Assembly: GCF_018362775.1 (NCBI RefSeq)
Contig: NZ_JAGYXY010000002.1
Location: 473,035 to 537,034 of the forward strand
Origin: Alistipes montrealensis
Lineage (GTDB): Bacteria > Bacteroidota > Bacteroidia > Bacteroidales > Rikenellaceae
Direction of reading: 5' to 3'
Length of the DNA: 64,000 bases
In this document: positions 1 through 64,000 of the stretch, one piece after another
Layout of the letters: the number at the start of each line of letters is the position of its first letter
Numbering within the stretch: the first letter of the stretch is position 1
The notes under the pieces: generated by a model
Told to the model about the DNA's origin: nothing
The model's input: the letters and a program-made list of their open reading frames with translations, nothing else
Databases searched by the model: none
Made by a program: the position numbers and the translations under genes

Positions 1-808
1 GGTTCCAGTCGAGGGCTTCGACCTCCCCTTCGTAAGTGTTCCAGTTCTGCTCGGCCGTGGCGGGATCGCCGAAATAGAGGTGGAAATTGTTGTAGGTTCC
101 CGAGCCGTCGGAGAGCATCGTCACTTTCACACGTGTGGAGTCGATGCCCTGCGCCACGAACCAGTCGTAGCCGAGGCGGCATCGCAGGTCGTCGACCAGC
201 AGTCCGAAGATGGCTGTGGGTTCGGCGGCGTTGATCTCCAGAATGCGGCGTTTCATCGCGTCGCGCATCTTCTCCATGTCGGTTGTGGCCGAGGAACTGA
301 CCTCTGCCCAGTCGGGGAATTGGGCGGGATCGAAGGTCTGCGAGCGGTCGAAATAGAACCAGCTTGGTTTGTTGTGCGAAAGCAGGTGGAGGCCTGCGTA
401 AAGGCTGGGCATGGTTCCGAACGTCGCGTAGAAATAGTAGTCCGGGGAGTCGAATCCGGTGTAGCCGGCACTTTGCGAGAGTTGGAACGGGTAGTTCTTG
501 CCGTCGCAGAAGAAGGTCACGAGGGCGCTGCGCGCAGCCCCGTCGTTGGCGTCGAAACTCACCTCGATCTCCGAATAGCCTGCCGGACCTTTGAGGGGCG
601 AGAGTGTGAACCACTCTTCGGCCGGTTCGGGCAGGGTAATTTGCCAGGGAGCGGGCGCATTTACCGTGATTTTGCCGCTGCGGGCCAGATCGTCGAGCGA
701 CAGGAAGTCGGTGCCGCCGTTGATGCGGACCTTCGGGGTTTCGTCGTCGCAGGCCATGGTTCCGGCGACGAGGCCGAGAGCCAGGATGAGGCGGAAGAAT
801 CGTTTCAT
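1..808 (-). CDS. BACON-like lipoprotein of unknown function, 3' end outside window
   Basis: The minus-strand reading frame opens at an ATG at 808 and runs off the left edge, so only about 269 residues are seen. The N-terminus is a lipoprotein signal with lipobox around VAGTMAC (Cys20), so it should be exported and lipid-anchored. Residues about 28 to 120 resemble a BACON domain (a Trp-containing beta sandwich with an N-x-x-x-R-x-A turn), a fold common in Bacteroidota surface proteins that bind glycans or mucin. The following region, rich in Asp, Tyr and Trp, I do not recognise. It stands apart from glsB by 121 bases. Surface location is likely; function is unknown. Confidence 0.6.
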   Translation of the reverse strand, partial: MKRFFRLILALGLVAGTMACDDETPKVRINGGTDFLSLDDLARSGKITVNAPAPWQITLPEPAEEWFTLSPLKGPAGYSEIEVSFDANDGAARSALVTFFCDGKNYPFQLSQSAGYTGFDSPDYYFYATFGTMPSLYAGLHLLSHNKPSWFYFDRSQTFDPAQFPDWAEVSSSATTDMEKMRDAMKRRILEINAAEPTAIFGLLVDDLRCRLGYDWFVAQGIDSTRVKVTMLSDGSGTYNNFHLYFGDPATAEQNWNTYEGEVEALDWN

Positions 809-886
809 GCGAAGTGTTTTTTGGGTTTGTCTGTATTGTTAAATGCAGAAAAAGCCGGTTTACTGCTTCGGATGCAAAATTCAGAC

Positions 887-909
887 CGTCCGGACAAAGC
901 GTCCGGACG
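887..909. terminator. Inverted repeat between glsB and the BACON lipoprotein gene
   Basis: A 9-base arm CGTCCGGAC and its exact complement GTCCGGACG flank a 5-base AAAGC loop. Each arm also contains the palindrome TCCGGA. It lies just past the glsB stop on the minus strand and could end that transcript. No clear T-run follows, so the terminator role is uncertain. Confidence 0.4.
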
Positions 910-929
910 TGAATACAGGCGGGAACACG

Positions 930-1937
930 TTATGCGTTCCGCTTTTTCTTGATACGTTCGAAATGTTCGCGCAGGCGTTCGCTGAACTCCTCGCGGCGAT
1001 GTTTCAGGTTGGCCCGCCAACCCAGCCAGCGGGTGTAGCGGAGGCGTTTTTCGGGATAAATGTCGCGAATCGTCACCAGGATGCCCGTCTCCTCCACGCC
1101 GCCGAAATCGGGGTTCGACACCGTGTCGAAGACCCGCATCGTGGGCGAAAGGTTCATATAGGCGTTGATCAGCGGGGGAATGTTCTCGTTGAACTCGCGG
1201 ATTTGCTGGATCAGGATGCGGTAGTTCTCCATGTAGGTCGCGCCGCAGAACAACTCCTCGTAATAGGGATCGTCGAGGTCGAGCGGGATGGGATTGATCC
1301 CTTCCACCAACTGGTCGCGGTCGGGGAAATAACGGCGCAGGAACCAGATGAGCGCATTGCGCGCCACGGCTTTGTAGGTCGTGTACATCGTGACCTTGCC
1401 AAAGAGGTATTTGGCCTTGGGGTTCAGGACGATGAGTGCGCCGAGTCCGTCCCAGAGGTTGTCCAGTGCGTAGATGCTCTTGGCATTGCCGCGGGCCTGG
1501 TAGGCGGGCTGCACGAACGAACGGCCCAGTTCGATGGTCCGGGGCAGGAATTTTTGGCGGAAACGTTCGCTGAAACGGAAATAGTGCTCCGTCGAGAGGT
1601 GGCGGGGGTTGGGCGTGGTGCAGACGATGAAGCGGTAGCCGCCGACGATCTCCTGCGCTGCGGGGTCCCAGACGATCAGTTGGTAGTAGCCGTCGCCTGC
1701 GAGGTCCTCCTCGTCGATGTCGACCTCCTGCCCCGTACCGCCGCCTGCGCCGCGGAAAGCTACTTCACGCAGGCGTCCCACTTCGCGCATCAGCGCGGGG
1801 CATTCGGCTGCCGAGAAGATGTAGATTTCATTGCCGGCCTTGTGGGTGCTGCGTATTTTGCGCGCGGGCGTCAACTCCGCGAGCAGCAGTTCCCGGCTGA
1901 CCGGTTCTATAATGGGTTCCATCTTATTTTGTTGCAT
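930..1937 (-). CDS. glsB: GlsB-like N-acyltransferase (glycine lipid synthesis)
   Basis: This 335-residue protein matches the OlsB/GlsB group of GNAT-fold N-acyltransferases. In Bacteroides, GlsB joins a 3-hydroxy fatty acyl group to glycine to make N-acyl glycine, the first step to glycine and related lipids of the membrane. Residues about 40 to 200 hold the GNAT core, with VGGYRF and a following IELGRSFV strand typical of the family. The C-terminus is very basic. It lies 21 bases downstream of a PlsC-type acyltransferase gene read in the same direction, the usual GlsA partner, so the two probably share an operon. The start at 1937 is an ATG; a second ATG at 1922 is possible. Confidence 0.8.
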   Translation of the reverse strand: MQQNKMEPIIEPVSRELLLAELTPARKIRSTHKAGNEIYIFSAAECPALMREVGRLREVAFRGAGGGTGQEVDIDEEDLAGDGYYQLIVWDPAAQEIVGGYRFIVCTTPNPRHLSTEHYFRFSERFRQKFLPRTIELGRSFVQPAYQARGNAKSIYALDNLWDGLGALIVLNPKAKYLFGKVTMYTTYKAVARNALIWFLRRYFPDRDQLVEGINPIPLDLDDPYYEELFCGATYMENYRILIQQIREFNENIPPLINAYMNLSPTMRVFDTVSNPDFGGVEETGILVTIRDIYPEKRLRYTRWLGWRANLKHRREEFSERLREHFERIKKKRNA

Positions 1938-1958
1938 GACGGGGCAAAAATACCAAAA

Positions 1959-2792
1959 TTAGCGCGTTTGGTTCGGGTCGGCGAGTTTTTTTTCTAAAAA
2001 ATACGCCTTTTTGCGTACTTCCAGCGCCTGTTCGCGCAGTGATCCGTAATGCTGGAGCTCGGCTACGGGGATGGGATCGCCGACGATGATGCGGAAATGC
2101 TTGCCCTTTTGGGAAAACATTTCGTCGGGCAGCCACAGCATTTCGATGTTGAATTTGATCCCCAATGCTTTGCGCAGGCGGTAAACCCGGTAGAAGAATT
2201 TCGACAGGTGGCCCTCGACGAAGACCGGAACGATCTGCCGCTGCGAAGAGTAGGCCTTTTTCAGGAAACTGATTTTCCACTCCGGATCGGTCACTTCACC
2301 GCCGATGCAGCGGGAACAGAGGCCTGCGGGGAAGGTCAGGATGGGCAGTTCGCCGAAAAACTCTTCGTCGAATTTCCGGGCGTAGGAGGCGCTTTGCGCG
2401 CCGTGTTTGTTGACCGGGATCCACAGCGGCTGCAACGGTTCGAGGTGCATCAGCAGGTCGTTGACCACCACCCGCGCATCGCCGAAACGGTCGATCAGTT
2501 TGTCGGCGAGCATCATGCCGTCCATACCCCCGAACGGGTGGTTCGAGGCGAAAAGGTAGCGTCCCTTGGGGTCGAGTTTTTCGAGCCCTTCGACCGAATA
2601 GGTGACCTGCCATTCGCGGAAACAGGCGCGGATGAACTCCTGCGGAGGCAGCGACCAGTAGTGTTCGAGGATATAGTTGATTTCCGACTCGTGGATCGTG
2701 CGGCGAAGCCAGTTCACGACCGGACGGGGTATCCAGCGTGCCAGCCGCGGAGCTTTCTGCTTGAGTACGGCGCCGATGTCGATTTTAGGCAT
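1959..2792 (-). CDS. glsA: GlsA-like O-acyltransferase (PlsC family)
   Basis: The 277-residue protein belongs to the lysophospholipid/1-acylglycerol-phosphate acyltransferase superfamily. Its catalytic block reads NHPFGGMDG around residue 80, followed by FPAGLCSR, which fits the PlsC motif III region. In the glycine-lipid pathway GlsA adds a second fatty acid to the 3-hydroxyl of the N-acyl glycine made by GlsB, whose gene follows. Between His and Asp there are five residues rather than the four of classical PlsC enzymes. It is probably a peripheral inner-membrane enzyme. The gene diverges from rsmH across a 93-base spacer. Confidence 0.8.
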   Translation of the reverse strand: MPKIDIGAVLKQKAPRLARWIPRPVVNWLRRTIHESEINYILEHYWSLPPQEFIRACFREWQVTYSVEGLEKLDPKGRYLFASNHPFGGMDGMMLADKLIDRFGDARVVVNDLLMHLEPLQPLWIPVNKHGAQSASYARKFDEEFFGELPILTFPAGLCSRCIGGEVTDPEWKISFLKKAYSSQRQIVPVFVEGHLSKFFYRVYRLRKALGIKFNIEMLWLPDEMFSQKGKHFRIIVGDPIPVAELQHYGSLREQALEVRKKAYFLEKKLADPNQTR

Positions 2793-2885
2793 GGAATGTT
2801 CACAAAATTATATCCACAAATATAGGTATTCTTTTTTGAAAAATCCCTAACTTTACACCCAAATAGACCTTTGCAAACAACTATT
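2793..2885. promoter_or_regulatory. Divergent promoter region glsA / rsmH
   Basis: On the minus strand TATATTTG at 2824-2817 matches the Bacteroidota -7 box TAnnTTTG and serves glsA. On the plus strand TAACTTTA at 2848-2855 is a one-mismatch -7 box for the cell-wall operon. I did not find a convincing -33 box for either. Confidence 0.5.
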
Positions 2886-3788
2886 ATGTCGCAATACCAT
2901 ACTCCCGTACTGTTGGAAGAGTCTGTGGGACTGCTCGGTATCGAGTCCGCAGGCACATACGCCGACCTCACTTTCGGCGGAGGCGGCCATTCGCGCCGCA
3001 TCCTCGCCGAACTGGGACCGGAGGGTCGTCTGTACGGTTTCGACCAGGATCGTGACACGCTGGAAAACCGCCCCGAAGATGCGCGTTTTCACTACGTGGA
3101 GAGCAATTTCCGGTTCCTGCGCGGAGCGCTCCGGCTGCGCGGCGTGACGGAGGTGGATGGCGTTCTGGCCGATTTGGGGGTGTCGTCGCACCATTTCGAC
3201 GCCGTGGAGCGCGGCTTTTCATTCCGCGGCGAGGCGCCGCTCGACATGCGTATGAACCAGCGCGGGCGGCTCACGGCGGCCGACGTGGTCAACAACTATT
3301 CTGCGGAGGACCTGACTCGCATATTGGGCGACTGGGGAGAGGTCGAGACGCCGTGGAAGGTGGCTAACTGTCTGGTGAAGGCCCGCGCCGTAACGCCTGT
3401 CACGACTACGGCGCAGTTGGTCGAGGCGGTGAAGCCCTGCACGCCCAAAAAGGACGAGGCCAAATTCCTGACCAAACTTTTCCAGGCTCTGCGTATCGAG
3501 GTCAACGGCGAGATGGAGGCGCTGAAAATGGCCCTGGAGCAAAGTCTGCGGGTGCTGAAACCCGGCGGCCGGCTGGTCGTCATCTCCTACCATTCGCTCG
3601 AAGACCGTTTGGTGAAGAATTTCATGCGCAGCGGCAATTTCTCGGGCGAGGTCGAAAAGGACTTTTTCGGCCGGCCGCAAACGCCGTTCGACCTGGTGAC
3701 GCGCAAAGCCGTGACCCCTTCGGCCGAAGAACTCGACCGCAATCCCCGTTCCCGTTCGGCGAAACTCCGGGCGGCCGTAAAACGCTGA
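2886..3788 (+). CDS. rsmH: 16S rRNA (cytosine1402-N4)-methyltransferase RsmH
   Basis: The 300-residue protein (also known as MraW) methylates N4 of C1402 in 16S rRNA near the ribosomal P site. The N-terminus starts HTPVLLEE, followed by the SAM-binding motif LTFGGGGHSR and the VDGVLADLGVSS motif, all diagnostic. The C-terminus KPGGRLVVISYHSLEDRLVK is equally typical. I chose the ATG at 2886 rather than the upstream TTG at 2871 because homologs begin just before HTPVLL. It is the first gene of a division/cell-wall (dcw) operon, and ftsL starts 4 bases after its stop. The usual preceding mraZ is absent. Confidence 0.95.
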   Translation: MSQYHTPVLLEESVGLLGIESAGTYADLTFGGGGHSRRILAELGPEGRLYGFDQDRDTLENRPEDARFHYVESNFRFLRGALRLRGVTEVDGVLADLGVSSHHFDAVERGFSFRGEAPLDMRMNQRGRLTAADVVNNYSAEDLTRILGDWGEVETPWKVANCLVKARAVTPVTTTAQLVEAVKPCTPKKDEAKFLTKLFQALRIEVNGEMEALKMALEQSLRVLKPGGRLVVISYHSLEDRLVKNFMRSGNFSGEVEKDFFGRPQTPFDLVTRKAVTPSAEELDRNPRSRSAKLRAAVKR

Positions 3789-3792
3789 CAGG

Positions 3793-4308
3793 ATGTACCG
3801 CGATCACGAATTCGACCCGATAACCCCTGAGGAGCAGGCCCGCCGCGAACAGGAGGAGGAGTTCGCGCGCCGCGTGCGCCGCGAGGTGCGCCGCATGGAG
3901 CGCGGTGAAGCCGAAGAGGACCTTCGCGCCGACGAGGAGCAGGAGGCCGAGGAGCGCGCCGAAGCCGAGGAACGCGAACGCCGGGAACGCCGCCGTTCGG
4001 CCAGCACCTTCTGGCAACTCTTTTCGGGAACGATCCTCGTACGCGAAGGCGTTTCGAAATATTACCCTTACATGCTGACGATCGCCGGTATGTTCTTCCT
4101 GAGTATCATGGTGATGTTCTGGTCGTTGCACCTCGACATGCGTTATACGCGCCTCGAAGGCGAGGTGCAGAAGCTTCGCGAGCGTTCGATCCGCCTGCAG
4201 GAGCAGCGTTACCAGCGTACGACCCATTCGGCGGTCGTCGAACAGCTCCGGGCGCGGGGCATCGAACTTTACGATCCGCAGGCGCCGGGCGAAATTATTG
4301 AAAATTAG
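3793..4308 (+). CDS. ftsL: FtsL-like cell division protein with charged N-terminus
   Basis: A 171-residue bitopic membrane protein in the ftsL position between rsmH and ftsI. Residues about 12 to 78 are almost entirely Glu, Arg and Ala, a cytoplasmic charged segment likely helical. One transmembrane helix lies around 94 to 115 (MLTIAGMFFLSIMVMFWSL). A short periplasmic coiled coil with heptad Leu follows, as in FtsL, which pairs with FtsB/FtsQ to activate the septal synthase FtsW-FtsI. Sequence identity in this family is low, so the call rests on topology and location. The charged tail is longer than in Proteobacteria. Confidence 0.8.
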   Translation: MYRDHEFDPITPEEQARREQEEEFARRVRREVRRMERGEAEEDLRADEEQEAEERAEAEERERRERRRSASTFWQLFSGTILVREGVSKYYPYMLTIAGMFFLSIMVMFWSLHLDMRYTRLEGEVQKLRERSIRLQEQRYQRTTHSAVVEQLRARGIELYDPQAPGEIIEN

Positions 4309-4314
4309 GCGGCG

Positions 4315-6576
4315 ATGAAACAGGAACGTTCGAAGGTCAAAAGCGACATTCTGCTGCGGGTGAGGCTCCTTTACGTGCTTTTCATCCTCGCCGGGGCCAT
4401 CGTGCTCGCGCGGCTTATCTGGGTGCAGCTTTTCAGTTCGGAGGTCGCCTACAACGCCGACCGCCTCGCCAGCCGTATTTTTACCCAGGAGGTGATTCCG
4501 GCGCAGCGGGGCAGCATCCTTTCGCGTGACGGCGAACCCTTAGCGACCTCGATTTTCCGCTACCAGGCCGCTTTCGATTTCGCATCGCCGGGACTCGATT
4601 CGCTCAAGACGTTCCGGGAACAGGCCGACTCGCTGGCAAAACTGCTGGCTGTCTTCTTCAAGGACAAACCCGCTTCGGCCTACTCCAAACGTTTCCGCGA
4701 GGAACATGCCCGCCGTTACCGGCTGGTCAATCCGCGCGACACCTCCTACCTGCGTTCCGACGGGTGGTTCTCGCGCATGATGGACCGCATGCGGGGTGAA
4801 GAGTGGGTCAAACGCCGCATCTACGATACGATTCGCGACCATACGCCCGTGAACATCTTTCCCCGCGAAGTGGACTTCGCCGAATGGGAGACGCTCAGGC
4901 GCTATCCGCTGCTGAACTGGAACATGGGCATGGTTTACCGGCTCATCGAGCGCGACGAACGCATCTATCCGCAGGGCGAACTGGCGCGCCGTACGATCGG
5001 ACTGACCGGAGACAAGGGTAACTACGGCATCGAGGAGGCCTACCGCGAGGAGTTGGCCGGCCGTGACGGCAAGGCCCTGCGGCAACGCATCGCGCGCGGC
5101 TTCTACGGCCGGGTTGCGGGCGGCGACCATGCGGACCCGGTGGACGGCTACGATATCGTTACGACGCTCGACCTCGACCTGCAGGATGTAGCCGACAAGG
5201 CCCTGCGGCGTCAGTTGGAGGCGCAGAACGCCCTGTGGGGCACGACCATCGTGATGGAAACCCGCACGGGGGAGATATTGGCATTGGTCAACCTGGGCCG
5301 CAATGCCGACGGAAGTTTCGCCGAGCGGGAAAATTATGCCCTGAGCCGCAGTATGGAGCCGGGTTCGACGTTCAAGCTGGCGACGATGCTTACGCTGCTC
5401 GACGACGCCCGGATGCCCGTATCGACGGTTTACGACACGCACAACGGCGATCCGGTGACGGTCGGCCCGGCCAAGAACATCCGCGACTCGCACCGCGGCG
5501 ACCATGAAATCGATTTCCGGCGCGCTGTGGCTTCGTCGTCGAACGTCTATTTCGCCAAGGCGATCTGGGACCGCTACGGGATCACAGGCAAGAAACAGGA
5601 GTACAGCGATTTCCTCCATAAAGAGCTGCACCTGGGCGAGACGGTGGGGCTGGAACGCCTCGGTGAACGGGCTCCTTCGATCACGACAGACTGGAAGGTT
5701 CCCGATCCGGGCGTCATGCTCGTGAAAATGTCTTACGGCTATCGCGTGCGGCTGGCTCCGATTCAGATGATCACCTTCTACAACGCCATTGCCAACGGCG
5801 GCAAGATGATCTCGCCCGTGCTGGTGCGTGAACTGCGTCATGGCGACCGGGTCGAGGAGCGCTTCGAAAGCCGGACCATCGCTTCGTCGATCGCCTCGCG
5901 GGCTGCACTGCGCGAGGTCCAGCAAAGCCTCCAGGCAGTCTGTACGGAGGGTACGGCCAGCGCTTTCTTCCGCGACACGACGCGCCTGCGGGTGGCGGCG
6001 AAGACCGGTACGGCACAGATCACCGATGCCCGCAGCCGCGAGGGCCGCTACTACCTGGGTTCGATGGTGGCCTACTTCCCGGCCGATGCCCCCCGGTATA
6101 CGGTGCTCACGACCATCGAGACGCGGGCCCAGGCCGGAAAGGCCTATTACGGCGGTCCGCTGGCGGGCCCCGTGGTGAAACGCATGGTCGACTACATCTT
6201 TAACCGCGGCCACGATTGGTATGCGCGTATCGACGACGGCGGTCCGCGCCGTTATCCCGACCGGATGAAGGGCGGCGATATCGCCCAGATCCGCCGTGTG
6301 GCTGATAAACTCTCACCCCGCGCCTCGTTCGACAGCCGTACGGGCTGGGGACGCGCCGCGGTGGACAGCCTCGCCAATGTGGTTATCTCGTCCCTGCCCG
6401 AAGACCGGGGCGTGATGCCCGATGTGCGCGGCATGGGACTCAAAGATGCCCTTTTCGTGCTCGAAAGCCGCGGCCTGAAGGTCCGCTTTTCGGGGCAGGG
6501 AGCCGTAACACAGCAAAGCATCACCGCCGGAACCCGCATTACGCCGGGTACGGCGGTCGTTATAACCTTGAAATAA
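4315..6576 (+). CDS. ftsI: Septal peptidoglycan transpeptidase FtsI (PBP3) with PASTA domain
   Basis: This 753-residue class B penicillin-binding protein cross-links septal peptidoglycan. It has one N-terminal membrane helix (about 14 to 38), a pedestal domain, then the transpeptidase domain with the catalytic tetrad STFK at 351-354, SSN at 408-410 and KTGTAQ at 563-568. The last 65 residues form a PASTA domain (MPDVRGMGLKDALFVLESRG), as is common in Bacteroidota FtsI. It would act with FtsW, whose gene is in the same operon. The gene starts 6 bases after ftsL and ends one base before murE. Confidence 0.95.
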   Translation: MKQERSKVKSDILLRVRLLYVLFILAGAIVLARLIWVQLFSSEVAYNADRLASRIFTQEVIPAQRGSILSRDGEPLATSIFRYQAAFDFASPGLDSLKTFREQADSLAKLLAVFFKDKPASAYSKRFREEHARRYRLVNPRDTSYLRSDGWFSRMMDRMRGEEWVKRRIYDTIRDHTPVNIFPREVDFAEWETLRRYPLLNWNMGMVYRLIERDERIYPQGELARRTIGLTGDKGNYGIEEAYREELAGRDGKALRQRIARGFYGRVAGGDHADPVDGYDIVTTLDLDLQDVADKALRRQLEAQNALWGTTIVMETRTGEILALVNLGRNADGSFAERENYALSRSMEPGSTFKLATMLTLLDDARMPVSTVYDTHNGDPVTVGPAKNIRDSHRGDHEIDFRRAVASSSNVYFAKAIWDRYGITGKKQEYSDFLHKELHLGETVGLERLGERAPSITTDWKVPDPGVMLVKMSYGYRVRLAPIQMITFYNAIANGGKMISPVLVRELRHGDRVEERFESRTIASSIASRAALREVQQSLQAVCTEGTASAFFRDTTRLRVAAKTGTAQITDARSREGRYYLGSMVAYFPADAPRYTVLTTIETRAQAGKAYYGGPLAGPVVKRMVDYIFNRGHDWYARIDDGGPRRYPDRMKGGDIAQIRRVADKLSPRASFDSRTGWGRAAVDSLANVVISSLPEDRGVMPDVRGMGLKDALFVLESRGLKVRFSGQGAVTQQSITAGTRITPGTAVVITLK

Positions 6577-6577
6577 A

Positions 6578-8035
6578 ATGAAAAAATTAACCGATATCCT
6601 GCAAAATACCCCCGTCAGGGAGGTGCGCGGCGATGCGAACGCCGCCGTCGGCGGATTGGTCTACGATTCGCGCGCCGTGAAGCCGGGCGATTGTTTTTTT
6701 GCCGTGCCGGGTACGCAGAGCGACGGCCACGACTTCATTCCCGCGGCCCTCGGGAAGGGCGCGGCGGCGGTGGTCTGCGAGCGGATGCCCGAGACTCCGG
6801 CGGAGGGCGTGGCGTATGTTCTCGTCGAAGACTCGGCGGGAGCCATGGCCGATATGGCCGCGGCGTTCTACGACTATCCGAGCCGCGGGTTGAAACTCGT
6901 GGGCATCACCGGGACCAACGGCAAGACCACGACCGTGACGCTGCTCTACGATCTCGTGCGGGCAATGGGTTACAAGGCCGGGCTGATCTCGACGGTAGTC
7001 TACAAGATCGACGGACGTGAAATCGAATCGACCCACACGACGCCCGACCCGGTCCGGCTGAACGCCATGATGCGCGAAATGGCCGACATGGGTTGCGAAT
7101 ACTGCTTCATGGAGTGCTCGTCGCACGCCATCGTGCAGGAGCGTACGCGGGGCCTCGACTTCGCAGGCGGTATCTTCTCGAACATCACGCACGACCACCT
7201 CGACTACCACAAGACCTTCGCCGAATACATCCGGGCCAAGAAACTCTTTTTCGACGGACTTCCCAAAGGGGCTTTCGCGCTGACGAACGCCGACGACCGG
7301 AACGGCCGCGTGATGGTGCAGAATACTGCGGCTGTGGTGAGCACCTACTCGCTGCGTTCGATGGCCGATTTCCGCTGCAAAATCGTCGAGATGCATCTCG
7401 ACGGCATGTTGCTGCGCCTCGACGGCCAGGAGTTGTGGGTGGGCCTGCTGGGGCGGTTCAACGCCTACAACCTGTTGGCAGTCTACGGCGCCGCCGTGTT
7501 GCTGGGCCTCGACCGGGGCGAGGTGTTGCGCGTGTTGAGCATGCTGCACGCCGTGAGCGGCCGTTTCGAGAAGGTTCGGGCGGCGAACGGCACGACGGCC
7601 ATCGTCGACTATGCCCATACGCCCGATGCCCTGGAGAACGTGATCCAGACCATCGAGGAGATTCGCACGCCCGAACAGCAGTTGATCGTGGTGTGCGGCT
7701 GCGGCGGCGACCGCGACAAAACCAAACGTCCCGAGATGGCTGCCATCGCCGTGAAATACGCTACGACAGCGGTTTTTACCTCCGACAATCCGCGCCACGA
7801 GTCACCCGAGGCGATTCTCGACGACATGGCCGCGGGGATCGAACCCGGGGCGCGCTACCTGCGCATCGCCGACCGGGCCGAGGCGATCCGTACGGCCGTG
7901 ATGCTCTCGCGTCCGGGCGACATCATCCTCGTTGCGGGCAAAGGACACGAAACCTATCAGGTCGTCGGCGATGTGAAGCACCATTTCGACGACCGGGAGG
8001 AGGTCCGCAAGGCTTTCGACACATTGATCAAATAA
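6578..8035 (+). CDS. murE: UDP-MurNAc-L-Ala-D-Glu:meso-DAP ligase MurE
   Basis: The 485-residue cytoplasmic Mur ligase adds the third amino acid to the peptidoglycan stem peptide. The ATP-binding loop GITGTNGKTTT lies near residue 110. The motif DNPR at 403-406 is the signature of enzymes that select meso-diaminopimelate rather than lysine, so the organism should make DAP-type wall. The C-terminal GKGHETYQ block is also present. The gene lies in the dcw operon, one base after ftsI and 20 bases before mraY. Confidence 0.95.
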   Translation: MKKLTDILQNTPVREVRGDANAAVGGLVYDSRAVKPGDCFFAVPGTQSDGHDFIPAALGKGAAAVVCERMPETPAEGVAYVLVEDSAGAMADMAAAFYDYPSRGLKLVGITGTNGKTTTVTLLYDLVRAMGYKAGLISTVVYKIDGREIESTHTTPDPVRLNAMMREMADMGCEYCFMECSSHAIVQERTRGLDFAGGIFSNITHDHLDYHKTFAEYIRAKKLFFDGLPKGAFALTNADDRNGRVMVQNTAAVVSTYSLRSMADFRCKIVEMHLDGMLLRLDGQELWVGLLGRFNAYNLLAVYGAAVLLGLDRGEVLRVLSMLHAVSGRFEKVRAANGTTAIVDYAHTPDALENVIQTIEEIRTPEQQLIVVCGCGGDRDKTKRPEMAAIAVKYATTAVFTSDNPRHESPEAILDDMAAGIEPGARYLRIADRAEAIRTAVMLSRPGDIILVAGKGHETYQVVGDVKHHFDDREEVRKAFDTLIK

Positions 8036-8055
8036 AAAACAAGTAAACAGAAGAC

Positions 8056-9300
8056 ATGTTCTACCATCTTTTCAGGTATCTGGACGAGGTTTATAACCTT
8101 CCCGGCTCGGGAATGTTCCAGTACATCTCCTTTCGTGCCGCGGCAGCCATTATCCTGTCGCTGCTGATCGTCATTATCTTCGGACGTTCGATCATCGACT
8201 TTCTGCGCCGCAAGCAGATCGGCGAAGATATCCGCGACCTCGGACTTCAGGGCCAACTGCAAAAAAAGGGAACCCCTACGATGGGCGGCGTCATCATCCT
8301 CATCGCCATCCTGGTCCCGATGCTGCTCGTCGGAAAACTCGACAACGTCTACATCCAACTGCTGCTCGTGTCGACCGTGTGGCTCGGACTGATCGGCGGC
8401 CTGGACGACTACATCAAGGTTTTCCGCCACAAGAAGGAGGGCCTGAACGGCCGTTTCAAGATTGTGGGACAGGTGGGCCTCGGTATCATCGTCGGAACGA
8501 CGATGTGGCTTTCGCCCGATATCGTCGTCCGCGACAAGGTTACGCAGCCCGTGCAGACGGTCTACCTGAACGAGGACGGCACGGTGCTCGAAACTGTTCA
8601 GCGCCACGTTGTTATCAGTTCTGAGAGCCTCAAGACCACGCAGACGACCATTCCTTTCGTCAAAAACAACGAGTTCGACTACGGCTGGCTGACAGGCGGA
8701 AACAGTACCGCCACGTGGATTCTCTATGTGCTGGTGGCGATTTTCGTGGTGACGGCCGTATCGAACGGCGCCAACCTCACCGACGGACTCGACGGACTGG
8801 CTACGGGCGTTTCGGTCCCGATCGTCGCCGTGCTGGGCGTGCTGGCCTATCTTTCGGGTCACATCGTCTATGCCGACTACCTCAATATCATGTATATCCC
8901 CGACAGCGGCGAAATGGTGGTCTTCGCCGCGGCGCTGGTGGGTGCGCTGGTGGGCTTTTTGTGGTATAACTCCTTCCCGGCGCAGATTTTCATGGGCGAC
9001 ACGGGGTCGCTGGCCATCGGCGGCGTGATCGCGGTCTTCGCGCTCTGCATCCGCAAGGAACTGCTGCTGCCGCTGCTGTGCGGCGTCTTCCTGGTCGAGA
9101 GTTTCTCGGTGATGATGCAGGTCAGCTACTTCAAATACACCAAACGCCGGTACGGCGAGGGGCGGCGAATCCTGCTGATGTCTCCGGTCCATCACCATTA
9201 CCAGAAAAAGGGTATTTTCGAGACCAAGATCGTCCTTCGCTTCTGGATCATCTCGCTGCTGCTGGCGGCAATTACACTGGTAACGCTGAAGATAAGATAA
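8056..9300 (+). CDS. mraY: Phospho-MurNAc-pentapeptide transferase MraY
   Basis: The 414-residue polytopic membrane enzyme transfers phospho-MurNAc-pentapeptide to undecaprenyl phosphate to make lipid I. It shows KKGTPTMGG, the [10 protein letters not shown] loop with catalytic aspartates, the FMGDTGS motif and the VHHHYQKKG histidine motif. It is longer than the E. coli enzyme (360), with an inserted periplasmic segment of about 50 residues around 155 to 215, as in other Bacteroidota. It ends one base before murD in the same operon. Confidence 0.95.
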
Positions 9301-9301
9301 T

Positions 9302-10651
9302 ATGAAAAACATCGTCGTACTGGGCGGGGGAATCAGCGGCTACGGTTCCGCGATCCTTGCCAAAAAGAAGGGGTTTGGGGTCTTCCTCTCCGATGCGGGG
9401 CGTATTGCCGACCGCTACAAGGCCAAGTTGGACGAGTGGGAGGTTCCCTACGAGGAGGGCGGCCACAGCGAGGAGCGTATTCTCGCGGCTACGGAGGTTG
9501 TCAAGTCCCCCGGCATTCCCGACACGGCGCCGATGGTGTGCAAAATCCGCGAAGCGGGAATCCCGGTGATTTCCGAAATGGAGTTTGCGGGCCGCTATCT
9601 GGGCAAGGCCAAATGTATCTGTATCACCGGTTCGAACGGCAAGACTACCACTACGTCGCTCATCTACAAGATCATGCGCGACGCAGGCGAGAACGTTGCG
9701 CTGGGAGGCAACATCGGCGAGAGTTTCGCCTATTCGGTCGCGACGGGCGAATATGACTGGTATGTGCTGGAACTGAGCTCGTTCCAGCTCGACGGCATGT
9801 ATAAGTTCCGGGCACACGTGGGCGTGTTGATGAACATTACGCCCGATCACCTCGACCGCTATGACCACTGTTTTCAGAATTATGCCGATGCGAAGATGCG
9901 CATCACGCAGAACATGACCTCGCGCGACTGGTTCGTCTATTCGGGCGACGACGAGGTGATCTGGAACGAGCTTCCGAAATACGATTTGAGGATGCGCCAA
10001 CTGCCCTTTGCGGCTAAAAACGCCGTGGCGAGCGGCGCGGGCGATGCGTTCCTCTGCGACGGGAAATTCACTGCGACGGCCGGAAAGGTATCGGTCGAGA
10101 TCGACACGGCGAAAATGCAGATCAAGGGCCTCCATAACGCTTACAATGCCATGGCGGCGGCCCTTGCGACCCTTGCGGCGGGCGTTGCCCCGGCGAAAAT
10201 CCGCAAATCGCTCTACGACTTTGCACCCGTCGAACACCGCCTCGAACCCGTGGCGGAGAAGGAGGGCGTGCTGTGGATCAACGATTCGAAGGCCACGAAC
10301 GTCGATTCGGTTTACTACGCGCTGGAGAGCATGACGCGTCCCGTGGTGTGGATCGCCGGAGGCACGGACAAAGGCAACGATTACGAACCCCTCAAGGCGT
10401 TCGCGGGTGCGAAGGTGCACACACTGGTCTGCATGGGACTCGACAACGCCAAACTGATCCGGGAATTTACGGGCGTGGTTCCCGAGGTGGTTTCGACCGA
10501 CTCGCTCGAAGCGGCCATGGCGGCCTCGAAGGCGGCTGCACGTCCGGGCGACGTGGTACTGCTGTCGCCGGCCTGCGCGAGCTTCGACCTCTTCAGGAAC
10601 TACGAGAACCGCGGGGAACTGTTTAAAAACTGGGTCAAAGAAAAAGCATAA
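9302..10651 (+). CDS. murD: UDP-MurNAc-L-alanine:D-glutamate ligase MurD
   Basis: The 449-residue Mur ligase adds D-glutamate to UDP-MurNAc-L-Ala in the cytoplasm. The N-terminal Rossmann-like domain starts VVLGGGISGYGSA, the ATP-binding loop is ITGSNGKTTT, and the C-terminal domain has HRLEPVAEKEGVLWINDSKATN, typical of MurD. Length is normal. It starts one base after the mraY stop, and ftsW follows 3 bases later. Confidence 0.95.
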   Translation: MKNIVVLGGGISGYGSAILAKKKGFGVFLSDAGRIADRYKAKLDEWEVPYEEGGHSEERILAATEVVKSPGIPDTAPMVCKIREAGIPVISEMEFAGRYLGKAKCICITGSNGKTTTTSLIYKIMRDAGENVALGGNIGESFAYSVATGEYDWYVLELSSFQLDGMYKFRAHVGVLMNITPDHLDRYDHCFQNYADAKMRITQNMTSRDWFVYSGDDEVIWNELPKYDLRMRQLPFAAKNAVASGAGDAFLCDGKFTATAGKVSVEIDTAKMQIKGLHNAYNAMAAALATLAAGVAPAKIRKSLYDFAPVEHRLEPVAEKEGVLWINDSKATNVDSVYYALESMTRPVVWIAGGTDKGNDYEPLKAFAGAKVHTLVCMGLDNAKLIREFTGVVPEVVSTDSLEAAMAASKAAARPGDVVLLSPACASFDLFRNYENRGELFKNWVKEKA

Positions 10652-10654
10652 CCG

Positions 10655-12031
10655 ATGCTACGGGACGAGAGCAGAGCCGATGAGCAGGCGACGGCCGAAC
10701 TGGCGCGCGACGCCGCGCCGCGCGGTGGCAGACGAACTTCGGGGGGCGGTAAAGCGGCCTCCGCGGACGATGCTGTCTGCGGAGCGGAGACGGCCGCCGA
10801 AAAACCCAAATTCCGGATCTTCAACGGTGACCGCGTGCTGTGGATCATCGTTGCCGCGCTGGCAGTGATCTCGGTGCTGGTGGTCTACTCATCGACGGCC
10901 AAGATGGCTTACGACGCCCATACGGCCCGTACGACGGCACATTTCCTGCGTCAGCAACTGATGCTCCTGGTCGTCAGCCTCCTTATCATGGTCGCCGTGC
11001 AGAAAATCAACTGCCGCATTTACAACCTTTTCGCCCGGCCGGCTTATTTCCTTTCGGTGGCGCTCACCGTCGCCGTCTACTTCATCGGTGCAACGACCAA
11101 CGGCGCGGCGCGCTGGATTCCGCTCGGCCCCTTCCAGTTCCAGCCTTCCGAGGCGCTGAAGGTCGCCACGGTGCTGTTCCTGGCCCAGCAACTCGCCGGG
11201 CGGCAGTCGAAGATCGACAAAATCCGGATCGTGCCGTCGTGGAAGTTCTGGACGTGGCGTTCGTCGCCCGAGCAGCGGAAAATCTGGCGCGAAGGGACGC
11301 GGCCGATTCTGTTGCCGGTCGCTGTTTCGGCAATGGTGATCTTTCCGGCGCATACCTCGTCGGCCGTGCTGGTGTGCCTGGCTTCGTGGGTGATGATGCT
11401 GATCGGCCGTGTCCGGTTCGGGGAACTGATGAAACTGGTGGGATGGGGCATTGCGGCCATCGTCGTCATCATGTCGCTGAACCTCGGGCGCAGCGAAACA
11501 GCCGAAGGGCGTGTTTCGACGTGGATTCACCTCTGGACCAAGTCGCAGACCGCGAAACCCATCGAACACCTTTCCGACACAGAACGTTCGATGATCGCCA
11601 TTTACAACGGCGGTATTCTGGGCGAAGGCGCCGGACAGAGTGCGATGCGCGTGGAGATGATCCACCCCGAGAGTGACTACGCCTACGCCTTTTTCGTCGA
11701 GGAGTACGGCTTTATCCTGGCCGTGTTGCTGCTGATGCTCTATCTGTGGGTCTTCTTCCGGGGAATCGAGATATTCCGGCGGTGCGGAACCGCTTTTCCG
11801 GGATTGCTCGTGCTGGGGCTTGCGCTGCTGATCACGTGCCAGGCGCTGCTGCACATCATGGTGACGGTCAATCTGATCCCCGAAACGGGCCAGACTCTGC
11901 CGCTGATCTCGCGCGGCGGCTCGTCGATGCTCTTCACGATGATCGCCTTCGGGATGATTTTGAGCGTCAGCCGCCAGAACGACGAACAGTCGCACGACCG
12001 GCCGAAAAATGAAACGTTGTACGAAAAATAG
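10655..12031 (+). CDS. ftsW: Septal peptidoglycan polymerase FtsW (SEDS family)
   Basis: A 458-residue SEDS glycosyltransferase that polymerises lipid II at the septum with FtsI. The first roughly 50 residues are hydrophilic and low complexity (Arg, Ala, Gly), then about ten membrane helices follow. Family motifs visible are GAARWIPLGPFQFQPSE near 150 and the C-terminal LPLISRGGSS. The gene is in the dcw operon, but the usual murG-murC-ftsQ-ftsA-ftsZ genes do not follow. An unrelated thioredoxin-like lipoprotein gene does, 10 bases on. RodA is the alternative but location favours FtsW. Confidence 0.9.
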   Translation: MLRDESRADEQATAELARDAAPRGGRRTSGGGKAASADDAVCGAETAAEKPKFRIFNGDRVLWIIVAALAVISVLVVYSSTAKMAYDAHTARTTAHFLRQQLMLLVVSLLIMVAVQKINCRIYNLFARPAYFLSVALTVAVYFIGATTNGAARWIPLGPFQFQPSEALKVATVLFLAQQLAGRQSKIDKIRIVPSWKFWTWRSSPEQRKIWREGTRPILLPVAVSAMVIFPAHTSSAVLVCLASWVMMLIGRVRFGELMKLVGWGIAAIVVIMSLNLGRSETAEGRVSTWIHLWTKSQTAKPIEHLSDTERSMIAIYNGGILGEGAGQSAMRVEMIHPESDYAYAFFVEEYGFILAVLLLMLYLWVFFRGIEIFRRCGTAFPGLLVLGLALLITCQALLHIMVTVNLIPETGQTLPLISRGGSSMLFTMIAFGMILSVSRQNDEQSHDRPKNETLYEK

Positions 12032-12041
12032 TTGAATCCCG

Positions 12042-13163
12042 ATGAAACGTTTGCTGTATCTGCTCTTTGCTGCGGTGGCCGTAACGGCCTGCGCTCCCGC
12101 TGTTCCCGCCGGCGAATTTTTGATCGCCGGGAAGATAGAGAATGTGCCTGACAGCGCGGTGGTCTTTCTGTATGAAATGCGGGGGAGGATATTGCAGGAG
12201 ATAGCCGTGGATACACTCGTCGATGGGAAATTTTCCTTCCGGGATACGGTGGCTTTTCCGAAACGGGTGTTGCTCTACGCCGAGGGTGAAGGTTATCCGA
12301 ACTGGCTGTTCGAAGTCTGGGTGGCTCCCGGCAAGCGTGTGAATGTTAAGGGGCGGGATAAGATGATCGGACTTTGGGATGTTTCGTCGGAAATACCGGA
12401 ACAGCAGGAGGAGAACGCTTATCTTGTCCGGGTCGTTCCGGAGATGCGTGAAATGATGCTGTTGATGGCCGATGCGCCCGAAGAGCCTTTTTCAAATCGG
12501 AAGGATTCCTTGTATAAGGGGTTGTTGAGTCGGATCACGGCTAAGACCGTCTGTTACATGCAGACGGCCCCCGTAACGACGGTCTGGATAAATAAACTGG
12601 TCGAATATGCCGGATCTTTGCAGTATGGAATCGGGACGGGCTGCAAGGCGGAGATGCTTGCGCTTTACGATCGGATGTCCGCAGAGCAACGACAGTCCCA
12701 GAAAGGGCAACTGATTGATGCCTGTCTCAATCCGCCTCCGGCGATCGGCATTGGCGATGAGATGGTGGACGGCGACCTGTATGATGTGGATGGAAATCGG
12801 CATCGCCTGTCGGAATTTGCCGGGAAATACCTCCTGCTCGATTTCTGGAGTGCGGGCTGCGGTCCGTGTGTGCAGGCGATTCCCGAATTGAAGGAGATCG
12901 GCGAACGCTACAAAGATCGGGTCGAAGTCGTGAGCATCAGCCAGGACCCGGAACGGGAGTGGAAGGAGTTCGTCGCCGGGAGGCAGTTGACAGGAAACCA
13001 GTGGAACCAGCTTCTTGAGGGTAATATCGGTCTCGGGGCCAGTTATCGGGTGAAGGGAATCCCGCACTTCGTATTGATCGCTCCCGACGGCCGGGTGCAG
13101 GATATATGGGTCGGTTACGGCAAGGGAAGCCTGCTGGAGAAAATAGCGGAAAACATAAAGTAA
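12042..13163 (+). CDS. TlpA/ResA-like thioredoxin lipoprotein with DUF4369 domain
   Basis: A 373-residue exported lipoprotein (signal and Cys16 in VAVTACAPA). Residues about 25 to 125 resemble the DUF4369 beta domain often paired with thioredoxins in Bacteroidota. Residues about 245 to 370 are a TlpA/AhpC-TSA thioredoxin fold with CGPC at 273-276 and the cis-Pro region VKGIPHFVLI. It probably reduces or exchanges disulfides in periplasmic proteins; the partner is not known. It occupies the place where murG would normally follow ftsW, and its codon use is slightly less GC-rich than the dcw genes, which suggests an inserted gene. Confidence 0.75.
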   Translation: MKRLLYLLFAAVAVTACAPAVPAGEFLIAGKIENVPDSAVVFLYEMRGRILQEIAVDTLVDGKFSFRDTVAFPKRVLLYAEGEGYPNWLFEVWVAPGKRVNVKGRDKMIGLWDVSSEIPEQQEENAYLVRVVPEMREMMLLMADAPEEPFSNRKDSLYKGLLSRITAKTVCYMQTAPVTTVWINKLVEYAGSLQYGIGTGCKAEMLALYDRMSAEQRQSQKGQLIDACLNPPPAIGIGDEMVDGDLYDVDGNRHRLSEFAGKYLLLDFWSAGCGPCVQAIPELKEIGERYKDRVEVVSISQDPEREWKEFVAGRQLTGNQWNQLLEGNIGLGASYRVKGIPHFVLIAPDGRVQDIWVGYGKGSLLEKIAENIK

Positions 13164-13164
13164 T

Positions 13165-13560
13165 ATGGAAGATATTCGATTGGACAAATATCTTTGGGCG
13201 GTGCGTATTTTCAAGACCCGCAGCGATGCCGCCGATGCCGTGCGCAATAATAAGGTGACGGTCAACGGGGTTTATGCCAAGCCTTCGCGCGAGGTGAAGA
13301 CCGGCGACGTGATTGCCGTGCGTAAGTTGCAGGTGACCTATTCTTATAAAGTCCTCGATCTGGTGTCGAGCCGCCAGCCGGCGAAAAACGTCCCGTTGTA
13401 CTGCCTCAACATCACCCCGCAGGAGGAGTTGGACAAACTCAACGTCCCGCGCGAGACGATCTTCGTCGTTCGCGACCGCGGTACGGGCCGCCCGACCAAA
13501 AAGGAGCGGCGGGAACTGGACGGACTGATGGACGAGGTTTACTACGACGAAGATGAATGA
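13165..13560 (+). CDS. S4-domain RNA-binding protein, Hsp15/HslR-like
   Basis: A 131-residue cytoplasmic protein with an N-terminal S4 RNA-binding domain (about residues 4 to 60: RLDKYLWAVRIFKTRSDA, then VNGVYAKPSREVKTGD). The short charged C-terminal tail fits the Hsp15/HslR family, which in E. coli binds stalled 50S subunits carrying nascent chains. The gene starts one base after the thioredoxin gene stop and is closed by a strong terminator beginning right after its own stop. Confidence 0.8.
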   Translation: MEDIRLDKYLWAVRIFKTRSDAADAVRNNKVTVNGVYAKPSREVKTGDVIAVRKLQVTYSYKVLDLVSSRQPAKNVPLYCLNITPQEELDKLNVPRETIFVVRDRGTGRPTKKERRELDGLMDEVYYDEDE

Positions 13561-13585
13561 AAAAAGCGGCTTTCGGCCGCTTTTT
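13561..13585. terminator. Strong bidirectional terminator
   Basis: AAAAAGCGGC, loop TTTCG, GCCGCTTTTT: a perfect 10-base stem with A-run and T-run on the two sides. It directly follows the S4 protein stop on the plus strand and faces the pth gene on the minus strand, so it can end both convergent transcripts. Confidence 0.9.
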
Positions 13586-13654
13586 CCTGTTTGATGCGAG
13601 CCGCTCTTCCCGTTCGGGAATGGTCGCGGCCCTGTCGGATACCTGTTTTTTGAG

Positions 13655-14218
13655 TTACTTCTTGTTGAAAAAGTTCATCGTCATGGCTGTTCCGACGGTC
13701 GCGAACGACCGGACGGCGTCGACAAAGACCTTCAGTCGGTCGGGCATGGCCTTCTGTTCCTCGTCGGTCCACTCCCCGAGCACGTAGTCTACCTGGTGTC
13801 CCTTCGGAAAGTCGCCGCCTACGCCGAAACGCATCCGGGCGTACTCCTCCGTGCCGAGCAGTTCGGAGATATTCTTTAGGCCGTTGTGGCCTCCGGCGCT
13901 CCCCTTCGGGCGCAGGCGCAGCGTGCCGAACGGCAGCGCGATGTCGTCCGAGATGACGAGCAGGTTCTCCTGCGGAATCTTTTCGGTGTCCATCCAGTAA
14001 CGGACGGCCTTGCCCGAGAGATTCATGTAGGTCGAGGGTTTCAGCAACACCAGTGTCCGCCCCTTGTACTTCGCTTCGGCCACATCGCCGTAACGTTGGG
14101 TGGTAAAAACAGCGTTGGACGCCTCTGCAAGGGCGTCCAACACGTTGAAACCGATGTTGTGACGGGTTCCGGCGTACTCGGCGCCGATATTCCCGAGCCC
14201 AACAATGAGGTATTTCAT
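13655..14218 (-). CDS. pth: Peptidyl-tRNA hydrolase
   Basis: The 187-residue enzyme frees tRNA from peptidyl-tRNA that has dropped off ribosomes. It begins [10 protein letters not shown], has the catalytic His20 in TRHNIGF, the [10 protein letters not shown] motif and the DDIALPFG segment with the catalytic Asp. Length is normal. It lies 15 bases downstream of the gene for ribosomal protein bL25 and is probably co-transcribed with it, a common arrangement. Confidence 0.95.
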
Positions 14219-14233
14219 ACTCCTTCGGCCGGC

Positions 14234-14806
14234 TTATTTCGCAGCCTCGGCAGCACCGCGCGACGCACGGGTTACGCGAACGGCGCAGACAGCGGTCGTA
14301 GCAGGGGTAACGAACTTCAGGTTCTCGATATCGAGGTCGCCGACGAAGATGGTCTTGCCTACACCCAGCTCCGTAACGTCTACGACGATTTCGTCGGGCA
14401 GGTTCTCGACCAGTGCGCTGACGACCAGCTTGCGGGCCGACAGGGCCAGCTTACCGCCGACTTTCACACCCTCGGCGTTGCCGGTCAGGCGTACCGGGAT
14501 GGCGATCGAAACGGGTTTGCCGTCGGCGATACGGTAGAAATCCAGGTGGAGAATCTCCTCGCGGATGGGGTGGAACTGAGCCTCGCGCAGCACAGCCTTC
14601 TCTTTTTTGCCTTCGAGGTCGAATTCTACGATGTAGGAGTTCGGGGTGTAGATCAGGGGTTTGATCTCGCGGGGATCGACCGAAAAGCTTTCCGTCTCAC
14701 CATTGCCGCACAGTACGCAGGGGACCATGCCTTCGCGGCGTACCGCTTTGGCTGCTTTCTTGCCGAAATCGGCGCGCTTTACAGCCTTTACCGAAATAGT
14801 TTTCAT
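14234..14806 (-). CDS. rplY: 50S ribosomal protein bL25/Ctc
   Basis: A 190-residue protein of the long (CTC) bL25 type, which binds 5S rRNA. The N-terminal domain (about 1 to 95) contains GKKAAKAVRREGMVPCVLCG and HLDFYRI; the C-terminal TL5-like beta domain follows. The tail is alanine-rich. It is first in a two-gene minus-strand unit with pth and has its own upstream promoter. Confidence 0.93.
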   Translation of the reverse strand: MKTISVKAVKRADFGKKAAKAVRREGMVPCVLCGNGETESFSVDPREIKPLIYTPNSYIVEFDLEGKKEKAVLREAQFHPIREEILHLDFYRIADGKPVSIAIPVRLTGNAEGVKVGGKLALSARKLVVSALVENLPDEIVVDVTELGVGKTIFVGDLDIENLKFVTPATTAVCAVRVTRASRGAAEAAK

Positions 14807-14895
14807 AATTTGTTTTGTTTTTTAATGTGTTACCTTCGGCGGTTCTCAATGCGGCCTCTGCGGACCGCATCCCATTTCCGCCTGCTTTGGGAGCG

Positions 14896-14926
14896 CAAAG
14901 TTAGTGTAAATAATTAAAAATGAAAA
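14896..14926 (-). promoter_or_regulatory. Promoter of rplY-pth
   Basis: On the minus strand TAACTTTG (14903-14896) is an exact TAnnTTTG -7 box, preceded after a 19-base spacer by a T-rich -33 box (TTTT at 14926-14923). The transcript would have a leader of about 80 bases before the rplY start. Confidence 0.65.
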
Positions 14927-14957
14927 ATTAGCGCCCGAAAAATCACTGTCTGCCGGT

Positions 14958-14992
14958 AAAAACAAGGGGAGGAGTTGCTGCTCCGCCCCTTG
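14958..14992 (-). terminator. Terminator of galE
   Basis: Read on the minus strand, a CAAGGGGCGGAG arm and a CTCCTCCCCTTG arm pair with one mismatch around a CAGCAA loop, and TTTTT follows. It lies 22 bases past the galE stop. Confidence 0.8.
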
Positions 14993-15013
14993 AAAAAGAT
15001 CTTTTGCGTCCGG

Positions 15014-16042
15014 TTATTCGATTCCGCGGATGTGTTTCTCCCAGGCCCAGGCGGCGCGGAGCGTTTCGTCGAGCGAACGCTCGGCTTTCCAGCCCAGTTC
15101 GTTGTTGGCCAGGGCCGGATCGGCCCAGATGGCGATGATGTCGCCCGCGCGGCGCGGAGCGATCTTGTAGCAGAGCTTCACGCCGTTGACCTCCTCGAAT
15201 TTGTGCACCAGCTCCAGTACCGAGACCCCGCGGCCCGTGCCGACGTTGAAAATCTCGTAAGGCTGTTTGTTCTTGTCTTCGATCATGCGGCCGATCGCGG
15301 CTACGTGGGCTTTCGCGAGGTCCACAACGTCGATGTAATCGCGGATGCACGATCCGTCGGGCGTCGGATAGTCGTCGCCGAAGACCGAAAGGCACTCGCG
15401 CAGTCCGGCGGCGGTCTGCGTGATGAAAGGCACGAGGTTCTGCGGCACGCCGCGCGGCAGTTCGCCGATCAGGGCCGAAGGATGTGCGCCGATGGGGTTG
15501 AAATAACGCAGCGCGATGCCCTTCATGCCGGGATAGGCGGTGAGCGAATCGCGCAGGATGTCTTCGCACATCTGCTTGGTGTTGCCGTAGGGCGAGGTCG
15601 CCGGCTTGCGGGGCGTCTGCTCGGTTACGGGCTGCTTCTCGGGTTCGCCGTACACGGTGCACGACGATGAGAAAACGATGTTCCGGCGGCCGAATTCACG
15701 CATCAGGCCGATGACGTTCATGAACGAGGTGAGGTTATTGCCGTAGTATTCGAGCGGCTTCTGGACCGATTCGCCCACGGCTTTCGATGCCGCGAAGTGG
15801 ATCACCGAGTCGAACTCGTATTGTTCGAAGACCTTGCGGAAAGCCGCGCGGTCGCAGCAGTCCACCTCGACGAAGGGTATGTCGACGCCCGTGATCTTGC
15901 GCACGCCTTCGACGGCGTTGAGGTCGCTGTTCGAAAGGTTATCGACGATCACTACGTCGTAACCCGCGTTGATGAGTTCCACGGAGGTATGCGAGCCGAT
16001 GTAGCCGGCTCCGCCGCTGACCAATACACACGATTTTTTCAT
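15014..16042 (-). CDS. galE: UDP-glucose 4-epimerase GalE
   Basis: A 342-residue cytoplasmic short-chain dehydrogenase family enzyme that interconverts UDP-glucose and UDP-galactose. The NAD-binding loop is GGAGYIGSH near residue 10, the serine/tyrosine catalytic region is SSSCTVYG, and YGNTK holds the YxxxK pair. The C-terminus has the usual RRAGDI segment. It stands alone, with its own strong promoter and terminator, and diverges from kbl. In this setting it would feed galactose into surface polysaccharides or help use galactose. Confidence 0.93.
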   Translation of the reverse strand: MKKSCVLVSGGAGYIGSHTSVELINAGYDVVIVDNLSNSDLNAVEGVRKITGVDIPFVEVDCCDRAAFRKVFEQYEFDSVIHFAASKAVGESVQKPLEYYGNNLTSFMNVIGLMREFGRRNIVFSSSCTVYGEPEKQPVTEQTPRKPATSPYGNTKQMCEDILRDSLTAYPGMKGIALRYFNPIGAHPSALIGELPRGVPQNLVPFITQTAAGLRECLSVFGDDYPTPDGSCIRDYIDVVDLAKAHVAAIGRMIEDKNKQPYEIFNVGTGRGVSVLELVHKFEEVNGVKLCYKIAPRRAGDIIAIWADPALANNELGWKAERSLDETLRAAWAWEKHIRGIE

Positions 16043-16068
16043 AAGGAAGCTGATTGTTATTTGAGCAA

Positions 16069-16099
16069 CAAAGATATTATTTTTTTATACGGCGGCAAA
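16069..16099 (-). promoter_or_regulatory. Promoter of galE
   Basis: On the minus strand TTTG (16099-16096), a 19-base spacer and TATCTTTG (16076-16069) give a complete match to the Bacteroidota primary sigma factor consensus, 27 bases upstream of the galE start. Confidence 0.85.
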
Positions 16100-16213
16100 G
16101 AAAATGCCGTTGAAAAAACGACTCCGGGATATTGAAGCCCGGCGCTGATAACAAATTGTAACCCGTATCGTGAAAAAAGCATTCGGAACGTATCGGTTTT
16201 CAAAAAATTATCG

Positions 16214-16221
16214 TACATTTG
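16214..16221 (+). promoter_or_regulatory. -7 box of the kbl promoter
   Basis: TACATTTG exactly matches TAnnTTTG, 50 bases upstream of the kbl start. No good TTTG -33 box lies at the right distance, so expression may need an activator, possibly the Lrp-family product encoded downstream. Confidence 0.55.
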
Positions 16222-16270
16222 TAACAAATCGACACTTTGCAATCGGAATTTCATCAAAAAATTAACGGAT

Positions 16271-17458
16271 ATGTACGGGAAAATCAAAGAGTACCTGCAG
16301 CATGAACTCGCCGAAATCGAGGCCGCAGGGCTTTACAAACGGGAAAGGATCATCGCTTCGCCCCAGCGGGCCGAGATCGAGGTTGCAGGTCGGAAGGTGC
16401 TTAATTTCTGTGCCAACAATTATCTCGGTCTCTCGGACAATCCGCGGCTGATCGAGGCTGCCAAACGCGCCATGGACAACCGGGGTTACGGCATGTCGTC
16501 GGTGCGCTTCATCTGCGGCTGCCAAGATATCCACAAAGAGCTGGAAAAGGTTATCGCCGACTATTTCGGCACGGAAGATACGATCCTTTACGCCGCCTGC
16601 TTCGACGCCAACGGCGGTATGTTCGAACCTCTCTTCTCGGAGGAGGACGCCATTATTTCCGATTCGCTCAACCATGCTTCGATCATCGACGGCGTGCGCC
16701 TGTGCAAGGCCGTGCGTTATCGTTACGCCAATGCCGACATGGGCGAACTGGAGGAGTGCCTGAAGAAGGCCCAGGCCCAGCGTTTCCGCATCGTCGTCAC
16801 CGACGGCGTCTTCTCGATGGACGGCAACGCTGCGCCGCTCGACAAAATCTGCGCTTTGGCCGCGAAGTACGACGCGCTGGTGATGGTCGACGAGTGCCAC
16901 TCGGCAGGCGTGCTGGGCAAGACTGGCCGCGGCATCACCGAACTGTACGACCTGCGCGGGCAGGTGGACATCCTCACGGGTACGCTCGGCAAGGCCTTCG
17001 GCGGTGCTGTGGGCGGATTCACCACGGGCCGCAAGGAGATAATCGACATGCTGCGCCAGCGTTCGCGTCCCTACCTCTTCTCCAACTCGCTGCCCCCTGC
17101 CGTGGTGGGCGCCGGGATCGAGACCTTCAAGATGCTCGCCGAGAGCAACGAAATCCATGACCGCCTCGTGGCCAACGTCGAGCATTTCCGGGCCGGGATG
17201 ATGGCTGCGGGCTTCGACATCAAACCTACGCAGTCGGCCATCTGCGCCGTGATGCTCTACGACGCCAAGTTGTCGCAGGAGTTTGCCGCGAAGTTGCAGG
17301 ACGAAGGCGTTTTCGTCACGGGTTTCTACTACCCGGTGGTTCCGAAGGGCCAGGCGCGCATCCGCGTGCAGGTATCGGCGGGCCACACGACCGAACACCT
17401 CGACCGCTGCATCGCCGCCTTCACGAAGGTCGGCAAAGAATTGAACGTAATCAAATAA
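16271..17458 (+). CDS. kbl: Glycine C-acetyltransferase (2-amino-3-ketobutyrate CoA ligase)
   Basis: A 395-residue PLP enzyme that cleaves 2-amino-3-ketobutyrate with CoA to glycine and acetyl-CoA, the second step of threonine breakdown. It follows the E. coli Kbl sequence closely along its length, including NFCANNYLGL, SVRFICG, DSLNHASIIDG, and the PLP lysine K241 in TLGKAFGGA. It belongs to the alpha-oxoamine synthase family, which also includes serine palmitoyltransferase; the strong Kbl match makes that less likely. No threonine dehydrogenase gene is beside it. An Lrp-family regulator follows 10 bases downstream. Confidence 0.92.
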   Translation: MYGKIKEYLQHELAEIEAAGLYKRERIIASPQRAEIEVAGRKVLNFCANNYLGLSDNPRLIEAAKRAMDNRGYGMSSVRFICGCQDIHKELEKVIADYFGTEDTILYAACFDANGGMFEPLFSEEDAIISDSLNHASIIDGVRLCKAVRYRYANADMGELEECLKKAQAQRFRIVVTDGVFSMDGNAAPLDKICALAAKYDALVMVDECHSAGVLGKTGRGITELYDLRGQVDILTGTLGKAFGGAVGGFTTGRKEIIDMLRQRSRPYLFSNSLPPAVVGAGIETFKMLAESNEIHDRLVANVEHFRAGMMAAGFDIKPTQSAICAVMLYDAKLSQEFAAKLQDEGVFVTGFYYPVVPKGQARIRVQVSAGHTTEHLDRCIAAFTKVGKELNVIK

Positions 17459-17468
17459 ATTTACCGCT

Positions 17469-17942
17469 ATGGCTAAAACCGCATTGGACGCGATCGATCG
17501 CAAGATTCTCAAATACCTCATTAAGAATGCGCGCATGCCTTTCCTGGAGATCGCCCGCGAATGCGGAATCTCCGGCGCTGCCATCCACCAGCGCATCCGC
17601 AAGCTCGACGAGTCGGGCGTGATTCTCGGAAGCCGGCTGATCGTCGACCCCAAGATGATGGGTTTCGATGTCTGCGCCCACATCAGCATCACGTTAAAGG
17701 ACCCGCAGTTGCTCAAACAGACCGTCGAGGAGCTGCGGAAGGTTCCCGAAATCGTGGAGTGCCACTTCATCACCGGCAACGGCAATATCCTGGTGAAACT
17801 CTACTGCGTGGATAACGAACACCTGATGCGGACGATTTTCGACGGTATCCTGCGTATCCAGGGAATTGCGACGACGGAAACCAACATTTCGTTGCAGGAG
17901 GTGTTCCAGCGCGAGGTGAATATCGATTTTATCGACGAATAG
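17469..17942 (+). CDS. Lrp/AsnC-family transcriptional regulator
   Basis: A 157-residue DNA-binding protein with an N-terminal winged HTH (about residues 5 to 60, DAIDRKILKYLIKNARMP then RIRKLDESGVI) and a C-terminal RAM ligand-binding domain (about 70 to 150). Such proteins sense amino acids and form octamers. Being 10 bases after kbl it is probably in the same operon and may control threonine/glycine metabolism; that target is inferred. Two hairpins follow its stop. Confidence 0.88.
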   Translation: MAKTALDAIDRKILKYLIKNARMPFLEIARECGISGAAIHQRIRKLDESGVILGSRLIVDPKMMGFDVCAHISITLKDPQLLKQTVEELRKVPEIVECHFITGNGNILVKLYCVDNEHLMRTIFDGILRIQGIATTETNISLQEVFQREVNIDFIDE

Positions 17943-17967
17943 CGCAGGTATCCCTGCATTTGTACGT

Positions 17968-17997
17968 AAGGCACGGAGGGGTTCCCATCCGTGCCTT
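17968..17997 (+). terminator. Hairpin after the Lrp-family gene
   Basis: AAGGCACGGA and TCCGTGCCTT form a perfect 10-base stem around GGGTTCCCA-type loop sequence, 26 bases after the stop. Only a short, interrupted T tract follows. Confidence 0.65.
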
Positions 17998-18057
17998 GCT
18001 TCGTTTGCGAGGGGCCGGGCCTTTACGGGGTTCGCCGGGGATCGGTCCGCGGTCATG

Positions 18058-18087
18058 CAAAACCCCTCCTGGAGGGGAGGGGTTTTG
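18058..18087. terminator. Bidirectional terminator between the Lrp-family gene and the PUL
   Basis: CAAAACCCCTCC and GGAGGGGTTTTG form a perfect 12-base stem around a TGGAGG loop. The A/T ends let it work in both directions; it lies 32 bases past the GH43 stop on the minus strand and closes the PUL transcript. Confidence 0.85.
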
Positions 18088-18118
18088 AACGGGTTGGACA
18101 AAATGTTGTCCGGAGCGG

Positions 18119-19852
18119 TTATTTGTTGAAGACGGGCCGGTCTACGGATTGGGATGTCGGCTGCTGGCCCGGCGAAACGGGCCAGCCGTCCACCCAGTTG
18201 ATCCGGTCGAGCATCAGGCATCGGTAGTCCTTGTCGTTGGGATAGGCGTGATAGAGAATCCAGTCCTGTCCGGCATCGTCGGTGATGATGCGCGAACAGT
18301 GTCCCGGCGAGGAGAATGTGCTGTTGCCTTTCAGCACCAGCTCGTGGTGGACGCTCATCATGTCGTTTCCGTTCTTATCCACATAGGGACCGAAAACACT
18401 TTGCGACCTGCCGACGACAATCCGGTAAGTGCCGCCTTTCGAATAATCGCCCGTCGAAACGATCAGGTAATACCAGTTGTCCCTTTTCAGGACGACGGAA
18501 GCCTCGTACTGGCCTCCGGCCACCTCCCGGCGTTTCTGGGTGGCCTTGTTCTTGATGGCCGTTCCGTCCTCGGTCAGTTCGAGAACGCTGATGCTGCGGA
18601 AGCTGCCCCAGAACAGGTAATTCCGGCCATCCTCCTGATAGAGGTAGGCGTCGATGGAAATTTCTACGCCCTGTTCGTTGCTGTCGATCAGTTTCCCGAG
18701 ATCCGTGAACGGTCCTGTGGGCGAGTCGGAGACGGCGACGCCGATGGCGTGTTTGTAATTCTTACCCGGCTGGGAGTAGTAAATCACGTATTTATTGCCG
18801 ACTTTATTGACCGAGGGCGCCCAGATCCCGGCGTCCTGATCGGTGATCTGGGGATGGGTGGAGTCCGTAAAGAGCGAACCGACGCGTGTCCAACTGATCA
18901 GGTCGGGCGAACGCATGATCGGACTGTTCTTCATGTCGGGGTCGTTGCGTTTATGTTCGGTGGCGTAGAGGTAGAAATAACCGTCGTCGCCCCGGATTAC
19001 GTCGGGGTCGGGCAGCGAGAAGTTCGTGAAGATTGCGTTCGAATAGGCTACCGGAAGCGTTGTCACGGTTAATTGGTATTGCTCCGAAGCCAGCCATGCG
19101 TTGTCTTCCACGTTGCACCGCACCGTCCAGACGAGCGGAAGGGTTTCGCTTCCGCTTTCCGCATGGGCGTCGAAGAGCTTGCGGACCTCTTCCTTCGAGA
19201 GGTCGAATTCGGTTTTCCCGGCCAGGTCGAACGAGGCCAGGGGTGCGCTGAAGTCGCCGCCCTTTCGGTCGAACAGCAGGGTGTACGACGGGGTTTTGGT
19301 TCCGGAGGTCTTGGCTGCCGACCAACTGAAGTGGAGATTCTCCTCGAGCAGGGTCAGGTCGGCCCTGCTGCCGTTTTCCGGGGTGAAGAGCGCCTCGACG
19401 ATATACGGCTCCATGGTGTTGGTGACAATCAGCTTGCGGGACTCCTTGCCGCCGTATGTTTTATCGCCCGCAAGCGCGTTTACGGTCCAGATGAGAGATG
19501 CCGTGCCGTCCTTCTGGGTTGCTTGGTAGAGGGTTTTCACGTCCTGGTAGGAGAGGGTCAGTTCGGTCTTGCCGCCTGCCGGGAAAGAGGCCGCCGGGGC
19601 GGTGAAATCGCCTCCTTCCAGATCGAATATCAGTTCGTATCCGTCGGGTTTGCCGGTGGTACGCTCCCACCAGAACGTGAGGTTCGACAGGGCGTCGAGG
19701 TTGACGGAAAGCCCGTTTTTCGGGGCTGTCAGTATGGTTGCCGGTTCCCCGGTTGCCGGCCCGTCGGGGCCGGCCGGAGAAGACTCCGACTGGCTGCATG
19801 CCGACAGGATTGTTCCGCAAAGGATTGCGAATGTGCTGATCATTTTATTCAT
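18119..19852 (-). CDS. SusE-like / GH43 fusion lipoprotein (probable arabinan-active enzyme)
   Basis: A 577-residue lipoprotein (Cys19 in ILSACSQ). Residues about 38 to 145 and 150 to 265 are two Ig/SusE-like beta domains sharing the phrase GGDF(T/S)AP with the SusE-like proteins of this locus. Residues about 275 to 577 form a five-bladed GH43 domain with D284 (PDPD), D401 (ISIDAY), E450 (QYEAS) and H518 (PGHCS), matching the base, pKa-modulating, acid and supporting residues of GH43 endo-arabinanases. It probably cuts alpha-L-arabinofuranosyl or beta-xylosyl linkages at the cell surface. It is the last gene of the PUL and overlaps the previous gene by 8 bases (ATGAATAA), so translation is coupled. 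Confidence 0.82.
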   Translation of the reverse strand: MNKMISTFAILCGTILSACSQSESSPAGPDGPATGEPATILTAPKNGLSVNLDALSNLTFWWERTTGKPDGYELIFDLEGGDFTAPAASFPAGGKTELTLSYQDVKTLYQATQKDGTASLIWTVNALAGDKTYGGKESRKLIVTNTMEPYIVEALFTPENGSRADLTLLEENLHFSWSAAKTSGTKTPSYTLLFDRKGGDFSAPLASFDLAGKTEFDLSKEEVRKLFDAHAESGSETLPLVWTVRCNVEDNAWLASEQYQLTVTTLPVAYSNAIFTNFSLPDPDVIRGDDGYFYLYATEHKRNDPDMKNSPIMRSPDLISWTRVGSLFTDSTHPQITDQDAGIWAPSVNKVGNKYVIYYSQPGKNYKHAIGVAVSDSPTGPFTDLGKLIDSNEQGVEISIDAYLYQEDGRNYLFWGSFRSISVLELTEDGTAIKNKATQKRREVAGGQYEASVVLKRDNWYYLIVSTGDYSKGGTYRIVVGRSQSVFGPYVDKNGNDMMSVHHELVLKGNSTFSSPGHCSRIITDDAGQDWILYHAYPNDKDYRCLMLDRINWVDGWPVSPGQQPTSQSVDRPVFNK

Positions 19853-22220
19853 GTGTGTTCTTGAATTCGTGGGTGTAATGTCCCTTGTCGTCGTTCATAT
19901 AGAGGTACAGGTCGGCATACCACCGTGTCAGGTTGTTGCCGTCGCACAGTGCGTCCGGATATTTGAATGCGGGGTCCCACTGGTTCGCCAGGGAAGGCTG
20001 GACGTACCAGTAATCCGCTGCCGTCGAAGCGTTGGGACGATCGCCGTTTGTGGACATGCGTCCGAACGGCTGCGCCTTTCCGTCGATGGTGAATTTGAAC
20101 TTATACCGTTCGTCGAAACCCCAGCTCGTCTTCTGGAGCGCGATGTTCAGGTTCTTTGCCGCCCATACGCCTTTCCCTTCGTAGGTCATGGCGGTCAGTT
20201 TGGAGGTCCAGCAGAAGAAGTGCTCCACGTTGTCTACCGGGACGATATAAGCCTTGCCCGATGTGATGTTGAACCGGATGCGGTAGATGCCCTCTTTCGC
20301 TGTGGTTCCTTCGGCTTCGGCGGCCGAGTTGATCTTCTTGACCTGGGTCCCGTCTGCCGTCAGCGTGTAGAAAACGGTTCCGGTAACTGATCGGAAATAG
20401 AACTTGCTTCCGGCGCCGAGTTTGGTGAAAATTTCGTATTTGTAATCCTGGTTCTTGAAAGCGTCGACTTCGCCCGACTGGCCGATGGAGGTGTTGTAGG
20501 AGGCCGAAGTGATGTAGGAGGCCTTCTGTCCGGCCTCGCTTCCCGTGCCGTCGATATACAGGGGATCGCCGTCGGCGAATGCCTTCACCTCGACCGGATT
20601 AACGAACTCGTGGGTATAGTGTCCCTTGTCGGCGTTCATATAGAGTCTGACATCTGCACACCATTTGGCAAGGTTCGAATCGTCGCAGAGCCAGGCCGGA
20701 TACTTGAATACCCAGTGGTCCCATCCCGTATACGAAAGCTGCAGGTCCCAGTAGGAGGCATCTTCGCTCTGTCCGGGACGGTTTCCGGTGACGCTGCCCT
20801 CGTTGTTTTTCGAGAGGCCCTGAATCTGGTCGATGCCGTCGAGTTTCATGACGAACCGGTAGCGGTCCTCCTTGTAGCTTCCCATGTCCTTGAGGACGAT
20901 GTTGTAGGACGACAGGGTCCAAAGTCCCTTACCGGCGTAATTCATCACGGCGTCGGTGAACTTGTTCTGGTCATAAGCTCCCCAGGCGAACCGGAGGTTG
21001 ATGTATTCCACCTTCCGCACGTCGGCCTTCTTTGTTCCGTCGGCCTTGAAGCGGATTCGGTAGATGCCGTCCTGTGCGATTTTGACCTGTGCATCCTCCT
21101 CGGTTTCCGTTTCGACGAATCCGTCGGAGGCGGTCGCCTTGAAGAAGTGCGTCTTTTCGTTGTTTTCGTCCGCCGTATAGAAATAATACTTTTCGTTTGC
21201 CTTCAGCGAGACGAATACTTCGTAGTAGGGGAAATCCTTCCAGTTCTGGCCGATCTTCTCCATCCGGTCGTGCCAACTGTCGTTGTCCGTTTTGTAATAG
21301 CTGTCCGGGATGTAGACCATCTGCTGGCCGGTTTCGGTCGATCCGGGAACCCCGATATAAAGCGCGTCGCCCCCGGTGAATGCGGGAATCTTCTCCTTCG
21401 GGATGACCGAGAAGGTGCGAATCTCCTCGGAGATGGTTTTGTTTGCGCCGATCTTGGCATAGACGGCCCATTTCAAATAGTAGCTGTCCCCGTCGGCTGC
21501 TACCGGCGAGGCGTCGTAAAGTTCGGTCAGTTTCTCTTTGGTCACCACGGTTTGGGTCGCTGCGAGTGTCTCCTCTCCGGCTTCCAGTTCCACGCTGAGA
21601 AGCGGCTCCGAAAAGTCGTTGCCGGCCTGGTCGATCACGAATGTGTAGCTGATGTCCTTTTCACTACCCAGCCATACGGGCTTCGACCAGGAGAAAGTCA
21701 CATCTCCGGCGAGTTTTTTCAGATTGAAAACGGTCTCTTTCTCGGGTGCGATCAGCGTTTTGACAACCACCTTCGCTACGGTCGTGAACGTGATCAGCCG
21801 GGTCTCTTTCGACTGCGTCCTGCCCCGCTCCGAGGTCGTGTAGACCCGCCATGCGAGTTCGGCGGTCTCTCCCGCTTCGTTTTTATTCTCTTCGAAAAGC
21901 CGCTGGATGTCCTCGAACTGGAGCGTGTGCGACGTTTCGGTCGTTTCGAACCGCTCTGCCGGAGCGGAGAAGTCGCCGCCGGCCTTGTCGAAGACGAGTT
22001 CGTACTTCAGGCCCTCCCCGGCCGATTTCCAATCGAACCGGAGGCCTTCGAACTCTTCGGGGTTTAAAAGTAACGTGTTGACGCTCAGCCCGTCTCTGGG
22101 CGCCGCCAGTTTTTCTACGGTTGCCGGTCCTGCCGGGTCCGAATCCGTCTTGTCCGACGAACAGGACACGAGCGTTGCAGCCAGAGCAAACACGGATAAT
22201 AGGGAATTTTGAAGTGTCAT
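19845..22220 (-). CDS. SusE/SusF-like multidomain glycan-binding lipoprotein
   Basis: A 791-residue lipoprotein (Cys20 in LVSCSSD). Two SusE-like Ig domains (about 35 to 265) are followed by two similar binding modules. Each module runs from a G(G/D)xLYI(G/D) strand to a closing LYMN(A/D)DKGHYTHEF block, so the C-terminal half is an internal duplication. The layout recalls SusF, whose tandem domains hold starch on the cell surface. No catalytic domain is seen. It lies 11 bases downstream of GH115 and overlaps GH43. Its role is probably to capture the PUL's target glycan. Confidence 0.78.
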   Translation of the reverse strand: MTLQNSLLSVFALAATLVSCSSDKTDSDPAGPATVEKLAAPRDGLSVNTLLLNPEEFEGLRFDWKSAGEGLKYELVFDKAGGDFSAPAERFETTETSHTLQFEDIQRLFEENKNEAGETAELAWRVYTTSERGRTQSKETRLITFTTVAKVVVKTLIAPEKETVFNLKKLAGDVTFSWSKPVWLGSEKDISYTFVIDQAGNDFSEPLLSVELEAGEETLAATQTVVTKEKLTELYDASPVAADGDSYYLKWAVYAKIGANKTISEEIRTFSVIPKEKIPAFTGGDALYIGVPGSTETGQQMVYIPDSYYKTDNDSWHDRMEKIGQNWKDFPYYEVFVSLKANEKYYFYTADENNEKTHFFKATASDGFVETETEEDAQVKIAQDGIYRIRFKADGTKKADVRKVEYINLRFAWGAYDQNKFTDAVMNYAGKGLWTLSSYNIVLKDMGSYKEDRYRFVMKLDGIDQIQGLSKNNEGSVTGNRPGQSEDASYWDLQLSYTGWDHWVFKYPAWLCDDSNLAKWCADVRLYMNADKGHYTHEFVNPVEVKAFADGDPLYIDGTGSEAGQKASYITSASYNTSIGQSGEVDAFKNQDYKYEIFTKLGAGSKFYFRSVTGTVFYTLTADGTQVKKINSAAEAEGTTAKEGIYRIRFNITSGKAYIVPVDNVEHFFCWTSKLTAMTYEGKGVWAAKNLNIALQKTSWGFDERYKFKFTIDGKAQPFGRMSTNGDRPNASTAADYWYVQPSLANQWDPAFKYPDALCDGNNLTRWYADLYLYMNDDKGHYTHEFKNTHE

Positions 22221-22231
22221 AAGTATGGCTT

Positions 22232-25225
22232 TTAGTTGGTTTTAATTTGATTTTTATATCGGGAATCAGCCGTTGCCACCTGTGTGGACGGCGGTCCGAG
22301 GTAAGAGCGTTTCATGCCTCCGAAATCGATGACGATCTTCTGGATCACCATCCCCGGGTCACCGGTCCGGATGCGGAGCGTGTGGCGGCCCGGCGCGTCG
22401 ACGTGCAGGACCGATTTGTTCACCACGCTGTTTCGCAGGACGCTTTCGTACCATACCTGGGTGTATTCGGTATGGGATGAAGTGGGGGTCGCGATGGCTC
22501 CTCCGTCGATCTGGATACTGTATTTGGTGTCTGTATTCGTATTCTCAGGCAGCTTGAAATCCCGGTCCGCATGGAGCGGAAAGAGCGGAAGAGCGTAGGT
22601 GTAGACATCCACCGGGCCGGCGTCGAAACAGTAGAAATCGTATTCTGCCGAAGGGGTGTTCTCGTCCCGGTAGTTTTGCAGGGGTGCAGCAGGGTCGCCG
22701 AGTTGAAGGGCGTCGCCGTCGGGGCCTAACCCGGGAACCGGTTTCACGGCGACCTTCCCGTTGCCTGTTATCCGGTGGAAAGCGGCCGCAGGAATCGAAA
22801 CATATCCGTCGCTTTGGACATAGAGGTTTCCGAGGGCTTCCCGCGTGGGTTCCGCCGGATTGAAGACCGAAACCAGGACCTTTAGGGTTTCGCCCGTTCC
22901 CCGGATGGAAATCTCCCCGAGGATATTCTTTCCCGCGGGAACTTTCGTCCAGTCGACGGACACCCCGATCCGCTCTTCGGAGCCGGTCATGCCCGACGCT
23001 TTCGAGAGCACGATCCAGTCGTCGGACACCCCGGCTTTCCAGTCGACGCTTCCGCAGCCGGTGTTGTACACCTCGATCCAATGACTTTGGCGCAGGTATT
23101 TGTCGAAGACGGGCAATGCCCGAAAACTCCGTATACCGCTTATGTCCTCCCCTTCTACGGCAAGGGCGAGGGATGCCGGGCCGTCAAGGTCGATGTAATG
23201 CAGTTCCGGGAGTTTGAAATAGGAACTCGTATGATCGTAGTTCTGCCTCAGGGACATCATATGGCGCCACTTCCCGCCGACAATCGAATTGTATTCCTCC
23301 GTGATCAGGACAAGCGAATCGCGGCAGGCTTTGACTTCGTCCGCTGTACGGTTGGCCGATGCGCGGTGCTGACGGGCGTACATCCGGTTCAACTGGCCTT
23401 TGAGCGTCATCCGGTTCATCAGTTCGATGCCCCGGAACGGATACCAGACGAGTTGGCAGAAAGCTGCCCGGTATGCCTGCGGAAGCGAATCGTAGCTCTT
23501 CCGGGCGTAGCTTCCCAGTTCCGAACAGGCGGCGAGCCGCCGCTGCGCCTCGTCGTAATTGAGGAACGAGAAGTCCGTGTCGGTCGGCTGCTCGCATTGG
23601 TTGCCGTAGTGGTTCCAGTGATAACCCCAGCCCATATACTCCGGTTTGCGGCTGAACGCCAGGTTCAGGAATGCAGTGTAGTTCCGGCACAGTTCGTCGT
23701 ACATCGTTTCGCCGAAAATGGCGCTCAGCCATTTAGCCGGATACTCTACGACGGTTTCCGGCGTGAAGGCGCCGATGTCGTAGCCCATGTCCATGAACAG
23801 CGAAACCTGCATTTCGCTGCCTTTCAGGTCGCCGCAGTTGAGCAGCCAGTAGCGGTCGGCTGTCGTGTCGTACGCTTTTTTCAGCTCTTCGTACATCAGT
23901 GCCGGCGGCGTGGTGCTGAACCACAGGTAGCTGTGGGGAACCCCGAGATAGGAGACGTGGTAATAGACGCCCGAGCGTCCCGAACGCTGTTGTTCCCGGA
24001 TGCCGCTCAGCCGCTTGAGGTAGCCGTAGTTGTCGTCGGGCCAGACGATCGTCACCTCGTCGGGAAGTTCCAGTCCGTTGGAATAGATTTCCAACACCTC
24101 CTTGTAGGGCGTGAAGACCTGGGGAACCTCCCCGACGGGATCCGAAACCTCCGCGGAGATGATTTTCCGTTGGTCCGCAAGGGCTTCGGAGAGCATCCGG
24201 ACCTTCTCCTTCACCGGGATTCCGTTCGCCATGACAGCATCGTGCAGGCCCCGGAGCGCCAGCGGGTAAACGTTCTCGTACGGGGAAGCCTCGCGGACCC
24301 GTGCGGCCAGAACTTCGTTCATCTTCTCCCGGTTGGCGTCGTAGTCCCATGGTCCCATCGTCTTTTTGTCCCACTCGCCGGCCGTGTTGAGCAGCAGCGG
24401 TTCGCAGTGGGTTGCGGTCAGGACGATGGCGAAGGAGTCTGCGACCATCCGGTTCTCGGGAATGCTGTGGAACGGTGTCGATACCGGATGCATGGCCGGA
24501 GCGAGCATGTTGCCCTTCAGGCGCAACAACAATTCGCAAACTTTGGAATAGGTGCGCGGCCCGATGTTGCCCCGCTCCTTTTCGAAGGTTTTCGCTGCCC
24601 AGGGCGTAAGTCCCCAGTCCTCGTCGTTCAGGAAAATCCCTCTGTACCGGACCGAAGGCTCGGCGGAATAGTGACCGGGGGCGTCGACATACAGCCGCTC
24701 GTGTTTTCGGACCGGCACGTCGGCCCACCAGTACCACGGGCTGACACCTGCCTTCTCCGAAAGGGACAGGATGCCGTAGGCTGTGCCCCGGCGGTCGCTT
24801 CCGGCGATTACGAGGGCCTCGGAAATTCCCGGGAAAGGTTTCCGGACAGTCCGGATGTGGTACTGTTCCCAGCCGTTCCGGATCGGTTCGAGGTCGATTT
24901 TTCCCGCTTCGGCAAGACGTCGGATGGCATCGCAGCCGTCGATGGTTCCGACGATGACGCAACTCTTTACCCCGTCGAGCGAGGTTACGACTTTCGCCGG
25001 GATTCCCGTGACGGCCCCGATGTCCGAGGCGAACAGTCCGGCGGATTTCTTCACGACGGGTGCGTCGCTGCCGTCGACATAGACGACCGGCTGCCGGTGC
25101 GGTCCGGCGAGATAAAAGACCGACGGAGAGTTCCCTTTCGCAGGAAGCACCGTCACGTCCTTCGCATCCAGCGGGTGGATGCAAAGGACGGAGAGCGCGA
25201 ATGTGTAAAACAGACTGCGTGTCAT
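22232..25225 (-). CDS. GH115 alpha-glucuronidase
   Basis: A 997-residue exported protein with an N-terminal signal (FALSVLCIHPLDA). The body fits glycoside hydrolase family 115: an N-terminal alpha/beta domain, the catalytic barrel with RGIFLNDEDWGL and VTIVWPDDNYGYLKRL, the HVSYLGVPHSYLW segment, and C-terminal beta domains including the Gylcosyl_hydro_115C-type end. GH115 enzymes remove alpha-1,2-linked (4-O-methyl)glucuronic acid from xylans or related side chains. Lack of a lipobox suggests a periplasmic enzyme. It is in the PUL operon, 102 bases after a SusE-like gene. Confidence 0.88.
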   Translation of the reverse strand: MTRSLFYTFALSVLCIHPLDAKDVTVLPAKGNSPSVFYLAGPHRQPVVYVDGSDAPVVKKSAGLFASDIGAVTGIPAKVVTSLDGVKSCVIVGTIDGCDAIRRLAEAGKIDLEPIRNGWEQYHIRTVRKPFPGISEALVIAGSDRRGTAYGILSLSEKAGVSPWYWWADVPVRKHERLYVDAPGHYSAEPSVRYRGIFLNDEDWGLTPWAAKTFEKERGNIGPRTYSKVCELLLRLKGNMLAPAMHPVSTPFHSIPENRMVADSFAIVLTATHCEPLLLNTAGEWDKKTMGPWDYDANREKMNEVLAARVREASPYENVYPLALRGLHDAVMANGIPVKEKVRMLSEALADQRKIISAEVSDPVGEVPQVFTPYKEVLEIYSNGLELPDEVTIVWPDDNYGYLKRLSGIREQQRSGRSGVYYHVSYLGVPHSYLWFSTTPPALMYEELKKAYDTTADRYWLLNCGDLKGSEMQVSLFMDMGYDIGAFTPETVVEYPAKWLSAIFGETMYDELCRNYTAFLNLAFSRKPEYMGWGYHWNHYGNQCEQPTDTDFSFLNYDEAQRRLAACSELGSYARKSYDSLPQAYRAAFCQLVWYPFRGIELMNRMTLKGQLNRMYARQHRASANRTADEVKACRDSLVLITEEYNSIVGGKWRHMMSLRQNYDHTSSYFKLPELHYIDLDGPASLALAVEGEDISGIRSFRALPVFDKYLRQSHWIEVYNTGCGSVDWKAGVSDDWIVLSKASGMTGSEERIGVSVDWTKVPAGKNILGEISIRGTGETLKVLVSVFNPAEPTREALGNLYVQSDGYVSIPAAAFHRITGNGKVAVKPVPGLGPDGDALQLGDPAAPLQNYRDENTPSAEYDFYCFDAGPVDVYTYALPLFPLHADRDFKLPENTNTDTKYSIQIDGGAIATPTSSHTEYTQVWYESVLRNSVVNKSVLHVDAPGRHTLRIRTGDPGMVIQKIVIDFGGMKRSYLGPPSTQVATADSRYKNQIKTN

Positions 25226-25326
25226 ACGGTTTTCCTACTTCGTCGGAATGGGGTTGCGTCGGCCGGAGTTACCGTCGTGGGCGGATTCACCGGATCCGGT
25301 TTCCGCGTCGGCTTTTATCGGCATGG

Positions 25327-26508
25327 CTATTTATCCTTGAATGAGCGTTCGTGGAAATAATCGGCCTTGTCCGCATTGTTCATGTGCACCCGGAAAGTCG
25401 CCAGTTGGTTGATGCCCTCGCTGTCGTTGGTCGTTTTCCACGAATGGACCCAGTCGTCTTTGAGTGCATTCACGAACCGGTAGACGTTGAAACATTTCGG
25501 ATTCGCCTCGGGGTTTTCCTCGGGGCGGAAGTCGTCGTTCCAGTAAGCCCATCTTTCGATGCTCTGGTCCGTATAGTACACCTTGAAATGATACCGGGTG
25601 TCCTTCTGGGAGGTCGTTCCGACATTCCAGGCGAAATCGACGATTTCCCATACGCCGTTGCCTTTGTAGGTCATCGGCTGCTTGCTTTCGGCGCCGAACC
25701 ACGGACGGTTCCAGAATACCACTTTTTCGATCTCCTTCATCGACCAGGTCATGGTGTTGAAGTCGAGGTATACCCAGTAGATGCCCGCTGCCGGAGCCGC
25801 ATTGGGACTCTCTTCGGCATAAGTGCATCGCAGCGTTCCGTTCTCTTCGAGTGCGAAGTAACGGTCCAGGTCGTCCTTTACGGTGAACGTCCCTTCCGAG
25901 AATTGCGTAAAACATTCCATGGCGCCCTGTTTCCGGTCTGCGATGTGTTTCCCGGTAGTTGCCGATACGGGAAGTGCGGCGTTGAGCCTGATGGCGGCCT
26001 GGTTCTCCGTTGCCGTACCCTGAAGCGCGAGCGTAGCGGGAAGCGGGTCTACGGTATTCGGCATCGTAACCAGGATGGTTCGTGATCCTCCTTCCTGCAC
26101 GCCTGTAACCTGGTCGAGCCCTTTGAGCGTCCGGACGGTCCACTTTACGGTGACGGTCTGGCCGGGCAGTCCGCCGCACAGGGCGACGATGGTCGACATC
26201 GTGGCGGAAGATACCTCCAACGAGGGCATGAAGCCGTTGGCCGTACTCGTGATTACATACGCGGGTTTGGAAAAGTCACCCTCTTCTTTGTCGAAAAGAA
26301 CCTGATAACAGGCGTTGTTTGTCTTGGAGTTTTCCCATTCGAACACCACAGGCTGCCCGGCGGTGATATCGAGCGGATACTGATCCCTCGGGAGGTAGAG
26401 TTTGCCGGGGGAGCAGAGTTCGTTCTGACGATTGTTATCGTCGGAGTCGCATGCCGTTACAGCCATGACCGTAACGACAAGGAGAAGCATATTTAATATA
26501 CGTTTCAT
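25327..26508 (-). CDS. SusE/SusF-like lipoprotein
   Basis: A 393-residue lipoprotein starting at the ATG at 26508 (MKRILNML), with Cys20 in AVTACDSD. An upstream in-frame ATG at 26526 would lack a good signal start. It has an N-terminal SusE-type Ig domain (VFEWENSK...YQVLFDKEEGDFSKP) and two further beta domains rich in Trp and Tyr, of the kind that bind sugars. The middle region (MECFTQFSEGTFTVKDD, ALEENGTLRCTY) parallels the SusE-like protein at 27801-28970, so the two are paralogs. It lies between GH76 and GH115 and is probably surface-exposed. Confidence 0.75.
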   Translation of the reverse strand: MKRILNMLLLVVTVMAVTACDSDDNNRQNELCSPGKLYLPRDQYPLDITAGQPVVFEWENSKTNNACYQVLFDKEEGDFSKPAYVITSTANGFMPSLEVSSATMSTIVALCGGLPGQTVTVKWTVRTLKGLDQVTGVQEGGSRTILVTMPNTVDPLPATLALQGTATENQAAIRLNAALPVSATTGKHIADRKQGAMECFTQFSEGTFTVKDDLDRYFALEENGTLRCTYAEESPNAAPAAGIYWVYLDFNTMTWSMKEIEKVVFWNRPWFGAESKQPMTYKGNGVWEIVDFAWNVGTTSQKDTRYHFKVYYTDQSIERWAYWNDDFRPEENPEANPKCFNVYRFVNALKDDWVHSWKTTNDSEGINQLATFRVHMNNADKADYFHERSFKDK

Positions 26509-26531
26509 GTTTCGATCGAATTTCAAACGGA

Positions 26532-27788
26532 CTATTTATATCTTTCAACGAACCACATGGATTCGAGCGCCTGTGCCGCACTCGTATAGGCCCCGAGCGA
26601 ACCGCCCGTTCCGGGCGTCCTCGCCTCGTAGCACTTGACTCCGAAATAAGAGTCGGCCCAGCCCAGCGGCGACTTGTCGATGCCGCGTGTCCAGTAGTAG
26701 GAGGCATGGCGCAGCAGGTAGCGGTCGAGTTCTTCGCGGATGCGCGAATCGACGGCGTCGATATTGCTGTCGACGGCCATCCGGGCGGCCCAATGGAAGA
26801 ATACGGCGTGGAAGATCGAGTTGTTCTCGTCGGTTCCTTCGTCGCGCATGATCCGCTCTGCTTCGTACGTTTCGTTCATGGACGCCGCCGACATCTGTCC
26901 GCGGGCTGCGGAGATCGCTTTGCGGATGTAACCCTCTTCGCCGGTCAGTTTCCAGATCAGCCGTCCGGCCTCCATGCAGGTTCCCTGGGTATAGCTCAAC
27001 GGCGGGTCGCCCAGCGTGCCGTCCGAGTTCATGGCATGGATGTTCTGGTCGAAACATTTGAAGGCTTCGTTGAGGTAGCGGTTGTACTCCTCGCTGTTTC
27101 CGGCCTCCTTGGCGTAGCGGGCCAGGGTGGCTGCTGCGATCGCTCCGGGGCCGTTGGTGCACTCGTTGGCGCCCAGGCTGGTCCATTTCCACGGCAGCCA
27201 GCCGTATTGGTTGTAGGCGAAACGGGGCCGCACGCATTCGTCCCAGGTCTGTTTGGCCGCAGTGTAGTAGGTTTCGTCTTTTGTGGCGTCGTACATTTGC
27301 AGCAGGGCGATGGTGATCCAGAGCGTATCGTCGGTGAAGTCGTTGCCGAAGCCGGTGCTTCCGCGCCACGAGGCGTTGCCTTCGTAGTTGTTGCCCCGTT
27401 TGTCGTACCAGCGTTTGAAATAGCTCCGGATGAGTGCGGCCTGGTCGGGATCGGAGTACTTGATCCGGTTGTAGTAATCGACCATGGCCCCCATGGCGTG
27501 GGCCTGCTGCCAGTAGCAGTTGCTGTTGTTCTTTTGGTTGTTGTACTCGCTGTAGGAGAATACTCCGTCGGCTCCGTTGCGGTTCGAACTGCAATAGAAC
27601 CGTTCGATGAATGCGGTTGAAACCGAGTCGGCAGCCTCCGCCCAATCGATTTCGTAGTCGGAGTAAATGTTGGCTTTCTGCTCCGTAGGAGGGTTGGTGA
27701 TGGACATATAGTCTTCCTCGCAGGCTACGGGAAAAACGGCGAGCATCGAAAATATAAACGGTAGACCCATGAATTTATACAGTTTCAT
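26532..27788 (-). CDS. GH76 family glycoside hydrolase (alpha-1,6-mannanase type)
   Basis: A 418-residue protein with a lipoprotein-like signal (Cys23 in PVACEED). The (alpha/alpha)6-barrel family GH76 is indicated by FTDDTLWITIALL with the adjacent catalytic Asp pair D153-D154, by NGPGAIAAATLAR, and by the TYTQGT-like block LSYTQGTCMEAG. GH76 enzymes cut alpha-1,6-mannan backbones, as in yeast or actinobacterial glycans. It is third after susD, flanked by SusE-like genes. Its presence with GH115 and GH43 makes the target hard to name. Confidence 0.82.
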   Translation of the reverse strand: MKLYKFMGLPFIFSMLAVFPVACEEDYMSITNPPTEQKANIYSDYEIDWAEAADSVSTAFIERFYCSSNRNGADGVFSYSEYNNQKNNSNCYWQQAHAMGAMVDYYNRIKYSDPDQAALIRSYFKRWYDKRGNNYEGNASWRGSTGFGNDFTDDTLWITIALLQMYDATKDETYYTAAKQTWDECVRPRFAYNQYGWLPWKWTSLGANECTNGPGAIAAATLARYAKEAGNSEEYNRYLNEAFKCFDQNIHAMNSDGTLGDPPLSYTQGTCMEAGRLIWKLTGEEGYIRKAISAARGQMSAASMNETYEAERIMRDEGTDENNSIFHAVFFHWAARMAVDSNIDAVDSRIREELDRYLLRHASYYWTRGIDKSPLGWADSYFGVKCYEARTPGTGGSLGAYTSAAQALESMWFVERYK

Positions 27789-27800
27789 AATTGTTCCTTA

Positions 27801-28970
27801 TTATTTGAATTTATACTCGTGCCACCACGTTCCGGCCGGATTGTCCCCGTTCAGGTAGAGGTAGCAGTCCAGTTTGCGTCCGCAGTCGGCGGTCAGGAAT
27901 TTGTAGGTCATCTCCCAGTTCACCTTGTCCGTCGTATTGACTGTTTCCGTCGTATAGAGATTGACCTTGAGGTAGTCGGTCGTATAGGAGGTTCCGAGCG
28001 AGGCCTGGGTTCCGAGATACAGTTTGGTTCCGTCTCCGAGCGTGGCGTTGAAGCGGTGGCGCGAATCGTTGGCGGAGTTGTTGGAAATGGTATTCTCGTA
28101 GTCGAGCAGTGTCCAGACGCCTTTCCCGGCATAGGTCATGGCCTGGTTTACGGTCGACATCTTGTTGTCGGCCCACGCCGCCGCATAGTATTCGATCTTC
28201 GAAACGGTGTTGTAGGACCAGGTCATCATGTCGAAATCGATCTTGAGCCAGTAAATCGCCTCGGAGGGCATCCGGTTGTTGACGGCGGTTTCGGAGTAGG
28301 TTACGGTTTTGTTTTCGTTCAGCACATAGTACCTGCCGAGGTCGTCCTCGACGGTGAAGCCGGTGCTGCCCTTGATCTTCGTGAAGCATTCGAAGGTTCC
28401 CTCCGAGGCGGCTGCCTTGTCGATGCCGGCCGATGCCGCCATGTTAATGCCCGTCGGGTCTTCGAGGGCGTCGCCCCGGAGAATTACGGTCCGGGGGAAC
28501 GGATTCATGGCGTTCGTCGTGGTCACCGACAGCAACCGCGACTCGGAATAGATACTGCCGAAAAGGCCTTTCGAAGCGCGTACCGTCCATTTGAGGTTGC
28601 CGGTTTCGGAGGTTCCTAATCCGGCGGCCCGTGCCACGGCGTTCAGTTTCTTGGACGTGACGCTCAAATAGGTCTTGGAGCCGTTGAGCTGGCTTATCAT
28701 TGCCGCCAGGGGAGCCGAAAAATCTCCGCCCTCGAGGTCGAACAGCAGTTCATACGATACGAAGCCGTTGTCGTAGGCGACCGACGGGGCCCATTGGAAT
28801 TCCACGTCGGCGCCCCGTGACAGGTCGACGGCCTTCCCGGAAAGGGGGAGGTAGAGTTCGTTTCCCGGTTGGATGTTATAGTTGATCTCGTTACCGTCGT
28901 CGGTGCATCCCGAAACGAAGGGAGACACCGCTACGGTCAGAATCGCGATATTTCGAAATAGGGTTCTCAT
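27801..28970 (-). CDS. SusE-like lipoprotein
   Basis: A 389-residue lipoprotein (Cys22 in FVSGCTDDG). An N-terminal SusE-type domain contains YELLFDLEGGDFSAPLA, followed by beta domains with EDDLGRYYVLNENKTV and a Trp-rich end ending GTWWHEYKFK. It lies directly after susD, the usual susE position, and is a paralog of the lipoprotein at 25327-26508. It should sit on the cell surface with SusC/SusD and help hold the substrate. Confidence 0.78.
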   Translation of the reverse strand: MRTLFRNIAILTVAVSPFVSGCTDDGNEINYNIQPGNELYLPLSGKAVDLSRGADVEFQWAPSVAYDNGFVSYELLFDLEGGDFSAPLAAMISQLNGSKTYLSVTSKKLNAVARAAGLGTSETGNLKWTVRASKGLFGSIYSESRLLSVTTTNAMNPFPRTVILRGDALEDPTGINMAASAGIDKAAASEGTFECFTKIKGSTGFTVEDDLGRYYVLNENKTVTYSETAVNNRMPSEAIYWLKIDFDMMTWSYNTVSKIEYYAAAWADNKMSTVNQAMTYAGKGVWTLLDYENTISNNSANDSRHRFNATLGDGTKLYLGTQASLGTSYTTDYLKVNLYTTETVNTTDKVNWEMTYKFLTADCGRKLDCYLYLNGDNPAGTWWHEYKFK

Positions 28971-29005
28971 CTTGTTTTATGTCGTTTAGTTTGTCTGCCG
29001 CCGGT

Positions 29006-30661
29006 TTACCAGCCGGGATTCTGCGTGAGGTTGTGGTTGATGTCCCGTTCGCTCTGGGGAATGGGGAACCAATATTTCATGTTGTAGGATGCCGGGCACT
29101 GGATGTTGCTTCCGTCGTCGAGGAATGGAGCTCCGGTCGCCCTGGAGGTGAGGACTGCCGCTCCCGTGGACTTGATGGAGGGGTTGTCGAGGGCCGCCCA
29201 GCGGCGCAGGTCGAAGCATCTGCGGCCTTCGAGGGCGAGTTCGGTGCGGCGTTCGTCGCGGATTGCCTGGCGGAGGTCATCGCCGCCGGGATAAGCGCAG
29301 TAGTCGTTCGAGAATCCGGCTCTTTTGCGGAGCGGGAAGATCGTGGCGTTCCATACGTCGGCGGTCATCTTGCCGGTTTCGAACATCGATTCGGCGTACA
29401 TGAGCAATACGTCGGCATAACGGATCTCCATCAGCGGTTTGTAGGAACCGCCGCCCGAGCCGACCGTGTTGGCTACGTAGTTCTTGATGTTGTAATAACC
29501 CGTCAGTGTCCGGTCGTTCGTGCCGTTGTACGAATCTCCCAGGGCGGGATCCTTTTTCTGGGCCGCCGTCTCGTCGGCCGGATTGGTCCAGCAGGTATAG
29601 GTCCCTTTGCCGACCCCTTCCGAACCGATGATCTTGCAGGATTTGGCTTCCGGAATCTGGAGGGTGCAGCCGTTATAAGCTATCGTTGCGTAGAAACGCA
29701 GGTCGCGGTCTTCGTAGTCCGTATCGTCGGCCACCGTGCCGTCCGTCTTGCGGAAACAATCTACCAACTCCTGCGTGGGCGAGAAGGCGACTTCGGCTCC
29801 TGCGCCGATCGACTGCGGGATTCTCGGACCGGTGGCCCAGCTCCGCTTGATGTTCTCCACGCCGCCTTCGTAGGCGAATTCGATGGTCATGATCGATTCG
29901 GGGCCGTAATGTCCGTTGGTGAAGAGGTCCGTATAGTTGTCGGCGAGCGCATAGGTTCCGTATTCATCGCTGTTGATGAGTTTCGCACACTCCCGGGCGC
30001 AATTCTCGAAATCGTTGTCGAGCAGGTAGGCCCGGGCGTTGAGCGCGACGGCGGTTCCGCAGGTCACGCGTCCGTTCTCGGCTGCGGTGAGCGCCGTGTT
30101 CTTCGGAAGGATGTGCGAAACCTCTTCCAGCTCGGAATGGATGAACTGCTTGATATAATCCGCGCTGGTGCGTTTGATCGTTTTCGACTCCGGCAGCGTG
30201 GGATTGCTCGTCAGGAAGGGAACGTCGCCGAACCACGCCGTGAGGCGCATATAGGTAAAGGCCCTCAGCAGTCGGAGTTCCGCGATGAGCCGCGACTTGA
30301 CTTCGCTCCTGATATTCATGCGGTCCTGGTTGTCCAGCGCGGTATGGATGGTACGCAGTTCCTGGTAGCACTCTTTCCATTCGTCCGAGAAACGGCCGCC
30401 GTTCGTCGTTGCGAGCCCTGTCGCCGTTTCCGTGGAACTCGTCGTGTGGCGGCTGCCGTAAACGTCGTCGGAAAGGAGGTTGTTTCCGAAGTAACGGTCG
30501 GCACTCCAATACTGGTTGTATCCCAGGTAGAGGGCGGCCATGCAGTTGTCCTCGTAGTTCCAGAACGTTGCGTCGGAGTAGGAGTTGGTAGGATACTGTT
30601 CGATGCCCACGCAACCGGCCAGGCCGACCAGCAGAAACGATAATATAGTGTACTTTTTCAT
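29006..30661 (-). CDS. SusD/RagB-family nutrient-binding lipoprotein
   Basis: A 551-residue surface lipoprotein (Cys17 in GLAGCVGIE) of the SusD family. These all-helical TPR-like proteins form the lid of the SusC transporter and bind the glycan. Typical features are the N-terminal YPTNSYSDATFWN, the region AELRLLRAFTYMRL near 210, and the C-terminal EERRCFDLRRW-like block (LEGRRCFDLRRWAALD) and FPIPQSERDIN. It starts 12 bases after the susC stop and is the second gene of the operon. Confidence 0.93.
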   Translation of the reverse strand: MKKYTILSFLLVGLAGCVGIEQYPTNSYSDATFWNYEDNCMAALYLGYNQYWSADRYFGNNLLSDDVYGSRHTTSSTETATGLATTNGGRFSDEWKECYQELRTIHTALDNQDRMNIRSEVKSRLIAELRLLRAFTYMRLTAWFGDVPFLTSNPTLPESKTIKRTSADYIKQFIHSELEEVSHILPKNTALTAAENGRVTCGTAVALNARAYLLDNDFENCARECAKLINSDEYGTYALADNYTDLFTNGHYGPESIMTIEFAYEGGVENIKRSWATGPRIPQSIGAGAEVAFSPTQELVDCFRKTDGTVADDTDYEDRDLRFYATIAYNGCTLQIPEAKSCKIIGSEGVGKGTYTCWTNPADETAAQKKDPALGDSYNGTNDRTLTGYYNIKNYVANTVGSGGGSYKPLMEIRYADVLLMYAESMFETGKMTADVWNATIFPLRKRAGFSNDYCAYPGGDDLRQAIRDERRTELALEGRRCFDLRRWAALDNPSIKSTGAAVLTSRATGAPFLDDGSNIQCPASYNMKYWFPIPQSERDINHNLTQNPGW

Positions 30662-30673
30662 AAACTTAGCTTT

Positions 30674-33600
30674 TTAGAAAGTCAGATTGATTCCGCCGCC
30701 CCAATAGCGCAGGGCCGGGTAATTACGGACCGAGTTGGCTCCCGAACGTCCCATGTTGCTGCCGAATTCCGAGGACTCGGGGTCCACGAAGCCGTATTTC
30801 GTAAGTGTCAGCGGATTTTGGGCGTCCAGATAGATGCGCAGGCTCTTGCAGCCGAACTTCTGGGTCCATCTTTTAGGCAGGGTATAGCCGAGCTGGATAT
30901 TCTTCACGCGCAGATAAGCTCCGGTGATCATGTTCAGCTCCGAGCCGGCCTGTCCCCAGTTGTTGGTGGCGCTGACGGTTCCTTTCGTTGCCAGGCGGGG
31001 CCACTTTGCATCGGTGTTCTGGGGTGTCCAGTAGTCGAGCTGGTGCTCGTACATGGTCATGCCGTAGTCGCTGTGGAACGGCTCGACCAGCTCGCCGCGG
31101 ATGGCGCTCGTACGCTTCAGGACGCCCTGGAGCATCAGCCCGAGGTCCAGTCCCTTCCAACGGACATTGTAGCTGAATCCGAAGGTGTAGCGCGGGAAAC
31201 CGTAACCCAGGTAGGCGCGGTCGTTGATGTCGATCACGCCGTCGCCGTTGACATCCACATAGCGGACATCTCCCGGACGGAGCTGCGAACGGTCGATCGT
31301 CGAGGGAATGGCGGCTTCCTGAATTTCGTCGTAACCGGAAAAATAGCCGGCTACCTTATAGCCGTAATAGGAGTTGAGGGGAAGTCCTTCCTGGATCAGG
31401 ACCGTGACGCCGTCGTTGGACGAGATTTTCGGCGTGCCGTACGTCACGACTTCGTTTTTCGAGTCGGCGATGTTGAGCGAGAACTTGTGGTCCCAACTGC
31501 CGCGCACGAGGTTGTAGTTCAGTGTGACTTCCCAGCCCTGGTTGTCCATCACGCCACGGTTTTCCTTGGCAATGCTCGCGCCGAAGACGCCCGGGACGAT
31601 GGCCGGAAGCAGGATGTCGGAGGTCCGTTTGTAGAAATAGTCGAAACTTACATTGAGCCGGTTTGCGAAGAACGATGCGTCGAGACCGATGTTGAAGGTT
31701 TTGGAACGTTCCCAGGTGAGGGCTTCGTTACCCATGGTGAACATCAGGCCCGGAACACTCGAGCCGTTGAACCCGTAGGCGTTCGTCCAGATGCCGTAGG
31801 TCGTCATGAAGTCGTAGAGGCCTACGTCCTGCTGGTTGCCGTTGACGCCGTACGAGGCCCTGAACTTGAGGTCGCCGACCTTGTTGCGGTAGTCGCCCAT
31901 GAAGCCCTCCTGCGAGAGGCGCCAGCCTACGGAAACAGCCGGGAAGAAGCCTCCGTTGCGAACCTTGAGGAATTTGGACGACATGTCGTAGCGGGCCGTA
32001 AATTCGACGTAGTATTTATCGTCGTAGGAGTAGCCGATACGCCCGAAATAGGATTGCAGCGCCGAACGGGTGTTGTCCTGTGTCGACAGTTTCGTATCCT
32101 CGTCGACCACGACGGTTCCGTCGCTGGGTTGATTCAGGTCGTTGAGGTATTTTTTCGATACGCTTAAGGAATAGTGCTTTTTCGACTCCTGGGACCAGCC
32201 GGCCAATGCGGTAATGTTGTGCTTTTCGGCGAATGTGCGGTTGAAATCCAGAAGTACCTGTCCGTTGAGGTAGGTGTCTTTTCCCACCCAGTCGTCGGCG
32301 GGATCGGTCGTGCTGCCGGCCAGCGCTGCGGTCGAGGAGTCCGACCAATTGGCGCCGTTGTCGGTAACTACGTAATAGGAAAAGTGGTCGGAAAAGCGGT
32401 GCTCGCTGCGCGATTCGGCGCTGAGGACTCCGCGGAGCTTGAGGCCCTTGACGATCTCGAATTCGGCGTTGAAAACACCGCTGATGTAGTCGTTGTCATA
32501 CTTGTTGTACCCCCCCCCGACAAGTCCGCCGAAGACGGCTCCGCAGCCTCCGTATTTATAGTTGTTGGCGTAGAAGGTTCCGTTGCCGTCCATCGTGCGC
32601 ATAAAGTAATAGGTCGGGAACCGGGCGAGGTCGGCGAAGAGGAATCCGCTGGTCGTCGGGGATTTGGTTTCGGCCCGCGTATAGCTGACATTGGCGCCGA
32701 CTTTGAGGCGGCCCCACTGCGTCGATATGTTCGAACGCACGTTGTAGCGCTGCTTGCCGTAGTCGGGGCCGATGTAGTTGGATTCCTGGTCGAAGTATCC
32801 TGCCGACAGCATGTAGGTCGTATGTGCCGTTCCGCCGGAAACGCTCAGGTTGTAATTCTGCTGCATGGCGGTTTTCATGGCCTGCTTTACGAAGGGTTCG
32901 CAATCCCCGTGTACGTACATGTCCTGAATTTCGCTTGCCGAGAAGATCGGGTTGAGCCCCGAATTGGTAAGCGCCTCGTTTCGCAGGATCGAGTTCTTGT
33001 ACGAAGGAACCGGGTCCCAGAGGATGTGCGGGTCCTGGGCGCCGAGCTGGGCGCTGAAGGTGATGCTCGGAGCCGTTTCCCGGTGACCCTGCTTGGTCGT
33101 AATCAGGATGACGCCGTTGGACGAACGTGCGCCGTAGATGGCCGAGGAGCCCGCATCTTTCAGGATGTTGACGGATTCGATGTCGTTCGGGTTGAGGTCG
33201 TTCATCCGGGATGCCTCGGCCTGCGGGACTCCGTCGATCACGACCAGCGGCGAGTTGTTGCCTATCGTGTTGACGCCGCGGATGGAGAGGTTCATCTGGT
33301 CGCCGCCCGTCGGGTCGTAGTTGCGTGTCTGGATAATCAGGTTGGCCGCCGTTCCCTGAAGGGCCTGCTGGATGTTGGCGACCGGCCGGTCCGCCAGGTC
33401 TTCCCGGTTTACGGTGGAAATGGCCGAGGTGATGTGACGCCTTGTCGTCGTTCCGTAGCCGATGACGACTACTTCGTCCAGGTAACTCGTGTCTTCGGCC
33501 ATGGTCACCGAGATTTCGGTCTTTTTGCCGACCGCCTCCACGACTGTCTTGTAGCCGAGGTAGACGAACTTCAGGTTGTCGGTGTCCTTGACGCCCTTGA

Positions 33601-33820
33601 TGAGATAGGTTCCGTCTGCATTGGTAGCCGTACCGTTGACTGTGCCTTCAACGAGTACGGACACCCCGATTAGCGGTTGGCCTTTCTCATCCACAATCCT
33701 GCCGCTTACCGATTTCGCACCGGATTGTCCGTAGACGCCGGAAATGCCGGTTGCGATCAGACACCACAGCAATGCGAGCGAATAGCGCGCAAAGGTGCTA
33801 AAAGTAGATTTCTTGATCAT
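30674..33820 (-). CDS. SusC/RagA-family TonB-linked outer membrane transporter
   Basis: A 1048-residue outer-membrane beta barrel that imports oligosaccharides with SusD. In order: signal peptide (about 1 to 31), a carboxypeptidase-regulatory-like domain (about 37 to 115, GRIVDEKGQPLIGVSV), a DEVVVIGYG TonB-box-like stretch, a plug domain (GSSAIYGARSSNGVILITTK), and a long barrel ending in Phe (GGGINLTF). It heads the PUL operon. Its coding strand holds a run of nine G at 32518-32510 encoding three glycines, a possible slippage site. Confidence 0.95.
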   Translation of the reverse strand: MIKKSTFSTFARYSLALLWCLIATGISGVYGQSGAKSVSGRIVDEKGQPLIGVSVLVEGTVNGTATNADGTYLIKGVKDTDNLKFVYLGYKTVVEAVGKKTEISVTMAEDTSYLDEVVVIGYGTTTRRHITSAISTVNREDLADRPVANIQQALQGTAANLIIQTRNYDPTGGDQMNLSIRGVNTIGNNSPLVVIDGVPQAEASRMNDLNPNDIESVNILKDAGSSAIYGARSSNGVILITTKQGHRETAPSITFSAQLGAQDPHILWDPVPSYKNSILRNEALTNSGLNPIFSASEIQDMYVHGDCEPFVKQAMKTAMQQNYNLSVSGGTAHTTYMLSAGYFDQESNYIGPDYGKQRYNVRSNISTQWGRLKVGANVSYTRAETKSPTTSGFLFADLARFPTYYFMRTMDGNGTFYANNYKYGGCGAVFGGLVGGGYNKYDNDYISGVFNAEFEIVKGLKLRGVLSAESRSEHRFSDHFSYYVVTDNGANWSDSSTAALAGSTTDPADDWVGKDTYLNGQVLLDFNRTFAEKHNITALAGWSQESKKHYSLSVSKKYLNDLNQPSDGTVVVDEDTKLSTQDNTRSALQSYFGRIGYSYDDKYYVEFTARYDMSSKFLKVRNGGFFPAVSVGWRLSQEGFMGDYRNKVGDLKFRASYGVNGNQQDVGLYDFMTTYGIWTNAYGFNGSSVPGLMFTMGNEALTWERSKTFNIGLDASFFANRLNVSFDYFYKRTSDILLPAIVPGVFGASIAKENRGVMDNQGWEVTLNYNLVRGSWDHKFSLNIADSKNEVVTYGTPKISSNDGVTVLIQEGLPLNSYYGYKVAGYFSGYDEIQEAAIPSTIDRSQLRPGDVRYVDVNGDGVIDINDRAYLGYGFPRYTFGFSYNVRWKGLDLGLMLQGVLKRTSAIRGELVEPFHSDYGMTMYEHQLDYWTPQNTDAKWPRLATKGTVSATNNWGQAGSELNMITGAYLRVKNIQLGYTLPKRWTQKFGCKSLRIYLDAQNPLTLTKYGFVDPESSEFGSNMGRSGANSVRNYPALRYWGGGINLTF
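32510..32518 (-). repeat. Nine-base poly-G tract within susC
   Basis: The plus strand has nine C in a row, so the susC coding strand has nine G, exactly three Gly codons in VGGGY. Gain or loss of one base would shift the frame and truncate the transporter after about residue 435. Confidence 0.7.
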
Positions 33821-33859
33821 AAGTGGTTATTAGAATAAAGGTTGCATGGTTTCTCCATA

Positions 33860-33867
33860 CAAACATA
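33860..33867 (-). promoter_or_regulatory. -7 box of the susC promoter
   Basis: On the minus strand TATGTTTG exactly matches TAnnTTTG, 40 bases upstream of the susC start. The -33 position reads ACAT/TACA rather than TTTG, as expected for a promoter that needs an activator. Confidence 0.6.
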
Positions 33868-33883
33868 TTTATTATTGAATAGA

Positions 33884-33925
33884 CGTATGTACGATTTTAT
33901 GCCATTTAAGTACAGATTTGTACTT
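33884..33925. promoter_or_regulatory. Candidate operator with repeated GTAC sites
   Basis: AAGTACA and TGTACTT (33908-33914 and 33919-33925) form a perfect 7-base inverted repeat around GATT. A third GTAC at 33889-33892 lies within the smaller inverted repeat CGTA-TG-TACG, and a fourth at 33970. GTAC cores are 21, 10 and 50 bases apart, close to whole helical turns. The array is between susC and the divergent regulator gene, so it is a likely binding site for that AraC-type regulator. Confidence 0.45.
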
Positions 33926-33977
33926 TCGTGCTGATTTATGAAAAAATTGGCTTAATTTCGGGGCAAATAGTACGAAC

Positions 33978-36900
33978 GTGGGCAATAGAAACGTCTTTTT
34001 ACTCATTTTTGCAAGTACGGTCCTTACGTGCTGGTGTCCGGGGCTTTTTGCCGGTAATCTGAGAATGATCTCCAGCAGGGAGGGGATCAGCAATAACTCT
34101 ATTCTGTGCCTGAACCAGGACACGGACGGTTATATCTGGCTCGGGACCTGCGAAGGCCTCAATCTGTGGGACGGACAGCGCATGGTCTGCTATCCGCAGG
34201 AAGGCAGCGGGATGAAACCTCTGTCGGGAAACCTGATCGAGAAGATCCAGCCCACCCGGGACCGATACTACTGGCTCCGGACCAATTACGGTCTCGATCT
34301 CATGCACCGGACCAAGGTCGTCGAACAGCACAAGGAGTTTCAGGGAACCTATTTTCTGATCAGCCGGGACAAATCCGAGACGATCGTACTCACCCAGGAC
34401 GGCAGTTTCTACGGCTATTGTGAGGAAACCGCCTCTTTTCAGCGGATTCCGGATGCATTTCGGTTCGATTCGTACCTCACTTCCTGGACCGGAAAGAGCG
34501 ATTCTGTCTTTGTTTTCCGGAAGGACGGAATTTACCGGACGGCTTTCGCGGCCCGGAAACCGGGAGAGCCGTGCAATTTCGGGGGATTCGACCGGGTGCT
34601 GCCGATAGAACTCAGTTATGCCTTTGCAGACAAGGATACGGTGATACTGATCGACGCCAAAGGCGTGTTGTATAGCTTCGATCCGGCGACGGAAGTGCTC
34701 GAATATATCGCGAATATCCGTTCGGAGATCAGTCGGTACGGAATGGTTTCCTATGCGATCCGTTACGGCAACGATTTTCTTGTTTCCTTCCTTTTCGACG
34801 GCGTGACAAAACTTCGTTTTACGCCGGAAAGCCCCCGTAAATATGTCATGGAGCGGTTGGACATCAACTGCGGCGTGTTCTGCCTGCTCAGGGATGCGAA
34901 GCAGGATATCGTTTGGATCGGCAGCGACGGGCAGGGATTGTTCATGTATGCGAACGGCGAGGTGTCGTTCCATTCGTACAGCTACGACAAACTGCCTTAC
35001 AACCTTTCCAAACCGGTCCGGAGCCTGCTGCTCGATTCGCGGGGCACGCTGTGGTTTGCGACGAAAGGGGAAGGTATCATTCAGATTCCCGGATTCTCCA
35101 CGGCCGACAAGCCGACGGAGATCGTCCAGATAAACGGTCCGGGGTCGGGGCTTGCCGATCACGCCGTGTTCGCTTTGGAGGAGAGCTCCCGGGGGCTTGT
35201 GTGGATCGGGTCCGAAGGGGCCGGGATCAATTACAAGTCATTCGCCGGGAACGAAATCCGGACGCTGGGCGGAGATGTGCCTCCGGACCTGCGTTATGTG
35301 CACGCCATTCGGGAGAGCGACAGGGATACGTTGTGGGTCGCTACGGTGGGGTGCGGCGTCTTCCGGCTGGTTATCGGCGACAAGGGCGGTATTCCTTATG
35401 TCCGGGAGTGGAAGAAACTGGATTTCGGGAAAGCGCTGGAGAACAAGAACTTCTTTTTCACCTTGTTCGAAGATGTGGACCATACGCTCTGGATCGGCAA
35501 TCGCGGAGGCGGGCTGGTCCATTACTTTCCCGACAGCGACACTTGTACCGTCACCACGTTCGACGACTCGCGGGCGGAGATAGCCAACGATGTCTGGGCC
35601 ATCCTTCGTGCCAAAGACGGGAAACTCTGGATCGGGACGAGTTGGGGACTGCTCCAGCTCGAAGACGACGGAACCGTGCGGGAAACTCCCATCCGCAATA
35701 TCATTCACGGGATACTCGAAGACAGCGAAGGAAAACTCTTCCTTACTACGAACAGCGGGCTCGTAAGGTACGACCCGCAAACCTCCTACCAGGCGAAATA
35801 CGGGTATTCGTACGGGATATACACCATTGAATACAGCGACGGGGCCGCCTATAAGGACCCTCGGAGCAATACGCTGTTCTTCGGGGGAACCAACGGATTC
35901 GTCGTTATGGAGCAGACCCGCTACAAGGCCGAACCGTTCTATCCCGAACTGCTTTTCCGGAGCGTGCGGATCGACGACCGGCTGATTCCTTTCGAAGATG
36001 CGGTCCGCGAAGACAGTACGTTGGTCATCGGTCCCCGTGAAAGGCTCTACGATGTGGGTGTAATCGCCCTCGACTACATCAACGGCAGCAATTATGTCTA
36101 TCTCTACAAGATCGAAGAGGCGGAGAACCGATGGATGGAATCCCCTTCGGAGATCCTGTTCGCGGAAAAGAATCCCGGGAAATACCGGTTGAACGTACGA
36201 TACAAGAATATTATCACGGGAGATACCAGTCCGGTCAAATCCCTGACGATCATCATCAAGGCCCCCTGGTACAGCAGCCGGTTCGCCAAATGCGCCTATC
36301 TGCTCCTGTTTTTGCTTACCACTGCTCTGGCCGGCCGGCATCTGTATAAAAGACGCTGGCGGAAAAGGGCGGCGGCCATGGAACGGCTGGAAGCCAGCCG
36401 GAAAGAAGAGGCTCTCGATTCGCAGCTCCACCTGATGGAGAACCTCGCCCAGCAGATGGCTGTTCCGGTATTCATGGTGTCCGTACCCTGCCAGCAGATT
36501 TTAGAATACCCCGAATCCGATGATTACATCCGGATGCGCATGAAAAGGATTCTCCAGCAGAGCGCGAAGTTGGGCAATATCATCCACATGCTGCATGATT
36601 TCAGGGAGTCGAGCGAGTCGAACAAGGTAAACGTGAAAATATTCTCCGTCACGGAATACATGATGGAGATCACGAAGAGTTACGTGTCGTTGGCGGAAGA
36701 GAAGGGGATTGCGCTCAGGGTCGACGTGCCCCAGGGGCTTCTTTGGACGAGTGACCCGAAACGGGTTGCCGCCATAACGGATATGATGATGACCAATGCC
36801 TTCCTCCATGTGGTCCGGAAGGGGCGGATCGGGTTCGAAATAACGTCCGACGGGGACCGGTTCGTTATCCGGCTCGAAGTCGAAGGCAAATGGATCGGTG

Positions 36901-37997
36901 AAGCGGATTTCAGGCGGCTGACCGACCGGTACGACATCATGGCGGACTTTCAGAAGCGGGGCAAACAGGGCAAGTCCTTTCAGGACGAGATGCGGCTTGT
37001 CGTCTGCTTCAATTATGTGGCGCGGCTCGGCGGTGTGATGCGGTTTCGGGATAACGGCGGCTCTTTCTCGTTCGAAATCGAACTTCCGCCGCTCACCGTT
37101 TCCGATTCCCGGACGGACACAACCCAGGACTCCATCGGGGAGTTTACGGAGGAATACCTGCTGAACAGCCATATCCTGATGATCGAAAAGGAGGGTATCC
37201 GGCAGTTCGACACGGCGGCCGACAGGCAAACCCTGTTCATTATCGGCTCCGATGCGGGAATCATCAACTCCATCGCGGATATGTTCTCCGAAGAGTATAA
37301 TATTCGAACCTTCAGCAAGCCGGCGAAATTCACCGAGGGGATGCAGGCCGGGCATCCCGACATCATTCTTTGCGAGAATATCTCGATGCGGAGCGAAATC
37401 GAGGCGCTGATGGTTTCCGTCAAGAAGGACCGGATGACGGTCAAGATTCCCATCGTGCTTATTACCAGCCTGCAGCATGTCGATTCGCTGACGGATGAAT
37501 ATGCGGACTCGGTACTGTCCCTGCCCATAAACGTCAAGGCGCTGCAAGCTGCCGTGAAGCAGAATCTAAACCGGATCAGTTCGCTCCGGGAATATTACAA
37601 TTCGGCCATCAGCGTCTACGAATTCAGCGGCGGCAAGATGCTGCACAGCGAGGACAAGATGTTCCTCGAAAAGATGTTCAAAGTCATTCAGGACAACATT
37701 TCGGACAGCGGAATGACGACCGGGACGATCGCCCGGAAAATGGGCATAAGCCTGAGGAACCTGTATCACAGGCTCGACGGGATCGTGACCGTCACCCCGA
37801 GCAACATCATCCGGGAATACCGGCTTACGTATGCGGAGCACCTGCTGACGAAGACGAAACTTTCCGTCGACGAAATCATCTATAAGGCCGGATTTACCAA
37901 CAGGGGAACGTTCTTCAAGAACTTCCAGGCGAAATACGACTGTACGCCGAAGAGCTACCGAAAGCAGAAGATGGAAGATATGGAAGAACGCGAATAA
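33978..37997 (+). CDS. HTCS-like PUL regulator with degenerate kinase and receiver domains
   Basis: A 1339-residue inner-membrane regulator, started here at GTG 33978 because a signal peptide follows at once. Residues about 25 to 680 hold Reg_prop beta-propeller repeats (for example YIWLGTCEGLNLWD, TLWIGNRGGG, KLWIGTSWGL), then a Y_Y_Y domain (about 690 to 765), and a membrane helix (about 772 to 790). The dimerisation helix follows, but the phosphoacceptor His is replaced: QQMAVP puts Gln825 where HEFRTP is expected. The ATPase boxes are poor. The receiver has IIGSDAG for the acidic pair, Glu1133 in place of the phosphorylated Asp (IILCENIS), and no conserved Lys (LSLPIN). The AraC HTH (about 1230 to 1330) is intact. 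It probably activates the divergent PUL without phosphotransfer. Confidence 0.85.
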   Translation: MGNRNVFLLIFASTVLTCWCPGLFAGNLRMISSREGISNNSILCLNQDTDGYIWLGTCEGLNLWDGQRMVCYPQEGSGMKPLSGNLIEKIQPTRDRYYWLRTNYGLDLMHRTKVVEQHKEFQGTYFLISRDKSETIVLTQDGSFYGYCEETASFQRIPDAFRFDSYLTSWTGKSDSVFVFRKDGIYRTAFAARKPGEPCNFGGFDRVLPIELSYAFADKDTVILIDAKGVLYSFDPATEVLEYIANIRSEISRYGMVSYAIRYGNDFLVSFLFDGVTKLRFTPESPRKYVMERLDINCGVFCLLRDAKQDIVWIGSDGQGLFMYANGEVSFHSYSYDKLPYNLSKPVRSLLLDSRGTLWFATKGEGIIQIPGFSTADKPTEIVQINGPGSGLADHAVFALEESSRGLVWIGSEGAGINYKSFAGNEIRTLGGDVPPDLRYVHAIRESDRDTLWVATVGCGVFRLVIGDKGGIPYVREWKKLDFGKALENKNFFFTLFEDVDHTLWIGNRGGGLVHYFPDSDTCTVTTFDDSRAEIANDVWAILRAKDGKLWIGTSWGLLQLEDDGTVRETPIRNIIHGILEDSEGKLFLTTNSGLVRYDPQTSYQAKYGYSYGIYTIEYSDGAAYKDPRSNTLFFGGTNGFVVMEQTRYKAEPFYPELLFRSVRIDDRLIPFEDAVREDSTLVIGPRERLYDVGVIALDYINGSNYVYLYKIEEAENRWMESPSEILFAEKNPGKYRLNVRYKNIITGDTSPVKSLTIIIKAPWYSSRFAKCAYLLLFLLTTALAGRHLYKRRWRKRAAAMERLEASRKEEALDSQLHLMENLAQQMAVPVFMVSVPCQQILEYPESDDYIRMRMKRILQQSAKLGNIIHMLHDFRESSESNKVNVKIFSVTEYMMEITKSYVSLAEEKGIALRVDVPQGLLWTSDPKRVAAITDMMMTNAFLHVVRKGRIGFEITSDGDRFVIRLEVEGKWIGEADFRRLTDRYDIMADFQKRGKQGKSFQDEMRLVVCFNYVARLGGVMRFRDNGGSFSFEIELPPLTVSDSRTDTTQDSIGEFTEEYLLNSHILMIEKEGIRQFDTAADRQTLFIIGSDAGIINSIADMFSEEYNIRTFSKPAKFTEGMQAGHPDIILCENISMRSEIEALMVSVKKDRMTVKIPIVLITSLQHVDSLTDEYADSVLSLPINVKALQAAVKQNLNRISSLREYYNSAISVYEFSGGKMLHSEDKMFLEKMFKVIQDNISDSGMTTGTIARKMGISLRNLYHRLDGIVTVTPSNIIREYRLTYAEHLLTKTKLSVDEIIYKAGFTNRGTFFKNFQAKYDCTPKSYRKQKMEDMEERE

Positions 37998-38026
37998 GGA
38001 AGCCTTATTCGCGTTCTTCGGTTTTA
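37983..38026 (+). terminator. Long perfect-stem terminator overlapping the regulator's stop
   Basis: GAAGAACGCGAATAAGG and its exact complement form a 17-base stem with a 3-base AAG loop, then GGTTTTATC. The left arm includes the last codons and TAA stop of the regulator. Confidence 0.85.
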
Positions 38027-38068
38027 TCGGGGCTGTCCGGATGGACGCCCCTTATGGGGCCGGAATCG

Positions 38069-39052
38069 TCAGAGCCACTTTTTGTACTTGAAGTACCAGA
38101 TCGTCAGTGCAGAACAGAAGATCATCATCCCGATGGCGAAGATGTAGCCCAGGGGGATGTTCCAGCCGTTGCCGAGCGTCAGCGTCCAGTCCAGTTCGGG
38201 CATGAACTTGAAGTTCATGCCGTAAATCGACGCGATGAGCGTCGCAGGCATGAAGATCACGGCTGCCACGGAGAAGATCTTGACGATCTCGTTCTGCTCG
38301 ATGTTGATCAGACCCAGCGCCGCGTCCTGGATATAGTCGAGTCGCTGGAAACTGAAGTCGGCATGGTTGATCAGCGAGTTCACGTCCTTGATCATCAGTT
38401 GCAGGCGCGGGTAGATGTCGTTGGGGAACCGCTCCGAGCGCAGGATGCCCGAGAGTACGCGCTGGCGGTCGAAGATATTCTCGCGCAGCGACATCGTCGA
38501 CTCCTGCAGGGCGCTGATACGGTGGAGCACCTCCTTGTCGATCGAGTCCTCGGAGTTGATGTCCTTCGAGAGCGCTGCGACCTGTTTGGCGATCAGCTCC
38601 ACGAGGTCGGCATCGAAGTCGATGCGTACTTCCAGCAGTGAAATGAAGAGGTGGTAACCGGTCGAGTAACTGCGGTAGTTCATCTGGAGCCGCTTTTCCG
38701 TCTCGCGGAAGGTCCTGAATTCGGCGTTGCGCACCGATACGAGCACGCCCTCGTTCGAAATGATGAACGACACCGGTTCGACGATAAACGAGTCGCCCGT
38801 GGGGACGAAGAAATTAGAGTTGGAGATGATGGAGTTTTCGTTCTCGGAGTATTTCGAGGTCGACTCGATCTCCTCGACCTGTTGTTTGGTCTGGAGGCTG
38901 ATCTCCATGAAGTTCTCGACGGCCTTCTGCTCCTTGATCGTAGGCAGCAACATGTCGATCCACAGGATGTCGTCGTAGCCCAGTTCATCGAAGAGCTTGG
39001 TGTCGGCATTGCGGATGATCTTGTTGTATTGCTTGAGGTAAATTGTAATCAT
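38069..39052 (-). CDS. corA: CorA-family magnesium/cobalt transporter
   Basis: A 327-residue divalent metal ion channel of the CorA family. A large cytoplasmic alpha/beta funnel domain and long helix precede two C-terminal membrane helices (about 258 to 280 and 297 to 318). Between them is the YGMNF signature with MPEL in the external loop, the ion-selectivity site. The C-terminus is basic (YFKYKKWL). It converges on the PUL regulator gene and is followed 68 bases upstream by the MqnA-like gene on the same strand. Confidence 0.9.
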   Translation of the reverse strand: MITIYLKQYNKIIRNADTKLFDELGYDDILWIDMLLPTIKEQKAVENFMEISLQTKQQVEEIESTSKYSENENSIISNSNFFVPTGDSFIVEPVSFIISNEGVLVSVRNAEFRTFRETEKRLQMNYRSYSTGYHLFISLLEVRIDFDADLVELIAKQVAALSKDINSEDSIDKEVLHRISALQESTMSLRENIFDRQRVLSGILRSERFPNDIYPRLQLMIKDVNSLINHADFSFQRLDYIQDAALGLINIEQNEIVKIFSVAAVIFMPATLIASIYGMNFKFMPELDWTLTLGNGWNIPLGYIFAIGMMIFCSALTIWYFKYKKWL

Positions 39053-39120
39053 AAGACGCTCTCTTAAAGTTCGTGAATCCGTTTACGTGCAGAGAGGCGG
39101 ACCGCTGCCCGCTAGGCTCT

Positions 39121-39678
39121 TCAGCCGGGATTGGCTCTCGGGGCTACCTTGAGGCCCGAGTTCCAGAACTTTTTCAGCGCTTTGTCTTTCTGATTGTCGA
39201 AGATGTAGTCGAAATGTGCCAGTTCCCCGTAAGCGTGCCCGGGATCGGCTGCGAAGGCCGATTCGAGGATCGCTTCATAGCTGTGTTCGAGACCGTAGGT
39301 CAGTGCGTGCTGCAGGGCCTCGACCGTGTCGGGGTCCACGTCGGCGTGCGCCACCCAGACGGCGAAGGCGCAGGGAAGTTTTCCGAACGGTTTCCACGCC
39401 TCGGCGAATACGTCGTCGCTGGTGAGCAGCGCCTCCTTTGCGGCGGGAACGCCTCCGACACAATATTCGGTGATGATGCGTGCCCCGGCCAGCGACGGCA
39501 CGGCGGCGGCAGACACCAGGGCGATGTCGGCTTTGTGTTCGGAAAAGGTGCGGATTACTTCGGAAGGATCGGACAACAACAATTCGGCACGGAAGTTATC
39601 TGCGTGCTGAATACCATAGATGAATGGCGTCGTGCTGAGGCACGACACGGCGGCTATACGTGGAACTATGACCATCAT
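39121..39678 (-). CDS. Short MqnA-like protein (chorismate dehydratase family?)
   Basis: A 185-residue protein. I place the start at ATG 39678 because the family conserved block begins there (IAAVSCLSTTPFIYGIQ, compare SYLNTKP in MqnA). KADIALVSAAAVPSL, YCVGG, and CAFAVWVAH also match MqnA, the first enzyme of the futalosine menaquinone route, a periplasmic-binding-protein fold. Known MqnA proteins are about 250 to 290 residues; here about 60 to 70 residues between EYCVGG and FAVWVA seem missing, and the frame is unbroken. It may be a binding protein rather than an active enzyme. It lies alone between corA and a GH27 gene. Confidence 0.6.
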   Translation of the reverse strand: MMVIVPRIAAVSCLSTTPFIYGIQHADNFRAELLLSDPSEVIRTFSEHKADIALVSAAAVPSLAGARIITEYCVGGVPAAKEALLTSDDVFAEAWKPFGKLPCAFAVWVAHADVDPDTVEALQHALTYGLEHSYEAILESAFAADPGHAYGELAHFDYIFDNQKDKALKKFWNSGLKVAPRANPG

Positions 39679-39807
39679 CCATAAAGTGTAAAACTGTTGG
39701 TTCGTGGAACAAAGATAGGATATATTCCTGAAAAAAGGGCGAAATACGAAAGATTTCTTTTCGGAACGGCTCCGCAGCGGGCCGCAGCCGCGCCGCAAAA
39801 GACGCCA

Positions 39808-39834
39808 CCCCCGAAAACACGGGGTTTCCGGGGG
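39808..39834 (-). terminator. Possible terminator of the GH27 gene
   Basis: CCCCCG-AAAAC and GTTTC-CGGGGG pair with one mismatch around ACGGG, 24 bases past the GH27 stop on the minus strand. The run of T after it is short. Confidence 0.4.
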
Positions 39835-39857
39835 CGGGCGGGGAACAGTCCGCAGAA

Positions 39858-41084
39858 TCAGTTCGTCTTAACCGGGGTCAGGCGGTAAAGCACCACGTCC
39901 TCGGCCGGAACGAGCACCTCACGGACGCGGTTCGTGCGAAACGGTTTGCCTCCGGACCAGAGATCGCGCCCCTGGTAGACCACCTTGTCGAAATCTGTCG
40001 AGCGCTGCGAGACCTCCACGTCGGTGAAGCAGAAGCGCCGCCAGTCGATCAGGTAACGGCGCGGTTCCTGCGTGCGGTTGAAAAGGCAGAAAGCCCAGTC
40101 GCCGCCGGCCAGCGGCTTGAACCAGATTTCCAGTCCGTTATCCGTTTCGTAGCGAAGCCCCTGCACACCCAGCGGATCCTGGTCGATGGCAATTGCCTCC
40201 TTGTTGAGCAGGATGGCCGCCGTCTCTTGCGGCATCGCGCGGAGGTCGTTGCCCAGAATCAGCGGGGCGGCCATCATGCACCACATCGTGAAGTGCGCGC
40301 GGTCCTGGTTCACCGACATGCCGTTGCCGACTTCGAGCATGTCGGGATCGTTCCAGTGGCCCGGTCCGGCATAGCGGCGCAGTCCGGCGTTGGAGTCGAG
40401 GTTCTCCAGCACGGTGCGGGGTTTCCATGCGCCGGGCTCGGCCTCTATCGGACCGGCGAACACCGCGCCGATATCCCCCGTCGAACGCCACATGTGGCCG
40501 ACCTCCGACGCCCATTCCCAGGGTTTGTTGGAGCCCCATTCGCACATCGAGAAAAGGATCGGGCGGCCCGCGGCGCGAAGCGCATCGCGCATCAGCGTAT
40601 AGGCCCCTACCGGGTTGATATTTTCATTGTGACACCAGTCGTATTTCAGGTAGTCGATTCCCCAGCGGGCATACTGGAGGGCGTCCTGGTATTCGTGTCC
40701 GAGGCTGCCGAAACGTCCGGCGCAGGTCTTGTGTCCGGCGTCGGAGTAGATACCCAATTTCAGTCCCCGGGCGTGGATGTAGTCCGCAAGCGCCTTCATG
40801 CCGCCGGGAAAATGTTCCGGGTCGCACTGCGGAAATCCGTCGGCGTCACGATCGGGAGCGTGCCAGCAGTCGTCGATGTTGATGTAAACATACCCGGCGT
40901 CGGCAAGGCCCGAAGCGACCATGGCATCGGCCGTCTCCCGAATCATCCGCTCGTCGACGTTGCGGCCGAATTTGTTCCAGGAGCTCCAGCCCATCGGAGG
41001 GGTTTCGGCAAGGCCCTCCCATTTCTGGGCATGGGTGATCGCCGCACAGCAGAGGGCAGCGCAAAGGAAAAGAAATCGTTTCAT
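39858..41084 (-). CDS. GH27 alpha-galactosidase, secreted
   Basis: A 408-residue exported protein (signal peptide to about residue 19, cleavage near THAQ). The (beta/alpha)8 barrel of GH27 is clear: TPPMGWSSWNKFG, YINIDDCW, GLKLGIYSDAGHKTC, the nucleophile Asp in YLKYDWCH and the acid/base in WRSTGDI, and GHWNDPDML. The C-terminal about 90 residues form the beta-sandwich domain. It removes terminal alpha-galactose. It has its own -7 box and is separated from the PUL by three genes, so joint control is not evident. Confidence 0.92.
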   Translation of the reverse strand: MKRFLFLCAALCCAAITHAQKWEGLAETPPMGWSSWNKFGRNVDERMIRETADAMVASGLADAGYVYINIDDCWHAPDRDADGFPQCDPEHFPGGMKALADYIHARGLKLGIYSDAGHKTCAGRFGSLGHEYQDALQYARWGIDYLKYDWCHNENINPVGAYTLMRDALRAAGRPILFSMCEWGSNKPWEWASEVGHMWRSTGDIGAVFAGPIEAEPGAWKPRTVLENLDSNAGLRRYAGPGHWNDPDMLEVGNGMSVNQDRAHFTMWCMMAAPLILGNDLRAMPQETAAILLNKEAIAIDQDPLGVQGLRYETDNGLEIWFKPLAGGDWAFCLFNRTQEPRRYLIDWRRFCFTDVEVSQRSTDFDKVVYQGRDLWSGGKPFRTNRVREVLVPAEDVVLYRLTPVKTN

Positions 41085-41470
41085 AATTATTAGTTTGGTT
41101 GGTAAATAAATTTATCTATAATTTGATAATTTATAAAACTTATTACAAATATAGCTACTTTCACGAAAATCGGGCTTGTTTTTCCATAAAATTTAGAAAA
41201 AGTGCTCCGGGGTCTTGACAAGGGGGTATCCGGTGTTGTATATTTGCCGTACAATTCACAGCCAGCCGTCGCGGCGGTCAAGTTATCAACATGTAGAAAC
41301 AGCTCTGTTTCTGAAAATTGTGAATTGTTATTTCTGCTTATCAACAAGTTTTCAACCCGTTGTTAACAACCCGGACGCATTTCGGGTCCGGATGTGCCGT
41401 CCCTGTTTCTTTCTCCTTTTCTGCCGGGCAGGCCTCTCTTACCCATGTCATCATCTCTAAAAACATTTCC
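41085..41470. other. AT-rich intergenic region with DnaA-box-like sites and inverted repeats
   Basis: This 386-base gap separates leftward GH27 from the rightward phage-derived block. CAAATATA at 41146-41153 is an exact -7 box for GH27 on the minus strand. TTATCAACA, one base off the DnaA box TTATCCACA, occurs near 41284 and again near 41338, beside GTTTTCAAC and the palindrome GTTGTTAACAAC. AGAAACAG and CTGTTTCT near 41296-41313 form a hairpin. ACAATTCAC near 41250 is repeated inverted as GTGAATTGT near 41322. No convincing ORF is in it. Confidence 0.5.
41215..41246 (+). promoter_or_regulatory. Promoter of the phage-derived block
   Basis: TTG at 41215-41217, a 21-base spacer and TATATTTG at 41239-41246 give a good Bacteroidota promoter. 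The leader to the first gene would be about 220 bases and carries the inverted repeats. Confidence 0.6.
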
Positions 41471-42442
41471 ATGCAATTCACACAAATTCCGCAACAGTAC
41501 GCCCCGCTCGGCGGGGAACTCCGCTATGCCGTCAGCCGGGAGGAGGCCGGGAACATCGACATCCGGATTGCCGGAGCCGCAGACGCTGCGCTGCTGGGCG
41601 CAAAACGGTTTGCGGCCGTAACCGAAGCCGCATTCGACGCGGCGCCCTACCTGCGCCGCCAACTCCGGTTCGTCCCTGCAACGGGTAAAACCGGGTTTTA
41701 TTCCACCGGGGGAAGGACCGTCTCGGTCGTTGTCGAAGCCTCGGAAACGGACGACGGGACAATCGCGGCAACATCCCCGGCGCGTACGTTCCTGCCGGGC
41801 GTCGAGGTTCCCGCAGGGCCGTGCCTGCGCACCTCGATGCCTCTGAACCGGCTGATTCCGGAGGGCGCGTGCGACGAACTGACATTGTTAACCTCCGGAG
41901 CCTGTGCCGTGACGGTGACGGCCGAAGCCGGGGATTCTACGACGGCCGAAAGCTACCGCACGGCTGAATCCGGACTGCACCTTTTCCGCCTCGACACGCG
42001 CGATTTCCAGGGTGCGGAGTGCATAACGGTGGATGCCGGGGCGTGCGGAACGGCAGTCTATTCGGTAATGCCGGCTGTCGAGGGTGCGGTCCGGCTGGCA
42101 TGGCGCAGCAGTGCAGGGTCGGTCGAACACTATACCTTCCCTGTGGTGAGGACGACGACGGTCCGTGCCGGGAGGCTGGAGGCCGAAGGCCCGGAAGGGC
42201 GTATGGTCGTCGCGGCGGACGCGGAATGCGAGATGCTGCTCGTGTCGGCCTACGAGGCCTGCGCTGTGCTGGAAGCCCTGGCCGAACTGATGACGGCTCC
42301 GGAGGTGTGGATCGCCGGGGAGAGCGGTTACACGCCGGTAAGCGTTGCGACCGGCGAGGCGGTGGTACGCCGCCATGGCTCGCTGTGTTGCCTGGAGGTC
42401 GCCGTTCGTCCTAAACACAAAATCCGCATGCCATGGAACTGA
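41471..42442 (+). CDS. Unknown phage-block protein, beta-rich, first gene
   Basis: A 323-residue soluble protein that I do not recognise. Start chosen at ATG 41471 (MQFTQIPQQYAPLGG); a TTG at 41360 in frame is weaker because its extra 37 residues look non-coding. The sequence is rich in Ala, Val, Thr and Glu with many predicted strands and no signal peptide. It overlaps the next gene by 10 bases and so is made with it. The tight coupling to a tail-like protein suggests a minor tail or fibre-associated subunit; that is inference. Confidence 0.55.
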   Translation: MQFTQIPQQYAPLGGELRYAVSREEAGNIDIRIAGAADAALLGAKRFAAVTEAAFDAAPYLRRQLRFVPATGKTGFYSTGGRTVSVVVEASETDDGTIAATSPARTFLPGVEVPAGPCLRTSMPLNRLIPEGACDELTLLTSGACAVTVTAEAGDSTTAESYRTAESGLHLFRLDTRDFQGAECITVDAGACGTAVYSVMPAVEGAVRLAWRSSAGSVEHYTFPVVRTTTVRAGRLEAEGPEGRMVVAADAECEMLLVSAYEACAVLEALAELMTAPEVWIAGESGYTPVSVATGEAVVRRHGSLCCLEVAVRPKHKIRMPWN

Positions 42443-44793
42443 GAATCGACGGAAAAGTTTGCGACCTGGGGCCGGAGAGCGTCGCTGTGCCCGGCTATGA
42501 TGCCGCGAAATCGGCCGATGTGGAGGCCTGCCGCGAAGGGCGGTCGCTGAAAATCACGATCCCCGCAACCCCGCGCAACGATGGCCTCGTGGGATTCGCC
42601 TGCGACCCGCACGCCGCAGGACAATTCAACGGTGCGCTCCATACGGCGGAATTGTCGGCCGAAGGAGCGGTGCTGATCGGGGGAACGGTGCGGCTGCTGG
42701 CCGCCTCGGGAGAAGGCTATACGCTCGAAATCCGCGACGGAGGGGCCGGATGGGCTGAAAATGCCGCACGGAACATGTTCAATGCGCTGGGCGTGACGTG
42801 GAACGCTCAGTTGACGCCGACGATGATCGTCGACAGTTGGACCGACGACTCCCCGGTGAAGTTCTTCCCCATCCACCGCGACGAATACCGGCAGCAGAAC
42901 AGCTCCTCGGACCTGCTTCCGGCGGAACACCTGCTTTCGGTGGAGGATTACCATCCGTTTCTGCACATCGCCACGCTTGCCGACCGGATTTTCCGTGAGG
43001 CGGGCTACGAGGTCAGGAGCCGGTTTTTCGATTCGGCGTTCTTCCAGTCGCTCTACATGAGCGGCGCTTACTCCTCGCGAGACACTACGGCAGCGGCCGG
43101 ACGCATGGGTTTTTCGGCGCGGCGGCTGGCCCCGGCAACGGCCTCGGCCAATGAATTGGGACGGGTTGCGGCCAACCCCAAGACCATCCTCAACTCCGTG
43201 GGCAACATCGTCGACACGGCCACGCCCCAGAGCGTCGATGCCGACGGCGAAGCGGTCAGCGGACTTTTCAACAACGGCAATTGTTTCTCGACGGACAACG
43301 GTAAGATCGTCTTCACGCCGCCGGCCGAAATAAACGCCGGATTCGAGTACTGCCTGAAATACACCACCGCCCACCGTATCGTTTCGCGGACGCGGCTCAA
43401 AGGGTTCGACACGGTGTACCTCGGTCCCGGGGCGGAATTCGTATTCGGGTTGGCAAACCGCTATAAGGACCTCCGCGATGCTATCGTGCCGAATTTCGGC
43501 TACCTCGCACTGGTCTTCGACCACACTGCCGGGACGCAGTACCGCCTGACGTATACCCGCAACGGCGTGGCGGGGACGACGTGGACCGACTTCGCGGCAC
43601 GTTCGGCGCAGGTCGCCACCCCGGCGTCGGGGACCGTCGCCGACCCCGTGCTGCTGGTTCGCAGCGGTTCGCAGTGGGTTGCGTATCCGGGCGACTGGGC
43701 GCTCTACAACGGTTACATCGGCGAGACGGGCGAAACGACCGTCGAGGTGCGGCTCCGTACGGCCGCGGAGACCGTTTCGCCGGCGTCGCCCAAGTATTTC
43801 AACCAGATTTACTTCGCCGGAGCGGAGCCCGGGATGTCGCTGACCCTGCATAAGGAGTGCTCGCTGCGGCCGCGGTTCCTCTCGGCCCCGGGATTCGGGG
43901 CGCGGATCGCATTCGCCGACGTGGCGCAACTCCGCATCCGGCAGTCGGCCCTGCTCGAAGCCCTCGCGCATCTGTTCAACCTGCGGTTTTACACCGAAGA
44001 GGCGACCCGAAGGGTCTGGATCGAGCCGGAAGAGGCGTTTTTCGGAGCAGGTCCCGAAGCGGACTGGAGCGGTAAAACGGATTTTTCGCAGCCCGTCGAG
44101 CGGGTGCAGATCGCCCCGGAGATTCACGAAGTGCGGACGTGGCGGTATCAGGACGGCGACGGTGCGGTGACGCGCTTCGATGCCGGGCAGGAAATCCCGC
44201 TGGGGGCATGGAGTTTCGCGGCGGATTCGTATGCCGCGGTGCAGGGCGAAAAGGTGCTGCGCAACCCGCTGTTCAGCCCTTCGCTCAACAGCGTGGGGCA
44301 CTATCTCAATGCGCCTTCGGCGCTGATCCTGCAGGTCGGCGACCGTGACGACGCGGAGGAGGACGGCACTAATTTTACGCCCCGCATTGTCCGCTACGCC
44401 GGGATACATCCGCTGCCCGGAGGCGAACGGTGGGGCTATCCGTCGGGGCGGGCCGAATATCCGCTCGCGGCGTTCCACTTTGCGGGGGATGCTTCCGAAG
44501 CGGGGTTCACGCTTTGTTTCGAGGACCGCGACGGGCTGGAAGGGCTGCACCGTTATTACGACCGGCAGGTGCGCCGGGAGGCTGTCCGCGAACGGATTGT
44601 CCTTTCGCTCCGGCTCGCGCCCCATGAGTTCGAAGCGCTCCTGACGCCCGGTACGGGTGCGCCGGATATCCGCTCGGTTTTTCGCATCGACACCGGGGCG
44701 GGTGTAGTTCGGGCCGTACTGCACGCCGTCGGCGGCTACGACCCCGGGAAAGCCTCGGTGCGCTGCACGTTCGACCGCCTTTCGGAGGACTGA
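42433..44793 (+). CDS. Large tail-hub-like protein of the phage-derived block
   Basis: A 786-residue protein without signal peptide or membrane helix. It has long beta-rich stretches, a middle region with LHIATLADRIFREAGYEV and SALLEALAHLFNLRFYTEEATRRVWIEPE, and a C-terminal FEDRDGLEGLHRYYDRQVRRE segment. The AL-HLF-L-FY-DE-TRRVWIEP pattern is like phage baseplate hub proteins, which open a folded structure at the tail tip. I cannot place it in a named family. It overlaps both neighbours (10 bases and 1 base), so the first three genes of the block are translationally coupled. Confidence 0.55.
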   Translation: MELRIDGKVCDLGPESVAVPGYDAAKSADVEACREGRSLKITIPATPRNDGLVGFACDPHAAGQFNGALHTAELSAEGAVLIGGTVRLLAASGEGYTLEIRDGGAGWAENAARNMFNALGVTWNAQLTPTMIVDSWTDDSPVKFFPIHRDEYRQQNSSSDLLPAEHLLSVEDYHPFLHIATLADRIFREAGYEVRSRFFDSAFFQSLYMSGAYSSRDTTAAAGRMGFSARRLAPATASANELGRVAANPKTILNSVGNIVDTATPQSVDADGEAVSGLFNNGNCFSTDNGKIVFTPPAEINAGFEYCLKYTTAHRIVSRTRLKGFDTVYLGPGAEFVFGLANRYKDLRDAIVPNFGYLALVFDHTAGTQYRLTYTRNGVAGTTWTDFAARSAQVATPASGTVADPVLLVRSGSQWVAYPGDWALYNGYIGETGETTVEVRLRTAAETVSPASPKYFNQIYFAGAEPGMSLTLHKECSLRPRFLSAPGFGARIAFADVAQLRIRQSALLEALAHLFNLRFYTEEATRRVWIEPEEAFFGAGPEADWSGKTDFSQPVERVQIAPEIHEVRTWRYQDGDGAVTRFDAGQEIPLGAWSFAADSYAAVQGEKVLRNPLFSPSLNSVGHYLNAPSALILQVGDRDDAEEDGTNFTPRIVRYAGIHPLPGGERWGYPSGRAEYPLAAFHFAGDASEAGFTLCFEDRDGLEGLHRYYDRQVRREAVRERIVLSLRLAPHEFEALLTPGTGAPDIRSVFRIDTGAGVVRAVLHAVGGYDPGKASVRCTFDRLSED

Positions 44794-45053
44794 TGACGCG
44801 TCACGACGAACTGTTGGCCGAAGCGGTGCTTCGGGAGGTCCGGGGGCTTACGACCCGGCAGGCGGTATTGCGGTTGTTCGAATTGGGGCTGGTCAGCCGC
44901 CGGGGGTGTGAACAGCGCGCTATCCGCGACGAAATCGGGCGGCTCGAAAGGGAGGGCATGCCCCGCTGCGAAGCCTTCGAGGTCACAGCCGGGAAACTCT
45001 GCTGCTCTTACGAAAAGGTGCGCAACGCATTTTATAACACTTACAAACATTAA
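44793..45053 (+). CDS. Small HTH-like protein of the phage-derived block
   Basis: An 86-residue basic protein, ATG at 44793 sharing one base with the TGA of the previous gene. It has two helical segments, and AFEVTAGKLCCSYEKVRNAFY looks like a helix-turn-helix. It could be a regulator or a small DNA-binding packaging factor; the sequence does not decide. It is followed after 2 bases by the protease gene. Confidence 0.6.
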   Translation: MTRHDELLAEAVLREVRGLTTRQAVLRLFELGLVSRRGCEQRAIRDEIGRLEREGMPRCEAFEVTAGKLCCSYEKVRNAFYNTYKH

Positions 45054-45055
45054 TC

Positions 45056-45928
45056 ATGAAATCGGAAATTCAAATTAACAACACCGCCGGAGCCTGCCAG
45101 ATCGACATCGAGGGGACTATCGGCGTGCCCGAGGAGTGGCAGTTCGACGAACCCGAAGCCCGGGTGGCGACCTACGAGCGGTTTCGCGACGCTTTGCGCC
45201 GCATTGCGGAGATCGAAGCCCCGGAGGTCGTCGTGAACATACGCTCGACGGGCGGCGACGTGAACGACGCGCTGCTGATCCACGATGCGCTCGCCGCGCT
45301 TCCGGCGCGAATCACCACCCGCTGTTACGGTTACACGGCATCGGCGGCAACGATCATCGCCCAGGCGGCTTCCGAAGGGTGTCGCGAACTGTCGGCCAAC
45401 GCCCTCTACCTGATCCATACGGCCATTTGTTCGACCGAGGGCAATGCCGCCGAGATTGCCGGAAAGATCGACCTGCTGCACCAGACGGATGCGCGTATCG
45501 CCGCGGTTTATGCCGCCCGTTCGGGCCGTCCGGCTGCGGAGTTCGGGGCCCTGATGGCCGAGAACAACGGCAACGGCCGCTGGCTTGCGCCCGAAGAGGC
45601 CGTTGCGGCTGGGCTGGCCGACAGGGTAATAGACGCTGCGGAGCGGCCTGCGCCCTCGCTGGCGCAGAATATTGCCCGGGGATGGGACCGCCTGCTGGCC
45701 AACATCGGCCTGCGGCCCGGAGCCGTGTTGCCCGCCGACCGCAACGTCCTCCACTTCGACGAAGAGGTCCAGGCCCTGCGGCGCCGTTCGGCCATCGCCG
45801 CCGACGAAGCCCGCCGCCAGGCCGCGCCGACGCGTACGCAATCCCGGGAGGATCCCTCCTATGGCGATACGGTCCGGTCGGCGAACGAACGCGCCTATGC
45901 CGAAGACGCAAAACGCTTCCGCTGTTGA
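45056..45928 (+). CDS. ClpP-type phage head maturation protease
   Basis: A 290-residue protein whose first 200 residues match the ClpP/crotonase-like S14 fold used by many phages to process capsid proteins. Visible are NIRSTGGDVNDALLIHDAL, the nucleophile Ser96 in GYTASAATI and His121 in YLIHTA. The catalytic Asp expected just before the WLAPEEAVAAGLAD block is not obvious: that stretch reads NNGNGRW. The C-terminal 85 residues, Arg- and Ala-rich, may act as scaffold, as in other phage protease fusions. It precedes the capsid gene. Confidence 0.8.
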   Translation: MKSEIQINNTAGACQIDIEGTIGVPEEWQFDEPEARVATYERFRDALRRIAEIEAPEVVVNIRSTGGDVNDALLIHDALAALPARITTRCYGYTASAATIIAQAASEGCRELSANALYLIHTAICSTEGNAAEIAGKIDLLHQTDARIAAVYAARSGRPAAEFGALMAENNGNGRWLAPEEAVAAGLADRVIDAAERPAPSLAQNIARGWDRLLANIGLRPGAVLPADRNVLHFDEEVQALRRRSAIAADEARRQAAPTRTQSREDPSYGDTVRSANERAYAEDAKRFRC

Positions 45929-45936
45929 CAGCGGAA

Positions 45937-46106
45937 ACGCAATTAAAAATTAAAAATGAAGAATTTAAAATTGCCGAAGGGGAAGCCTCCCTTATCAAAG
46001 GGAGGTTTGGAGGGATTGTCGACATAAAAATGGAAGTCAGGCAACATCCGTCCTCAACGGTAAAACGAACAACCAAATTCAACAAACATTTAAAAACACA
46101 ACATCC
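45937..46106. other. AT-rich spacer between protease and capsid genes with hairpin
   Basis: In contrast to its GC-rich neighbours, this 178-base gap begins with ATTAAAAATTAAAAATGAAG and contains CCTCCCTT-ATCAA-AGGGAGG near 45986-46006, a hairpin, then a GGAGGGATTGTCGAC stretch. It looks like an inserted short repeat of the kind scattered in Bacteroidota genomes. No ORF is convincing. It may carry the capsid gene's promoter or attenuator. Confidence 0.45.
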
Positions 46107-47084
46107 ATGACTTATCTTGAAAATTCGAAACAGTACACCGGTTCCGACCTCGAAAACATTTTCTTCCGCCCGATGCTGACCGGAGAGTCGGCGCAGGAAT
46201 TGGGCGTGCGCGTACTCTACAACATGCCCCAGCCCACGCACATACAACTTTGGGACGGGCAGCGCAACATCCTCCAAAAGTTCACCTCCGCGGGCTGGAC
46301 CGGAGGCAACCCGGCCACCAAGTACGAAAAGACGGTCAACCTCAGCCGGGTGAAAGCCGAACTGGGATTCTCGGCCGCCGACTACTTCTCGATGGTCTAC
46401 GAAAAGATCACCGCGCTGGCCAACGTCAATATGGACGACCTCTCGGGGACGGAACTCGAACAGGCCGAAACGGCGCTCTTCAAGCAGGCGCTCGCCGAGA
46501 ATATCCGCGTCACGATGTGGCTCGGCAACACCGCCTCCGCGACGGGTTACAATACTTTCGACGGTTTCCTCAAGCCGATCAACAGCCTGGCCGGTGACGA
46601 GGCCATTTACTGCTTTGCCTACCAGGCGTCGGAGCTCGCGGACCCGGCCTGTGCGGTCGAGGTGTTCGACAAACTGTGGACCGGGGCCGATCCCCGTGTC
46701 CGCGACCTCAAGGCCGACGGGCAGCTGGTTTATTTCGTGTCGTCGGACATTTATCACCTTTACGAGAAATACCTCGATTCGAAGGGTGCGGACGCTGCCT
46801 ATACCGATGCGATGAACGGCCGCCGGGCGTTGGCCTATCACGGAATCCCCGTCGTGGACGTACGGCTGGGCAGTTACCTCGGCGCAACCACGTTCCGCCA
46901 GTCGTTCGCCCTGCTCACCGACCGCCGCAACCTCGTCCTGGCCGTCAATACGGCCGACATGCCCGGCAACGAAGTGCGCATGTGGTATAACCCCGACGAG
47001 ATGGAGAACCGCCAGCGTGCAGTCTTCATGGCCGGCAGCGAAATCCTCGACGAGGCGCTGATCTCCTTTGCCTACAAGCAGTAA
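46107..47084 (+). CDS. Phage major capsid-like protein
   Basis: A 325-residue protein. The gene is placed between protease and portal, and the sequence has the pattern of HK97-fold capsid proteins of Bacteroidota phages: an N-terminal helix, WTGGNPATKYEKTVNLSRVKAEL, a helical middle with DDLSGTELEQAETALFKQAL, and the C-terminal GIPVVDVRLGSYLGA followed by TDRRNLVLAVNTAD. No signal peptide. The fold call is from pattern and context, not from a clear motif. A strong hairpin follows the gene. Confidence 0.7.
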   Translation: MTYLENSKQYTGSDLENIFFRPMLTGESAQELGVRVLYNMPQPTHIQLWDGQRNILQKFTSAGWTGGNPATKYEKTVNLSRVKAELGFSAADYFSMVYEKITALANVNMDDLSGTELEQAETALFKQALAENIRVTMWLGNTASATGYNTFDGFLKPINSLAGDEAIYCFAYQASELADPACAVEVFDKLWTGADPRVRDLKADGQLVYFVSSDIYHLYEKYLDSKGADAAYTDAMNGRRALAYHGIPVVDVRLGSYLGATTFRQSFALLTDRRNLVLAVNTADMPGNEVRMWYNPDEMENRQRAVFMAGSEILDEALISFAYKQ

Positions 47085-47098
47085 AAACCCGGGGACGT

Positions 47099-47128
47099 GC
47101 ATCCGCAGGAGTCTTTTCCTGCGGATGC
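47099..47128 (+). terminator. Hairpin after the capsid gene
   Basis: GCATCCGCAGGA and TCCTGCGGATGC form a perfect 12-base stem around GTCTTT, 15 bases past the capsid stop. There is no T-run, so it may partly end or stabilise the capsid message rather than stop it fully. Confidence 0.65.
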
Positions 47129-47155
47129 CGGACTCACTCAAACCCGAAAAACGCC

Positions 47156-48382
47156 ATGAGCAAAACGAAAAAAATCAAAACCGCCGTGGGGGTCGCCGAC
47201 CGCACGGACCCTTACTTCGCACTGGGGGCGTCGCGGGTCGACAGCGATAAATTCTGGCGCTGGGGCGACGATAACCTCTTTCCGGCGGCGCTGGCGCTGA
47301 TGGCCCGGCGTTCGACGACCCACCGGCGTATCATCAACGACAAGGCCGATTACATCTCGGGCAAGGGATTTACATGCGACGAGGCCCGGCAGCCGCTGCT
47401 GGCCGAATTTGTTCGGCGCGTCAACGGCAGCGGCGAGAGCCTGAGGCAGGTGCTGGGCAAACTGGCTTTCGACAAGTCGCTGTTCGGCAATGCCTTCCTC
47501 GAAGCGGTCACCGACCCCGGACACACCTATTTGTCGCTCTACCACCAGGACGCCTCGCGCTGCCGCGTGGCCCGCGACTCGAAACACATCCTCCTGCATC
47601 ACGACTGGGCGGCATTCAGGCCCGCCGAAGCGCGGTCACTGCCGCTCTATCCCGATTTCGAAGTGCAGGACGACGGCACGCTGCGCTCTATGATCCACTA
47701 CAAGGATTACGAACCCATGTTCGAACACTACGGCGTGCCGCCCTATATCGCGGGGTTCAGCGTTTCGGCGATCGCCTGGAAGACCGACCGCTGGAATATC
47801 TCGCGGCTCGACAATTCGTTCCAGTTGTCGGGCGTGATGATGCTCGACTCGTCGGTGGACAACGAGGCCGAAGCCGAACGCATCGTGCGGCTGGCTGAAC
47901 AGAAGTTCGCCGGGAATCCCGGGCAGGTGATGTTCGTCATCCGGGACGGCGGCGAGGACGACAATTCGCGTTTCATCCCCATTGCCGCACAGAACGAGGG
48001 CGACTGGCAGGCGCTGCACGAACAGGCCGTCGGGGACATCGTCGTGGCCCACTCGTGGTTCCGGACGCTGAGCGGGCTGGACTACGCGGCGGGCTTCAGC
48101 GCCGAGCGCATCCTCCACGAGTACGAGGTGGCGCTCAACACGGTGATTCTGGCCGAGCAGGCCGAACTGACCGAGCCGATCCGGGCCCTTGTGGCTTCGG
48201 TTCTGGGACTCGACACCGTCTCGCTGCAAATCGTCAACCGTCCGCCGACCCGTTCGAAACCCATCTACATGAAGGTCTGGGAGGCCCGCAAGGCCGACGG
48301 GCTCGACTACGATCCGGAGGACCCGAAACAACAGGCCTTTTTATCCGAAATTACGAAGTACAATATCAAGAGTATCGAATAA
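47156..48382 (+). CDS. Phage portal protein
   Basis: A 408-residue protein resembling phage portals, the ring through which DNA enters the head. Typical points are the N-terminal WRWGDDNLFPAALALM, the RIINDKADYISGKGF segment, GNAFLEAV, and SGLDYAAGFSAERILHEYEVALNTVILAEQAELTEPIRAL. Portals are usually encoded before protease and capsid; here it comes after them. No terminase gene is nearby to drive packaging through it. Length is normal for Bacteroidota phages. Confidence 0.78.
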   Translation: MSKTKKIKTAVGVADRTDPYFALGASRVDSDKFWRWGDDNLFPAALALMARRSTTHRRIINDKADYISGKGFTCDEARQPLLAEFVRRVNGSGESLRQVLGKLAFDKSLFGNAFLEAVTDPGHTYLSLYHQDASRCRVARDSKHILLHHDWAAFRPAEARSLPLYPDFEVQDDGTLRSMIHYKDYEPMFEHYGVPPYIAGFSVSAIAWKTDRWNISRLDNSFQLSGVMMLDSSVDNEAEAERIVRLAEQKFAGNPGQVMFVIRDGGEDDNSRFIPIAAQNEGDWQALHEQAVGDIVVAHSWFRTLSGLDYAAGFSAERILHEYEVALNTVILAEQAELTEPIRALVASVLGLDTVSLQIVNRPPTRSKPIYMKVWEARKADGLDYDPEDPKQQAFLSEITKYNIKSIE

Positions 48383-48659
48383 ACGTATAGTTTTCGCGGG
48401 ATCGAATGTCGTTCTTGCGGTGTACCGCCGCGGGGCATTCTGCCGCTTTTGGTGGCAAAAGCGGCGCAAAACCATCCGCATGTCGCTTTCGCGGGATCAT
48501 CCTCCGGCCCGCGCTGAGCGGGCGCAGTAAGATCGAGCCTTTACAGCCTCCCGCTCCGGGCGCGCGGCCCCTCGGACGATCTTTTTCCGCTCCAAGCGAG
48601 AATGCGGAATTATGTTACCGTAGAACCGGTACGCTTTTCACTTTTAACCTTCCACCTTT
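48383..48659. other. GC-rich intergenic element with hairpin and repeated words
   Basis: The 277-base gap has no convincing gene. GCCGCTTTTG and CAAAAGCGGC (48442-48451, 48456-48465) make a perfect 10-base stem with a 4-base loop. The words TTCGCGGGATC occur twice (near 48391 and 48488). The style is that of the scattered intergenic repeats of Bacteroidota. An AT-rich stretch just before 48660 supplies the translation start of the next gene. Confidence 0.45.
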
Positions 48660-49133
48660 ATGAACACGTTAATCACCCCTTTACAGGTCCTGCGCCTTGC
48701 CTTCGGCGTCGGGGAATACCTGCCGCCCGAAACCATCACGGAAGCCGACATCGCCGCCGCCGAGCAGCGTTACATCGTTCCGGTCATCGGGCGGGCGCTT
48801 TACGAAAAACTTCTCGGCGGCTCCTATGCCGGTTTCCGGACCGGATACCTCGCGGCCCCGGCCGCCCTCTTCACGCGTGTATCCGTCCAGCCGCGGCTCG
48901 ACATCCGCACCGGACAGTGCGGCACGACGGCCCCGAAATCCGCCTATACCCAGCCGGCCGGGGACACGGCCCGCCGACACCTGCGGCGCGCTCTGCTGGC
49001 ACAGGCCCGGACGCTGCTGCGCCGTGCTGCCGAACACCTCTGCGCCCATGGGACGGAGTTCCCGGAATACGACCCCGAAAAAGACATCTTCAACCGCTGT
49101 ACGACCGATGGAGGCTTTGTTCAGGTTCGTTAG
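48660..49133 (+). CDS. DUF6712-like phage head-tail adaptor protein
   Basis: A 157-residue protein beginning MNTLITPLQVLRLAF, followed by LPPETITEADIAAAEQRYIVPVIG and RVSVQPRLDIRTGQCGT, ending with FPEYDPEKDIFNRCTTDGGFVQVR. This pattern matches the DUF6712 family found next to portals and capsids in Bacteroidota phages and thought to join head to tail. It overlaps the holin gene by 26 bases. Confidence 0.65.
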   Translation: MNTLITPLQVLRLAFGVGEYLPPETITEADIAAAEQRYIVPVIGRALYEKLLGGSYAGFRTGYLAAPAALFTRVSVQPRLDIRTGQCGTTAPKSAYTQPAGDTARRHLRRALLAQARTLLRRAAEHLCAHGTEFPEYDPEKDIFNRCTTDGGFVQVR

Positions 49134-49533
49134 CGGCGCGGCGGCAGGGATTGCCGCGCTGTTCGCGCCGATCGGGCCGCTGGTGGCCACGACCGTCGTC
49201 TTCATCGGCGTCGACTTCCTTTCGGGGGTGGCCGCCGACCGCGCCGCGGCCCTCCGCGAAGGGCGCGCTTGGTATTTCGAGAGTTGCAAGGCCTGGCGCA
49301 CGGTGCTCAAACTCACGCTTGCGGTCACGGCGATCTCGATGGCGTGGCTGATCGACAGTTGCGTCCTGGATTTCATGCCGTTGAACCTGGCCCGGCTCCT
49401 CACGGGATTCACCTGCGGCGTGGAGCTGTGGTCGTTTCTCGAAAACGCCGCACAACTTTCCGACGCCCCGTTGTTCCGCTGGCTGCGCCGTTATGTGCGC
49501 CGCCGTATCCGGAAGGAGGCAGGCGATGAGTAG
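49108..49533 (+). CDS. Phage holin family protein
   Basis: A 141-residue protein starting at ATG 49108, in a different frame from the adaptor gene it overlaps. Four hydrophobic segments (about 6 to 30, 50 to 70, 75 to 90, 98 to 115) and a basic tail (RWLRRYVRRRIRKE) fit the Phage_holin_4 type. Such proteins open the inner membrane at a set time to let endolysin reach the wall. The next gene encodes a P5-like lysin. Confidence 0.8.
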   Translation: MEALFRFVSGAAAGIAALFAPIGPLVATTVVFIGVDFLSGVAADRAAALREGRAWYFESCKAWRTVLKLTLAVTAISMAWLIDSCVLDFMPLNLARLLTGFTCGVELWSFLENAAQLSDAPLFRWLRRYVRRRIRKEAGDE

Positions 49534-49573
49534 GGGGTTGGTGAACTGTAACCGACGCAGCTGGCGAGAGCAA

Positions 49574-49589
49574 AGGTTGCTTGCAACCT
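49574..49589 (+). repeat. Inverted repeat between holin and lysin genes
   Basis: AGGTTGC and GCAACCT form a perfect 7-base stem around TT, 40 bases after the holin stop. A further short CGGTTTTTTACCG sequence follows near 49612. Confidence 0.5.
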
Positions 49590-49638
49590 CTGCCGAGTTG
49601 CAAGGAGGAAACGGTTTTTTACCGCTAAAAAACAAAAT

Positions 49639-50040
49639 ATGGCAAGAGGATTAAAAAACCGTAATCCGGGGAATATCCGGCAGTCGAAGGTCCGCTACAA
49701 AGGCGAGGTGTGGCCTTCGCGCGATCCGGCCTTCAAGCAGTTCGAATCCCTCGCATGGGGCTACCGGGCTGTCTTCATGCTGCTGCACACTTACCGGATT
49801 CGTCATGGACTGCGGACTGTCCGCGGAATGATTTCCCGATGGGCTCCGCCGTCGGAGAACCACACCGAAGCCTACATCCGCGCCGTGACCGCCGATACGG
49901 GCATCGGGCCCGACGAACCGGTCGATACGTTGGATCCGGCGACGATGATTCCCCTTGCTGCTGCCATTTCCCGCGTGGAAAACGGTGTCGTAGCGGACCG
50001 GGACGAAATCGGGCGCGGCTGGGCGCTGTTTATCGGCTGA
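49639..50040 (+). CDS. P5-like virion lysin / structural protein
   Basis: A 133-residue protein starting MARGLKNRNPGNIRQS, with WGYRAVFMLLHTY and the C-terminal VENGVVADRDEIGRGWALF. This is the pattern of proteins annotated as structural protein P5, seen in Bacteroidota prophages and probably a small lysozyme-like virion enzyme acting on peptidoglycan. Its position after a holin supports a lysis role. Activity is not shown by any catalytic motif I can name. Confidence 0.6.
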   Translation: MARGLKNRNPGNIRQSKVRYKGEVWPSRDPAFKQFESLAWGYRAVFMLLHTYRIRHGLRTVRGMISRWAPPSENHTEAYIRAVTADTGIGPDEPVDTLDPATMIPLAAAISRVENGVVADRDEIGRGWALFIG

Positions 50041-50046
50041 TTTTGC

Positions 50047-50054
50047 TATCTTTA
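50047..50054 (+). promoter_or_regulatory. -7 box of the comEC promoter
   Basis: TATCTTTA is one base off TAnnTTTG and lies 28 bases upstream of the comEC start, between the phage-derived block and the housekeeping genes. A -33 box is not clear. Confidence 0.45.
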
Positions 50055-50074
50055 CGGCTCGATAGACTATCCGG

Positions 50075-51553
50075 ATGAAGATTTCCCGCCTGTTCGCGCG
50101 GCTCGACCGCATGCCGATGCTCAGGATTCTCGTGCCTTTCGCCGCGGGAATCGCCCTGGCTGGCCGCTATGTATTGCCCCTGTGGTTTCTCGCAGGGGCT
50201 TTCGTATCGGCGGGGCTCGTGGCGCTGTTGCTGCGCTCGTCGGCCGCCACGGCGGCGATGATCGTCACGGCGGGATTTGCCGCGGCGCAGCTTCGCGTGC
50301 CCGAGCCCACTGTCCCGCGCGGCGTGCATACGGCCTATGAAATCGAGGTCGAGGGATTTCCTGCCGACCGGGGGCGTTACCTCTCCGCCGATGCGTCGGT
50401 CGCCGCATGGCGCAGTCCTGTGGACGGGCATTGGCATGCCTCGGACGCCCGTATCAGGCTTTATGCCGATTCGCTGACGGAGTTACACCCCGGGGAACGT
50501 ATCCGCTGCCGGGGTACGGTGAGGCCGCTGCGGGGCGGGGCGGAGAGCTACCGCCTGCTCATGGAGCGGCGGGGGTATGCCGGAACCCTGTGGATCGCGG
50601 AACAGACGATTCTCGAACGGCTGCCGGGGCGGCACGCGGGCCTGCACCGGGCGGCTGTCGAACGGCTCTCCCGGCTGCCGATGGAGCCGCAGGCCGCGGC
50701 GGTCGTCGAGGCCATGGCGGCGGGCGAGCGGCGGGGCATTACGCCCGAACTCCGTGCGGCGTACTCCCGGAGCGGGTTGTCGCACCTGCTGGCCGTATCG
50801 GGCCTGCATACAGGGATCGTTTTCGTGTTGGTAAACCTTGCGCTGTGGTGGCTGCCCCTGCTCCGGCGGGGACATCTCCTGCGCAATGTGCTGGCGGCGG
50901 GGGCCGTGTGGCTCTTCGTCGCGGCGGCGGGATTTCCGCCCAGCGCCGTCCGGGCCGCCGTGATGTGCACCGTGTTGCAGGCAGCATTGGCCTCGGCGTC
51001 GGAATACGTCGGACTGAATGCCCTGGCCGCGGCCGGATTCGGCATGCTGGTCTGGAATCCCAACTGGCTGGGAGACATCAGCTTCCAACTTTCGTTCATT
51101 GCCGTGGCGGCTATTCTCGCCTGGGGCGTGCCGCTCTGCCGCCGCTGCCGCACCCGGTGGAAGGCGCTGAACGTCGTGATCGACGCCTACCTGATCGGCC
51201 TGGCGGCCACGCTCGCCACGGCGCCGCTCGTCTCGCACACCTTCGGTGTCGTGCCGCTGGCCGGACTGGCGGTCAATCCGCTGGCCATTGCGCTGGCCGG
51301 GGTCGTGGTGTGCGGCGGCGCGTTGTGGATGCTCCTGCCCGTCGGAATCCTCGCGCCCGTATTCGGGTTTGTCACGGGAACTGCCGCCGGGTGGATCAAT
51401 GCGCTGGCCTGTTTGACCGCTTCGTTGCCCGGAGGTGCTGCCGACCACACCCTTGGCGGGTGGCAGACGGCGGCTGTTTATGCCGTTTTCGCACTTGCAA
51501 CCGTCGCGGTGTGGAGCACCGAACCGAAAAAAAGCCTACCTTTGCGGATGTGA
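50075..51553 (+). CDS. comEC: ComEC/Rec2-family DNA uptake protein, short form
   Basis: A 492-residue polytopic inner-membrane protein. After two or three helices, residues about 90 to 195 are an OB-like periplasmic domain (the DUF4131 region). The Competence channel domain follows, with GLSHLLAVSGLHTG and FPPSAVRAAVMCTV, the family signatures. The C-terminal metallo-beta-lactamase-like nuclease domain of long ComEC is absent, as is usual in Bacteroidota. ComEC forms the channel that moves single-stranded DNA into the cytoplasm. The stop overlaps the next start (GTGA). Confidence 0.88.
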   Translation: MKISRLFARLDRMPMLRILVPFAAGIALAGRYVLPLWFLAGAFVSAGLVALLLRSSAATAAMIVTAGFAAAQLRVPEPTVPRGVHTAYEIEVEGFPADRGRYLSADASVAAWRSPVDGHWHASDARIRLYADSLTELHPGERIRCRGTVRPLRGGAESYRLLMERRGYAGTLWIAEQTILERLPGRHAGLHRAAVERLSRLPMEPQAAAVVEAMAAGERRGITPELRAAYSRSGLSHLLAVSGLHTGIVFVLVNLALWWLPLLRRGHLLRNVLAAGAVWLFVAAAGFPPSAVRAAVMCTVLQAALASASEYVGLNALAAAGFGMLVWNPNWLGDISFQLSFIAVAAILAWGVPLCRRCRTRWKALNVVIDAYLIGLAATLATAPLVSHTFGVVPLAGLAVNPLAIALAGVVVCGGALWMLLPVGILAPVFGFVTGTAAGWINALACLTASLPGGAADHTLGGWQTAAVYAVFALATVAVWSTEPKKSLPLRM

Positions 51554-52695
51554 TTACTCCCGAAGAATACTCCCTCCTGCTTACGGACGAAGTGCAGCGC
51601 GCTATTGCCGCCGCACGGGGCCGCGACCCGTTGGAAGTGGCGATGGACCGCGCCGTTCCCCATGCCCGGATCGTAGCTACGCAGGTCAAATACCTCGCAC
51701 GGGCCGCCCGGAAACTTCCCTCGTACGCCGCGGCGCAGTGCATTTTCCCGCCGCTGGCTTTCGAACAGGCGTCGAGCGAAGCATGTGCCGCCCATAAGCG
51801 GATTGCGGGCGACAGTGTGCTGGACCTCACCTGCGGGCTGGGTGTCGATGCCTATTTCCTGAGCCGCCGCTTCCGCCGTGTGGTGACGCTCGAACGCAAC
51901 GAAATGCTTGCCCGCGTGGCCGCGGAGAATTTTTCGAGGCTCGGCGCCGCGAATATCGAGGTCGTAAACACCTCCGCCGAAGAGTACCTGCAACGCGACG
52001 GCCTGTGTTTCGACTGGGTCTACGCCGACCCTGACCGCCGTTCGGCCGAAGGCCGCAAACTGGTGCGCCTGGAAGACTGTTCGCCCGACATTATCGCCCT
52101 GAAACCCCGTATCGACCGGATTTCGGGGCGTTTGTGTGTCAAAAATTCTCCGCTGTTCGATGTGGACGAGGCCCTCAGGCTCTTTCCCGACAGCCGTGTG
52201 GAGGTGTTGTCGCTGGGCGACGAGTGCAAAGAAGTGCTGATTTATGCCGACGGTTCGGGTCCCTCGGTCACTGCTACCGCCCTCGGGTGCGGCAGTTTTT
52301 CGGCGAACCCCGGCCAGACCGTCTCTCTTCCGGGGCCGTTCGATCCGGCGCGTTACCGTTGGCTCGTTGCGCCGGACGTGGCGTTGCAGAAAGCCCGCCT
52401 TGCGCGGCTGCACCTGTCGGGCAGGGCCGATATGTGGAGCGAAAACGGTTACGGATTCGCCGCAGAGGAGCCGCAGGGCGTGCTGGGCCGGGTCTTTGCC
52501 GTCGAAAGCATCGAACCTTACGACCCCAAGCGGCTGAAGCGTGAACTGAAAGGCTGCGGTGCGGAGGTGCTCAAGCGCGACTTTCCGCTCGCCGCCGAAG
52601 AGTTGATGCGCCGCCTCGGATTACATCCCGGAGCCGACTTGCGGCTGGCGTTCACGAAAATAGGGAACGATTTTTGGGTTATACGGTTTAAATGA
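51550..52695 (+). CDS. SAM-dependent methyltransferase with THUMP-like domain
   Basis: A 381-residue protein from GTG 51550, which overlaps the comEC TGA. The N-terminal PG_1098-type domain (about 1 to 75) is followed by a class I methyltransferase core with SAM loop VLDLTCGLGVDAYFLS and YADPDRR. The THUMP-like C-terminal domain runs from about 300. The THUMP part points to RNA as substrate, probably tRNA or rRNA. TACCTTTG at 51537-51544 exactly matches a -7 box and would start a transcript very near the GTG. A later ATG start would lose the N-terminal domain. Confidence 0.8.
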   Translation: MITPEEYSLLLTDEVQRAIAAARGRDPLEVAMDRAVPHARIVATQVKYLARAARKLPSYAAAQCIFPPLAFEQASSEACAAHKRIAGDSVLDLTCGLGVDAYFLSRRFRRVVTLERNEMLARVAAENFSRLGAANIEVVNTSAEEYLQRDGLCFDWVYADPDRRSAEGRKLVRLEDCSPDIIALKPRIDRISGRLCVKNSPLFDVDEALRLFPDSRVEVLSLGDECKEVLIYADGSGPSVTATALGCGSFSANPGQTVSLPGPFDPARYRWLVAPDVALQKARLARLHLSGRADMWSENGYGFAAEEPQGVLGRVFAVESIEPYDPKRLKRELKGCGAEVLKRDFPLAAEELMRRLGLHPGADLRLAFTKIGNDFWVIRFK

Positions 52696-52704
52696 CTACA
52701 TTTG
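52673..52704 (+). promoter_or_regulatory. Promoter of yihY
   Basis: TTTG at 52673-52676, a 20-base spacer and TACATTTG at 52697-52704 match the full Bacteroidota consensus, 26 bases upstream of the start. The -33 box is inside the end of the methyltransferase gene. Confidence 0.85.
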
Positions 52705-52730
52705 CGTATGCAACTTGAAGCCTGCGGTTT

Positions 52731-54035
52731 ATGAAGCTCAGCGAATTCCTTACATACTTCACCGACACGATTTTCCGGCGCGATGTCACCGAATGGCGCA
52801 ACCCCGTCGTCCGGTGGCTCGTCCAGCAATACAGGCTGTTGTTTTATACCGCCCGCGGCCTGCTCGAGCACGGAACCATCGTCCGCTCGGCGGCACTCAC
52901 CTTCTATACGCTGATGTCGCTCGTTCCGATCGTCGCCGTGGTCTTCGCCGTCGTGAAGGGCTTCGGGCTGGCCGACGGACTGGTCCAGAACCTTTACGCC
53001 CTTTTCCCCCAGAACCCGGACATCGTGGACTACGTGGTCCAGTTCGCCGAAAACGCCCTGGTCCGCACGCAGGGCGGCGTGGTTGCCGCCGTGGCCCTCG
53101 TGATGCTTTTCTGGGCCGTGATCCGGGTTTTCGGGTCGATCGAAAGCGCTTTCAACAACATCTGGGAAGTCAAAGTCGAACGCAGCATTACCCGCCAGTG
53201 GACCGACTATATCGCCGTGGTGATGATCGTCCCGATCCTTTGGATCGTAGCCAATGCCGTGGGCAACTACGCCGAGGAACTGCTCGGATTCGACGACAGT
53301 TGGTATTTCAGCCTGCTGTCGCACCTCGCTTCGATGTTCGTCATCTGGGTGATGTTCACCTTCCTCTACATCATCATCCCCAACGCCAAAGTGCGCTTCG
53401 GGAGTGCGCTGATGGCCGGTATCGTCGCCGGGACGATCTTCCTGCTGTTCCAGTGGGGATATGTCTACGTCCAGCGGTGGATGACCTCGTACAACGCCAT
53501 CTACGGCAGTTTCGCGGCACTGCCGCTGTTTCTGATCTGGATGCAGACCTCGTGGGAGATACTCCTTTTCGGCGGCGAGTTGTCGTTCGCCTACCAGAAT
53601 ATCGCACGTTTCGGTGAGGAGCGCGAGTCGCTCTTGATCAGCTACGACCAGCGCCGCAAAGTGCTGCTCGCGGTGATGCTCTCCGTCGTGCGGCATTTTC
53701 GCAATGAGGGTGGTACGATGCCTGCGGACGAAATCCGCGAACGGCTCGGCCTGCCCACGCGTATCGTCAACGACGTGCTGTTCCAACTGGTGCAGGCCGG
53801 GCAGTTGATCGCCGTGCGCAGCGGCGACGGCGAGCGTGAAATGGGATTCACCCCGGCGCATGACATTGCTTCGATGACCGTCTACGGTGTACTGGAAGCG
53901 GTCGAGCACTCGGGGCAAACCACATTCGACCTCGGGCAGACGCCCGAACTCGCACGTGTCGACCGCGAACTGGAAATGCTGAAAGAATCCGCCCGCAAAT
54001 CGCAGGACAACGTGCGGCTGGTGGACTTGCTGTAA
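52731..54035 (+). CDS. YihY/UPF0761-family inner membrane protein
   Basis: A 434-residue protein with about six membrane helices in the first 310 residues and a cytoplasmic winged-helix-like tail (about 320 to 434, with LGLPTRIVNDVLFQLVQAGQL). Family marks are SAALTFYTLMSLVPIVAV, AFNNIWEV and SYNAIYGSFAALPLFLIWMQTSW, giving the YihY (BrkB, formerly ribonuclease BN) family, whose function is not settled. It has its own strong promoter and may lead the following DUF2520-kdsC genes. Confidence 0.88.
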   Translation: MKLSEFLTYFTDTIFRRDVTEWRNPVVRWLVQQYRLLFYTARGLLEHGTIVRSAALTFYTLMSLVPIVAVVFAVVKGFGLADGLVQNLYALFPQNPDIVDYVVQFAENALVRTQGGVVAAVALVMLFWAVIRVFGSIESAFNNIWEVKVERSITRQWTDYIAVVMIVPILWIVANAVGNYAEELLGFDDSWYFSLLSHLASMFVIWVMFTFLYIIIPNAKVRFGSALMAGIVAGTIFLLFQWGYVYVQRWMTSYNAIYGSFAALPLFLIWMQTSWEILLFGGELSFAYQNIARFGEERESLLISYDQRRKVLLAVMLSVVRHFRNEGGTMPADEIRERLGLPTRIVNDVLFQLVQAGQLIAVRSGDGEREMGFTPAHDIASMTVYGVLEAVEHSGQTTFDLGQTPELARVDRELEMLKESARKSQDNVRLVDLL

Positions 54036-54055
54036 AACCCAAACAGGAAGAGCCT

Positions 54056-54835
54056 ATGAAACGCCTCGTCATCATCGGCAGCGGAAACCTCGCGGAAGCG
54101 CTGGCCCGTGCCGTCGCCAAGAGCGACCTGGAACTCGTGCAGATTTTCGCCCGCAATCCCGAACGGGCGCGCATTGTTGCGGAACAGTCTGCGACTGACT
54201 GGGCGACGCATCCCGAGATGCTTTGCAAGGAGGCGGACATCTACATCATCGCCGTCAGCGACAAGGCCGTGGAACACGTGGCTGCGACGCTTCCGATCCC
54301 CGAAGGCGCCGTCGTGGCCCACACCGCCGGCAGCGTGCCCCTCGCGGCTATTCCTGCGAAATTTGCCCGCCGGGCGGTTTTCTACCCGATGCAGACCTTC
54401 ACCAAAGGCCGTGAAGTGGACTTCTCGGTCATTCCGGTCTTCCTCGAAACAGCCTCTTCCGATTTGCGGCCCGAACTGGAGGAGTTCGCCCGGAAACTCT
54501 CCGGAACGGTCGTCTGGGCCACCTCCGCACAGCGCGTAAAAGTCCATCTCGCAGCGGTTTTCGCCTGCAACTTCGCCAATCACATGTATGCCGTGGGCGA
54601 ACGCATCGTCCGCAGTGCAGGGCTCGATTTCGATGTGCTGAAGCCGCTGATCGCCGAGACTGCGGCCAAGGCCTGCGACGCCCGTTCGCCGCTCGACGTG
54701 CAGACGGGGCCCGCCGTACGCAACGACTTTGCGACCAAAGCCCTCCACTGCGACCTGCTGTCGTTCGACCTTCGTTTGAAAAACATTTATTCTACGATAA
54801 GTCAAAGTATATGGGAAACTTCAAAGAAGATATAG
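54056..54835 (+). CDS. Rossmann-fold DUF2520 protein
   Basis: A 259-residue cytoplasmic protein. An N-terminal dinucleotide-binding motif IIGSGNLAEALA is followed by a C-terminal helical domain (VKVHLAAVFACNFANHMYAVGE) in the pattern of the DUF2520/Rossmann-like family related to F420-dependent NADP reductases and ketopantoate reductases. Substrate is unknown. It overlaps kdsC by 25 bases in another frame; the pair is conserved in Bacteroidota. Confidence 0.82.
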   Translation: MKRLVIIGSGNLAEALARAVAKSDLELVQIFARNPERARIVAEQSATDWATHPEMLCKEADIYIIAVSDKAVEHVAATLPIPEGAVVAHTAGSVPLAAIPAKFARRAVFYPMQTFTKGREVDFSVIPVFLETASSDLRPELEEFARKLSGTVVWATSAQRVKVHLAAVFACNFANHMYAVGERIVRSAGLDFDVLKPLIAETAAKACDARSPLDVQTGPAVRNDFATKALHCDLLSFDLRLKNIYSTISQSIWETSKKI

Positions 54836-55356
54836 CGCGCTGTGAAGCCTTCGTTTTCGATGTCGACGGCGTGATGACCGACGGGGGCATCATCCCCACG
54901 CTCGACGGCGATTTCATCCGCCGCTACAATGCCAAGGACGGTTATGCGCTGGCCTATGCGATCAAAATCGGCTATAAGGTCTGTATCATCACCGGCGGCC
55001 GGGGCCGGACGCTCGAAAACCGCCTCCGGATGCTCGGCATCGAGCATTTCTACGTCGACTGCATGGACAAGATCGCAGCCATCCGCGAATACATGGCCGG
55101 CCAGGGACTCGATCCGGCCAACGTGCTCTACATGGGCGACGATATCCCCGACCTGGAGTGTATGCGCGAAGTGGGCCTTCCGGTCTGCCCGGCAGACGCC
55201 GCGGCAGAGGTGATCGAGGCGTCGCGCTACGTCTCCGAGTTCCGGGGCGGTGAAGGGGCCGTGCGCGACATCGTCGAGCAGGTGCTGCGTGCCCGCGGCG
55301 ACTGGGCCCGCGATTCGCGGGGCGTTACGCCCTCGTCGCTCGCAGCGTCGCGGTAA
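54811..55356 (+). CDS. kdsC: 3-deoxy-D-manno-octulosonate-8-phosphate phosphatase KdsC
   Basis: A 181-residue HAD-superfamily phosphatase (subclass IIIA) that removes phosphate from KDO-8-P in lipopolysaccharide synthesis. HAD motif I is FDVDGVMTDG with the nucleophile Asp, motif II is IITGGRG, and motif IV is YMGDDIPDLECM; no cap domain is present, as in KdsC. Its start lies within the previous gene. A related YrbI-type nucleotide-sugar phosphatase is the main alternative. Confidence 0.9.
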   Translation: MGNFKEDIARCEAFVFDVDGVMTDGGIIPTLDGDFIRRYNAKDGYALAYAIKIGYKVCIITGGRGRTLENRLRMLGIEHFYVDCMDKIAAIREYMAGQGLDPANVLYMGDDIPDLECMREVGLPVCPADAAAEVIEASRYVSEFRGGEGAVRDIVEQVLRARGDWARDSRGVTPSSLAASR

Positions 55357-55371
55357 GGTTTTCCGGAAGAG

Positions 55372-55389
55372 GCCGGGTTTTTTCCCGGC
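55372..55389 (+). terminator. Hairpin after kdsC
   Basis: GCCGGG, a loop of six T, CCCGGC: a perfect 6-base GC stem, 16 bases after the kdsC stop. It may end the transcript or be part of the structured leader that follows. Confidence 0.5.
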
Positions 55390-55469
55390 AGACGGAAAAA
55401 GGTTTGGTCTGCTTTCTCTTCTTTCTTTGAAAGAAGGAGAAACTATGCGGGGTTTCCGGCTAAAATTTG

Positions 55470-55496
55470 TATCTTTGCCGGGCATAAAGCCCGGCT
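55470..55496 (+). promoter_or_regulatory. First -7 box and hairpin in the flippase leader
   Basis: TATCTTTG at 55470-55477 exactly matches the -7 consensus and runs directly into GCCGGGC-ATAAA-GCCCGGC, a perfect 7-base stem. No suitable -33 box is seen. A transcript from here would start inside the hairpin. Confidence 0.4.
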
Positions 55497-55531
55497 TGGA
55501 TAGGCTGCGCCTCGGCAAATCCTCGTAAAAC

Positions 55532-55562
55532 TTGGTTCTGCCCTCGCCTTGCGCTATCTTTG
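55532..55562 (+). promoter_or_regulatory. Promoter of the flippase operon
   Basis: TTGG at 55532-55535, a 19-base spacer and an exact TATCTTTG at 55555-55562 lie 20 bases upstream of the ATG. Confidence 0.65.
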
Positions 55563-55581
55563 CAGGCTACAAGCCTCCGTT

Positions 55582-57048
55582 ATGCTCGAAAAACTGGCCA
55601 AACAAACTGCCGTCTACGGCATCAGCACCATCGTAGTAAGGTTCCTGAGCTACCTGCTCACGCCTTACTATACCCGTGTTTTCGGGCAGGAGACCTATGG
55701 TATCGTTACCGACATCTATGCCCTTATTCCGCTGGCTCTCACGCTCCTGACGATGGGCATGGAGTCGAGCTATTTCCGTTTTTCGGCCAAGGCCGAGGCG
55801 GCGGGCGGCGATGTGAAGGCGGCCAAACGGCGGCTTTTTGCCACGACGTGGGGTGTCACCTCGCTCGCGGCGGCGGTGTTCTTCCTTGCAATGGCCTTTT
55901 TCTGCGACGGCATTGCCCGCATGATGGGCGAGGCCTATGTTGCACACCCCGAATATGTCGTCTGGGTCGGCCTGATCATCCTTTTCGACGTTTGGGCCTG
56001 CATTCCCTTCTCGCGGCTGCGCGAACAGGGCCGTGCCATGACTTTCGTGGGACTGAAGGCCTTCAACGTGGTTCTGAACGTGGTGCTGGCCTTCGGGTTC
56101 GGCGCCGCGGGGCTTTTCGCTACGGAGTTCGGTGTGGGATGGGTCTTCGTCGCCAACTTCATTGCCAGCGCCGTAACGTGGCTGGCGATCCTGGCCACCG
56201 TCGACCGCACGGTCCCGAAGATCAATTGGGCGCTGCTCGCCGCAATCTTTGTTTATTCGCTACCGCTCCTGGTAGGCGGACTTGCCGGCACGGCCAACGA
56301 GTTCATCGACCGTCAACTGATCAAATACCTCGTTCCGGAGGGCGCTATGGCGCAGGTGGGTATCTACGGCGCCATCACCAAGATCGCCGTGGTGATGATG
56401 CTTTTCTACCAGATGTACCGCCTTGCCGCCGAGCCGTTCTTCCTCTCGAATTTCAAGAAATCGGATTTCGTGCAGATGAACGCCGCGGCGTTGAAGTACT
56501 ACGTTATGGCCTCGATGGTGATCTTCCTCGGCATCGCGCTGTTCCGCGACCTCTTCGCGCTGATCGTGGGCCGGGACTTCCGCGAAGGCATCTTCATCCT
56601 CCCGGTGGTGCTCGGGGCGAACGTGCTGACGGGCGTCTGGCTCAACCTTTCGTTCTGGTACAAACGCGAGGAACGGACTTCGCTGGCCATCGTCGTTACG
56701 GGTGCGGGACTTGTCGCCATCACCGTTTTCGGTTTCTGGCTGATTCCGCTGTGGGGCTACTACGGGGCTGCCTGGGCACGCCTGGCGAGCGAATCGGTCA
56801 TGGTCGCTGTCAGTTGGTGGCTCAATCGCCGCTACTACCCGACGCCCTACGACTGGCGGCATATCGGCGAGTATGTCGGTGTGGCGCTCGTGGTTTTTGC
56901 CGCCTGCGAGGCCTTGACCGCCTTTGCGGACAATATGTTTGTAAGCTATGCGTTTAATATAGTGCTTTTTGCGTTGTATGCCGCCTACCTCGTCCGCCGC
57001 GAGCGGATCGACCTGGGGGCGATGCTGCGCGCATTCCTGCACCGGTAA
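55582..57048 (+). CDS. Polysaccharide/lipid flippase (MOP superfamily)
   Basis: A 488-residue polytopic membrane protein starting at ATG 55582 (MLEKLAKQTAVYGIS); the upstream ATG at 55549 lies over the promoter and is unlikely. About 12 to 14 helices with the typical N-terminal VRFLSYLLTPYYTRVFGQETYGIV place it with Wzx/RfbX polysaccharide exporters of the MATE-like MOP superfamily. It would flip undecaprenyl-linked glycans. It leads a set of genes of unrelated function and is not in a glycan gene cluster, so it may act in a general pathway such as lipid II or O-antigen export. Confidence 0.83.
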   Translation: MLEKLAKQTAVYGISTIVVRFLSYLLTPYYTRVFGQETYGIVTDIYALIPLALTLLTMGMESSYFRFSAKAEAAGGDVKAAKRRLFATTWGVTSLAAAVFFLAMAFFCDGIARMMGEAYVAHPEYVVWVGLIILFDVWACIPFSRLREQGRAMTFVGLKAFNVVLNVVLAFGFGAAGLFATEFGVGWVFVANFIASAVTWLAILATVDRTVPKINWALLAAIFVYSLPLLVGGLAGTANEFIDRQLIKYLVPEGAMAQVGIYGAITKIAVVMMLFYQMYRLAAEPFFLSNFKKSDFVQMNAAALKYYVMASMVIFLGIALFRDLFALIVGRDFREGIFILPVVLGANVLTGVWLNLSFWYKREERTSLAIVVTGAGLVAITVFGFWLIPLWGYYGAAWARLASESVMVAVSWWLNRRYYPTPYDWRHIGEYVGVALVVFAACEALTAFADNMFVSYAFNIVLFALYAAYLVRRERIDLGAMLRAFLHR

Positions 57049-57062
57049 AATTGAATTGGAGT

Positions 57063-57764
57063 ATGCAGAAACGACTTTTTCCCCGAATTGCAGCCGCGGC
57101 CACGGCCGTCCTGCTCCTCGCCGCCTGCGGCCAACCCCGCCCGACTGGCTCCGCCGAGGTGTTGCTGCATACCACGGCGGGCGACATCCGTATCGAACTC
57201 GATAGCCGTACGCCCCTTCACCGGGACAATTTCCTGAAACTGACCCGCGAAGGATTTTTCGATTCGGTCCTTTTCCACCGTGTGATCGCCGATTTTATGA
57301 TCCAGGCCGGCGATCCCGCTTCGCGCCGGGCTCCGGCGGGCAAAATGCTCGGCGAGGCCGATGCAGGCTACCTGATTCCGGCCGAAATCGTCTACCCGGC
57401 GTTGGCGCATACGCGCGGTGCATTGGCTGCGGCCCGGACGCCCGATGAGATGAACCCCGACCGGAAATCCTCCGGAAGTCAGTTCTATATCGTTTGGGGC
57501 AATACTTTCGAGGACGAGGTGATCGATAGAATGCAGGAGCGGATTTCGGCGGCCACCGACGGCCGAATCGTAATCCCCGACTCGCTGCGTGCACTCTATA
57601 AAACCATAGGCGGCACGCCGTTCCTCGACGGACAATATACTGTCTTCGGCCGTGTGACCGAAGGGCTGGAGGTCGTCGAAGCTATCCAGGGCGTCGAGAC
57701 CGATCCGGCCGGCCGGCCGCTGGAAGACGTACGGATACTCAGCGCCGAGGTGGTGGAAAAATAG
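57063..57764 (+). CDS. Cyclophilin-type peptidyl-prolyl isomerase lipoprotein
   Basis: A 233-residue lipoprotein from ATG 57063 (Cys22 in LLAACGQPRP); an upstream TTG at 57051 is weaker. The cyclophilin fold is shown by LHTTAGDIRIEL, FFDSVLFHRVIADFMIQAGDP with the catalytic Arg, and GSQFYIVWG. An insertion of about 45 residues (DEVIDRMQERISAATDGR...) separates FYI from the final FLDGQYTVFGRVTEGLEVV, as in other Bacteroidota. It probably helps fold outer-envelope proteins. Confidence 0.9.
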   Translation: MQKRLFPRIAAAATAVLLLAACGQPRPTGSAEVLLHTTAGDIRIELDSRTPLHRDNFLKLTREGFFDSVLFHRVIADFMIQAGDPASRRAPAGKMLGEADAGYLIPAEIVYPALAHTRGALAAARTPDEMNPDRKSSGSQFYIVWGNTFEDEVIDRMQERISAATDGRIVIPDSLRALYKTIGGTPFLDGQYTVFGRVTEGLEVVEAIQGVETDPAGRPLEDVRILSAEVVEK

Positions 57765-57770
57765 ACGGAA

Positions 57771-57953
57771 ATGAAGAAATCGACCGGAAAAATCGTGGTG
57801 ATGGGCGTGAGTTTCGCGCTTTTCCTCGGCGGAGTCGCCGCCCTCCAGATGGAACGGGGTACGGCGCGTACCGTCATCCTCGCACTGGTTTTTGCGGGAT
57901 TATTGACAATCGCCGGTGTGCAGACAGCCTGCCGGTTGAAAAACAGGAAATAA
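57771..57953 (+). CDS. Small two-helix membrane protein
   Basis: A 60-residue protein with two hydrophobic helices (about 8 to 26 and 34 to 52) and basic ends (MKKSTGK, CRLKNRK). It is 6 bases after the cyclophilin gene and one base before holB, in a tightly packed operon, which supports it being real. I do not recognise a function. Confidence 0.65.
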   Translation: MKKSTGKIVVMGVSFALFLGGVAALQMERGTARTVILALVFAGLLTIAGVQTACRLKNRK

Positions 57954-57954
57954 G

Positions 57955-59100
57955 ATGCGTTTTGCGGACATAACGGGACAGGAGGATTTGAAACGGCACT
58001 TGACGCAGTCGGTCGACGCCGGGCGTGTGAGCCATGCCCAGCTCTTCACGGGCACGGCGGGTTCCGGGGCGCTGGCTTTGGCCGTGGCCTACATCCAGTA
58101 CCTCTGCTGCCGCCATCGCCGCGACGGCGACTCGTGCGGCGAATGCCCCGACTGCAAGCAGATCGCGGCGCTGGCGCACCCCGACCTGCATTTGGTCTTC
58201 CCGGTTAACAAGCAGGGCAAGAAATCGGGCGAAGTGATGCGCAGCGACGAATTCCTGCCGCTGTTCCGGGCTTTGTTCGGCGAGCGCGGCGGGTACTTTT
58301 CGCCGCAGGACTGGTACGACCGCCTCGACCTGGGCAAGACGCTCAAAGGCATGATCGCGGCCCGCGAGGCCGACGAGATTATCCGCAAGTTGTCGTTCAA
58401 GAGTTTCGAGGCCGATTATAAGACCATGCTGATCTGGCTTCCGGAGGCGATGAACGAGGAGGCGGCGAACAAGATACTTAAAATCCTCGAGGAGCCGTGG
58501 GACCGTACGCTTTTCATCCTGGTCTCGGAGCACCCCGACCGCCTGCTGCCGACGATCATTTCGCGGACGCAGGAGGTGGCCGTGCCCCGCATCGCACCCG
58601 ACGTGCTGGAACGTGTGGCGCGTGAACGGGGCGTGACCGATCCGTTGCAGGCCCGTAATATGGCGCGCCTGGCGGGGGGCGACCTGCTGGAACTGGGCCA
58701 CCTGGTTGCGGGTGAGAGCGATGCGCTCCGCAAGGAGCATTTCGATCTTTTCTGCGGTCTGATGCGCCTGAGCTATAACGATAAGCACCTCGAACTGGTC
58801 ACCTGGGCCGAGGATGCCGCGCAGCTCACCCGCGAACAGCAGCGGGCGTTCCTGCGCGATGCGGCGCGGCTTTTGCGCGAGAGCTTCATGCTCCACGCCG
58901 GCATCCGCGAGGTCAGCTACCTCTGGGGCGAGGAGCTGGCTTTCTGTTCGAAATTCGCCCCTTTCGTCGGCTCGCAGAATATCGAGCCGCTGATCGCCGA
59001 GATCGAGAGTGCCGCCGCGCAAATTGCGCAGAACGGCAATCCGACGATCGTATTTACCCATTTTGCCCTCTCGGTGAGCAAGATGATAAAACGTTTGTAA
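57955..59100 (+). CDS. holB: DNA polymerase III delta' subunit
   Basis: A 381-residue clamp-loader protein. The N-terminal AAA+-like domain has QLFTGTAGSGALALA at the Walker A place, changed as in non-hydrolysing delta' subunits. The zinc module with four Cys is CCRHRRDGDSCGECPDC. LIWLPEAMNEEAANKILKILEEP and SRTQEV (the sensor 1 and SRC-like region) are also typical. It stacks in the clamp loader that puts the beta clamp on DNA. folK follows after 3 bases. Confidence 0.88.
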   Translation: MRFADITGQEDLKRHLTQSVDAGRVSHAQLFTGTAGSGALALAVAYIQYLCCRHRRDGDSCGECPDCKQIAALAHPDLHLVFPVNKQGKKSGEVMRSDEFLPLFRALFGERGGYFSPQDWYDRLDLGKTLKGMIAAREADEIIRKLSFKSFEADYKTMLIWLPEAMNEEAANKILKILEEPWDRTLFILVSEHPDRLLPTIISRTQEVAVPRIAPDVLERVARERGVTDPLQARNMARLAGGDLLELGHLVAGESDALRKEHFDLFCGLMRLSYNDKHLELVTWAEDAAQLTREQQRAFLRDAARLLRESFMLHAGIREVSYLWGEELAFCSKFAPFVGSQNIEPLIAEIESAAAQIAQNGNPTIVFTHFALSVSKMIKRL

Positions 59101-59103
59101 TTT

Positions 59104-59595
59104 ATGGCACGTGTGGCACTTCTTTTAGGCGGCAACCAGGGCGATGTGAAACGAACCCTGCAAACGGCACAGCAGTTGATCAACTCCCGTGTGGGAGCCG
59201 TGCTGCGCTGTTCGCACCGTTACGAGAGCGAGCCGTGGGGATTCCCGGCCGCGGAGCATTTTTCAAACCAGGCGCTGGAGGTCTCCACCGACCTCACGCC
59301 GCTCGAAGTGCTCGACGCCTGCCAGCAGATCGAGCGCGAACTGGGCCGCAACCGCGCCGCCGAGCTAATCGAGAAGGCCTCTTCGGGCGCTGCGTACTGT
59401 TCGCGGCCGATCGACATCGACATCATTTTCTACGACGACGAAGTGATCGACGACGAACGCCTCTCGGTTCCCCATCCGCTGCTTGCCGAGCGGGAGTTTG
59501 CCCTGACGCCGCTCTGCGAGATTATGCGCCAGCGGCAGCATCCCGTGACGGGTGTCACCGTCGGCGAGATGCTGGATGCGCTCCGAAACAAATAG
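59104..59595 (+). CDS. folK: 6-hydroxymethyl-7,8-dihydropterin pyrophosphokinase
   Basis: A 163-residue HPPK of folate synthesis. Signature parts are LLLGGNQGDVKRTLQTA, SHRYESEPWGF, FSNQALEVSTDLTPLEVL, and the metal and substrate block RPIDIDIIFYDD followed by VPHPLLAEREFAL. Length is normal. It lies between holB and a lipoprotein gene in the plus-strand operon. Confidence 0.93.
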   Translation: MARVALLLGGNQGDVKRTLQTAQQLINSRVGAVLRCSHRYESEPWGFPAAEHFSNQALEVSTDLTPLEVLDACQQIERELGRNRAAELIEKASSGAAYCSRPIDIDIIFYDDEVIDDERLSVPHPLLAEREFALTPLCEIMRQRQHPVTGVTVGEMLDALRNK

Positions 59596-59601
59596 ACGGG
59601 T

Positions 59602-60561
59602 ATGAACGCAAAACGAATCATATTGCTTCTGGCTGCCGCCGCGGTGACGGCGGGGTGCTTCAAGGACGTGTCGTATAAGACGAACTACATCCTCAAGCCC
59701 CTCGCGCAGGAACTGTCGGGCGACCCGAGCCTGCCGTTCGAAGGGCTGAAAGCCTACGCTTTCTCCGCCGATACGGCCTTCTATACCGTGGCCTCCTACG
59801 AGGATGCGCTCAACGGCGTCATTTCGCTCAAGGACAATCCTGCCGATCAGATTTCCACTCCGCTCGCCACGGCCGAGCCCTATGTGCAGGAAGGGACGGT
59901 AGGCTGGGTGCAGATGCCGCTTTCGAGTCCTACGCAAATGATCCTCGCCGTCGATCCGACGCATCGGATTTACGCCTATACGCAGCAGGAACTGGGCGAA
60001 AACCTCCCCAACCTCTATGTCTCGCTGGTCTTCAAGGCCTGGAAGGAGGGCTTTTCCTACAAGGACGGCAACTGGAGTTTCTACAACGAATTCTATACGC
60101 CTCCCACCTACCTCGACTGCCTTATCGACCCCTCGGTCCAGGCCGAGGAGGGTGGCCCCACGGCTGAAATTTCCAGCCTGAAGGCCTATGCCTTCGCCGC
60201 CGATACCACGGCGTGGTACATTGCTTCCTACGACGATGCCGTCGCCGGAAAGATCACGTCGAAGAGCGACGATTCGTTCACGCGTACGAATCCTAACTTT
60301 ACGGCTTACAAGGAGGACAACTCGACGCTCTATAAGATGAAAGTGTCGGCCCAGACCCTGATGGTGGTCGTTGTCGACCGCACCAACCGCCTCTATGCCT
60401 ATTCGAAGCAGGAGGTCGACCTCGACGGCGAATCGGTGATGCTTCCCGTCGTCTTCCGCCCGTGGCATGCCGCGTGGATCTATGTCGAGGACGGCTGGCG
60501 CGTCGTCAATCCGGCGCACGCCCCCGGAACGGACACTCAAACACAATCCCGACGCCGATGA
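59602..60561 (+). CDS. Lipoprotein with two tandem repeats, unknown function
   Basis: A 319-residue lipoprotein (Cys19 in VTAGCFKD). Residues about 48 to 165 and 191 to 305 are two copies of one module, each beginning LKAYAF(S/A)ADT and ending with (I/L)YAY(T/S)(Q/K)QE, so an internal duplication is evident. No known domain is recognised. The last residues (TQTQSRRR) share bases with the start of the next gene through an ATGA overlap, so both are made together. Confidence 0.7.
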   Translation: MNAKRIILLLAAAAVTAGCFKDVSYKTNYILKPLAQELSGDPSLPFEGLKAYAFSADTAFYTVASYEDALNGVISLKDNPADQISTPLATAEPYVQEGTVGWVQMPLSSPTQMILAVDPTHRIYAYTQQELGENLPNLYVSLVFKAWKEGFSYKDGNWSFYNEFYTPPTYLDCLIDPSVQAEEGGPTAEISSLKAYAFAADTTAWYIASYDDAVAGKITSKSDDSFTRTNPNFTAYKEDNSTLYKMKVSAQTLMVVVVDRTNRLYAYSKQEVDLDGESVMLPVVFRPWHAAWIYVEDGWRVVNPAHAPGTDTQTQSRRR

Positions 60562-62603
60562 ATACTCCGCGAAATATGCTTAACATGCTGCGCCTCGCGG
60601 TGGCGCTGCTCTTTGCGTCGGCCTTCCTGAGCCGCTGTGCGAGCATGATGACCCCTACGGGCGGTCCCCGCGACTCGCTGCCTCCCGTCATCCTGAACAT
60701 GACGCCCGACAACTTCTCGACCAACCGCCCGACGGTCGGCCACGGGAAGATTTACATCGAATTCGACGAGTTCGTCCAACTCAAGGACCAGCAGAAGGAG
60801 TTCTTCACTTCGCCGGCGATGAAGAAAAAACCGCTCATCACCCTGCGCGGCCGGGGCATCGTCGTCCAGTTGCGCGATACGCTGGCCCCGAATACGACCT
60901 ATTCGCTCAATTTCGGCAGCGCCGTGCGCGACAACAACGAGGGCAACCCGCTCTACTCGATGCGCTATGTTTTCTCGACGGGGCCCGAGATCGACTCGAT
61001 GGTCCTTTCGGGCTATACGGCTGACAGTTACAAGGCCGACTCCGTTTCGAAGTCGTTCATCTGGTTCTTCCCGGCCGATTCGGTCGAGAATGTCGCCGGG
61101 TACGACTCCACGATTTTCAAGTACAAACCCGCCGCAATCGCCCGCGCCGAGAACAACGGTATCTTCATTGCCCAGAACCTCAAGCCGATTCCCTACCGCG
61201 TCTATGCCGTCCAGGATAAGAACGACAACCAGATGTACGAGCCGGGCAGCGACCAGGTGGGTTTCCTCGAAGGGACCTACAACCCCGCCGAGATGCCCGA
61301 TTTCGCCGTTTGGTACGACTCGATCCGCCAGTATGTGACGGCCGATCCGCAGCTTTATTTCCGCATGTTCACCGACAAGGCGTTCCGCCGCCAGTTGCTT
61401 TCGCAGTCCGAACGGCCTTTGCAGCACAAGGGAATGCTCTACTTCGCTGCCGCGCAGCCCAAAATCGTGAAACTCCGCTTCGACAGCATTCCCGCCGACC
61501 GGGTGATCGTCGATCCGCAGACCGTGGGCCGCGACACGATCGCCCTGTGGTTCAACATGCCCTCTTCTTCGCTTCCCGATACGATCAAGGGTGAAATCAC
61601 CTATTTCAAGCACGATACGGTCAACCAGTTGCAGGAGGTCACCGAACCGCTGAAACTCGCATGGCGGCTGATCGAGACCAAGGAGCAGGAGCGCGAACGC
61701 GAGAAGCTCGAACGCGACCGCCGCAAGGCCGAGGCCGCGGGCGAGGAGTGGGTGGAGCCCAAGAAGGAGAATCCTTTCGCCTTCAAGATGCCCACTTCGG
61801 GCGAGATCAATCCCGAGAACCACCTCACGGTCGATTTCGACTATCCGCTCGTAAAGCTCGACTCGGCGAAACTGCTGCTGACGCGCGTGCTCGAAGACAA
61901 TTCGATCGAGGACATCCCGGTGCGCATGGTGCGTGATACGGGGTTGCTGCGCCGCTGGCAGGTCCGCGCCCCGTGGAAACTGGGCGGACAGTATACGCTG
62001 ACTATCCCCGAGGGGGCCATCACCGATGTCGCGGGCCTTTCCAACGATTCGATCATTGGTAAGTATACGGTCCTCGACCCTGAGAAGTTCGCCACGGTGA
62101 TCATCCACGTCAAAGGGCGCGACGACGGTACGAAGTATATCGTCCAACTGCTCGACGGCAACAACGCGCTCAAGCAGGAGAAGTGCGACGTGTCTACGGG
62201 CGATGTCCGTTTCAACTTCGTTCCTGCGGGCGAGATCAAGTTCCGCGTCATCGAGGACCGCAACGGCAACGGCAAGTGGGACGCGGGCAACGTGGTCGAG
62301 CGCCTCCAGCCCGAGCGGGCCGAGATCTATGCCAACGAACAGGGCGAAGACACCTTCGCCACGAAGACCAACTGGGAGATCGAATTCTCGATGGACATGA
62401 ACCGCATTTTCGCACCGGTTACGATGCAGTCGCTCTCGCGCCTTCTGGACGAACGCGAGTCGCAGCGCCTGCGCCGCGAGGCGGAGAAACGCGCCAAGGA
62501 GGGTCCGAAGAAGGACCAGGAACGCGACCGGCAGCAGCAGAACAACAACAGCAACAACAGCAACTTCAACTCGGCCGGCAGCATGTTCAATAATTTCAGG
62601 TAA
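60558..62603 (+). CDS. Large Ig-like (Big_5) domain lipoprotein
   Basis: A 681-residue exported protein starting at ATG 60558, overlapping the previous stop. A signal with Cys22 (FLSRCAS) suggests a lipoprotein. Residues about 33 to 140 form a Big_5/SbsA-type Ig-like domain (TPTGGPRDSLPP and NFSTNRPTVG). A charged helical segment lies near 375 to 405 (KEQEREREKLERDRRK), and the end is low complexity with Asn and Gln. The family is common in Bacteroidota as outer-surface proteins of unknown role. It is followed one base later by an outer-membrane barrel gene. Confidence 0.75.
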   Translation: MNTPRNMLNMLRLAVALLFASAFLSRCASMMTPTGGPRDSLPPVILNMTPDNFSTNRPTVGHGKIYIEFDEFVQLKDQQKEFFTSPAMKKKPLITLRGRGIVVQLRDTLAPNTTYSLNFGSAVRDNNEGNPLYSMRYVFSTGPEIDSMVLSGYTADSYKADSVSKSFIWFFPADSVENVAGYDSTIFKYKPAAIARAENNGIFIAQNLKPIPYRVYAVQDKNDNQMYEPGSDQVGFLEGTYNPAEMPDFAVWYDSIRQYVTADPQLYFRMFTDKAFRRQLLSQSERPLQHKGMLYFAAAQPKIVKLRFDSIPADRVIVDPQTVGRDTIALWFNMPSSSLPDTIKGEITYFKHDTVNQLQEVTEPLKLAWRLIETKEQEREREKLERDRRKAEAAGEEWVEPKKENPFAFKMPTSGEINPENHLTVDFDYPLVKLDSAKLLLTRVLEDNSIEDIPVRMVRDTGLLRRWQVRAPWKLGGQYTLTIPEGAITDVAGLSNDSIIGKYTVLDPEKFATVIIHVKGRDDGTKYIVQLLDGNNALKQEKCDVSTGDVRFNFVPAGEIKFRVIEDRNGNGKWDAGNVVERLQPERAEIYANEQGEDTFATKTNWEIEFSMDMNRIFAPVTMQSLSRLLDERESQRLRREAEKRAKEGPKKDQERDRQQQNNNSNNSNFNSAGSMFNNFR

Positions 62604-62604
62604 G

Positions 62605-63414
62605 ATGACGATGAAACGACATATCCGAACCGCGCTCTTCGCCCTTGCCGCCCTCGTCGCGTGGCAGGGGGCTTCGGCGCAGCATACGCTCGGCTTTACG
62701 GTGGGCTACGGCATGGGCAACGGCCGCTTCCAGCCCAAGCAGGAGATGCGGGCGATCTGGGGGCTTTACAGCGGCGGCGTCTCGTGGCGCTACTACGGCA
62801 AGCAGCGCTTCGTGGGAGGCTTCGGCATCGACCTGGAGTTCCAGCAGCAGGGCTTCTCGTTTGCGCCCAACGCGTCGCTGGTTGAGGAGAAGAAAGACTA
62901 CATCTACTATACGCGGCATATCAATTCCATCGTGCTGCCGATTGTCTGGCAGCCGCACTTCTACATGCTGCGCAACCATGTCCGCATCTACCTCGAAGCC
63001 GCTGCGACGTTCTCCTACAACCTCTCGTCCACCTACGAAAACGAGCAGGCCCGGGACAGCGGCGCCGCCGACTGGAAGGGCGACTACCCGTTCAAACTCG
63101 CGCGCGACAACCGCTGGGGCTACGGACTGGCTGGCGGCGGCGGTATCGCCTTCCTGATCCGCCGTTTCGAACTGAACTTCCGCGTGCGTTACTCCTTCGG
63201 CTATTCGGACATCGTCCGCAACCGCAACAAATACTACGACAACAACAGCGACGGATCGGAAAACCCCTTCTGGGTCTCTCCGATGCGTTCGCCGCTCGAT
63301 AACCTCATGATCTCCGTGGGGTTGAACTACCGCTTCAACAAACAGGGCTTCGAGTCCTGGAAACCAAGACCCAAGAAGGAGAAGAACCGCGAGGTCTTCA
63401 AATTCGGGTTGTAA
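62605..63414 (+). CDS. Outer membrane beta-barrel protein (PorT-like)
   Basis: A 269-residue exported protein (signal to about residue 26, ASAQ). The body alternates aromatic and polar residues in about ten strands (for example FVGGFGIDLEFQQQGF, RFELNFRVRYSFGYSD, NLMISVGLNYRF), the mark of the small barrel family near PorT. PorT-like proteins take part in type IX secretion in some relatives; that role is only inferred here. It is directly after the Ig-like lipoprotein and before rbfA. Confidence 0.7.
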   Translation: MTMKRHIRTALFALAALVAWQGASAQHTLGFTVGYGMGNGRFQPKQEMRAIWGLYSGGVSWRYYGKQRFVGGFGIDLEFQQQGFSFAPNASLVEEKKDYIYYTRHINSIVLPIVWQPHFYMLRNHVRIYLEAAATFSYNLSSTYENEQARDSGAADWKGDYPFKLARDNRWGYGLAGGGGIAFLIRRFELNFRVRYSFGYSDIVRNRNKYYDNNSDGSENPFWVSPMRSPLDNLMISVGLNYRFNKQGFESWKPRPKKEKNREVFKFGL

Positions 63415-63427
63415 AAACAGCAAGTTT

Positions 63428-63769
63428 ATGGAAACTACCCGCCAGCAGAAAATCACCAAGCAGATCCAGAAGGATATCGCCGACATCTTCCAGAAGGAAG
63501 GCGCTCCGATCGTGCGTGGTTCGCTCGTAACGGTCACCGCCGTGCGTATATCTCCCGATTTCAGCTATGCCAAAATCTATGTCAGCATCTTCCCGTTCGA
63601 AGAGAGCGGCGAGGTGATGAACCGGCTCGAACACCAGAACTGGTTCATCCGCCGCGCTTTGGGCCAGCGTATCCGCAACCAGTTGAAGAACGTCCCCGAA
63701 ATCCAGTTCTACCTCGACGATTCGCTCGAATATATCGAGAATATCGACAAGGCACTGAAGAATGAATAA
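63428..63769 (+). CDS. rbfA: Ribosome-binding factor A
   Basis: A 113-residue KH-like protein that helps mature the 30S subunit by acting at the 5' end of 16S rRNA. It begins TTRQQKITKQIQKDIADIFQKEG, then PDFSYAKIYVSIFP, and ends FYLDDSLEYIENIDKAL, all typical. Length is normal for the phylum. Confidence 0.93.
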   Translation: METTRQQKITKQIQKDIADIFQKEGAPIVRGSLVTVTAVRISPDFSYAKIYVSIFPFEESGEVMNRLEHQNWFIRRALGQRIRNQLKNVPEIQFYLDDSLEYIENIDKALKNE

Positions 63770-63930
63770 TCCGGGGCGAAAGACTCGCCGCTGCGGCGTT
63801 TGCTGCTGTAATGCGCGGCATGCCGCCGTGTTTGCAGGCCTGCTCCGCAACTGCCGCGGTGCGTTTTCCCGTGCCGTAACCCCCGCCCTGCCGGGAACTC
63901 CCGGGTTCTCGGCTTAACTCTTTGTCCGCC
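63770..63930. other. Intergenic stretch between rbfA and the permease gene
   Basis: This 161-base GC-rich gap has a short inverted CGGCATGCCG palindrome near 63818 and no convincing gene or promoter box. Confidence 0.4.
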
Positions 63931-64000
63931 ATGCTGCCGCAGCTTTTTGCCCGTCGCTACCTCTTTTCGTCCCAGTCCCGGTCGGTCGTCAACCTGATCT
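63931..64000 (+). CDS. ABC transporter permease (FtsX/LolE-type), start only
   Basis: Only 23 codons are seen (MLPQLFARRYLFSSQSRSVV...). FARRYLFS at the N-terminus is typical of FtsX/LolC/LolE permeases of the lipoprotein-release ABC transporter, which often follow rbfA in Bacteroidota. The rest lies outside the window. Confidence 0.55.
   Translation, partial: MLPQLFARRYLFSSQSRSVVNLI

Follow-up and report, generated by a model that had tools for sequence, protein, structure and literature searches.

The gene transfer agents (GTAs) RcGTA and CcGTA have a tail. According to the available portions of PMC9662315 and PMC9632790, they are encoded by a phage-derived cluster inherited with the host, and in Caulobacter the terminase, portal and capsid genes occupy one main locus under the repressor RogA, in which an HTH is combined with an S24-like domain; RogA is without catalytic residues and acts through GafYZ. 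A small terminase without a DNA-binding domain is given as a GTA feature in the accessible part of PMC11841831. FpGTA of Faecalibacterium prausnitzii, as the portion available of PMC12946183 describes it, is encoded in two operons that include genes for holin and endolysin, and no tail is visible; its particles and packaged DNA have been demonstrated, and such a design is therefore workable. The same 2026 gut survey reports 25 GTA events, 23 of which were assigned to Ruminococcaceae, Oscillospiraceae and Christensenellaceae; its accessible part names no Rikenellaceae event, though the family is abundant in total DNA.

Here, a nine-gene block in a window of Alistipes montrealensis DNA (the whole stretch analysed, 64,000 nucleotides) was analysed together with a terminase (TerL) locus elsewhere in the genome. 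Our best reading is that the block represents the structural and lysis half, and the TerL locus the packaging and control half, of a domesticated Rikenellaceae phage element inherited mainly with the host. No description of this system was found in a literature search. Within what the available text on FpGTA reports, the two systems share two separate operons, capsid and portal, holin and endolysin, a gut commensal as host, and baseplate, fibre or receptor-binding proteins, with no identifiable tail in the micrographs of that paper. The genes are divided differently: in FpGTA, TerL is grouped with the capsid genes, and the genes for baseplate and lysis make up the second operon, whereas here TerL accompanies a repressor and the head genes accompany the lysis genes. 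The Rikenellaceae system, unlike FpGTA, is predicted from its genes, and the likeness is one of description. A repressor and a phage-derived cluster inherited with the host are likewise common to the Caulobacter GTA as described, while its single main locus contrasts with the split found here.

Block anatomy and missing tail genes

The nine plus-strand open reading frames of the preliminary description were all verified at 41471-50040. They are listed below with the features of their leader; roomy loci are the 59 with room for the block genes.

41215..41246, plus strand: candidate block promoter, TTGACAAGGGGGTAT ... TATATTTG
41283-41291 and 41338-41346 (span 41283..41346), plus strand: two TTATCAACA sites in the leader, starts 55 bp apart
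41471..42442, plus strand: g1, 323 aa, beta-rich; a relative adjoins the hub protein in a related prophage
42433..44793, plus strand: g2, 786 aa; predicted central tail/baseplate hub fold
44793..45053, plus strand: g3, 86 aa; tblastn match in 35/59 roomy loci
45056..45928, plus strand: g4, ClpP-type head maturation protease (PF00574 1.6e-24, phrog_94 1.7e-37)
46107..47084, plus strand: g5, major capsid protein (phrog_1623 8.1e-10)
47156..48382, plus strand: g6, portal protein (PF04860 6.2e-10, phrog_11226 9.7e-20)
48660..49133, plus strand: g7, DUF6712 protein (PF20459 2.1e-6), adaptor by position only; 59/59 roomy loci
49108..49533, plus strand: g8, holin, Phage_holin_4_1 (PF05105 2.7e-10); 50/59 roomy loci
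49639..50040, plus strand: g9, endolysin (phrog_873 4.5e-45); 50/59 roomy loci

The labels given earlier to the protease, capsid, portal, holin and lysin are borne out by these Pfam and PHROG matches, and the holin and endolysin provide the lysis-release genes that are a feature of GTAs. No significant match to either profile set was obtained for g1, g2 and g3, and the “HTH-like” label of g3 was not confirmed. Core segments of the g4 protease, presumably with catalytic roles, are kept across 36 sequences, and the capsid segment WYNPD..ENRQRA is invariant in 23 aligned sequences. Host-like base composition was correctly described, with G+C per kb of 0.54-0.66 in the block overlapping 0.53-0.68 in the rest of the window.

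Of the two proteins once called tail-like, g2 is predicted to possess a tail-hub fold. This reading rests on the VIA match of its model (pLDDT 91.2) to 8fqc_C1 (Z 13.2), not on Foldseek alone, in which 3cdd_C (3.4e-4, low TM-score) was the sole match below 0.001, followed by unrelated beta-rich viral and TNF-like chains. The g2 protein also aligns with a protein of the related prophage (hhalign prob 100). A C1q/TNF-like domain is inserted at residues about 219-485, a fold that also occurs in a phage spike protein within the same VIA match list. For g1 (model pLDDT 94.6), no fold match was decisive: Ig-like and complement domains came up at Z 7-10, for the most part with a large rmsd, and Foldseek gave monocin tail-tube chains (7.3e-4). 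Its alignment with a protein of the related prophage (L080:210-1127) reached an hhalign prob of 98.9. The g1 and capsid profiles had no match among PDB sequences.

The related prophage lies in a genome of the same genus (G006:C31, loci L090 and L080), the only one of 61 with a second full-length portal, and its portal is 49-52% identical. The shared gene order starts with TerL and leads on to g1 and g2 relatives (then a tape measure), an 82-aa gene, protease, capsid, a 171-aa gene, portal, adaptor and holin; unlike at the block, TerS and a tape measure are present, with a repressor and reverse transcriptase close at hand. As first described, the locus is without a tape measure; in 72 loci the gap from g2 to the protease does not exceed 792 bp, which leaves no room for it. 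No tape-measure relative was found in the own genome either, an empty answer that is weak for so variable a protein. Two further genes of the relatives are missing here, one of 171 aa between capsid and portal and one of 137 aa before g1; the former family has no copy in the own genome, and the two were lost together in the 59 loci of one set only, with exceptions elsewhere in a recount. Tail tube and tail terminator, the respective names considered for them, were dropped as guesses from position, since no informative PHROGs or PDB-sequence match was obtained. With the tape measure and these two genes absent from the locus, DNA delivery is unexplained.

In the leader, the TTGACAAGGGGGTAT and TATATTTG boxes are presumably of the Bacteroidota -33/-7 type. 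TTGACAA...TATATTTG was found upstream of g1 in 50/66 loci (best match within 900 bp, without shuffle control), and the full 15-mer and box were unchanged in 21 of the 66. Within the own genome the block promoter is the only match to a stricter pattern, with 0 for the reversed control; in the promoter scan it scored 11 of 12, but the region has 3 sites against 2.1 expected. Sites of the TTATCAACA type, which we take to be DnaA-box-like, number 41 in 61 upstream regions (window included), as compared with a mean of 0.42 and a maximum of 3 in 100 shuffles.

The TerL and repressor locus

The earlier statement that a terminase is lacking holds at the block but not in the genome. A search elsewhere, proposed in the preliminary description, revealed TerL on a different contig of the own genome (G000:C7:573100-574602), beside an S24-peptidase repressor and a 95-aa protein without a Pfam match. 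The genome thus encodes its own packaging terminase, as a GTA would. Of the 150 family genomes used for the portal count, 143 have an orthologue; TerL and portal are absent from the same three genera and conserved together over 14 genera. The XRE-S24 repressor adjoins TerL in 38/39 loci read, the own locus not counted. In TerL a presumed ATP-binding segment is kept, as is the presumably functional Ser/Lys region in the repressor. By itself the TerL family, phrog_38, is common, being also matched in 6/14 control genomes. Terminase_3 (PF04466) is absent from the own genome, no TerS was identified, and inspection by eye revealed no operator that the block has in common with the repressor locus.

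The distance between the two loci varies. In four of six genomes of the genera labelled g5 and g10, TerL lies 2.2-3.0 kb upstream of the portal on the same strand, while in the other two, which are fragmented assemblies, TerL and portal are on different contigs; in G086 the halves are about 4 kb apart. Five same-genus genomes hold both halves on one contig, 0.11 to 2.6 Mb apart, and five hold one half (three portal only, two TerL only). Since some genera have TerL adjoining the block or close to it, the block and the TerL locus seem to be halves of one ancestral element that was split. Portal and TerL were largely co-inherited, and their distances are correlated (Mantel r 0.78; 0/2000 permutations as high). 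Their trees have 17/38 splits in common, with 14 conflicting pairs of supported splits.

Conservation and position of the block

A portal homologue was found in 59/61 same-genus genomes and 144/150 genomes of the family Rikenellaceae. In an order-wide draw of 295 genomes, a close match was found in four family genomes, and among the other 291 there were 8 with distant homologues only, of 40% identity or less. Counts over the 80 genome-contig loci were based on tblastn-anchored ORFs. The order of the genes found is kept in 59/59 roomy loci, which places the block beyond chance, and a divergent corA adjoins it upstream in 32/33 loci. Absence or variable placement of the block in close strains, which would have spoken against the preliminary description, was therefore not observed. 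As first described, no integrase was found among the nine block proteins (Pfam/PHROG) or in a scan of ten flanking proteins (four on the upstream side from 34065, six on the downstream side to 57045), and no terminase either; the ten are host-type genes. As in GTAs, phage-derived head genes are chromosomal and host-inherited, with some supported tree splits in conflict.

In an active temperate prophage, a single mobile element would carry the terminase and integrase together with a full set of tail genes, which does not agree with the absent room for a tape measure, the near-constant place beside corA, the unlinked TerL and the lack of an integrase in the proteins scanned. A tailocin or contractile injection system would have a tail without head genes, and here capsid, portal and head protease are all present.

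A gene for comEC lies directly downstream of the block in 25/68 loci only and was not found in the two closest loci by portal identity (L051 and L052), and a competence link was dropped. Parts of the block are contained in two faecal virome scaffolds, MT838736 (marked unverified) and MT838805; both are without annotation, and host contamination is possible.

Proposed particle and rival explanations

Nearly all family genomes examined keep the head, lysis and packaging genes, and virus-like particles carrying pieces of host DNA may therefore be produced. Anatomy, conservation, co-occurrence, selection, the lack of tail genes beside the block genes and the predicted hub fold make it reasonably probable, on the gene content, that the system produces a two-locus, tail-reduced, GTA-like particle, which TerL would fill and lysis would release. 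In such a process, DNA damage or starvation might relieve the repressor, which may also control the block; TerL would be produced and the block transcribed from its own promoter. The protease and capsid would build the head on the portal, and TerL would fill it, presumably mostly with host DNA because neither locus showed a gene for self-replication or excision. The adaptor and hub g2, with g1, would then close the head without a tape-measured tail. Finally, holin and endolysin would lyse the producer, freeing particles that may hand DNA to kin. The silence of the survey on Rikenellaceae, in the part of PMC12946183 available, counts against a GTA, as do the missing tail genes, the failure to find a TerS or, by eye, a shared operator, the conflicting tree splits, the five genomes with a single half and the commonness of phrog_38.

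A rival with a minor but real share of the probability is a domesticated capsid and lysis machine without gene transfer, which might kill neighbours or deliver protein via the hub, TerL serving head maturation or stability. The missing tape-measure room, the lost capsid-portal gene family and the spike-like inserted domain of g2 would suit such a machine, yet TerL is conserved with the portal over 14 genera with its ATP-binding segment kept, and no toxin family was matched by the block proteins in Pfam/PHROG, g1, g2 and g3 matching nothing. Rather less probable is a system packaging specific DNA or another mobile element, as a helper-dependent satellite or a helper. No replication or integration gene was found among the block proteins (Pfam/PHROG), and the genus does contain a full prophage related to the block; the near-constant chromosomal place, the largely shared inheritance of portal and TerL and the wide separation of the halves in the five same-genus genomes all argue against it.

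Slow decay of an old defective prophage, already disfavoured, is scarcely credible. In its favour, tail genes are missing, holin and lysin are each not found in 9/59 roomy loci, g2 and the protease are shortened in L117, and stop codons interrupt the portal in L083 and in L025 (which shares its contig with L181); in G105 the portal is split and has two stops. Against it, 79/80 portals and 79/79 capsids retain 80% or more of their full length, and the block promoter is conserved. Moreover, the block is under purifying selection: median dN/dS is 0.13-0.31 for block genes versus 0.07-0.26 for flanking host genes, with values of 0.08 for the repressor, 0.15 for TerL, 0.16 for the lysin, and 0.13 and 0.23 for portal and capsid, the two genes for which this analysis had been proposed. 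The words “maintained” and “gene-transfer-agent-like” in the preliminary description are supported by conservation across the family, purifying selection and the conserved TerL. Decay of a remnant is less likely, as is a device for lysis only, since TerL and the S24 repressor are conserved elsewhere and TerL adjoins the block in some genera.

If the GTA-like particle works as proposed, an abundant gut family would possess an inherited machine for exchanging chromosomal DNA. The literature search found no described GTA for the phylum Bacteroidota, and we raise as a tentative and rather doubtful proposal that this is its first: family-wide and two-locus, with a hub docked directly on the head delivering host DNA in some lineages without remaining tail genes, governed by an SOS-type repressor and with its structural genes under DnaA-linked control. 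A further implication is that database entries labelled as viruses can include clusters of this kind. Furthermore, the loci form a natural series of tail reduction, with no tape measure at those measured and two more genes present or absent by lineage, which offers a basis for testing the minimum parts of DNA delivery.

Composition and conservation of the block

The nine plus-strand genes at 41471-50040 had been described as phage-derived in the preliminary description, which was right, although the element proved larger than stated there. It most likely encodes a tail-reduced particle like a gene transfer agent (GTA), divided between two chromosomal parts. The nine reading frames have the coordinates originally reported. 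Profile searches supported the labels of the protease, capsid, portal, DUF6712 protein (adaptor by position), holin and endolysin, but gave no significant family match for the first three genes, g1, g2 (both called tail-like) and the 86-aa g3 (called HTH-like). No tRNA was found in the window with ARAGORN. Ten flanking proteins were scanned, all of host types, as follows.

Upstream flank: two-component regulator, CorA, menaquinone-biosynthesis-like protein, alpha-galactosidase
Downstream flank: ComEC-type competence protein, methyltransferase, BrkB/YihY, DUF2520 oxidoreductase, HAD hydrolase, polysaccharide exporter
50075-51553: the comEC-type competence gene (PF03772, 2e-47), directly 3' of the lysin gene

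The portal query matched 59 of 61 Alistipes genomes, including all 26 of high quality (at least 90% complete, at most 5% contaminated), and 144 of 150 genomes of the family Rikenellaceae (104/108 at high quality; 14 of 17 genera). An order-wide draw matched in 12 of 295 genomes, namely the genome itself, three others of the family and eight distant ones with identity of at most 40%, the family being given for a minority of the genomes without a match. Named genome contigs held 285 stretches encoding portal relatives, and the locus counts rest on the best 80 of these, all titled Alistipes or Rikenellaceae except one "Bacteroidales bacterium".

Among these best 80, 59 loci had room for all nine genes. 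The detected genes stood in identical order in 59/59. Every locus had g1, g2, protease, capsid, portal and adaptor; 50 had holin and 50 lysin, tblastn detected g3 in 35, and 29 had the full set. Within the same 80, corA lay divergently upstream in 32 of the 33 loci whose sequence extends 4 kb or more ahead of g1. The same block at the same place, as sought in relatives, was thereby found. The comEC gene directly followed the block in 25 of 68 loci of this set extending 5 kb past the portal, and was not found after the lysin gene in loci L051 and L052. Genes below 80% of full length were rare among the best 80 (portal 1/80, capsid 0/79, g2 5/72, four of these five at contig starts). Inner portal stops were observed in locus L025, which shares its contig with the short portal of L181, and in locus L083. 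Five more loci that were checked had a terminal stop or none. In genome G105 the portal is split and contains two stops. In locus L069 (genome G080, genus g5) the protease relative follows portal and adaptor rather than preceding the capsid, which has TerL immediately upstream. A distant phage-like cluster in L084 (genome G115) has portal and capsid relatives of 22-24% identity.

Purifying selection, proposed as a check on capsid and portal, was observed for both (0.232 and 0.132). The values come from simple Nei-Gojobori counting on related pairs, in sets that for the second locus count some genomes more than once and take in a few second terminases (27 pairs for the repressor, 23 for the 95-aa protein, 31 for TerL), so they show purifying selection without fixing its exact strength.

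Median dN/dS relative to the window's gene (only pairs with dS < 2.5)
Block: portal 0.132; lysin 0.158; holin 0.177; protease 0.185; g3 0.197; g2 0.226; capsid 0.232; g1 0.311; DUF6712 protein 0.314
Second locus: repressor 0.081; TerL 0.145; 95-aa protein 0.255
Flanking host genes: corA 0.066; yihY 0.142; kdsC 0.178; proC 0.222; comEC 0.258

Terminase locus and its relation to the block

The reported lack of a terminase holds at the block itself, but the genome has one TerL of phrog_38 (E 7.1e-85; 6.6e-8 against PF03237) on a different contig. This family is common in phages and was also matched in 6 of 14 control genomes. Ordinary host-type genes were called around TerL; three neighbours run against Pfam gave KduI, nitronate monooxygenase and one without match. 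Before TerL lie a 95-aa protein and then a divergent 223-aa repressor with HTH and Peptidase_S24 (PF00717, 2.1e-12). A phrog_38 TerL occurs in 58 of 61 genus genomes (25/26 at high quality). The repressor adjoins it at 18/19 loci in one set and 20/20 in a second, the sole exception being L254, a second TerL of genome G014, 43% identical. The 95-aa protein (L236:10972-11256, between repressor and TerL) has no Pfam match; it stands beside TerL at 36 of 39 other loci (17/19 and 19/20), and its relatives share the motifs PVWWEF and NDFSF. Alignments, repeats included, displayed an invariant TerL segment (50 sequences), presumably ATP-binding, and a conserved Ser/Lys region in the repressor (45 sequences). 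The conserved TerL supports the proposed packaging step of this candidate GTA.

A TerL orthologue was detected in 143 of the same 150 family genomes (104/108 at high quality). Four genomes have neither gene; they constitute genera g7, g8 and g17 (genus codes, not block genes), and every other genus has both portal and TerL. Portal without TerL occurs in G137, G043 and G032, and TerL without portal in G093 and G132, all five being draft assemblies. Genera g5 and g10 are represented by six genomes. In four of them TerL precedes the portal by 2.2 to 3.0 kb, with both genes on one strand; the remaining two are fragmented assemblies with the genes on different contigs. In G086 (genus g15) the distance from the repressor, 95-aa gene and TerL to the first gene of the block is about 4 kb and includes three other ORFs. 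Within Alistipes the two genes are 0.11 (G048), 0.33 (G161), 0.66 (G131), 2.0 (G115) and 2.6 Mb (G126) apart, measured along one contig; on a circular molecule the distance in the other direction might be shorter. Portal and TerL trees (40 genomes and one prophage) broadly agreed, with a Mantel r of 0.78 against a maximum of 0.39 in 2000 permutations; 17 of 38 splits were common, and 14 pairs of supported splits conflicted, mostly deep ones by our reading of the trees. Inheritance with the host, plus some unresolved or exchanged history, would fit these sequences best.

Upstream of g1, TTGACAA ... TATATTTG is present in 50 of 66 loci, and a stricter pattern has one match in the genome. The 61 regions upstream of g1 contain 41 TTATCMACA sites, which we take to be DnaA-box-like, against a mean of 0.42 and a maximum of 3 in 100 shuffles. 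At least one site is found in 29 regions and at least two in 12, paired 55 or 56 bp apart in six of these 12; with looser counting over 400 bp, 24/63 loci had a site. The window's own pair is as follows.

41283-41346: two presumed DnaA-box-like TTATCAACA sites in the leader of the block, with starts 55 bp apart

Each region before comEC, yihY, trmMT, kdsC and the adaptor and capsid genes has 0 to 2 sites, and 19 repressor-side regions have none. The 17 sites before corA in 47 loci may reflect regions running into the same leader where the intervening gene is missing.

Tail genes and the related prophage

The g2 model (pLDDT 91.2) resembles central hubs of phage baseplates and contractile systems (8fqc_C1, Z 13.2, 309 residues, rmsd 4.6; phage Mu hub 9ki1_G, Z 12.0). 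Its residues ~219-485 match C1q/TNF-like trimer heads at a Z of about 8-9 and, at Z 9.9, the knob of a phage spike. Taken by itself, Foldseek produced a single hit under 0.001, whose TM-score by query length was 0.16. For g1 (pLDDT 94.6), fold searches gave no decisive match.

Genome G006 has a second portal within a fuller prophage, ordered repressor, reverse transcriptase, TerS, TerL, g1 and g2 relatives, tape measure, 82-aa gene, protease, capsid, 171-aa gene, portal, adaptor and holin. The reverse transcriptase near the prophage (L090:14200-15477, phrog_1423, 6.1e-53) perhaps belongs to a diversity-generating system. The tape measure, reported missing from the block, is indeed absent there: the g2-to-protease gap does not exceed 792 bp in 72 genome-contig loci (among the best 80 of 285) or 982 bp in 25 others, against 3037 bp in the prophage, so that Rikenellaceae blocks have no room for it. 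A short ORF with a common end occupies this gap in 7 of 131 sequences searched, by a profile trained on five of them; by eye it resembles the C-terminus of the prophage tape measure.

Relatives can have two extra genes, of 171 aa between capsid and portal and of ~137 aa before g1. Of the 59 genome-contig loci long enough to judge (among the best 80 of 285), 27 have both, 32 have neither and none is discordant. The set L051-L089, excluding L072 (cut) and the prophages L080 and L084, has both in 12 loci, the ~137-aa gene only in L065, L073 and L083, and the 171-aa gene only in L081 (G006). The window block has neither; the 171-aa family was found in 26 of the 61 Alistipes genomes, the window's own not among them. 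Loci L112 and L131 (portal identity to the window 85% and 81%) keep both, so the loss was not one clean event, or the genes were regained.

Literature and virus-filed sequences

A literature search by title and abstract start, which covered few subscription papers and no bioRxiv preprints, listed none that describes this element. PMC12946183 demonstrates GTA-like packaging among gut Bacillota, together with a two-operon FpGTA; its main text has the stem Rikenell once only, as abundant in total DNA. RogA is described in PMC9632790. Features of GTAs are given in PMC9662315 and PMC11841831, and the stem "Bacteroid" is absent from both main texts.

Eight IMG/VR contigs (L182-L189, 4.4 to 12.9 kb; portal identity 62-81%) have block genes and may be host fragments filed as viruses. 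The unannotated human faecal virome scaffolds MT838736.1 (L277) and MT838805.1 contain parts of the block, which may reflect packaging or contamination.
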